Made by a program: the position numbers and the translations under genes
Origin: a virus
Reading direction: 5' to 3' (one strand)
Length of the DNA: 26,565 nt
Virus record (IMG/VR): IMGVR_UViG_3300045135_000726
Span: 1 to 26,565 of that record
Part shown: in pieces, positions 1 to 26,565 of the stretch
Position numbering within the stretch: the stretch's first letter is position 1
Layout: each line of letters begins with the position of its first letter
Notes under the pieces: generated by a model
What the model saw: the letters and a program-made list of their open reading frames with translations, nothing else
Told to the model about the DNA's origin: nothing
Database searches by the model: none

Positions 1-324
1 GCGAGTTACACCTTTCATTGCCTGTAACTCAAAAGCATCGAAGATCATATTGTGTAGCGTCATGTAACCACAGTCCATTCCACGACCATACATGCCTGGA
101 TCAAACCCAAACACTTCATACAGTGCGTGACGGTACGAACCACGATCTTTCACTTCTGCTTTGTACATTCGTTTGATTACAGCATAGAATGCATCTTCGC
201 GTTCTTCTTCAGTTAAACCATTCCACCATTCATCATTCTTGGCTTCATACTCTGCATGTGCTTGACGCTGTGCTTCACGTATTTCGTCTAAGGCAGCGAA
301 TAGTCCTTCTTTTTTATCACTCAT
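1..324 (-). CDS. Conserved-looking hypothetical protein, C-terminus cut by the window edge
   Basis: An open frame starts at ATG 324 and runs off the left edge after 108 codons. The product begins MSDKKEGLFAALDEIR and is rich in charged residues. It has a predicted helical N-terminal half (glutamate, lysine and arginine runs around residues 8-50) and a more mixed second half with Gly, Met and Tyr. I see no signal peptide, membrane segment or catalytic motif. Its start overlaps the stop of the upstream phosphoesterase gene by 8 bases (ATGAGTGA), the compact arrangement typical of this phage and a sign of translational coupling. I do not recognise the family. The reality of the gene rests on the uninterrupted frame and the overlap. 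Confidence 0.75.
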   Translation of the reverse strand, partial: MSDKKEGLFAALDEIREAQRQAHAEYEAKNDEWWNGLTEEEREDAFYAVIKRMYKAEVKDRGSYRHALYEVFGFDPGMYGRGMDCGYMTLHNMIFDAFELQAMKGVTR

Positions 325-829
325 AAGTTCTCCATCCATCTCTTATCAATTGTAGATCAATTGGTTTATAATCTACATTCTCACAACATACATTGATGTA
401 ATTATCATCAGGCACAGTAGCAAAGTGAACGTGACCATGAATGTTCGGTTTGCCTCGCAGCTCAGCTGGATGCATAGGAGCATGACTAATCCAAAAACCA
501 TACTGACTTTTCAAACCATGAACTGCTCCAAACAACTCAACCATTCTACCTACATTAGCTAACCGATAAGCATTATCAGTATCGTGGTTACCCAAAATAA
601 TGCGAGTGTGAGCAAACCTTTCTGCAATAGGCTTACCATACTTCTCTAATACTTCAGCATCAAAAAACATATCACCCAACATCCATAGTGTATCGCGTTT
701 GTTACCAGTCTTCATGATGTTCTCAAAGATCAACTCGTCATTCTCTTCGTGACAAGAAAACTGTGTGCGATACTTACTAATGCCGCGATGGCCAAAATGA
801 CAATCGCTAATAAACCATACTCTACTCAT
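317..829 (-). CDS. Calcineurin-like metallophosphoesterase
   Basis: A 170-residue protein with the ordered metal-binding motifs of the calcineurin-like phosphoesterase superfamily. These are SDCHFGH near residue 8 (the usual D-x-H), GDMFFD around residue 53, GNHDTD around residue 81, then HAPMHP and a closing HGHVH. The full motif set suggests an active two-metal hydrolase on a phosphoester. The substrate (nucleotide, cyclic nucleotide or RNA end) cannot be told from sequence. I chose ATG 829, which overlaps the upstream stop by 8 bases; an in-frame TTG at 844 would add five residues but is less likely. Small phosphoesterases of this type occur in many tailed phages. The gene sits in a chain of overlapping small genes downstream of dCMP deaminase. 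Confidence 0.85.
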   Translation of the reverse strand: MSRVWFISDCHFGHRGISKYRTQFSCHEENDELIFENIMKTGNKRDTLWMLGDMFFDAEVLEKYGKPIAERFAHTRIILGNHDTDNAYRLANVGRMVELFGAVHGLKSQYGFWISHAPMHPAELRGKPNIHGHVHFATVPDDNYINVCCENVDYKPIDLQLIRDGWRTYE

Positions 830-1034
830 TTTTATAATACTCAAAGTTACCGAAGATTTCAGGAGCCTGTTCTGCTGCTTGTATCATGTCATACTCACCT
901 GGATAATGCTTTAAGCAGCTTTTTGCTTCCGCTAATAAATCTTCATAGTGGTGGGCATACTCACCTTTCAAAATAGCAACTAGAAACTGTTCGGTTCGTA
1001 ATACAGAATTGCGCCTTTCGTAGTTCATCGTCAT
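822..1034 (-). CDS. Small hypothetical protein (70 aa)
   Basis: A 70-residue product with no membrane segment and no recognised motif. It begins MTMNYERRNSVLRTEQ and is mostly helical in character, with acidic and aromatic residues spread through it. The ATG at 1034 shares its last base position with the TAA stop of the upstream gene (TAATG), and its own stop overlaps the start of the phosphoesterase gene. This tight packing on both sides is the main evidence that it is expressed. A second in-frame ATG two codons in (1028) is an alternative start. I do not recognise the family. Confidence 0.7.
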   Translation of the reverse strand: MTMNYERRNSVLRTEQFLVAILKGEYAHHYEDLLAEAKSCLKHYPGEYDMIQAAEQAPEIFGNFEYYKNE

Positions 1035-1216
1035 TACTTTATATCCTCAACATACATCGCAAAAAACTTTCTCAACATCCACCGTTGAAATCTGTTTGGT
1101 TTAACACAACAGTAGGATTCGAACACCATGTTTGCATCTTTACCGATTCGCATCTGCATGTTGGGTTTCGGCGGTGGTGTAAATATTTTATACTGTTCTG
1201 ATATTCGTGTGTCCAT
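1034..1216 (-). CDS. Small basic hypothetical protein (60 aa)
   Basis: A 60-residue protein with a basic C-terminal half. A proline-rich patch (TPPPKPN) lies near residue 13, and a tryptophan and several arginines near the end (RFQRWMLRKFF). I take ATG 1216, which forms a TGATG junction with the upstream stop, rather than the GTG one codon earlier. The stop forms a TAATG junction with the next gene. No domain is recognised; the aromatic and basic C-terminus could bind nucleic acid or sit at a membrane surface, but that is only a guess. Confidence 0.65.
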   Translation of the reverse strand: MDTRISEQYKIFTPPPKPNMQMRIGKDANMVFESYCCVKPNRFQRWMLRKFFAMYVEDIK

Positions 1217-1506
1217 CACTCTACCTCGACAAACAGACCTTCAGCACCACGATCCATGATTCGAGTCACAGTCAAAGGTTCTTGTTCAGTTCCTTCGTGA
1301 ATCTGATCCCAATAGATTTTACCACCAACTTCAACGAATGGTCCACCACTTGGATCAAAGAAACCAAGATCGTCCATATCAATACCATCTTGATATTCTC
1401 GACCACCGAAGCGCATATGGTTCATACTGCCTTCGTCCATATTGAAACGATAGAGATTATCATCATACTTGACAAAACAATACTCAACACCGTATCTATT
1501 TTTCAT
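1216..1506 (-). CDS. Hypothetical acidic protein (96 aa)
   Basis: A 96-residue acidic protein rich in Gly, Asp, Glu and aromatic residues, consistent with a small beta-rich fold. Recognisable stretches are VEYCFVKYDDNLYRF near the start and GGPFVEVGGKIYWDQI in the middle. There is no signal peptide, membrane segment or known catalytic motif. The start ATG 1506 lies inside the end of the dCMP deaminase gene (11-base overlap), and the stop overlaps the next start by one base, so it is probably translated with its neighbours. Function unknown. Confidence 0.7.
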   Translation of the reverse strand: MKNRYGVEYCFVKYDDNLYRFNMDEGSMNHMRFGGREYQDGIDMDDLGFFDPSGGPFVEVGGKIYWDQIHEGTEQEPLTVTRIMDRGAEGLFVEVE

Positions 1507-1939
1507 TCAACTTCTCCCATTTCTCTACTTTCAATCCGCACTTCAGTAGGAACTCTAAACCAGCAGTACCTTTCGGATACTCATCACGATATACTATTCT
1601 ATCAATTCCTGACTGATATGTCAACTTCGCACAATCGAGGCAAGGTAGCATTGTGCAGTACAGTGTCGCACCTTCACACGATTCGGTACTTCGTGCGACC
1701 TTGGCAATGGCGTTCGTCTCGGCGTGTAACACTTCAGGTTTGGTTTTCAGTGTCTGGTCGTATTCTGTTATCACAACATCTTCGCAGTTGTTATCCCAAC
1801 CACTTGGCATACCGTTGTAACCAACACTCAACACACGATTGTCTTTTACGACACAACATCCGACCTTCGCTCGTCTCGCACTACTCAACTGCGAAAACGT
1901 TTGCGCTATCGCCATGTATGCATTATCCCACTTGTTCAT
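1496..1939 (-). CDS. cd: Deoxycytidylate (dCMP) deaminase
   Basis: A 147-residue zinc-dependent deaminase of the dCMP/ComE family, equivalent to T4 gene cd. It converts dCMP to dUMP and so feeds thymidylate synthesis during phage DNA replication. The zinc site is intact: HAE at residues 72-74, where Glu is the proton shuttle, and the P-C-x-x-C motif at 99-103. The N-terminal VGCCVVKDNRVLSVGYNGMP stretch is typical of the family. I chose ATG 1939 because a good ribosome site (AGGTGA) lies about 8 bases upstream; a TTG at 1945 would add two residues. T4's enzyme is longer (about 190 residues) and allosteric, so this is a compact version. If the phage modifies cytosines (see the methyltransferase genes), it would also influence the dCTP/dTTP balance. 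Confidence 0.95.
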   Translation of the reverse strand: MNKWDNAYMAIAQTFSQLSSARRAKVGCCVVKDNRVLSVGYNGMPSGWDNNCEDVVITEYDQTLKTKPEVLHAETNAIAKVARSTESCEGATLYCTMLPCLDCAKLTYQSGIDRIVYRDEYPKGTAGLEFLLKCGLKVEKWEKLNEK

Positions 1940-1941
1940 AA

Positions 1942-2100
1942 TCAATCACCTAGCATCGCAAGGAATGCTTTAATACCATAGATAATAATACATGTTAACA
2001 CAATACCACCTATCGTGTCAACATGATTTGAAATAATTGAAAGGGCCGCGTCGGTAAGACTGTCGAAGAATGCGATTAGAAGTTTGATACTACTCGCCAC
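1942..2100 (-). CDS. Small membrane protein (52 aa, GTG start)
   Basis: A short frame from GTG 2100 to TGA 1942, ending two bases before the dCMP deaminase start. The product (VASSIKLLIAFFDSLTDAAL at the start) has a hydrophobic N-terminal helix and a second hydrophobic helix (GGIVLTCIIIYGIKAFLAML). It is therefore probably a small integral membrane protein with one or two spans. A purine-rich AGAAGGA sits just upstream of the GTG, but the spacing is short. It overlaps the upstream 39-residue gene by 11 bases. Evidence is positional and compositional only. Confidence 0.5.
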   Translation of the reverse strand: MASSIKLLIAFFDSLTDAALSIISNHVDTIGGIVLTCIIIYGIKAFLAMLGD

Positions 2101-2209
2101 GATCCTTCTCTCTCTTGGTCTTTACGTGATAGACCGTTGAATAAAACATCATAACAACAACATTGAATGCTAGCAAGTATATGAGTGCCCAACCCCAACT
2201 AGTCAACAT
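2090..2209 (-). CDS. Very small membrane protein (39 aa)
   Basis: A frame of 39 codons from ATG 2209 to TAG 2090. The first two thirds form one hydrophobic helix (SWGWALIYLLAFNVVVMMFY), followed by a strongly charged tail (HVKTKREKDRGE), the layout of a single-pass membrane protein with a cytoplasmic basic tail. The start overlaps the stop of the upstream gene by 11 bases, and a GGTGG sequence precedes it. The gene fills otherwise empty sequence between two well-supported genes, which supports it, but no homologue is recognised. Confidence 0.5.
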   Translation of the reverse strand: MLTSWGWALIYLLAFNVVVMMFYSTVYHVKTKREKDRGE

Positions 2210-2420
2210 CGCCACCATACCAATCAAGTGCTAACTTGAACGCAGAAATGTATTCGCTGATATACTGAATGTCCTTCACAGGATCACTATCGAACACACA
2301 GATACCATCACCATTCGAACGTTCCTCAAGACTCTGTTCGAGACCTTCAATGCTTTGTTTCAATTGCTGAACAATGATCGCATCAACCTGTTCGTCTTCC
2401 ATTTCAAATGTTACTTTCAT
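2199..2420 (-). CDS. Hypothetical acidic protein (73 aa)
   Basis: A 73-residue acidic, probably helical protein. It begins MKVTFEMEDEQVDAIIVQQL, followed by a Glu-rich segment (residues 24-35) and a second helix near the C-terminus (ISEYISAFKLALDWYGG). It has no membrane segment or catalytic motif. ATG 2420 lies within the 3' end of the upstream AbrB-like gene (17-base overlap), so translation is probably coupled. I do not assign a function. Confidence 0.7.
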   Translation of the reverse strand: MKVTFEMEDEQVDAIIVQQLKQSIEGLEQSLEERSNGDGICVFDSDPVKDIQYISEYISAFKLALDWYGGDVD

Positions 2421-2586
2421 CTTTCACCACCTTACTCAAAGTCCACGATCCGTCACCATTCTCAGTCCACACAACCTGATCACCAACCTCCCATCCTACT
2501 GATTCCATCAGCGCATCTGGAAATGATAAAATCAAATCATCTCCGTCTTGTTCAATTGGTAGAGTGTACGATGTTTTAATTTCCAT
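2404..2586 (-). CDS. AbrB/MazE-like small beta-barrel protein
   Basis: A 60-residue protein resembling the SpoVT/AbrB swapped-hairpin fold used by transition-state regulators and MazE-type antitoxins. The pattern is a strand leading to LSFPDALMESVGWEVGDQVVW and then ENGDGSWTLSK, matching the usual 'lP..l...lgw..Gd.v....' arrangement. Such proteins are usually dimeric DNA-binding proteins. No toxin partner is visible next to it. The gene starts at ATG 2586, one base into the stop of the dehydrogenase-like gene. The family call is by pattern only. Confidence 0.6.
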   Translation of the reverse strand: MEIKTSYTLPIEQDGDDLILSFPDALMESVGWEVGDQVVWTENGDGSWTLSKVVKDESNI

Positions 2587-3365
2587 TATTCACCTCTAAA
2601 TTTACTATTCACATTTAACATCGACTCAAGGAACTCAACATCAGCCCCGTTGAACTTGCCCATGTTCATTAGAGCATTTACGTCCTTGGGCAGACAATGA
2701 CCACCGAATCCAAACTTACCATCAGGTCCAGGTACTTGCGAGTGACTGGTGCCAATACGAGGATCAATTCCAATTGCATCCACCATCACATCGAAATCTT
2801 CGTAACCCATCGCATGATAGATCTGATACATTTGATTCCAAAACGTTACCTTCATTGCAAGGAAGTTGTTCTCAACGTACTTAGCGAATGCCGCTTGATC
2901 ACGTGAACAGAACTTCACGTCTTTGAGGTGCGGGAGCACAGGTTTGAATAACTCGTGCCAGTAACGCATCGAACCACCACCATAGATGGCAAACGTCTGA
3001 TTCAGAAACTCATCTGTTGGTGTGCGATTGCTGTTTGAACTTGCAAGGAACTCAGGACTGACCGTAATGTCCAGATGATCATTGACCTCTAGAATGTCTG
3101 GTGTCACCGCACTCTTGATCAGGTACTTGACATAACCATACTTCTCGAACACTGCCTCGACGTTCTTGCGTTCACAACAACCAGCATCATTCATAGGTGT
3201 TGCAACACACACGACCACACCATCGACTGGATCGCCCACGTTAGGGTCGTAATTATAACCCTTGAATGGGTCGTCGATATACACGTCGGCCCCGCTATGT
3301 TTTTCCAATGCCGCATGTACCGCTTGACCAACAGGTCCATAACCAGCAATTACAATTTTCTGCAT
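2586..3365 (-). CDS. UDP-glucose/GDP-mannose 6-dehydrogenase-like protein, short form
   Basis: A 259-residue relative of the UDP-glucose/GDP-mannose dehydrogenases, NAD-dependent enzymes that oxidise nucleotide sugars to uronic acids. It shows the Rossmann nucleotide loop GYGPVG near residue 8, the SPEFL motif near 103, the central-helix pattern AKYVENNFLAMKVTFWNQ (about 161-178) and the active-site motif GFGGHCLPKD with Cys224. It ends soon after the central domain. Family members are usually about 390-450 residues, so the C-terminal nucleotide-sugar domain is missing. It may be a genuine short phage form with altered substrate use, as seen in other marine T4-like phages. Start ATG 3365 forms a TGATG junction with the upstream gene; a TTG one codon earlier is possible. 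Confidence 0.85.
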   Translation of the reverse strand: MQKIVIAGYGPVGQAVHAALEKHSGADVYIDDPFKGYNYDPNVGDPVDGVVVCVATPMNDAGCCERKNVEAVFEKYGYVKYLIKSAVTPDILEVNDHLDITVSPEFLASSNSNRTPTDEFLNQTFAIYGGGSMRYWHELFKPVLPHLKDVKFCSRDQAAFAKYVENNFLAMKVTFWNQMYQIYHAMGYEDFDVMVDAIGIDPRIGTSHSQVPGPDGKFGFGGHCLPKDVNALMNMGKFNGADVEFLESMLNVNSKFRGE

Positions 3366-3541
3366 CAATCACTTCCCATAAAGTTGTCTAATAATTTTTC
3401 ACCCTTAGCATCTATGTATGTACACGCTTCGTGCAACTTCGTGACCAAGAAATAAGTCACATCCCACACAAGTACGGGTAATGCGACTAAAGTGATCTTA
3501 CCGACTCGCCGCCAGTTTATGTTTTCTAAATATTTTCTCAT
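3365..3541 (-). CDS. Small single-pass membrane protein (58 aa)
   Basis: A 58-residue protein with a basic N-terminus (MRKYLENINWRRVGK), one hydrophobic helix (ITLVALPVLVWDVTYFLV) and a charged tail, so probably a single-pass inner-membrane protein with its N-terminus inside. ATG 3541 overlaps the upstream stop by four bases (ATGA), and its stop overlaps the dehydrogenase start. An upstream GTG at 3553 would add four residues but is less likely. Function unknown. Confidence 0.65.
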   Translation of the reverse strand: MRKYLENINWRRVGKITLVALPVLVWDVTYFLVTKLHEACTYIDAKGEKLLDNFMGSD

Positions 3542-3690
3542 GATACATCCCACTCCAATATGCTAGCATCTACACCTTCACGCCCAAGCGTATCTACATG
3601 CGCTTGGGCTGAACTTTCGAAACAGTGAGTGGTGCTGTGCTCAACACCATCACTGTCTTTCCAAACCACAACGTAAACTATCATGTCCAT
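3538..3690 (-). CDS. Small hypothetical protein (50 aa) with a strong ribosome site
   Basis: A 50-residue product starting MDMIVYVVVWKDSDGVEHS. The start is well supported: AAGGAG stands six bases before ATG 3690, directly after the stop of the upstream gene at 3701. The same frame stays open further upstream inside that gene, but that part is an accidental overlap. The strand-strand-helix character (VYVVVWKDSDGVEHS, then FESSAQAHVDTL) suggests a tiny alpha/beta fold. No known family recognised. Confidence 0.7.
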   Translation of the reverse strand: MDMIVYVVVWKDSDGVEHSTTHCFESSAQAHVDTLGREGVDASILEWDVS

Positions 3691-3700
3691 ATCTATCTCC

Positions 3701-4258
3701 TTAGTAGTACCAAGAGTTGTAGTGCTTTGCTTCCGCAGTAGTAGGACGGGCAGAAGAGAAAGAATAAGTCTTGAACCCACCGTAGTTGTCAAGTCGTTTC
3801 TTGATCTCTTCACCGATGAAGGCGTTAGGAACCGCACGAACCATTCGAGACATGTTACCTTCAGAACCTTCGACAGTCTCACACGCAATCGGGCGAACAA
3901 CAACAGTCTTTGGTGAAGGTTTCGCAACAACTTGGTAGAGATCAACTTGGGTCTGTTCGAAACCCCAAGAGTCAACAAACAGATCACCAACCTTGACAGC
4001 GTTGGCACGCTCTTCTTTCTGCGCTTTCATGTCTAACTTGCGCTGGGCACGTGACTCGATCGCTTTGAGGTGAGACTTGATAAAACGCTCAAGTGCTTCG
4101 GTCATTCGCTCAAACGAAGAGTAACGGTAGTGAAACTCGTTCACGAAACCGAGACGGGCACGTTTAGAAGGGCGATCACATCGAGCAACAAGACGGTCAG
4201 TGTCGACAGTAAGATTGAAACCGTTGGCTTCGTAAGTGGCAATCAAATCGTTCATCAT
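3701..4258 (-). CDS. Hypothetical protein (185 aa), first gene of a promoter-led unit
   Basis: A 185-residue basic protein with no recognised domain. Residues 1-60 look alpha/beta. A long, highly charged helix follows (about 55-90, with ERFIKSHLKAIESRAQRK), then a beta-rich segment containing VKVGDLFVDSWGFEQ and a Tyr/Ser-rich tail. The mid-segment 'GD.f..SWG..QT..d.Y.V' hints at a small beta-barrel but is not diagnostic. It is the first gene after a strong terminator and an early-type promoter (-35 at 4337-4342, -10 at 4314-4319), with a hairpin-containing leader. It is thus probably made early and in quantity. I use ATG 4258; a second ATG follows at 4255, and an upstream TTG at 4282 is less likely. 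Confidence 0.75.
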   Translation of the reverse strand: MMNDLIATYEANGFNLTVDTDRLVARCDRPSKRARLGFVNEFHYRYSSFERMTEALERFIKSHLKAIESRAQRKLDMKAQKEERANAVKVGDLFVDSWGFEQTQVDLYQVVAKPSPKTVVVRPIACETVEGSEGNMSRMVRAVPNAFIGEEIKKRLDNYGGFKTYSFSSARPTTAEAKHYNSWYY

Positions 4259-4287
4259 AATATAGTCTCTCTCAAGGGTCAAAATTC

Positions 4288-4300
4288 GGGGTCTCTCCCC
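4288..4300 (-). promoter_or_regulatory. Small GC-rich hairpin in the mRNA leader
   Basis: The minus strand reads GGGG-AGAGA-CCCC, a four-base GC stem with a five-base loop, between the predicted transcription start (about 4307) and the ATG at 4258. It could protect the 5' end of the mRNA or affect translation. It is short, so its role is uncertain. Confidence 0.35.
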
Positions 4301-4313
4301 AACTCACAAAGCT

Positions 4314-4342
4314 ATTATCTCAGAAACCGCTGGGGATTGCAA
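4314..4342 (-). promoter_or_regulatory. Sigma70-type promoter for the 185-aa gene
   Basis: The minus strand has TTGCAA (4342-4337), a 17-base spacer and GATAAT (4319-4314). It lies just after the terminator of the preceding unit and about 50 bases before the start codon, exactly where a new transcription unit should begin. Confidence 0.75.
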
Positions 4343-4377
4343 CTCTTTTTAAAACATTTTTTAGATCAATTTGGCAT

Positions 4378-4401
4378 AAAAAAAGGGAGTTTAGAACTCC
4401 C
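4378..4401 (-). terminator. Rho-independent terminator after the modification cassette
   Basis: The minus strand reads GGGAGTT-CTA-AACTCCC (4401-4385) followed directly by seven T residues (4384-4378). This is a perfect 7-bp stem with a three-base loop and a U-run. It lies 15 bases after the stop of the ParB-like gene and closes that transcription unit. Confidence 0.93.
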
Positions 4402-4415
4402 TGTTATAATGCTTA

Positions 4416-5438
4416 CTACTTAATCAATGAGAATGGAACCAATTTTCCAAGGTCGTATTGATCTGAAAACTTTGGTGCCTGAGGAATAACACCAATGATT
4501 TCAAAGCGATCCTCGTAGGGAATGTTTCCAATATTGATGTGAGAACCAAGGTGGCTATCAACATTTGAATCCATCAAGCGGCAGTTCTGTTTAACCTTCT
4601 TGACAAACTCAAGGTGGTCCATCTTCACTTGGCTTTCGCGCCCAGATCCCGAAAACAAAATTACTTTAGCAGGTTTGCCTTTTTCTGAAGGTAATACCTC
4701 TCTGCAAAAGAAGCGTTCAGCGGAATTTGATCCGCTGGAAGTCAACAACTTCACACCAGAAAGATCGTGTCCATGGTTTTGTAACCACTCGATCCACTCA
4801 TCACGCGACTTTACGCGCACGTTAGTGTTACCTTCAGAACACTCTTTGAATACTCCATCGATGATGCGCGTGATCCAATGGCCACCTTTTTTATAAAAAG
4901 AGTAGATGTCACATTTCTCTTCGAAAAACTCCAAAAGATCATTGCGATCTAGGGCAACCTCTCCCTCTTGAACAACCTGCATTCCAGCAGAGACGAAGTC
5001 TTTCCAACCTAATGGGCCCGCGTAGGGGTGTTTGTTCGAAATAATACCCGCACCAATTTTATTGGATAAGGGTGTCTCGGAAGGTTTTTCGGTGAAAATT
5101 GCACACGGTATTTCACCAACCCCCAGTTTTTTCGTTTCTTTTGCGCGTGTGCGCCCATCTATAGCTTCGAATGCTGTGATGGAAAACATCGGAGGTTGAT
5201 ACGTTGGATCAAACCCGACTTCCGAAAGGGACAATCCCAGTGGTTCAGCATCTGGAGTACCTTTCTCACGTATGCCGAGATTATCGTCTGCTAGAAAATG
5301 GTTTACTGGACGAAACGCCATACCACAATAGACCAGATGGGGGAATTTCTCCTGCCAATATGCCATTGGGAACTTGGATTCTAGGATTTGAAGAATTGCT
5401 GTTTTTCCACCAAGGTGTGCATAGATATCATTAGTCAT
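4416..5438 (-). CDS. ParB/sulfiredoxin-like domain protein, possible DNA-modification partner
   Basis: A 340-residue protein. Residues about 38-115 resemble the ParB/Srx fold: a FRPVNHF segment, then ITAFEAIDGRTRAKETKKLG and GEIPCAIF, which match the family pattern 'iDG..R..A.kklG...ip..i'. ParB-fold proteins include CTP- or ATP-using enzymes (ParB, sulfiredoxin, the free serine kinase SerK) as well as DNA-binding proteins. The remaining 220 residues are not recognised. The gene has its own strong sigma70-type promoter and ribosome site (AAAGGAAA) and is followed by a terminator. It directly follows the CmoA-like and cytosine methyltransferase genes. A role in further modifying or recognising carboxymethylated cytosine is inferred from context only; an independent regulator or plasmid-type DNA-binding protein is the alternative. 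Confidence 0.6.
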   Translation of the reverse strand: MTNDIYAHLGGKTAILQILESKFPMAYWQEKFPHLVYCGMAFRPVNHFLADDNLGIREKGTPDAEPLGLSLSEVGFDPTYQPPMFSITAFEAIDGRTRAKETKKLGVGEIPCAIFTEKPSETPLSNKIGAGIISNKHPYAGPLGWKDFVSAGMQVVQEGEVALDRNDLLEFFEEKCDIYSFYKKGGHWITRIIDGVFKECSEGNTNVRVKSRDEWIEWLQNHGHDLSGVKLLTSSGSNSAERFFCREVLPSEKGKPAKVILFSGSGRESQVKMDHLEFVKKVKQNCRLMDSNVDSHLGSHINIGNIPYEDRFEIIGVIPQAPKFSDQYDLGKLVPFSLIK

Positions 5439-5516
5439 AAAATATTTCCTTTAAAGTTAAACATAAGTTCAGTTTTTGGTACACAGTTGCTTTCGCTTTC
5501 GTGTCACCGTTTTTAT

Positions 5517-5545
5517 ATAGTATCAAATTCAGATACCTTTGTCAA
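5517..5545 (-). promoter_or_regulatory. Strong sigma70-type promoter for the ParB-like gene
   Basis: The minus strand has consensus TTGACA (5545-5540), a 17-base spacer and TACTAT (5522-5517). The transcript would start near 5510, giving a leader of about 70 bases before ATG 5438. The -35 box touches the stop of the CmoA-like gene, so the ParB-like gene can be expressed without the two upstream genes. Confidence 0.85.
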
Positions 5546-6250
5546 CTATTTTATTGCAATTGCGCCAATAAAAAGATGATTCTGCCAAAAAGGATTGATC
5601 TTGTGTGGATCAAATCCTGCCGTCATCAACATGGAGTGTAGATCGTTCCATGTGTTTGGTTTTAACATGTGACGGAGTTCTCGTTCTTTGTCAAGAATAT
5701 CACTATCCGTAAAATTCTTTCTTTTGTAATCGTAGTATGTGAATGTAAGAATCTCTTGAATACGTGCACATCGAGCCATTGTCTTCTCAGAGAAAATAAA
5801 TGCACCACCAGACTCAAGACCATTATAAATTTGTTTGAGCACATCTCGTCGACTCGAAGGTGGCATGAACTGCAAGGTGAAAATTGAGGTAATCAACGAG
5901 CAGTTTTCGAATTTGAAGTTGCGTATGTCTTCGTTCAAAAACAATGCACCCCCAATACCTTCTTTTTTAATTTCATCCGATCGATTAGACATGTCTTTCA
6001 CAAACCCAGACGCATACTCAACACCAATGTAATTGGCATTGGGTGCAAAGGTGTGGTTCTGACGCATCATTGCATGAATGGTTTTACCCGTCGAACAACC
6101 AATATCAACAACGGTTTTATTGTCCTCGACAAAGTAACGCGACAGATTCACGATATCATTATGTAGTTCATTGTAACCACGAATCGAATGTTCGATGTGA
6201 TTATCAAAACCTTCGTCACGGTGCGCAAAGGTAAAATCAGGTTCTTTCAT
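5546..6250 (-). CDS. cmoA: CmoA-like carboxy-S-adenosylmethionine synthase
   Basis: A 234-residue Rossmann-fold SAM enzyme closely patterned on bacterial CmoA, which turns SAM and prephenate into carboxy-SAM (Cx-SAM). The SAM loop is VVDIGCSTGKT (residues 47-57). The segment SIFTLQFMPPSSRRDVLKQI and then GLESGGAFIFSEK (144-156) match the CmoA family core (NFTLQFL.P..R...L..IY.GL.PGGA...SEK). YYDYKRKNF (172-180) matches the HDFKR.NGY motif. An R-x-M-L motif at 193-196 places R193 where E. coli CmoA has R199, which from memory binds the Cx-SAM carboxylate. Ordinary CmoA serves tRNA cmo5U synthesis with CmoB, but no CmoB is present here. Instead the gene overlaps a cytosine DNA methyltransferase by 14 bases. 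I infer that it supplies Cx-SAM for DNA modification. Confidence 0.88.
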   Translation of the reverse strand: MKEPDFTFAHRDEGFDNHIEHSIRGYNELHNDIVNLSRYFVEDNKTVVDIGCSTGKTIHAMMRQNHTFAPNANYIGVEYASGFVKDMSNRSDEIKKEGIGGALFLNEDIRNFKFENCSLITSIFTLQFMPPSSRRDVLKQIYNGLESGGAFIFSEKTMARCARIQEILTFTYYDYKRKNFTDSDILDKERELRHMLKPNTWNDLHSMLMTAGFDPHKINPFWQNHLFIGAIAIK

Positions 6251-7388
6251 TATATACTCTCAAAACATTTTCATAAACAGATTCAGCGATTGATTTCATC
6301 ATCAGAGGTGGAACCATACGACCAATACGTTCTGCTTTTTGATTCCATTTACCTGTGAGTCTAAAATCATCTGGAAGAGACATTATACGCTTTAATTCGC
6401 CTAATGTCAACTTTCTTGGTTCACTCCAATGAAACGCACCCGCAGTAGTATCACCCGAACCCATCGCGGTAAGAGTTGGAGCAGGTGCCTCCAACGATAC
6501 ACGCTTTAGATTGAAGTGATGACCCTTTGGATGATAGTCCGTACCACTCAACACTTTTGCAGGAAACGCTTCCATTTTAGATCCAGTCTGTTTCCAATAC
6601 GCAGTATTAGAAAACTTTTCTGTTAGGTACGCAACCTCTTCTTCGTCATATTCAAGATCTACCAACGCTTCTTTTAATGTGACTACTGTTCGAGAAGGTG
6701 TTGGGTAAATGTGATTCATTGTTAAGAAATTGAGACCAACTGCATTTGCAACGTCTTGTCGAACCGCAATGAATATTACACGCGAACGTGTCTGTGGAAC
6801 CCCATAGTATCGAGAGTCCATAACTTCCGATATAACTTCATAACCAATTTTTTCAAACTCATTCAGAATGCGATGATAATACTCTTTGGCCTCACCAATG
6901 GTCAGACCTTTCACGTTCTCGCCAACGATAACTTTCGGTTGTATTTCATTTGCAACACGAATAAACTCAAAGAAAAGATCTTCAATGTTCTCGACTATCT
7001 TTCCATCAGAGTATTTTTTAGTCTGACCCCAACCATCCGAATGTTTACCGTCCGTTGAATGAGACAGTTTACCCGCAACCGAAAACGCAGAACATGGGGG
7101 TGACCCATCAAGAATATCCAGTTCACCTTTCTTCAGACCTGTAAGATCTAAAAAGGTTTGACCCGTCAGTTCTTTAATATCATTAGGTACAATCGGTGTA
7201 TCAGGATAGTTTTCGCGATAGGTGTTTTGAGCCTCTTCGACGAACTCATTGATACACAGAATCTTACCGCCGGCAAGACGATAACCCGTAGACGAACCTC
7301 CACCCCCAGCGAAGGTGGAGATTACGTTAAACTTGTTCTGACTCGACGCAGCGTTTACATCCGCGAGAGTGTAAGGTGTGTACGTCAT
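6237..7388 (-). CDS. Cytosine-C5 DNA methyltransferase with altered motif X, predicted carboxymethyltransferase
   Basis: A 383-residue C5-cytosine methyltransferase with all main motifs: I (FAGGGGSSTGY, 26-36), IV (GSPPCSAFS, catalytic C99), VI (GENV, 156-159), VIII (QTRSR, 199-203), a target-recognition region at about 215-325, IX (RKLTLGELKRIMSLPDDF) and X (ERIGRMVPPL, 353-362). In nearly all family members motif X reads G-N-(A/S)-V. Here the Asn is Arg357 (codon at 6318-6320). In M.MpeI a basic residue at this Asn (N374K) is known to permit use of carboxy-SAM, giving 5-carboxymethylcytosine. With a CmoA-like gene overlapping its 3' end, I infer that this enzyme transfers a carboxymethyl group. 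The target sequence is unknown. No restriction endonuclease is adjacent, so self-protection of phage DNA is more likely than a restriction system. Confidence 0.9.
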   Translation of the reverse strand: MTYTPYTLADVNAASSQNKFNVISTFAGGGGSSTGYRLAGGKILCINEFVEEAQNTYRENYPDTPIVPNDIKELTGQTFLDLTGLKKGELDILDGSPPCSAFSVAGKLSHSTDGKHSDGWGQTKKYSDGKIVENIEDLFFEFIRVANEIQPKVIVGENVKGLTIGEAKEYYHRILNEFEKIGYEVISEVMDSRYYGVPQTRSRVIFIAVRQDVANAVGLNFLTMNHIYPTPSRTVVTLKEALVDLEYDEEEVAYLTEKFSNTAYWKQTGSKMEAFPAKVLSGTDYHPKGHHFNLKRVSLEAPAPTLTAMGSGDTTAGAFHWSEPRKLTLGELKRIMSLPDDFRLTGKWNQKAERIGRMVPPLMMKSIAESVYENVLRVYNERT

Positions 7389-7389
7389 A

Positions 7390-7674
7390 CTAAGATGCTT
7401 GTTGTTCAGTTACAGGATAACCTTTGTACCATTCAAGCACAGTATCAACGCGGAAAGATCGCCATGCGTCTTTATCCAACGCCCACACTGCGATGTTATC
7501 ACTTGCGTCTTTCTGTTCAATCAGTTCGGGTACATTACCCTTAGATAGTTCGCGATTGAGTGTACACGGCATCGTGCGGATCTCTCCATCGTAAATCTTT
7601 TTGAAAACTACTGTGACGGCACCATCTTGTGCCGCTCTTACAAAACCTGTCATATCAATTTGTTTGGTACTCAT
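7390..7674 (-). CDS. DUF2693-like small phage protein
   Basis: A 94-residue protein with the layout of the DUF2693 phage family, a small SH3-like beta-barrel: a VTVVFKKIYDGEIRTMPCTL stretch near residue 20, then VWALDKDAWRSFRVDTV near residue 63. The arginine and tryptophan in the last strand are typical. Its function is unknown in other phages. ATG 7674 overlaps the MazG-like gene by 20 bases, and its stop lies one base before the methyltransferase start, so it may be co-translated with the modification genes. Confidence 0.7.
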   Translation of the reverse strand: MSTKQIDMTGFVRAAQDGAVTVVFKKIYDGEIRTMPCTLNRELSKGNVPELIEQKDASDNIAVWALDKDAWRSFRVDTVLEWYKGYPVTEQQAS

Positions 7675-7987
7675 AATCTGCCTCTTTTACAAAAATTCCA
7701 TCAACCATTCGACCTTTACGATCTTTAATGTCATTATACGCTATTTTACAGCACTCTGTCAAGGTTAATCCTCGTCTTTCGGCAAGATTAACCAAAACGA
7801 CAATGCAATCACCAATATCGTCACTAATATCACGCCCTTTACACACGTTATCACTGAGTTCACCCACTTCCTGTATGAGTTTGCAGACCTGATCTTTGTC
7901 TGTAGCACCATCGATCAGGTTACGATCGTAGTGCCACTCTTTAATCAAATCAATGCATTCACAAAGTTCTTCACATTCAACTGTCAT
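7655..7987 (-). CDS. mazG: MazG-like nucleotide pyrophosphohydrolase
   Basis: A 110-residue all-helical MazG/dUTPase-type NTP pyrophosphohydrolase. The metal-binding pattern is visible as KLIQEVGELSD (residues about 36-46) and the later ISDDIGDCIVVLVNLAERRG, corresponding to the E-x-x-E and E/D-x-x-D pairs of the family. Such enzymes hydrolyse (d)NTPs to NMPs, or ppGpp-like nucleotides, and are common in marine myoviruses. The exact substrate cannot be read from sequence. The start at ATG 7987 forms a TAATG junction with the peroxiredoxin gene, and the stop overlaps the next gene by 20 bases. Confidence 0.85.
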   Translation of the reverse strand: MTVECEELCECIDLIKEWHYDRNLIDGATDKDQVCKLIQEVGELSDNVCKGRDISDDIGDCIVVLVNLAERRGLTLTECCKIAYNDIKDRKGRMVDGIFVKEADYEYQTN

Positions 7988-8538
7988 TATGCCACCTGTT
8001 TTGCGTCACTGCTGTTCAAATAAGCCATCAGATGTTCCGGACTTGAGAACTCATACGGATCATCTTCTGCGTTGTCGCGCATACTCGCCTCACGGAAAAA
8101 TGCTTCTACGACACCATCGTCAACGACCATAGCGTAACGCCACGAACGTTTACCAAATCCGAGATTGTCCTTGTCGACCAACAAACCAACCTTCTCTGTG
8201 AACGTCCCTGATCCGTCTGGAATCACTTTCACGTTCTCTAACTTCTGATCACGCGCCCACGCATTCATGACAAACGCATCGTTGACCGACATACAATAGA
8301 TCTCATCAACACCTTTCTTTTGAAATTCTGGGAACATCTTTTCGTATCCCGGAAGTTGATAAGTCGAGCAGGTCGGTGTGAATGCCCCAGGTAACGAGAA
8401 CAGGATGACTCGTTTACCTTTGAAGTAATCGTCCGTTGTTTTATCTTCCCATCGGTATGGGTTTGGACCTTCGATGCTCTCGTCACGTACTCTTGTTTTG
8501 AAAATAACTTCAGGAAGTTTATCACCTGTCTTAATCAT
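7987..8538 (-). CDS. Peroxiredoxin (Prx5/AhpE-like thioredoxin fold)
   Basis: A 183-residue peroxiredoxin of the Prx5-like class, which reduces peroxides at a reactive cysteine. The active-site stretch FSLPGAFTPTCSTYQLPGYE is the classical PGAFTPxCS motif with the peroxidatic Cys. YCMSVNDAFVMNAWA and the following F-G-K-R-S-W-R-Y segment are typical of the subfamily. I set the start at ATG 8538 because AAGGAG lies 8 bases upstream; longer in-frame starts exist within the upstream gene. A peroxiredoxin is uncommon in T4-type genomes and may protect the host cell or phage DNA from oxidative stress during infection. It overlaps the membrane-protein gene upstream by 8 bases. Confidence 0.93.
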   Translation of the reverse strand: MIKTGDKLPEVIFKTRVRDESIEGPNPYRWEDKTTDDYFKGKRVILFSLPGAFTPTCSTYQLPGYEKMFPEFQKKGVDEIYCMSVNDAFVMNAWARDQKLENVKVIPDGSGTFTEKVGLLVDKDNLGFGKRSWRYAMVVDDGVVEAFFREASMRDNAEDDPYEFSSPEHLMAYLNSSDAKQVA

Positions 8539-8755
8539 TGGCCTGTCTCCTTTTAAACCATTGTCTAACATAATATTTACGAACCACGGCAACCATAAAG
8601 AACATTGCTGTCATCGCAAATGATATTTCTGTTGCACCCCATTCCCATGAAAGAAACAATGCCAGAAAAATATAATTCAGAATTAAATTTAACGGTGTTG
8701 CAATCGCAGTATCGCTAACTGATTCTTTTAGCGCGGAGTAATCAATTTTAGCCAC
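8531..8755 (-). CDS. Small membrane protein (74 aa), DUF7220-like
   Basis: A 74-residue protein with two hydrophobic helices (LNLILNYIFLALFLSW and ISFAMTAMFFMVAVV), followed by a basic amphipathic tail (RKYYVRQWFKRRQ). The ATPLN-to-SWEW arrangement resembles a small two-span membrane protein family common in marine T4-like phages (DUF7220, from memory). The only sensible start is GTG 8755, overlapping the upstream stop by 8 bases. The ribosome site is weak, so translation probably depends on the upstream gene. Function unknown. Confidence 0.7.
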   Translation of the reverse strand: MAKIDYSALKESVSDTAIATPLNLILNYIFLALFLSWEWGATEISFAMTAMFFMVAVVRKYYVRQWFKRRQAND

Positions 8756-8990
8756 TGTAGATATCGTCCAACATATCCGAGAATTGTTCGACTTTATCGA
8801 GACGATTCGGCCAGTAAATGTAATCCTTTTCTGGATTCTTCTTGAGATTGTTCAGAAGAGGTTGAACTGCATTGTACAGTTTCTCCAACCTCTCTTGAAC
8901 AGTGTCAGCCGCAGTTGTTGCTTCCCGAACCGTTTCAAGTTCGTTCTCGGTAACTGCGGTAAACCCGAAGTCAAAAATGTCGTCACTCAT
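8748..8990 (-). CDS. Conserved small phage protein (80 aa)
   Basis: An 80-residue protein with the acidic, aromatic start MSDDIFDFGFTAVTENEL and a long predicted helix through the middle (about 19-50). Then comes a Pro/Tyr/Trp segment (KDYIYWPNRLDK) and a helical end. This pattern is one I associate with a small conserved protein of marine T4-like phages, of unknown function. The early part of the helix (ETVREATTAADTVQERLEKL) could form a coiled coil. ATG 8990 overlaps the upstream stop by four bases. Confidence 0.75.
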   Translation of the reverse strand: MSDDIFDFGFTAVTENELETVREATTAADTVQERLEKLYNAVQPLLNNLKKNPEKDYIYWPNRLDKVEQFSDMLDDIYSG

Positions 8991-9268
8991 TTGCCATGTA
9001 CCCTATCATGTTCGTACAACTTCAGAAAACCATAATGAATCGTTTTCATAATGTCTTTGCGCCAGTCGTCAGGGGAATTCCCTTTCTTACCATATCGATC
9101 ATTGTACTTATCGATATTTCCAGAGAAGAACCCCATACCATGACCTCGATCTACAATGATCTCAGAGGACTGTAAACCACCTTGCCCATAGTGACCACTG
9201 TAAGTCGAGTCAATGTATTTTTTAAACTCGTCTATCAATTCATCTTCACGAAACTTATAATCAATCAT
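8987..9268 (-). CDS. DUF3310-like protein (93 aa)
   Basis: A 93-residue protein with the core pattern of the DUF3310 family, known from many phages and sometimes called a nucleotide-kinase-like protein. After HYGQGGLQSSEI comes DRGHGMGFFSGNIDKYNDRY, then GKKG and DWRKDIMKTIHYGFLKLYEHD. The family motif is usually 'Gn..KY..R.g.K....D..Ka..yl'. Start ATG 9268 is preferred over an in-frame TTG at 9271. The start overlaps the upstream stop by one base. The family assignment is by motif memory, and the biochemical role is not established. Confidence 0.6.
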   Translation of the reverse strand: MIDYKFREDELIDEFKKYIDSTYSGHYGQGGLQSSEIIVDRGHGMGFFSGNIDKYNDRYGKKGNSPDDWRKDIMKTIHYGFLKLYEHDRVHGK

Positions 9269-9471
9269 CAATTTACCTTCTTTTCATTCCCATTCATGTC
9301 AGTTACTAAAAACTCACCATCTTCATTTATCTCAATACGTTTCGCATTGAATATTTCGAGTAATCCCATCCAGAGTTCGGCCGCGCCCTCTCTAACACCA
9401 TTATATTTTCCTACTTGATACGAAATGAATAACATACCTGTTGCAATTGCGGTGTGTACATATGGATCCAT
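9268..9471 (-). CDS. Small hypothetical protein (67 aa) with a hydrophobic N-terminus
   Basis: A 67-residue protein whose first 20 residues are hydrophobic (HTAIATGMLFISYQVGKY), consistent with a single membrane anchor. A soluble C-terminal half ends in alternating charged residues (FLVTDMNGNEKKVN). The start ATG 9471 has a good ribosome site (AAGGGG six bases upstream). It follows gene 41 by 10 bases, so the two are probably on one transcript. Function unknown. Confidence 0.7.
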   Translation of the reverse strand: MDPYVHTAIATGMLFISYQVGKYNGVREGAAELWMGLLEIFNAKRIEINEDGEFLVTDMNGNEKKVN

Positions 9472-9481
9472 GTGATGCCCC

Positions 9482-10858
9482 TTAGAATACTTTTATACCT
9501 TTTAGTTTTTCTCCTGAAGGTGTTTTGTCAAATACAGGAACATCCTCATCGTTCAGAATGTCTTGTTGTGACTCATCAACATCATACAGCTTCATCTTTG
9601 ATCTGTCAACCCCGACCACAAATCTTTTATCAACATTTGGGTCGTTGTAACGATTCTTCAACTGTTTCACCATAATCTGACCAAGCGATGAAAGTTCATC
9701 ATTGGAGATTAATGCAAACATCAAGTCAGCAGTCGCTGGTAGACCAAACGATTCGGATGTATCTTCCAAACCAACATCTGAGTTGGAGTATCCAGATCGA
9801 GTAGTCTGAGTCGCAGACACAATAGGTACATTAAACTCAACCGCAAGACCACGAAGTTCTTCAGCAATCGATTTAATGTAACTGTATGAGTTAATCGAAC
9901 CACCCATACCTTTCATTCTCGATGATGCACATATATTTAGATAATCTATGAAGATAAGTTCTGGCACAAACTTCTTCTTTAACTTCAGTTCGTTCAGAAG
10001 CGCACGGAAGTGACTCGAATGCGCCTGCCCAGTTGGATACTCTTTAATGATTAACTTACCATTAGTTTTGCTTGCGATCTTCTCTACACGATCACGAAAC
10101 ATGCTTTGCGACATATTCTCAAGTTGATCGATTGCGACATTCATCAGATTGGCGTCAATGCGTTCTGCGATTCTTTCTTCAGCCATCTCCATTGTGATGT
10201 ATAACACATTGCGCCCCTGTGAGAGCGCGCTAGCCGCGACGTGACACATAAACAACGATTTACCAACACCTGTACCTGCAAGAGCGATGTTCAACGTCTT
10301 ATTGGGTAATCCACCCTTAGTGATACGATTAAAGTAGTCAAGGTCAAATGGAATACGTTCTTCCTGTTCGTGATAGAACGCATAACGCTCATCGACATTC
10401 TCAAGATAGTCGTGACCTATGTTGGTGTCAAAAGAAACCGCTAGCGCGCTCTGGAGAATGTCTGGTAGGGCATTCTTTGTCAGTTCTTGGTGTTTACCAT
10501 CAATCACCGAGATGGACTCCATGATCGCCAAATAGATTGCACGGTCTTGACACCATTTCTCAGTCGTATCTAACAACCATTGTTGGTTCTCTTCGTTCTT
10601 TGTAAAGATGCTGGGCAGAATGTCCAATGCGTGAGAATAAGTCTGTTCGTTGAACTTATCGGATTGATCGATTTCAATCTTGAATGACGAAAGTGTCGGT
10701 AGTTTGTTATATTTACCGACAAATCTCAACACTTCATTAAATAGTAATCTATACGTACCTTCGAAGTATTCTTTTTTAATAAATGGAATGACCTTACGCA
10801 TGTAAGGTTCATTCGTCAATAGATTTTGTAGAATGGTTTGTTCTAAATCAATCTTCAC
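9482..10858 (-). CDS. 41: Replicative DNA helicase, T4 gp41 type
   Basis: A 458-residue hexameric DnaB/gp41-type helicase that unwinds the lagging-strand template at the fork. The N-terminal helical domain (about 1-150) is followed by the RecA-like core. Walker A is GTGVGKS at about residues 195-201, the Walker B region is PELIFIDYLNI, and a later ISATQTTRSGYS-type sensor segment is present (VPIVSATQTTRSG). The length is close to T4 gp41 (475). Two in-frame GTG codons are possible. GTG 10858 has AGAGG at suitable spacing, whereas GTG 10864 abuts it, so I prefer 10858. The start lies inside the end of the preceding gene. The partner primase could be the AEP-type protein encoded two genes upstream. 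Confidence 0.95.
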   Translation of the reverse strand: MKIDLEQTILQNLLTNEPYMRKVIPFIKKEYFEGTYRLLFNEVLRFVGKYNKLPTLSSFKIEIDQSDKFNEQTYSHALDILPSIFTKNEENQQWLLDTTEKWCQDRAIYLAIMESISVIDGKHQELTKNALPDILQSALAVSFDTNIGHDYLENVDERYAFYHEQEERIPFDLDYFNRITKGGLPNKTLNIALAGTGVGKSLFMCHVAASALSQGRNVLYITMEMAEERIAERIDANLMNVAIDQLENMSQSMFRDRVEKIASKTNGKLIIKEYPTGQAHSSHFRALLNELKLKKKFVPELIFIDYLNICASSRMKGMGGSINSYSYIKSIAEELRGLAVEFNVPIVSATQTTRSGYSNSDVGLEDTSESFGLPATADLMFALISNDELSSLGQIMVKQLKNRYNDPNVDKRFVVGVDRSKMKLYDVDESQQDILNDEDVPVFDKTPSGEKLKGIKVF

Positions 10859-11165
10859 TTTCACCCTCTGGTTCGCCTAATACTAAAGACCCGTCACGGG
10901 CCGCTTCTTCAAGAAGCGTTTCGAGAATAGCACCTACCGTTTGTTGCAAGTCGGCGTCGTCTTCCTCTATACCACCTGGAGATGATATTACCATAAAATT
11001 GAAGTTAATGCAATCTGATTCTGCATTAAACGCAATATTACCGAAACGAACCACTGTTTCGACAAAGTCGCCTCTTAGAATGCGAACATCCCACGCCTGC
11101 TCGTTGTAACCTTCACCCGAAGGGATCATTTCATAGTCGACCCCCTCAATCATCTTATCCAGCAT
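10848..11165 (-). CDS. Hypothetical acidic protein between uvsX and 41 (105 aa)
   Basis: A 105-residue strongly acidic protein. The first 60 residues look beta-rich (WDVRILRGDFVETVVRFGNI, then FNFMVISSPGG). A helix follows (DADLQQTVGAILETLLEEAA), then an acidic tail ending GEPEGESED. Small genes at this position between uvsX and 41 are common in marine T4-like phages. Its start lies three bases after the uvsX stop, and its 3' end overlaps the 41 start, so it is embedded in the replication operon. I do not recognise a function; a single-stranded-DNA mimic or accessory protein would be speculation. Confidence 0.75.
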   Translation of the reverse strand: MLDKMIEGVDYEMIPSGEGYNEQAWDVRILRGDFVETVVRFGNIAFNAESDCINFNFMVISSPGGIEEDDADLQQTVGAILETLLEEAARDGSLVLGEPEGESED

Positions 11166-11167
11166 TA

Positions 11168-12223
11168 CTAGTCTTCCTCCATCTCTAGAATCTCATCAAG
11201 GTTCACCTGATTTGGATTGCCTATACAGTACTGCTTCTCAACAAACTCATGGAACTTAGGATTATCCAGAATGTCTTTCCAAAACTCTTCACTGCGAGTG
11301 TCTTTCTCTCTCACCTTATTTCCAAGAACTTCGCCAGTCTCAACATCAACCAATTGATACCAACCATTAGAAGGCTTGATAACAAAACCACTGGCAAGAC
11401 CAATGTCCAACAAACCACTAAAACGCTCAATACCACCATCCCAAGAAACTGAGATAGGAATCTTAGACTTCTCTTTGACATAACGAGATTTCTCTACATT
11501 TATTATGAAATCATATCCAGTGACTTCAGTTCCAGTTTTATTCTGACGACGACCAAGAATCCAGATGTTGTCAGCGGAGTAATAAATCCCTGTACCGCCA
11601 CCTACGATGTCTTTGGGGAACAATCCGATCTCTTTGTACGTATGATTGATCGCCAATAATGGAATGTTCTTCATCGTCAGATACGGAGTCGACATACGGA
11701 ACAGACCTTTCAGTGCTTTCGCACGTGACATGTCCGCAACAGACTTCTCATTGATTGCATCTTCAAGTTCTTTCTTGGACGCAAGGTTACCGATCGAGTC
11801 AATCACAATGATGACTTTGTCAGTCTTCTCCATCGCTTCTAACTGACTGATCAGATCAAACTTGAGTTCTTCTACGTTGGTAATTGGTGTGTGCAACACG
11901 CGAGAGGTGTCAATACCAAACGCATCGAAGTAAGATTGTGGTGAACCAAACTCAGAATCGTAGAACAACATAACTGCTTCAGGATCTGACTTTAGATAAG
12001 CCGCGGCGATCTTCAACGCAAACGAAGTCTTGAAGTGTTTTGATGGTCCCGCAAGAACTGTAAGACCAGATGTAAGACCACCGTTCAGTTTACCAGATAA
12101 CGCAACGTTCAACATAGGAACATCGATTGTGGTAATTTCTTTCTCGGAAAAGAACTGTGATTTATTCAAGATTTCAGTAGTCTTGACTTTTGAGTTCTTC
12201 TTTAGTTTATCCATTATTGACAT
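11168..12223 (-). CDS. uvsX: UvsX recombinase (RecA homologue)
   Basis: A 351-residue RecA/UvsX strand-exchange protein, the central recombinase for recombination-dependent replication and repair. Walker A appears as GPSKHFKTS (59-67), the same unusual form as T4 UvsX. Then come YDSEFGSPQSYFDAF, the Walker B VIVIDSIGNL, and the DNA-binding loop region with IPLLAINHTYKEIG and GGGTGIYYSADNIW. The acidic C-terminus (EILEMEED) is typical. It starts at ATG 12223 with AGGAA about 7 bases upstream. A separate sigma70-type promoter lies within the end of the preceding gene (12293-12321). UvsY, its mediator, is partly encoded at the right end of the window. Confidence 0.97.
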   Translation of the reverse strand: MSIMDKLKKNSKVKTTEILNKSQFFSEKEITTIDVPMLNVALSGKLNGGLTSGLTVLAGPSKHFKTSFALKIAAAYLKSDPEAVMLFYDSEFGSPQSYFDAFGIDTSRVLHTPITNVEELKFDLISQLEAMEKTDKVIIVIDSIGNLASKKELEDAINEKSVADMSRAKALKGLFRMSTPYLTMKNIPLLAINHTYKEIGLFPKDIVGGGTGIYYSADNIWILGRRQNKTGTEVTGYDFIINVEKSRYVKEKSKIPISVSWDGGIERFSGLLDIGLASGFVIKPSNGWYQLVDVETGEVLGNKVREKDTRSEEFWKDILDNPKFHEFVEKQYCIGNPNQVNLDEILEMEED

Positions 12224-12232
12224 ATAGTTTCC

Positions 12233-13159
12233 TCATGCGTTGCGATAAGCATACTCGACTGCTCGGTCTGCTTCTATTTCAATAGGTCGATTAGTATACC
12301 ACATTCCTGTGTCATTGTCAAGTTGCCTGCAAAGGTCCGCAATCTGTTTCGCAGTGATTGGATAACCACGCTTGATTGCATTGCCTGCTGTTGCTACCAT
12401 GATTTGATACATTTTGTGATACCAACCCGTTTTCGTGATAGTTTGATATTCCATCGCAAGTTGCTTTGGAAAGAATGGGCAGTCACGATAGTCTGACCAT
12501 GATATGTGTGTATTGTCTAACGATTGTTTACGATGTTCAACTACCGCCTTCTGTAACTCAGGTGGTAGTCGATCTAGAAAAGATTTACCTTCACGTTCTT
12601 TGTAAGGGTGTTTTGCTATAAGATAGTCCACATCCACAGCGTCACCAGAATTAACAAACAAAAAATTGTCTGCACCAGCGTATTGCGCAGGAATGTAATA
12701 CATTCTTGATAAGTCTTTAGTTTGTTTATCTCCGATGTCTCCCAACTCGGCATTAAGCGCATACCAGAACTGTTTGATTTCCTCTCTCTCAACTGTTCGT
12801 GTAAGATCGAAGACGAGTCTAAACTTCGGATGATCGCTCGTACTGCTCGCAGTAGAGTAACAAACATAAGACCACCGATAAAACTTACTAACAAGTATTG
12901 ACTCAAGATTCTCCCCATTTGTTTCAAAATCATCAACGTCTACTGCGGCCCAGCGACCCCAGTATTCGACGTTCTTGTTGCTTCGAGTTGTACCCTCAGT
13001 GTAAACGGCGGGACTGATCAACTCAGCATCCTGCTTACCTGCACGAGGTGTTTCAGATAGATCTGATAACAGACTGGTGAATGAACGCCAGTTGTCAAAC
13101 TTCATCCTACGATGAGTTTTATTGTCATAACGATTTTTAAATATAGTCAATTCGTACAT
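12233..13159 (-). CDS. Archaeo-eukaryotic primase (PrimPol)-like protein
   Basis: A 308-residue protein with the three signatures of archaeo-eukaryotic primases. Motif I is VDVDDF with D74 and D76. Motif II is the CYSTASSTSDHPKFRLVF stretch (100-117, R114). Motif III is DLSRMYYIP (149-157). The C-terminal part (about 190-308) is helical and could be a primase C-terminal or DNA-binding domain. T4's own primase gp61 is of the DnaG/Toprim type, so this protein is unrelated to it and may replace or complement it. It sits between gene 43 and uvsX, with two bases separating it from gene 43. Catalytic activity is predicted, not shown; a divergent replication-initiation protein is the alternative. 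Confidence 0.75.
   Translation of the reverse strand: MYELTIFKNRYDNKTHRRMKFDNWRSFTSLLSDLSETPRAGKQDAELISPAVYTEGTTRSNKNVEYWGRWAAVDVDDFETNGENLESILVSKFYRWSYVCYSTASSTSDHPKFRLVFDLTRTVEREEIKQFWYALNAELGDIGDKQTKDLSRMYYIPAQYAGADNFLFVNSGDAVDVDYLIAKHPYKEREGKSFLDRLPPELQKAVVEHRKQSLDNTHISWSDYRDCPFFPKQLAMEYQTITKTGWYHKMYQIMVATAGNAIKRGYPITAKQIADLCRQLDNDTGMWYTNRPIEIEADRAVEYAYRNA
12293..12321 (-). promoter_or_regulatory. Sigma70-type promoter for uvsX
   Basis: The minus strand has TTGACA (12321-12316), 17 bases and TATACT (12298-12293). It lies in the 3' end of the primase-like gene, with the predicted transcript start about 63 bases before the uvsX ATG. It would let uvsX and 41 be transcribed separately from 43. 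Confidence 0.75.
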
Positions 13160-13161
13160 AA

Positions 13162-15600
13162 TTAGAAAAAGTCTTCGAGACTAGCCTTAGGTTCAGAATC
13201 CCATCCGACTGCATCCAAAATTGGTGTCAGTGGATCAAGGAATGTCTTTTCAAACATTTTATCATAATCAATCGAATTATGCAACCTCAATTCTTTCGGA
13301 AGAGTCATCGGAAATGAAACGACATTTTCTCGAATCGCATTTGGAACTTTCAGATATAAGAACTTGATTTTCTCACCATCCTGAATTCGTTCGTATTTGT
13401 TCGTCAGACCTTCTTTCTTTACGTGATGATTATAAAGTAACGCGCCGCGCACGTGAATAGGAGTACCCTTACCATAGACGGTCTTCCTATCAACCCACTT
13501 AGTGATTTCGGACACACCACGAGGAAACGCAATCTCTTCGGGTGTAAGGTTCTTAAATTGGGACTTAAAGTCAGAAATAAACCGTTGTGTGTCGGATTCG
13601 GTACCTTCTATGATGACTCGAAATATCTCTTTGAACTTATCACGAACGACCTGTGGTGTGCTAGACTTAATTGCTTCGATACCCATCATCTTCAACTTGG
13701 GTTGTGCGTACTGAACACCTTCGTTGTTGTGTACATTCAATATGTATCGTTTCTTTGCCATCCAGATACCACGATCAGCAATCGCTTCTCGTTTCATGAT
13801 CATGCGATTCTCATACGCAGAGGTATCATCCGCCAAGGTCTGGTAGGCCATGTCGAGGACCTTCTCGAAATGGTCTGCACAGATCTTATCTAGAAACTTG
13901 ACTGGATCTTTTGGAGCGAACTTCTCAACCAGAGGTGACATGTTGATATAAACTGAGTCGGTGTCGATCGCAATAACATAATCTTTATCAGTCTCAAGAA
14001 TTTTATTCAGTTCATCGTTGACGGCTTTCTCAGCACATTTGATCGCTCGTTGCCCAGATAGTGTTACACCTTCTGCAATTTTGTGATCGAAATACCGGAA
14101 ATATTTGTTGGCCAACGCACCATAAAGACTATTCATTAGGATCTTGATGGCCATCTGTTGATTATCTAACTGACCAATCATCGTCTCTAATTTCTTCGTA
14201 GGTGCTTTCTCATACTCCTGCTTCAGTTCAAGCATTCGCTTCTTGGTGGAAACACGATTGTCATAGAACTTTCGAATCACCTTGGGAATGATACCCTCGA
14301 AATCTTTTCGAAACATTGCACCGTTGGCACACTTAGAAGTATCCACAGATTCGTCATAACACATCGTTTCGGGTGACATATTATACTGTACAATAATGTT
14401 TGGATACAGAGAGTTCAAGTCAAACGATACCACCCAGTCATGAGCACCAACCATAGGATCTTTTACATAACCACCAACAATCTTACCCGCATCATGATCG
14501 ATCGATGGGCGAGGCGGTATGATGATGTTCTGATCCATCAGTTCGTTATAGATGATCGAATCCCATATCGCAGTTGTACCTAACGCATCACCGTAGTTGG
14601 TCTTTGCACCATACGACATTGTCATTACGAGCGAAATAATACCAATCTCTTGTTCTAGACGCCACACCAATTCAGTATCTTTGATGTTATAGTCAATGAA
14701 CTTCTGATGATCGTGTTTATATAAAGAGTGAAGCGAACCATACTCGTCATATGACAGTTTGCGTTCACCTAGTACAACATGCGCAATATGATCTAACTTG
14801 TAGGACTCTTGTTGCCCATATGTGTTGAGAGTGAACTTCTTGAATAGGTCAAGGTAATCCAATTGCGTGATACCTTCCATATCATAGGCAATCTGGATGC
14901 GGCCGCCCATCGTAGGAATCTTTCTTTCACGAATCAATCCCCACGGCGACATCTGTTTGGTGTGATCTTCACCAATAATCTGATTCATACGATTGATCAG
15001 ATAGGTGAAGTCAAATAGACGTGAGTTCCAACCAGTAGCGACATCAGGATAGTTTGACTTCCACCATCCAAGAAACGACATCAACAGATTCTTCTCGGTC
15101 TCACAATAGAAGTAATCAGCATCATACTCGCATTTGGACATGTCATACTCACCCAAGCCCCACACATAATACTTGTCACTCTGATTATTGCGCAGAGCGA
15201 TTGAGATTATAGGATGCTTTGCTTGTTCTGGTTCGGGAAACCCCTCGTCAGACGCCACCTCGATATCGATATATGCCACATTGATCTGATCATAATCGAA
15301 CTTCACTTCATTGGGAAAATGATTTGAAATGAACTGAGTGACGAAGTTGGACTGCCCATGCACACCAAAGTTGGGTACATCTTCATACTGTTTTATAAAG
15401 TCGGACGCTTCACGCATCGAGTCGAATTCCATCGGTTCGACAGATTTACCATAGAGCGTTTTGTATTTGCCAGTGGCACGTGAAGACTCAACGAAAAGAG
15501 TTGGTCGAAATGGCACACGATGTTGAACACGCTTGCCGCTGTCATACCCACGATAGAGTATTTTGTTCCCATGACGGGTCACATTGGTATAAAATTTCAT
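13162..15600 (-). CDS. 43: DNA polymerase, family B, T4 gp43 type
   Basis: An 812-residue replicative DNA polymerase with proofreading. Exo I is DIE at 112-114, Exo [11 protein letters not shown] around 190-198 and Exo [12 protein letters not shown] near 304. Motif A is DLNSLYPN (394-401), motif B is [13 protein letters not shown] (482-494), and motif C is DTDS (546-549). The C-terminus ends SLEDFF, a clamp-binding peptide like the SLDFLF-type tail of T4 gp43. The length is somewhat below T4's 898. No ribosome site is visible before ATG 15600. A sigma70-type promoter (15607-15635) would start transcription at about the A of the ATG, giving a leaderless mRNA. T4 gp43 controls its own translation through an RBS hairpin; that arrangement is absent here. 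Confidence 0.98.
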
Positions 15601-15606
15601 GTAAGT

Positions 15607-15635
15607 ATAGTATCATTATCGAAGGGGAAAGTCAA
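15607..15635 (-). promoter_or_regulatory. 43: Sigma70-type promoter for gene 43, probably giving leaderless mRNA
   Basis: The minus strand has TTGACT (15635-15630), a 17-base spacer and TACTAT (15612-15607). The start site expected six to eight bases later falls at about 15600, the first base of the ATG of gene 43. Confidence 0.8.
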
Positions 15636-15640
15636 GTGGT

Positions 15641-15665
15641 CCGGAGTTTTTGAGCGGAACTCCGG
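15641..15665 (-). promoter_or_regulatory. 8-bp stem inverted repeat upstream of the gene 43 promoter
   Basis: CCGGAGTT and AACTCCGG are separated by a 9-base loop, 6 bases upstream of the -35 box. No U-run follows on either strand, so it is not a simple terminator. It could be an mRNA 3'-end stabiliser or pause site for the upstream transcript, or an operator for the gene 43 promoter. Confidence 0.55.
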
Positions 15666-15679
15666 TGAAACCGAGTCTC

Positions 15680-15892
15680 TTACAAACCTAGTCTTTTATG
15701 TAGTTCATCCTGCACTACGTCTTGCCCGAACACCATTTGTTCTTCGGTGATCTCGACGTATGAAACAGGTTCTTCTACTGCAAGAACGGTTTGGGTGCGC
15801 ACAGGTGACAGTAGAACTGCGACTACCAGTCCCACCATCAACGTTGCTTGTATTACACCAAATAGTTTTTCTTTATTAGAATTTTGGTCCAT
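15680..15892 (-). CDS. Small membrane-anchored protein (70 aa)
   Basis: A 70-residue protein with a short polar N-terminus and one hydrophobic helix (FGVIQATLMVGLVVAVLL, about 11-28). An acidic periplasm-facing segment (AVEEPVSYVEITEEQ) and a charged end follow, so it is probably a single-pass membrane protein. The ribosome site GGAG before the second of two adjacent ATGs favours ATG 15892, which overlaps the hsp20 stop by one base (ATGATG). It is thus translationally coupled to hsp20 and last in that unit before the hairpin at 15641-15665. Function unknown. Confidence 0.7.
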   Translation of the reverse strand: MDQNSNKEKLFGVIQATLMVGLVVAVLLSPVRTQTVLAVEEPVSYVEITEEQMVFGQDVVQDELHKRLGL

Positions 15893-16329
15893 CATTCTCC
15901 TTCAAGTTCAGATTGTGTGTTGCCAATTGGAATGAAACGGGGACGCTTCTCTTCGGGAAGAACTACTCTCAGGTCAATGACCAGTAGCCCATCCACAAAA
16001 TCTGCTCCATCGACAACGACATGTTCTGATAACCTGAAGGTTCGTGTGAACTTCTTGGCTGAGATTCCTTTGTGAAGAAATTCTCGTTCCTCGTCACCTT
16101 TAGATCCTTGTACGATGAGAATACCATCTTTGACTTCAATCGACAGTTCTTCGCTCTTATAACCAGCCAGCGCAAGTTCAATCGAATAAGTTGTCTCACC
16201 GTGTTTGACCACATTGTGGGGTGGATAGAGTTTGTTGTCTGCCATTTCTGACAGGCGTTCAATCTCATTCCAAACGTGATCGAATCCAATAAAGTGTGAA
16301 CGTGGAAAAGTAAATGCTTTAGTTACCAT
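15892..16329 (-). CDS. hsp20: Small heat-shock protein, Hsp20/alpha-crystallin family
   Basis: A 145-residue small heat-shock protein of the type carried by marine T4-like phages. The alpha-crystallin domain (about 40-130) contains TYSIELALAGYKSEELSIEV and LIVQGSK. The FLHKGISAKKFTRTFRLSEHV loop and the 'a.f.dGlL.I.l' strand VDGADFVDGLLVIDL are typical, and the C-terminal IPIG segment resembles the I-x-I/V oligomerisation motif. It probably holds unfolding phage or host proteins in a foldable state. Start ATG 16329 has a strong GGAGGT ribosome site. A T4-type late promoter (TATAAATA, 16404-16397) lies about 70 bases upstream, so expression is probably late. Confidence 0.95.
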   Translation of the reverse strand: MVTKAFTFPRSHFIGFDHVWNEIERLSEMADNKLYPPHNVVKHGETTYSIELALAGYKSEELSIEVKDGILIVQGSKGDEEREFLHKGISAKKFTRTFRLSEHVVVDGADFVDGLLVIDLRVVLPEEKRPRFIPIGNTQSELEGE

Positions 16330-16396
16330 AACGGTACCTCCATTGATTATGCAAGGTTGTGTTGTATATGCGACCGGACCACCCGCATCGCACGTC

Positions 16397-16404
16397 TATT
16401 TATA
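16397..16404 (-). promoter_or_regulatory. T4-type late promoter upstream of hsp20
   Basis: TATAAATA on the minus strand, the exact T4 late -10 sequence read by the gp55 sigma factor, about 70 bases before the hsp20 ATG. It overlaps the stop codon of the 42-residue gene. Confidence 0.7.
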
Positions 16405-16528
16405 CACGATTAATATAATATCTGTAAAGTTTTACATAAAATTTAAAACGAATCGGTTCGTGTTTGGGATCAGGTAAATCACCAAACATCTCATGCATTC
16501 GCCTTATATGTTCTTGAACTTCTATCAT
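16400..16528 (-). CDS. Very small hypothetical protein (42 aa)
   Basis: A 42-codon frame beginning MIEVQEHIRRMHEMFGDLPD and ending with an aromatic, basic segment (RFKFYVKLYRYYINRV). The composition is protein-like and resembles short genes next to hsp20 in marine T4-like phages. The same frame stays open 31 codons further upstream, but those residues look non-coding. The ribosome site is weak (AGAGA about 9 bases upstream), and the promoter of the divergent plus-strand gene overlaps the start. Supported only moderately. Confidence 0.5.
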   Translation of the reverse strand: MIEVQEHIRRMHEMFGDLPDPKHEPIRFKFYVKLYRYYINRV

Positions 16529-16529
16529 G

Positions 16530-16537
16530 TATAAATA
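16530..16537 (+). promoter_or_regulatory. T4-type late promoter for the plus-strand secreted protein
   Basis: TATAAATA on the plus strand, 85 bases before ATG 16622. Expected transcription starts near 16544, at the foot of the inverted repeat 16546-16561. This explains how the one plus-strand gene is transcribed. Confidence 0.65.
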
Positions 16538-16545
16538 TCTCTGAG

Positions 16546-16561
16546 TGTCACAAAAGTGACA
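16546..16561 (+). promoter_or_regulatory. Inverted repeat at the 5' end of the plus-strand transcript
   Basis: TGTCAC-AAAA-GTGACA, a perfect 6-bp stem with a 4-base loop, directly at the predicted start of the late transcript. It may be an mRNA-stabilising 5' hairpin or a binding site in the divergent control region. Confidence 0.5.
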
Positions 16562-16621
16562 TGTAACTGTAATATAACGCTGAGAAGCGATAAGGCGTCG
16601 AGATGACGCAAGGAGAAACAT

Positions 16622-16936
16622 ATGAAACTCAAAGACAGATTCATTCTGTTTGCACCTATGGTGTTGATTTTATCAATGGTATGTGCATCGACATACGCAT
16701 TCGTTCCAAAGAAAAACTTTTTGAATGATGCGTTTCTTACCGAAAATACGGTCTATCTCAAAGACAAAGAAAACAATCAGTGGCAATTAACCGCAGACTG
16801 TAACTTTGATCTAAAACTCTCGGACAGACCTGAAGTGACAATACACTCAAGAACGGTCCGAGAGGGTGTAAGAGTAACCATACGAACCGAGAACAATCTA
16901 AAAAGTTGTCGGGTCGATTCGTTGGTCAAACTCTAG
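16622..16936 (+). CDS. Small secreted protein with one predicted disulfide (104 aa)
   Basis: The only convincing plus-strand gene. The 104-residue product has a classical Sec signal peptide: basic MKLKDR, hydrophobic FILFAPMVLILSMVC, then ASTYA followed by FVPKK, with likely cleavage after residue 26. The mature part has exactly two cysteines (C60, C96), suitable for one periplasmic disulfide, and a beta-rich, basic sequence (PEVTIHSRTVREGVRVTIRT). AAGGAG lies seven bases before ATG 16622, and a late promoter lies upstream. The TAG stop shares a CTAG palindrome with the stop of the convergent regA. I do not recognise the family. A role at the periplasm or outer membrane late in infection (lysis, superinfection exclusion) is only inferred. 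Confidence 0.85.
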   Translation: MKLKDRFILFAPMVLILSMVCASTYAFVPKKNFLNDAFLTENTVYLKDKENNQWQLTADCNFDLKLSDRPEVTIHSRTVREGVRVTIRTENNLKSCRVDSLVKL

Positions 16937-17340
16937 GATTTATTTCCAATATTGTACTTGGGACAGAGTTCCCACTCATTCTTGTCTCGATGAGCGATGA
17001 TCTTGACTTGTCTCAGCGGAGCACATTGGGCTACCTGAGACTTGTCCACAATCTGAACCAATCCCCAATCTGCTAGTAAAGTCGCAATCGTGTTACGTCG
17101 AAGAATATCGTTCTCCTCTAGGTTAGATTTTTTACCGTCCAATAAAAATAGTTCTTTAAAGTGTACGATGAAGTACCTGCCCTGCTTATGAAGAATATGG
17201 CAAGATTGAAATAATTTCTTCTCCTTCCTTGAAGCCACACCCATGCGCGTCAGTGTTTCACGCACTTTCAAGAAGTCGTCTGGCTCCAGTAATGTTACTT
17301 CTAGCATGTCTGCTGATGTCCAAATTTTGTTGTATTCCAC
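16933..17340 (-). CDS. regA: RegA translational repressor
   Basis: A 135-residue homologue of T4 RegA, the RNA-binding repressor that blocks ribosome-binding sites of early phage mRNAs. The match is clear: EVTLLEPDDFLKVRETLTRM, then QSCHILHKQGRYFIVHFKEL, LLADWGLVQIV, and the terminal EWELCPKYNIGN, all close to the T4 protein. I start at GTG 17340 because AAAGGA stands about 8 bases upstream. The T4-like start would be ATG 17307 (MLEVTLL), but it has no visible ribosome site. The gene has separated slightly from 62, with a 131-base gap carrying a possible late promoter at 17429-17436. Its own regulatory targets cannot be read here. Confidence 0.95.
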   Translation of the reverse strand: MEYNKIWTSADMLEVTLLEPDDFLKVRETLTRMGVASRKEKKLFQSCHILHKQGRYFIVHFKELFLLDGKKSNLEENDILRRNTIATLLADWGLVQIVDKSQVAQCAPLRQVKIIAHRDKNEWELCPKYNIGNKS

Positions 17341-17428
17341 GTGTTAGATCCTTTTATTAGTATTTTTTAGTGATCGAGGAAATCGTGTTTGAAAGGACAA
17401 ATTCGTTATCATCTCATTTCTCATAATA

Positions 17429-17436
17429 TATTTATA
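17429..17436 (-). promoter_or_regulatory. Possible T4-type late promoter upstream of regA
   Basis: TATAAATA on the minus strand in the 131-base gap between 62 and regA, about 90 bases before the regA start. A second ATAAATA-like sequence (within 17441-17452) lies just upstream. The gap is AT-rich and otherwise holds no convincing gene. Confidence 0.5.
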
Positions 17437-17471
17437 TCACCCTATTTATCCAAAAATTGAAACGCTATGAT

Positions 17472-17852
17472 CTATTTAGTTTTACCACCTTTACACATCT
17501 TCTCGCGAAGATGTTGTAGTTGTTCGGGTGTCAGTAGCGTTAGTGCTTGTCTGGCCTTATCGTTGCTGTAACCATAATACTCTTTTATAGTTTCAACATC
17601 GTTCTCTACATCGGGTTTGATCCACTTAGAGAACCTTTTTCGCTTCCGCACTATATTTAGTAAAAAATGAAATTGTAACTTGTTATCAACCAAATGGTAT
17701 TGATTCATCAGGTTGGCACAAGCGATGGTGTCAGGGAAGTAAGATAGTGAACGATTCACCATAAAAGCCGCATAGGACTTCTCATGTAAATCGTCCACCA
17801 TTATATCTTTCTTACCGTAATTGATCTCGTTAACATAATCGAATGGATTCAT
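17472..17852 (-). CDS. 62: Clamp loader small subunit, gp62
   Basis: A 126-residue homologue of the gp62 subunit, which with four gp44 subunits loads the gp45 sliding clamp. The N-terminal NPFDYVNEINYGKKDIMVDD and then YAAFMVNRSLSYFPDTI are the conserved gp62 core of marine T4-like phages, followed by LQFHFLLNIVRKRKRFSKW. T4 gp62 is longer (187), so this is the short form seen in marine relatives. ATG 17852 shares one base with the stop of 44 (TAATG), as expected for coupled synthesis of a complex made in fixed ratio. Confidence 0.93.
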   Translation of the reverse strand: MNPFDYVNEINYGKKDIMVDDLHEKSYAAFMVNRSLSYFPDTIACANLMNQYHLVDNKLQFHFLLNIVRKRKRFSKWIKPDVENDVETIKEYYGYSNDKARQALTLLTPEQLQHLREKMCKGGKTK

Positions 17853-18790
17853 TACGAGAACTCCACATTCGCCATGATCTCAGTCATACACGCAACGATG
17901 TTAACCTCGTGATCAGCCACGAACGCATCTTTATACTGATAATCGGCTAGTATTAAGACGAGTTGTGGGACCGAAGCGGGTGCTACATTATCCATCATGC
18001 GATCGTAGATCCCACGAAAGATCGCCGCAGTATCAACATCGACATTATCAACAACCCACTTGCGCATCTTCTTGAAGTTTTTATCTTTCAAAGCATCAAA
18101 AAGAATCTTGTAGTTGTCGTTTTCTTCGTTATTGAGAACCGTAGACAACAACTGACCACCGATAGAGTATCGTTGGCACTCATTGATCACTCGACGCCAA
18201 TCTGGAGCGTGTTTCATAATCAACTGTGCAATCAGGTCTTTGTTGTAACTCACACCCTCTTCATCAAGAATAGAGAACATGCGCTTCATGAACTGTGCAC
18301 AAAGAGACTGTATCTCTTTTTTCGACGCATTGAATTCATACACGCCACATCGTGAGTGTAGAGGTTCAATGATACGATTCTTGAAATTACAAGTAAGAAT
18401 GAATCGGCAGTTATTCGAAAACTCTTCGATAAAACCACGCAGAGCGGGCTGTGTCGATTGAGGATTCAAATAATCTGCCTCATCAAGGATGACGACTTTG
18501 ACATCACCACCCAGTGACACACTCGAAGCAAATCGTTTGATTTTACCCCGAAGTGTATCGATGTTACCCTCTTCAGAACCGTTGACGACAATGTAGTCAT
18601 AACCAAGTTCATCACAGATTGCTCGGGCAACTGTTGTTTTACCAAGACCGGCAGTACCAGTGAAAAGCATATTGGGCAGTTCACCAGACTTGACGATATT
18701 GGTAAAAGTCTCTTTAAGAGATTTTGGTAGAATAGTATCTTCTACCTTGCGAGGTCTGTATCGTTCCACCCATAAAAAATCGTTTGACAT
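17852..18790 (-). CDS. 44: Clamp loader large subunit, gp44 (AAA+ ATPase)
   Basis: A 312-residue AAA+ clamp loader subunit. It begins MSNDFLWVERYRPRKVEDTI, a typical clamp-loader N-terminus. Walker A is GTAGLGKTT (45-53), Walker B is VVILDEADYL near residue 98, and the arginine-finger motif is EPLHSRCGVYEF. T4 gp44 has 319 residues, so it is full length. I chose ATG 18790, with GGAG six bases upstream, over an earlier in-frame start that would add 11 hydrophobic residues. It works with gp62, gp45 and the polymerase, and the loaded clamp also serves late transcription with gp55. Confidence 0.97.
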   Translation of the reverse strand: MSNDFLWVERYRPRKVEDTILPKSLKETFTNIVKSGELPNMLFTGTAGLGKTTVARAICDELGYDYIVVNGSEEGNIDTLRGKIKRFASSVSLGGDVKVVILDEADYLNPQSTQPALRGFIEEFSNNCRFILTCNFKNRIIEPLHSRCGVYEFNASKKEIQSLCAQFMKRMFSILDEEGVSYNKDLIAQLIMKHAPDWRRVINECQRYSIGGQLLSTVLNNEENDNYKILFDALKDKNFKKMRKWVVDNVDVDTAAIFRGIYDRMMDNVAPASVPQLVLILADYQYKDAFVADHEVNIVACMTEIMANVEFS

Positions 18791-18844
18791 AATCACTCCG
18801 TAACATAATAAAAAAAAATTCAAATATGGTGATTACATCACAAT
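18791..18844 (-). other. Short AT-rich gap upstream of gene 44
   Basis: The minus strand contains GTGAT-GTA-ATCAC, a small hairpin, followed after about ten bases by a run of nine T residues and then the ribosome site of gene 44. The hairpin and T-run are not adjacent, so termination is doubtful. Attenuation or a site for translational control is possible. Confidence 0.35.
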
Positions 18845-19030
18845 TTATTCATCGATGTTAGAGCTCTGTGCGTCCTCTACCATTTGAATTAACTGCACAC
18901 ACTGATCACGCAACTGGCCAATAGTGGCTAATTCTTCACCACGAAAACCACCACGTGATGCGATTGTGTCAACAACTGCAACCGCACTTCGTGCAACACG
19001 ATTTGTTAGATCAACCATTTCTTCATTCAT
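18845..19030 (-). CDS. Small hypothetical helical protein between 45 and 44 (61 aa)
   Basis: A 61-residue, mostly helical protein: MNEEMVDLTNRVARSAVAVV, a Gly-rich turn (ASRGGFRGEE), then a second helix (LATIGQLRDQCVQLIQMVED). A helical hairpin is likely. ATG 19030 has GGAGAG seven bases upstream and lies three bases after the gene 45 stop. T4 has rpbA near this place, but the proteins are not obviously related. Its conserved position suggests a role linked to the clamp or RNA polymerase, without direct evidence. Confidence 0.75.
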   Translation of the reverse strand: MNEEMVDLTNRVARSAVAVVDTIASRGGFRGEELATIGQLRDQCVQLIQMVEDAQSSNIDE

Positions 19031-19033
19031 TAT

Positions 19034-19708
19034 TTACTCTCCGTAAGTACTAGTTTTTTCAAGTGCACACCAGTATTCAATACTGGTTTCTTTATTCACA
19101 AAATGTGAAATCAGTTTAGAGGATATTGAAACCTCATAATCTCCATCAATCATTTTCAAGTTCGAAATGTTGAAAACAAAGTTGAAGGTCTTCTCTTCTG
19201 CATCACCATCGATCTCGATAGAAAACGCATTAGAAGTTTTATCCTCATTATCTATAACAGATAATACCATCGCAGTCCCATCATACGAAACAGACATTGT
19301 ACCATGACCAAGGACCGACGATGCTCGTTTGATTCGAGAAAAAGTCTCTCGATCCAAAGTGAACTTAACCTCACATTCAGGCATTATAATATCTTTTGTC
19401 GGTTTTGTCAATATGTCAGGGTCCGAATAAAAGTATTTAATCTTTGATCGCCCTGAACTATCCGAAATAAACAGATTGTTTTCATCGAAGGACAAACGAG
19501 GATTGCTCACCAATCCAAGGACATTTAGAAACTCACCGAGGTCATAGATACCAAATGACTTGGGGAACTCTACATCAAGGGATGCGCTACTCAGAACAGT
19601 CTTAGCCTCAGATACAGTCTTGACTTTGTTACCTTCCTCGATAACAATGTTTGGGTTAATTGTCGCATAGTTCTTCAGAACAGACAAGGTTTTTTCAGTT
19701 AATTCCAT
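19034..19708 (-). CDS. 45: Sliding clamp, gp45
   Basis: A 224-residue homologue of the trimeric T4 sliding clamp, which holds gp43 on DNA and, with gp55, activates late transcription. It matches T4 gp45 (228 residues) along its length: LSVLKNYATINPNIVIEEGN at the N-terminus, FGIYDLGEFLNVLGLV (51-67), a central ISDSSGRSKIKYFYSDPDI, and FNFVFNISNLKMIDGDYEV near the end. It has its own sigma70-type promoter (19744-19772), whose -35 overlaps the stop of gene 46. Start ATG 19708 has an AGGA ribosome site. Confidence 0.96.
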   Translation of the reverse strand: MELTEKTLSVLKNYATINPNIVIEEGNKVKTVSEAKTVLSSASLDVEFPKSFGIYDLGEFLNVLGLVSNPRLSFDENNLFISDSSGRSKIKYFYSDPDILTKPTKDIIMPECEVKFTLDRETFSRIKRASSVLGHGTMSVSYDGTAMVLSVIDNEDKTSNAFSIEIDGDAEEKTFNFVFNISNLKMIDGDYEVSISSKLISHFVNKETSIEYWCALEKTSTYGE

Positions 19709-19743
19709 AATAATGTCCTATAGTTTTTACAGTTGATGTACCT

Positions 19744-19772
19744 ATTGTACATAAGATTAAACAGTTTGTCAA
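19744..19772 (-). promoter_or_regulatory. Strong sigma70-type promoter for gene 45
   Basis: The minus strand has consensus TTGACA (19772-19767), 17 bases and TACAAT (19749-19744), preceded by TG (extended -10). The TGA stop of gene 46 is part of the -35 box. It would give strong separate expression of the clamp and the downstream clamp-loader genes. Confidence 0.88.
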
Positions 19773-21478
19773 CCAATTTTTGAGAAATTTTTCGATTTAA
19801 CAAATTCGATTTTCGAGTCGAACTTACCTTCTAACAACTCACCTTTGTGAGATATAATGAAAACACTTGTATCTTCGTCGAGTGTATCCAAGATTTGTGT
19901 AAGGTTATCCACACCTTCCGCATCAAGAGACGAATCAAAAGTCTCATCAAGAATCAACAGATTTGTTGCTACCGAATTCTTCATTTTGGCCACCTGTCTC
20001 CAAGTGAACAGGAGAGCCAAATCGATGCGTTGTTTCTCGCCTTCTGAAAACGAATCATATGAAAATGCGTCACGGTGTCGAGACTTGATCGTTTCCTTGA
20101 ATGTGTCGTCTAGGTGGAAAGACACAAAGAAGTCGAGCACTTGGAGATACTTGTTGACAAGATTATTGATCACAGGCAGATATTGCTTGATGATCTTGGT
20201 CTTGATACCCGTATCTTTCAACAGTTCGGTAATGACTGCATTGTATGCACCGTCATCTACCAGTTGCATTCTCTCATCGGTCAATGCAATTTTAGTCTCA
20301 GTGTATTTGTCAAGTTGTTCTAATGACTCATCGACGTTACCAGTTTCTTCGTCCACTCGTTGGATCTCTTCCTGCAATCGAGTGATACGTGACTGTACCT
20401 GATTGATCTCAACGTTGATCTCGTACTCAGCACGAATCTGATCTTGAATCTTTTCGAGTTGTTCGTTTACACTAGCCAGTTGTTCGTTGAACTGCTCGAT
20501 TTTTGAGTTTGCTTCTTTTCGTCCCTGTTCGAACTGGTCAAACTTTGATCGGGCTGATTGTGTTTTCTCCGATTTAAGTTCTTCTCCAATACCTTGATCA
20601 CAGGTGGGACACGTGTCGTTACTTTCATAAAACTTTATCTCTTTCTGTAACTCTTTCTGTTTGATCTTGAATTGGTGGTCATACTTTTCAATTTCTCGGA
20701 GTTTTCGATTGAGTGATTCGATCTCCAGTTTATAACTTTCAGATTCGCTCTCTTGGATCCCACTCTTCTTTTTCTCCAAAGCATCAATCTGTACAGTACA
20801 ATCTTGAATTTCTGCCAGTCGGTCAGAACGTTGTGCTTTGGCGAGATTCTGTAACTTCTGAACATATTTTTGTTGAGTACTGATCTTTTCATTTATCAAT
20901 TCCAGTTCACTACGGTTTGCTCGATCACGTTCTTTGAGAATAGATACACGTTCTTTCAGAATACCATTCATCTTTGAGAAGACGTTGATATCCAACAGAT
21001 CTTCGATCACTTCACGACGATGCTGTGCAGGCAGTTGCATGAACGGAATAAACGAACTGCTACCCAGTACAACGATCTGGTGAAACGATTTATGATTTAG
21101 TTTCAGAATGTTCTGTTCGAGAAGTTTCTGATACTCTTTGTTATGACTGTCTTGATTGACCAGTGTACCGTCTTTCCATATCTCAAACTTATTGGGTTTG
21201 ACACCTCGTACAATCTTATACTTTGACGGACCAATCTCAAACTCGACTTCAACAACCATTGCTTTGTTATTGATAGAGTTTACTAATTGGGCTTTCGTAA
21301 TGTTACGATGTGCCTTTCCAAAAAGGGCAAATGACAACGCATCGAGCATTGTCGATTTGCCAGCACCGTTCTGACCTACGACCAGTGTGGACCTAGAACG
21401 GTTGAGAGAGATTTCTGTAAAGTTATCACCCGTAGACAAGAAGTTACGGTATCGAAGATCTGTAAAACGTATTGTCAT
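19769..21478 (-). CDS. 46: Recombination endonuclease subunit gp46 (SbcC/Rad50 type)
   Basis: A 569-residue SMC-like ATPase that with gp47 forms the phage Mre11-Rad50-type nuclease for end resection and host-DNA breakdown. Walker A is GQNGAGKST (35-43). The middle (about 175-400) is long coiled coil, interrupted by the zinc hook CPTC (290-293). The C-terminal lobe has the signature FSEGEKQRIDLALLF and Walker B LLILDETFDSSLD. The length is close to T4 gp46 (560). It overlaps gene 47 by four bases (ATGA), matching the fixed stoichiometry of the complex. Confidence 0.97.
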   Translation of the reverse strand: MTIRFTDLRYRNFLSTGDNFTEISLNRSRSTLVVGQNGAGKSTMLDALSFALFGKAHRNITKAQLVNSINNKAMVVEVEFEIGPSKYKIVRGVKPNKFEIWKDGTLVNQDSHNKEYQKLLEQNILKLNHKSFHQIVVLGSSSFIPFMQLPAQHRREVIEDLLDINVFSKMNGILKERVSILKERDRANRSELELINEKISTQQKYVQKLQNLAKAQRSDRLAEIQDCTVQIDALEKKKSGIQESESESYKLEIESLNRKLREIEKYDHQFKIKQKELQKEIKFYESNDTCPTCDQGIGEELKSEKTQSARSKFDQFEQGRKEANSKIEQFNEQLASVNEQLEKIQDQIRAEYEINVEINQVQSRITRLQEEIQRVDEETGNVDESLEQLDKYTETKIALTDERMQLVDDGAYNAVITELLKDTGIKTKIIKQYLPVINNLVNKYLQVLDFFVSFHLDDTFKETIKSRHRDAFSYDSFSEGEKQRIDLALLFTWRQVAKMKNSVATNLLILDETFDSSLDAEGVDNLTQILDTLDEDTSVFIISHKGELLEGKFDSKIEFVKSKNFSKIG

Positions 21479-22548
21479 ACTAATTCCAAGGTTTGTGCTT
21501 CTATCATCAGTTCATGTACCATCGACTTGATACGATCCTTATCGAGAGATGTTTCTACTGCATCGATATACGAGTAGAGTAAATCTTCAGTAGAGTCAAC
21601 TGATATTTTCTCATCTTCTACTGACCCACCACGAAACTCTTCGAAGTTCTCTGCGATCTTCAGTTCATGAATTCGTTTGGACTGTAGTCGAGTAACAAAA
21701 TGATCAAACAGTTTCGGATCGCTCTTGTTCACCACAATCAACTTGACAAACTTGTCAGTTACATTGGGTAGTTTACCCGTGCGATACTTGAACTCTGCTT
21801 TGTCGACGGTGTCATCATAGTACACTTTCTCGAACAGTGTAACAGTATTTTGTACCGGTGTCAACTCTCGTGTATCTGTATCGAACACGTGAAAGTATTT
21901 TGGATCGTGTGCATCTGACCAAAAGAACTCCATCTGTGAACCAAGATAATGAATGTTACCTATGTTCGACCGAGTATGAAAGTGACCAGACAACACCACA
22001 TCAAATCGATTGAATGCAGATGCGGACATACCATGCGTACACGGTATACCTGCTTGCATCTCAAACCCTTCAAGTTCAAGGTGAGCACCAACCACAGGCG
22101 CTTTACACTTCTGAATGAACTTCAACGACTCTTCTTCATTCTCATCATTGATCCATGGAATCAGAGCCATGTCCATACCATCATAGTTCACGACCATTGG
22201 TTTCTCAATGATGCGAACCTCTTCCATGTAATGTCCAAGGAGTTCTTTCAATGAATTCAAATCATTTGTATTCTTGTAGAAGACATCGTGGTTACCTGGA
22301 ATGATATCCATGTGTATCTTATACTCACGCAACTTCTCTAGAAAGATTTTGCGATTGTGTTCCAATGCTTTGAAGTTGATGAACTTACGATTGTCATAGT
22401 AGTCACCAAGATGTAGAATCTTGGTGATACCATTCTCAAGCAGATAAGGAAAGAACACCTCTGAATAGAAGCGTTCTTGATAATTCATCATCACTTCGGA
22501 ACTGTTACGAATTCCGCAATGCGTATCCGAAATTATAGCAATCTTCAC
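21475..22548 (-). CDS. 47: Recombination endonuclease subunit gp47 (SbcD/Mre11 type)
   Basis: A 357-residue metallophosphoesterase nuclease, partner of gp46. The metal-binding motifs are in order: SDTHCG (7-12), GDYYDNR (48-54), GNHDVF (85-90), GAHLE and SGHFHTR in the second half, with a C-terminal domain that binds gp46. T4 gp47 has 339 residues. The start is GTG 22548, preceded by AGGTGA at good spacing. This ribosome site is inside the last codons of the upstream accessory gene, whose stop overlaps the GTG by four bases. That accessory gene may therefore influence 47 translation and brings a late promoter with it. Confidence 0.96.
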   Translation of the reverse strand: MKIAIISDTHCGIRNSSEVMMNYQERFYSEVFFPYLLENGITKILHLGDYYDNRKFINFKALEHNRKIFLEKLREYKIHMDIIPGNHDVFYKNTNDLNSLKELLGHYMEEVRIIEKPMVVNYDGMDMALIPWINDENEEESLKFIQKCKAPVVGAHLELEGFEMQAGIPCTHGMSASAFNRFDVVLSGHFHTRSNIGNIHYLGSQMEFFWSDAHDPKYFHVFDTDTRELTPVQNTVTLFEKVYYDDTVDKAEFKYRTGKLPNVTDKFVKLIVVNKSDPKLFDHFVTRLQSKRIHELKIAENFEEFRGGSVEDEKISVDSTEDLLYSYIDAVETSLDKDRIKSMVHELMIEAQTLELV

Positions 22549-23048
22549 AATATGTCACCTAAGTTATATTTCACAAACTTATACTTTGATATTCCAGTTT
22601 GATTTTTCAAATCATCCCATCCATAATATATCTTACCATTATACATTATTTTTTTGAGTAATGCAAGTCTTGCGGCTTGAGCACCTTTTTTCGATCTTTC
22701 TATGTGTTTTTGCCAACCTTCCGGCGTTGCAAGTATCTTTTTATATCCAGCAACCATTTTGTCAGTAGCAGTTTTTTTACAACGATTTTTCCAACTCTTT
22801 TTGCCTGCTTCTGATTTATAATGTTTATGTCGACCTTCAGAGTGAGCCTTTCTTTGAATTTCACCACCATAAAATATATTGAGTTCACCTTTTGGGGCAC
22901 CCCATGAAGTTCTTACTTCGTCAGTTACATGTTCATCGATATCGTCATAATCGACATGAACATATTCGAGATCTGATTCTTCGGGTAAATATTGAGAAAT
23001 ATCGATCGATGAATATTTTTCTATGAGTGTATAAATATCTTTAGACAT
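22545..23048 (-). CDS. Homing-endonuclease-related accessory protein without visible catalytic domain (167 aa)
   Basis: A 167-residue basic protein. Residues 1-21 are identical to the start of the second such gene (25791-26210). The middle (about 60-130) is rich in Lys, Arg, Gly and Ser with repeated 'K...S..G...W' patterns, like the DNA-binding modules of phage homing endonucleases. The last 30 residues (YNGKIYYGWDDLKNQTGISK and on) look like an intron-endonuclease helix-turn-helix repeat. No HNH, GIY-YIG or LAGLIDADG core is visible, so it may be a remnant or a DNA-binding protein. ATG 23048 has AAGGAG six bases upstream, and a late promoter lies at 23120-23127. It is wedged between 55 and 47. 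Confidence 0.7.
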   Translation of the reverse strand: MSKDIYTLIEKYSSIDISQYLPEESDLEYVHVDYDDIDEHVTDEVRTSWGAPKGELNIFYGGEIQRKAHSEGRHKHYKSEAGKKSWKNRCKKTATDKMVAGYKKILATPEGWQKHIERSKKGAQAARLALLKKIMYNGKIYYGWDDLKNQTGISKYKFVKYNLGDIL

Positions 23049-23062
23049 GACGCTTCTCCTTA

Positions 23063-23113
23063 CAGTTGCGTTGTGTTTAGAAGGGGTATGTGTTGGTAGC
23101 ACTGCCCCTTTGT
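23063..23113 (-). promoter_or_regulatory. Leader hairpin of the first repeat copy
   Basis: Within the leader the minus strand reads AAGGGG, then CAGTGCTACCAACACATA, then CCCCTT, a 6-bp GC-rich outer stem with a GTG/CAC inner stem. Both stems are kept in the second copy despite changes in the loop, suggesting a conserved RNA structure just after the late promoter. The limits given are approximate. Confidence 0.55.
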
Positions 23114-23119
23114 CTTATC

Positions 23120-23127
23120 TATTTATA
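23120..23127 (-). promoter_or_regulatory. T4-type late promoter, repeat copy 1
   Basis: TATAAATA on the minus strand, about 70 bases before ATG 23048 and identical in context to that at 26282-26289. It would drive the accessory gene and probably gene 47 late in infection. Confidence 0.75.
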
Positions 23128-23156
23128 CAAATGGAGATTTCAACGGCTACTTCATA

Positions 23157-23249
23157 TTATTCTAAAAATTCAGATAGATCCGAGTCTACACCACGTGCTT
23201 TTCTTTTCTTTTTTTCGGCTTTAGAATAGTCACGAAATGCACGGTCGTT
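23157..23249 (-). pseudogene. 55: In-frame C-terminal tail of gp55 after a TAA codon
   Basis: Directly after the TAA that ends gene 55 (23250-23252), the same frame stays open for 30 codons to a second TAA at 23157. It reads NDRAFRDYSKAEKKKRKARG and then VDSDLSEFLE. The acidic-aromatic end resembles the clamp-binding tail of T4 gp55 (SLDFLYE) and of this phage's gp43 (SLEDFF). With a CAA in place of TAA the protein would have 195 residues, near T4's 185. The tail is therefore either lost by a nonsense change, made by readthrough, or hidden by a sequence error. Confidence 0.8.
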
Positions 23250-23744
23250 TTATCGAACAACATCGATTCGCTCTCTCAACTCATCAACGAAGGCTTGAGT
23301 TTGTCTAACGGCTTCGTCGTTCTGTATCTCTTCTGACACAAGTTCCGACAATCCAGATTCAGACAAATATCTCATCTTGATATCTTGTTGCCGTTTTTCT
23401 TTCTCGATCCGACGAAGAAATGCGTACCATGCGATCTGCGTAAAGTATGCAAACGCATTGGGTTTTCCTGTACGTGTTGCTGTTTCGAGATTATAGTTGT
23501 CGATGGCTTTCAGACAATTCTCCACAGCGTCCATCACCATCTCCTCTCGATAGGTGTATCGAACGAAGTTTGCCTTATGGGATAATCCTTCGGCTATCTT
23601 TAGGAAACATTCTGCGATATAATTGGTGACGACAGGTATGGGATTACCCTTTTCTTTTTCATCACGAGCATGTTGGACATAATCGACTACAGCCTGAGAA
23701 AAGTCTGCATTGTTGACGTAATGTGGTTTTTCTTTTGGTTTCAT
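23250..23744 (-). CDS. 55: Late-transcription sigma factor gp55, apparently truncated
   Basis: A 164-residue homologue of the T4 late sigma factor gp55, which directs host RNA polymerase to TATAAATA promoters. Several are present in this window. It matches T4 gp55 in YVNNADFSQAVVDY, in IAEGLSHKANFVRYTYREEM with the following AVENCLKAIDNY, and in PNAFAYFTQIAWYAFLRRIEKEK, a sigma region 2-like core. It stops at TAA 23250, but the same frame continues with a recognisable clamp-binding tail (23157-23249). Without that tail, gp45-dependent activation should be impaired. Start ATG 23744 has a GAGAG site, and transcription comes from a consensus promoter at 23774-23802. Confidence 0.92.
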   Translation of the reverse strand: MKPKEKPHYVNNADFSQAVVDYVQHARDEKEKGNPIPVVTNYIAECFLKIAEGLSHKANFVRYTYREEMVMDAVENCLKAIDNYNLETATRTGKPNAFAYFTQIAWYAFLRRIEKEKRQQDIKMRYLSESGLSELVSEEIQNDEAVRQTQAFVDELRERIDVVR

Positions 23745-23773
23745 TGTATTACTCTCACTTTGAATGTTTACAC

Positions 23774-23802
23774 ATTATACTACATAAAAAAAGTTTTGTC
23801 AA
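23774..23802 (-). promoter_or_regulatory. Consensus sigma70 promoter for gene 55
   Basis: The minus strand has TTGACA (23802-23797), a 17-base spacer and TATAAT (23779-23774), a perfect match in both boxes and spacing. The leader before ATG 23744 is only about 23 bases. The rest of the 116-base gap (to 23860) holds a weak GTACT/AGTAC dyad (23836-23849) and no gene. Confidence 0.93.
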
Positions 23803-23860
23803 ACACTTGACAGATTATAAAAGTGACGTTATAATGTACTAAGAAGTACCAAAGAAACCG

Positions 23861-24325
23861 CTAATGAATCTTATCATCCTTGTTCGGAAAGGAAACCACG
23901 TTAGATATGGATGATAGCGAATCACTATCCCCGACAGTGAACTTTGAGAAAAGATTTTCTAGTTGTTTCATATTCTTTTCCATTTCTTGTTTGAAACTTT
24001 CTTCTCTAAGTTCTGCGCCGCGATGCATTTCACTGACAGCATAATTATACTGTCGAACTAAATGTTCATTTGGTCTTGCAGTACTTATAACATGATCAGA
24101 ATTGATAATAAAACATTCATTAGCAGATTCGATATAATGCATCCAAGGTTTGAAAACATAAAGACGTTCGCCTTCATAATCACCTAGTAGGATCGCCATG
24201 GCATCTCGAACAATAATGTCAGATTTATTCTCTTTGTCAGGCCACTCTAAAACTTCACAAATAATTTCGCTACCACTACTAAGACGAAAATGTGCTAAAT
24301 CTTTAAGAAATATATTTTCATCCAT
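23861..24325 (-). CDS. Hypothetical protein between uvsW and 55 (154 aa)
   Basis: A 154-residue protein. The first 80 residues are beta-rich (LAHFRLSSGSEIICEVLEWP, then IIVRDAMAIL and YVFKPWM) and recall an Sm/Lsm-like barrel such as Hfq. A long acidic helix follows (about 92-130, SEMHRGAELREESFKQEMEK), then a low-complexity Ser/Asp tail. The Sm-like reading is only an impression from strand spacing. ATG 24325 forms a TAATG junction with the uvsW stop, so the two are co-translated. An RNA-binding role is possible but unproven. Confidence 0.7.
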   Translation of the reverse strand: MDENIFLKDLAHFRLSSGSEIICEVLEWPDKENKSDIIVRDAMAILLGDYEGERLYVFKPWMHYIESANECFIINSDHVISTARPNEHLVRQYNYAVSEMHRGAELREESFKQEMEKNMKQLENLFSKFTVGDSDSLSSISNVVSFPNKDDKIH

Positions 24326-25800
24326 TATACACTCACCTTATAAATCTTATAGTTGAATTTTTCTTTTGCATAAATTTTTATGCGTTCCCCACTATGTAGT
24401 AGTGTAAAATTCTTCTTGGATTTCCAATGCAGATCATCTGCTATATCATACAGTTTGGTTGTTGAACCATCATCTGACTTTCTCAGTCCTCGTCCGATCG
24501 ATTGCAGCACTCGAATCTGGCTTTTCGACGGACTTGCGAAAATGATGTTGTGAATGTTACGAATATTGATTCCAGTCGAGAAAGTACCCAAAGAAGCAAG
24601 GATAATACTATTAGACTGTTTTTCGACGATTGCACGGACTGCTTCTCGATCGTTGGTTTTTGTTTCTCCACTGACATAATATAACCTCTGCCCTTCTTTG
24701 AGTTTAGATTCGATCAGATCCCGAAGCACCTTACCGTGACGATCCACCAAGTTGAACAGAACAAGTGTATTTCCCTCTTGACTCGTTGCAAGATTTGAGA
24801 TAAACTTATTTCGTTTCTCGTAGGTAACAATGAAGTCGATTTCATCATGATACGTTCTTCCTTCAGTCAGTCTTCGATACTGCTCTTCATATTCAAGCAG
24901 TATTATATCTATATCTAATTGAGCAAGAGTGTTTTTCTGTTGAAGTTCGTATGTCGTTGTGACTTGTTTCTTTGGACCAAACAGACCCTCAAGAACAAGT
25001 TCATTGACTTGAGTACCGTCCAGTGTTCCTGTCGTACCCCAGCGAAACTCTGCATTCTTCGCTTTGTTCATAATGGACGACAAAGACTTTGCTTTAAAAC
25101 CATGCACTTCATCACCAAAGATTGCACCAAACTCGGCGAACCAGACTGGATGTAATCGATAAACGGATTGCCATGTCGTAATAATGACTCGTTTGTCTGT
25201 CTCTTTATCTTTACCAGAATATATTTTGTGACAGTTACTTTCAACATCATACCCATAGTCGTTAAAATCAGCGTAGAGCTGTTCCACCAAAGATGTTGTG
25301 GGTACGACAATCAATGCCTTCTTGTCACGATTCTCTAGATACCAACGAAGCATCAGATAAATGATGAACGATTTACCTGAACCTGTCGGTGATATTAGAA
25401 TAGACCGTTTATTCTCGATACCATAGGTAATAGCATCATATTGGTAATCGCGGGGTTTGAAAGGTAGTTCGAGAGTATCGAACCACTGCATAGTTTGCAT
25501 GTGATTAATTTTAACTTTATCATAAGGAAAACCATACGGTCCTTCTTCTATTTTTATTCCATATCCGCGATCCATCGCGAACCGTTTGATCGACCAATAC
25601 AGACCCGCATTAATCTGACCTGTGTTACGATCTAAAAGTCTTATTTTTCCATCCCAAATTCGCTTCTTTACTATGGGCATATATTTCGCACCTTCAACTT
25701 CGAAGGTGAAGTACTCAGACATTTCATGAACAATGTGAGGTGAACATTCAACAAGTTGAAGCATTGCATAGTCTTTCATTTTTAGTTTTATTATTTCCAT
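24325..25800 (-). CDS. uvsW: UvsW recombination DNA/RNA helicase
   Basis: A 491-residue superfamily 2 helicase like T4 UvsW (about 500 residues), which unwinds branched DNA and R-loops and switches the phage to recombination-dependent replication. After an N-terminal DNA-binding domain (1-110), the motifs are in order: motif I SPTGSGKS (137-144), motif II DEVH, a TGTLDGT motif III, ASLGTFSTGINIRNI (motif V) and QSIGRGLRKSDD (motif VI). The ATG 25800 lies inside the last codons of the upstream accessory gene (10-base overlap), so that gene's late promoter probably also drives uvsW, a late gene in T4 as well. Confidence 0.97.
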   Translation of the reverse strand: MEIIKLKMKDYAMLQLVECSPHIVHEMSEYFTFEVEGAKYMPIVKKRIWDGKIRLLDRNTGQINAGLYWSIKRFAMDRGYGIKIEEGPYGFPYDKVKINHMQTMQWFDTLELPFKPRDYQYDAITYGIENKRSILISPTGSGKSFIIYLMLRWYLENRDKKALIVVPTTSLVEQLYADFNDYGYDVESNCHKIYSGKDKETDKRVIITTWQSVYRLHPVWFAEFGAIFGDEVHGFKAKSLSSIMNKAKNAEFRWGTTGTLDGTQVNELVLEGLFGPKKQVTTTYELQQKNTLAQLDIDIILLEYEEQYRRLTEGRTYHDEIDFIVTYEKRNKFISNLATSQEGNTLVLFNLVDRHGKVLRDLIESKLKEGQRLYYVSGETKTNDREAVRAIVEKQSNSIILASLGTFSTGINIRNIHNIIFASPSKSQIRVLQSIGRGLRKSDDGSTTKLYDIADDLHWKSKKNFTLLHSGERIKIYAKEKFNYKIYKVSV

Positions 25801-26210
25801 TTACAATTCTCAAAATGCCATCGTTTCATGTTACCATAATTTCCAGTCTTATTGCAGTGCGGACACTCCAGCATTTTTTTATTAAGACTGGATGTATTAT
25901 CTGCTGGAGGAGACCAAGTGCCTACCCGTATCTTTTTTACATTATGTTGGTGCCAATCCCGCTGATATCTCTCTCTAGCTTTTTGTAGATTAGTTAAATC
26001 TTGTAAACCTGATTTGCCCTTGTTCCATGGGATATTACCCTTCTTGAAAGATGTTGGCGTAACACCTCCCCACCCTTGGAGTTTTTCATCTTCAACATCA
26101 ATATCATCATAATCAATTTCAATTGGTTCAATGTCAGATAAATCGGGCAAATACTGAGAAATATCGATCGATGAATATTTTTCTATGAGTGTATAAATAT
26201 CTTTAGACAT
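25791..26210 (-). CDS. Homing-endonuclease-related accessory protein with NUMOD3-like motif and zinc finger (139 aa)
   Basis: A 139-residue protein. Its first 22 residues are identical to those of the 167-residue accessory protein, and the nearby DYDDID is shared, but the rest is different. Residues about 55-66 (FKKGNIPWNKGK) match the NUMOD3 DNA-binding motif of homing endonucleases. Residues 116-136 (CPHCNKTGNYGNMKRWHFEN, then C) form a zinc finger often seen in phage endonucleases. No nuclease core is visible. The start ATG 26210 has AAGGAG six bases upstream, within the duplicated module, and a late promoter at 26282-26289. Its end overlaps uvsW by 10 bases. Confidence 0.75.
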   Translation of the reverse strand: MSKDIYTLIEKYSSIDISQYLPDLSDIEPIEIDYDDIDVEDEKLQGWGGVTPTSFKKGNIPWNKGKSGLQDLTNLQKARERYQRDWHQHNVKKIRVGTWSPPADNTSSLNKKMLECPHCNKTGNYGNMKRWHFENCKWK

Positions 26211-26294
26211 GACGCTTCTCCTTTCAGTTGCGTTGTGTTTAGAAGGGGTATGTGCTGGTAACACTGCCCCTTTGTCATATCTATTTATACAAAT
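26143..26294 (-). repeat. 152-bp direct repeat, copy 2
   Basis: Copy of 22981-23132, in the same orientation, about 3.0 kb away. It carries the late promoter, leader hairpin (AAGGGG and CCCCTT stems), ribosome site and start of the second accessory gene. The six differences fall mainly in the leader and at the repeat edge. Confidence 0.93.
26282..26289 (-). promoter_or_regulatory. T4-type late promoter, repeat copy 2
   Basis: TATAAATA on the minus strand, about 70 bases before ATG 26210 and just after the uvsY stop, in the same setting as copy 1. It probably serves the accessory gene and uvsW. Confidence 0.75.
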
Positions 26295-26300
26295 CAAGTA

Positions 26301-26565
26301 TTAGAATCCTGCCTCGAAACGTTTCCAATCGATCATGTTCTTTATCGTCGAATGTCGCCATTTGATATTATCCATAATCTCTTTCAATGTCTCAACTATT
26401 GTAGTTTGATATACTATTTTAGCCTCACTTTCTTTTATTTCCTTATCGGTTTCATAATAATATTCTTTTTCTTTGTTTGTTCGGACTGTAAGGCCATCGA
26501 AAGGATCATATTTCCATCCTCGAAGATCGATTTCTTCTTTAGACATTTTTCCTTCGTAATACATA
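26301..26565 (-). CDS. uvsY: UvsY recombination mediator, N-terminus outside the window
   Basis: The last 87 codons of a frame that enters from the right edge. The C-terminal segment (LKEIMDNIKWRHSTIKNMID, then WKRFEAGF) matches the end of T4 UvsY, where a similar helix ends in MRAFEAGK. The preceding YYEGKMSKEE segment fits the middle of T4 UvsY. UvsY loads UvsX on gp32-covered single-stranded DNA and acts as a hexamer. The in-frame ATG at 26564 is probably internal, because T4 UvsY has 137 residues. Position next to uvsW, as in T4, supports the assignment. Confidence 0.85.
   Translation of the reverse strand, partial: MYYEGKMSKEEIDLRGWKYDPFDGLTVRTNKEKEYYYETDKEIKESEAKIVYQTTIVETLKEIMDNIKWRHSTIKNMIDWKRFEAGF

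Follow-up and report, generated by a model that had tools for sequence, protein, structure and literature searches.

The locus comprises three genes on the minus strand (Table 1): cmoX, coding for a cytosine-C5 enzyme, cmoA, coding for a CmoA-type carboxy-SAM (Cx-SAM) synthase of a phage branch, and a third gene, here called the ParB-like gene, whose product has a predicted ParB-N/sulfiredoxin fold. The coordinates and strand of all three reading frames agree with those given in an earlier note on this DNA, and the 14-base overlap that it described between cmoX and cmoA is present (ATGAAAGAACCTGA, positions 6237-6250), as is the terminator that it placed past the ParB-like gene (4402-4384). 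Directly upstream of cmoX lies a small gene of the WYL_2 type, which is probably a bystander. The genes of CmoX, CmoA and the ParB-like protein are more than a single operon, because separate sigma-70-like promoters serve CmoA and the ParB-like gene, and another one precedes CmoX; given its own promoter at 6410, approximately 130 bp before cmoA, CmoA can therefore be transcribed apart from CmoX. Perfect sigma-70-like promoters occur five times in the window against 0.03 expected from base composition, and two of them belong to the cassette.

Table 1. Positions of the predicted genes and signals of the cassette within the window
Feature	Position	Strand	Details
Sigma-70-like promoter (12/12) upstream of the WYL_2 gene and CmoX	7733..7762	-	
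WYL_2 (Sm-like SH3 barrel) small protein, directly upstream of CmoX	7390..7674	-	PF10902 9e-08
CmoX, predicted DNA cytosine-C5-carboxymethyltransferase	6237..7388	-	383 aa; PF00145, 8yf3 match, Arg357
Sigma-70-like promoter (12/12) inside the cmoX 3' end, before cmoA	6382..6410	-	
Codon of CmoX Arg357, equivalent of SpCmoX R350 / M.HhaI N304	6318..6320	-	computed from CmoX start 7388
Predicted CmoA-type carboxy-SAM synthase, phage branch	5546..6250	-	234 aa; TIGR00740, 4gek, SpCmoA identity
Extended -10 (TG) sigma-70-like promoter (10/12) of the ParB-like gene	5517..5545	-	
Predicted ParB-N/sulfiredoxin-fold protein, recurrent neighbour	4416..5438	-	340 aa; AF2 model fold match
Intrinsic terminator closing the cassette	4384..4402	-	8-bp stem, then T run

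The window, i.e. the whole stretch of DNA analysed here, is an entire IMG/VR virus record of 26,565 bases and a fragment (26.5 kb) of a marine T4-like phage. It contains T4-like replication genes (gp43 polymerase, uvsX, RegA, uvsW and SbcC/D-like proteins) and also encodes a DnaB-like helicase, a clamp and clamp-loader proteins, all assigned by matching to phage annotations. For UvsX (73% identity) and gp43 (59%), the top database hits are in Phage C48C1 (Kyanoviridae). Searches of the window for RNA families and tRNA found none.

Key residues of CmoX and CmoA

CmoX is a member of the general C5-methyltransferase superfamily (DNA_methylase PF00145, 1.5e-56; TIGR00675, 2.8e-46). Its best PDB match by far is 8YF3 (E-value 7.2e-149, residues 4-376), followed by M.HaeIII (1.6e-21). 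This structure shows SpCmoX, the enzyme of Synechococcus phage S-B43, with bound carboxy-SAM (PMC12783734). The two proteins are 63% identical over the full length; identity reaches 73% in the N-terminal catalytic portion, drops to 42% across the target-recognition region (TRD) and is 64% within the TRD core. CmoX possesses the SPPC catalytic motif, with Cys99 as the catalytic cysteine, and its Arg357, in the sequence IGRMVPP, aligns with R350 of SpCmoX and Asn304 of M.HhaI. Arg occupies this position in all 88 CmoX matches that we collected (88/88), and Asn in M.HaeIII. The SPPC motif and the Arg are the two criteria by which CmoX candidates were listed previously (PMC12783734), and the window CmoX has both. 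In SpCmoX, R350 touches the Cx-SAM carboxylate; the enzyme accepts Cx-SAM as its sole cofactor, produces 5-carboxymethylcytosine (5cxmC) at GC and thereby shields DNA from HhaI, while the R350N variant accepts neither cofactor (PMC12783734). GC is likely to be the target of the window enzyme too, as an extrapolation from SpCmoX, since the TRD as a whole is just 42% identical. When bacterial genomes were scanned with CmoX as the query, only one distant relative emerged.

The CmoA-like protein matches the TIGR00740 (CmoA) profile with an E-value of 9.5e-34 and 117.1 bits, which falls below the bacterial equivalog cut-off of 193.3 bits, and the solved CmoA structure 4gek in the PDB (1.3e-24). It exhibits 55% identity to SpCmoA, a Cx-SAM synthase in vitro, whose kcat is roughly ten times as high as that of E. 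coli CmoA (PMC12783734). The SAM-binding residues of E. coli CmoA, including Arg199 with its salt bridge to the carboxylate, have been described (PMC3663124), and the residues of the SAM pocket are mostly conserved in the window protein (Tyr39, Asp62, Gly64, Ser66, Asp117 and Glu164). Arg199 itself aligns with Glu189, and Glu is found here throughout the phage branch. This substitution is a feature of the phage branch and no defect, because SpCmoA carries Glu at the same position, yet is active. The branch has a motif of its own, KExxLRxxxKPxxW (K188, E189, L192, R193, K197, P198 and W201 in the window CmoA), present in 84/84 sequences. The invariant Arg193, one helical turn past Glu189, may replace Arg199.

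Linkage of CmoA with CmoX and the predicted base modification

Scanning IMG/VR with the CmoA protein yielded 404 relatives; 80 of these were retained, and 77 could be tested for a neighbouring CmoX. The earlier note had suggested a search for adjacent CmoA and C5-methyltransferase genes in phage genomes, and such pairs proved to be the rule, with an end of CmoX at most 600 bp from CmoA in 77/77 testable loci, which is more than chance would give. As a control for the Arg, we took seven further phage C5-methyltransferases (30–44% identical), searched their whole records for CmoA, and added S-CRM01 (n = 8). Arg at the R350 position is accompanied by CmoA in S-CRM01, Streptomyces phage TurkishDelight, Erwinia phage Y3 and Moraxella phage Mcat8 (4/4), whereas CmoA is missing from all four genomes with another residue, namely Leu in Melnitz, Met in phi18:3 and BI-TP1, and Asn in CL131 (4/4). 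On account of this pattern we regard the Arg357-type residue and CmoA as linked: they go together in this small sample of eight phage genomes. The Methylophilales phage Melnitz resembles the window in that its C5-methyltransferase (40% identical) adjoins a second modifying gene, but the residue is Leu instead of Arg, and the gene that follows, in place of CmoA, codes for a Tet_JBP oxygenase, i.e. methyl oxidation as opposed to carboxymethyl transfer. Arg at this one position and an adjoining CmoA can serve as simple in-silico markers of carboxymethylcytosine genes.

Based on the homology of CmoX and CmoA, their linkage and the Arg–CmoA association, we predict with high confidence that the overlapping genes form a CmoA-CmoX pair of the phage type, which makes 5-carboxymethylcytosine in phage DNA; the phage very probably carries this base, and GC is its likely site. 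CmoA would make carboxy-SAM from prephenate and the SAM of the host; CmoX would flip the cytosine out of the DNA, with Cys99 attacking C6 and Arg357 gripping the Cx-SAM carboxylate, and would move the carboxymethyl group to C5, most likely at 5'-GC-3'. The modified base would shield the phage DNA from host restriction; the carboxymethylated product is expected to block at least some restriction enzymes (HhaI in the case of the S-B43 CmoX). The present analysis established which genes the pair consists of, their homology, their key residues and their linkage in genomes, whereas both reactions, the GC specificity and the HhaI resistance were shown by others on the S-B43 relatives. From these we infer what the pair does in the window phage, which sequence it targets and what its biological role is.

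The earlier note had proposed that the phage has its own source of Cx-SAM and, as its partner, a C5-methyltransferase adapted to this cofactor, and this idea is upheld by the identity of CmoX and CmoA (63% and 55%, respectively) to the biochemically characterized S-B43 enzymes and by the retained Arg. Its comparison with M.MpeI N374K was also apt and is drawn in PMC12783734 as well: in this engineered C5-methyltransferase the conserved Asn of the cofactor site is replaced by a basic residue so that the enzyme uses Cx-SAM (PMC12783734). The window enzyme shares the exchange of this Asn for a basic residue, but it occurs in nature, carries Arg at the site and has GC as its probable target, while the engineered enzyme is specific for CG. 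A Nat Commun article of December 2025 had already described the natural cassette together with its chemistry and distribution (PMC12783734). The window cassette is a close relative of the published gene pair, lacking the published follow-up ligase on the fragment, and provides independent confirmation that carboxymethylcytosine genes recur in marine T4-like phages.

A quite different explanation would be that CmoX is an ordinary SAM-using 5mC methyltransferase and CmoA an unrelated neighbour, which alters, for instance, the wobble modification of host tRNA. CmoX does fall within the general C5-methyltransferase superfamily (see the TIGR00675 match above), but Arg replaces the conserved Asn, and wild-type SpCmoX accepts only Cx-SAM, its R350N variant neither cofactor (PMC12783734). 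Likewise, host CmoB could in principle take phage-made Cx-SAM for tRNA, and the bacterial CmoA-CmoB pathway to cmo5U has the CmoA fold and the Cx-SAM chemistry in common with the window system. There, however, the acceptor is ho5U in tRNA rather than cytosine in DNA, and Arg199 is replaced by Glu in the window CmoA. A search of the record for CmoB (PF08003) found none, and the CmoB/tRNA route was rejected on that ground. Together with the linkage in 77/77 loci and the Arg–CmoA association, this makes an ordinary methyltransferase beside an unrelated CmoA highly improbable.

CmoY, the mature base and the ParB-like neighbour

Among the closest known systems, the CmoA-CmoX-CmoY set of S-B43 resembles the window in the sequences of CmoX (63% over the full length, with SPPC and the Arg) and CmoA (55%), and in that the genes are neighbours and lie among the replication genes of a Kyanoviridae-like phage. 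The gene order is CmoA-CmoY-CmoX there and CmoX-CmoA here; the window is further distinguished by the direct gene overlap, by the ParB-fold gene that follows and by the lack of CmoY on the fragment. No match to PF00733 or to SpCmoY, the glycine ligase of S-B43, was found across the 26,565-base record; as the record is a fragment, the phage may still carry one elsewhere. Among the 54 loci with 1.5 kb or more of sequence ahead of CmoX, 31 have a relative of CmoY and 23 have none. In the mapped loci CmoY, where present, usually adjoins CmoX, a slot that is filled by the WYL_2 gene in the window, and it can also sit elsewhere in the cassette (L193/L195).

The complete genomes of the Synechococcus phages S-CRM01 and RN05-S contain CmoA (55–56% identical) and CmoX (63–64%), with CmoA before CmoX in contrast to the window, and a genome-wide search for a PF00733 protein, i.e. 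an Asn-synthetase-type ligase, found none in either. CmoY-less members therefore exist, and the pair can stand alone. We know of no published base analysis of S-CRM01 or RN05-S. Because CmoY is missing from the fragment and from these two complete isolates, 5cxmC may be the final base in CmoY-less phages, or it may be altered by another enzyme. Such phages with CmoA and CmoX, including the two complete isolates, are test cases for 5cxmC as a final base or for the existence of other finishing enzymes.

These observations bear on the question of whether the mature base of the window phage is an amide or another derivative, with 5cxmC as an intermediate and the responsible enzyme (CmoY or another ligase) encoded outside the fragment. 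In S-B43 virion DNA the glycine amide was the only form detected, and 5cxmC can be an intermediate (PMC12783734); the occurrence of CmoY in 31/54 loci, sometimes elsewhere in the cassette, and the fragmentary nature of the window point in the same direction. Conversely, the record has no PF00733 or SpCmoY match, the usual CmoY slot holds the WYL_2 gene, and S-CRM01 and RN05-S have the pair with no PF00733 protein in their complete genomes. On balance, a derivative is a serious possibility that we place somewhat below an even chance; it is compatible with the CmoA-CmoX explanation, as the two are not exclusive of each other.

For the protein encoded by the ParB-like gene, sequence matches were sought in Pfam, PHROG and the PDB, and none was found; it is the predicted fold that supports the label "ParB-like" used in the earlier note. 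The AF2 model (pLDDT 72) was matched to the pNOB8 ParB-N structure 5k5d (Z 7.9, rmsd 4.3, 161 aligned, residues 30–204), as well as to sulfiredoxin (Srx), to the free serine kinase (SerK) and to viral models named ParB or sulfiredoxin. A Z below 8 would be weak on its own, but the top-ranking matches nearly all belong to the ParB/sulfiredoxin superfamily. On this model, the protein probably has a ParB-N/sulfiredoxin fold. A single-protein search of IMG/VR returned nothing, and relatives surfaced in an alignment-based search. The only close ones (53% in L158, a locus grouped with L271, and 50%, partial, in L154) all sit in CmoX-CmoA cassettes, where the ParB-like gene comes after CmoX-CmoA with a small methyltransferase-like gene in between. 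Among 24 distant relatives (20–28%), a search of the available flanks for CmoA and CmoX found neither nearby. RN05-S has a distant ParB-like relative (22%) that is located elsewhere in its genome, beside hsp20. Other ParB- or DUF262-like neighbours of CmoX-CmoA were seen in further loci (16 of 70, in a sample partly chosen via another gene). One such ParB-like neighbour (d33) gave a poor AF2 model (pLDDT 61) and a weak ParB match (Z 3.2), and hence its identification as ParB is by motif only. ParBc has also been counted in CmoX contigs (1,660 sequences, role not given; PMC12783734).

The ParB-like protein could be a working third component of the system, either as a nucleotide-using enzyme that acts on the carboxyl handle or as a nuclease or regulator that distinguishes modified from unmodified DNA. 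This would agree with the predicted fold, which is common to the nucleotide-binding ParB, SerK and Srx, with the restriction of the 50–53% relatives to CmoX-CmoA cassettes, and with the ParB-/DUF262-like genes in 16/70 loci and the ParBc sequences in CmoX contigs (PMC12783734). However, the linked cases are few (three) and two of them are closely related, the 16/70 sample was partly selected, the 24 distant relatives lie away from CmoA and CmoX, and the gene has its own promoter; we thus consider such a role unlikely. More speculative still, and in our view rather improbable, is the suggestion that CmoY-less members have either a free carboxymethyl group on their final base or a finishing route other than CmoY that involves the ParB/sulfiredoxin-fold protein, which might then use nucleotides as an enzyme or be a nuclease that senses the modification. 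If true, a free carboxymethyl base or ParB-assisted finishing would represent a new branch of 5cxmC biology.

Depletion of GpC was considered as a footprint of the modification and is not diagnostic (observed/expected 0.78 in the window, 0.53–0.79 in three CmoX phages and 0.87 in one phage without CmoX). One or two genes resembling GT-A glycosyltransferases, recognized by motifs only, with nothing useful from Pfam and PDB searches, lie just upstream of CmoX in L005, L010, L149, L152, L158, L164 and L193, loci that hold some of the closest relatives of the window CmoX. As missing finishing enzymes they were ruled out: they occupy a shared insertion slot between hsp20 and gp43, and they are no sign of linkage to CmoX because 28 further loci that lack CmoX have them before gp43.

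Carboxymethylation genes in isolates lacking the ligase

The complete genomes of the phage isolates S-CRM01 (HQ615693) and RN05-S (PV261924) encode both the carboxy-SAM synthase CmoA and the DNA cytosine-C5-carboxymethyltransferase CmoX, yet no asparagine-synthetase-type ligase. They thus provide natural test cases for whether free 5-carboxymethylcytosine serves as the final base.

Variants of CmoX and CmoA

Among the phage loci collected with the cassette proteins (L-numbers), four (L070, L073, L077 and L083) carry two CmoX genes in tandem (384 and 373 aa) immediately ahead of CmoA. Wherever complete, both copies retain the catalytic SPPC motif and the diagnostic Arg; in L083 the second copy is split over two frames. 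Possibly, the two copies represent two sequence specificities. In the CmoX-type methyltransferase of Erwinia phage Y3 (KY984068), the catalytic Cys is the exact site of an intein-like insertion several hundred residues long (SPP/CFTENTLIH...VVHN/C), and the same kind of two-piece match was obtained from other Erwinia jumbo phages. In Mcat8, a phage of Moraxella catarrhalis, the CmoA-like gene directly follows a CmoX bearing the diagnostic Arg.

Neighbours of the gene pair and other features of the window

In L149, L152 and L158 the genes flanking the CmoX-CmoA pair upstream and downstream include glycosyltransferase (GT)-like genes, a PhyH dioxygenase gene lying among these, and, past CmoA, a Methyltransf_24 gene. 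Since the GT genes are likewise present in loci that lack CmoX, their linkage to it is not established. In one set of the loci tabulated below, the pair is adjoined by a second ParB-like family, which was assigned by its motif (RFNTNGxLTExQHRL) and has a poor fold prediction; in another set, a gene of the IMP dehydrogenase/GMP reductase family (PF00478) is separated from CmoA by a small ORF.

In the window, two of three further promoters are divergent and abutting (23802/23807), and two ORFs have nearly identical starts (P-HTPSKHNAT-RRSVMSKDIYTLIEKYSSIDISQYLP), i.e. a duplicated N-terminal segment.

Locations of features in the collected loci and in the window
Feature	Location	Remark
Second ParB-like family (d33)	L010, L149, L152, L193, L195	just 3' of CmoA
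Second ParB-like family, by motif	L050	5' of CmoY (glycine ligase)
PF00478 gene	L034, L036, L039, L047, L049, L051, L052, L053	just 3' of CmoA; 2e-67 for L036
CmoA-like protein, very divergent (Mcat8)	L110:3498-4148	~20% identity, E 1.2e-9 (whole-record search)
CmoX-type methyltransferase with insert (Y3)	L113:501-2630	
Perfect sigma-70-like promoters	window 23807 (+), 23802 (-), 19411 (-)	
ORFs with shared start	window 22545-23102 (-), 25791-26297 (-)
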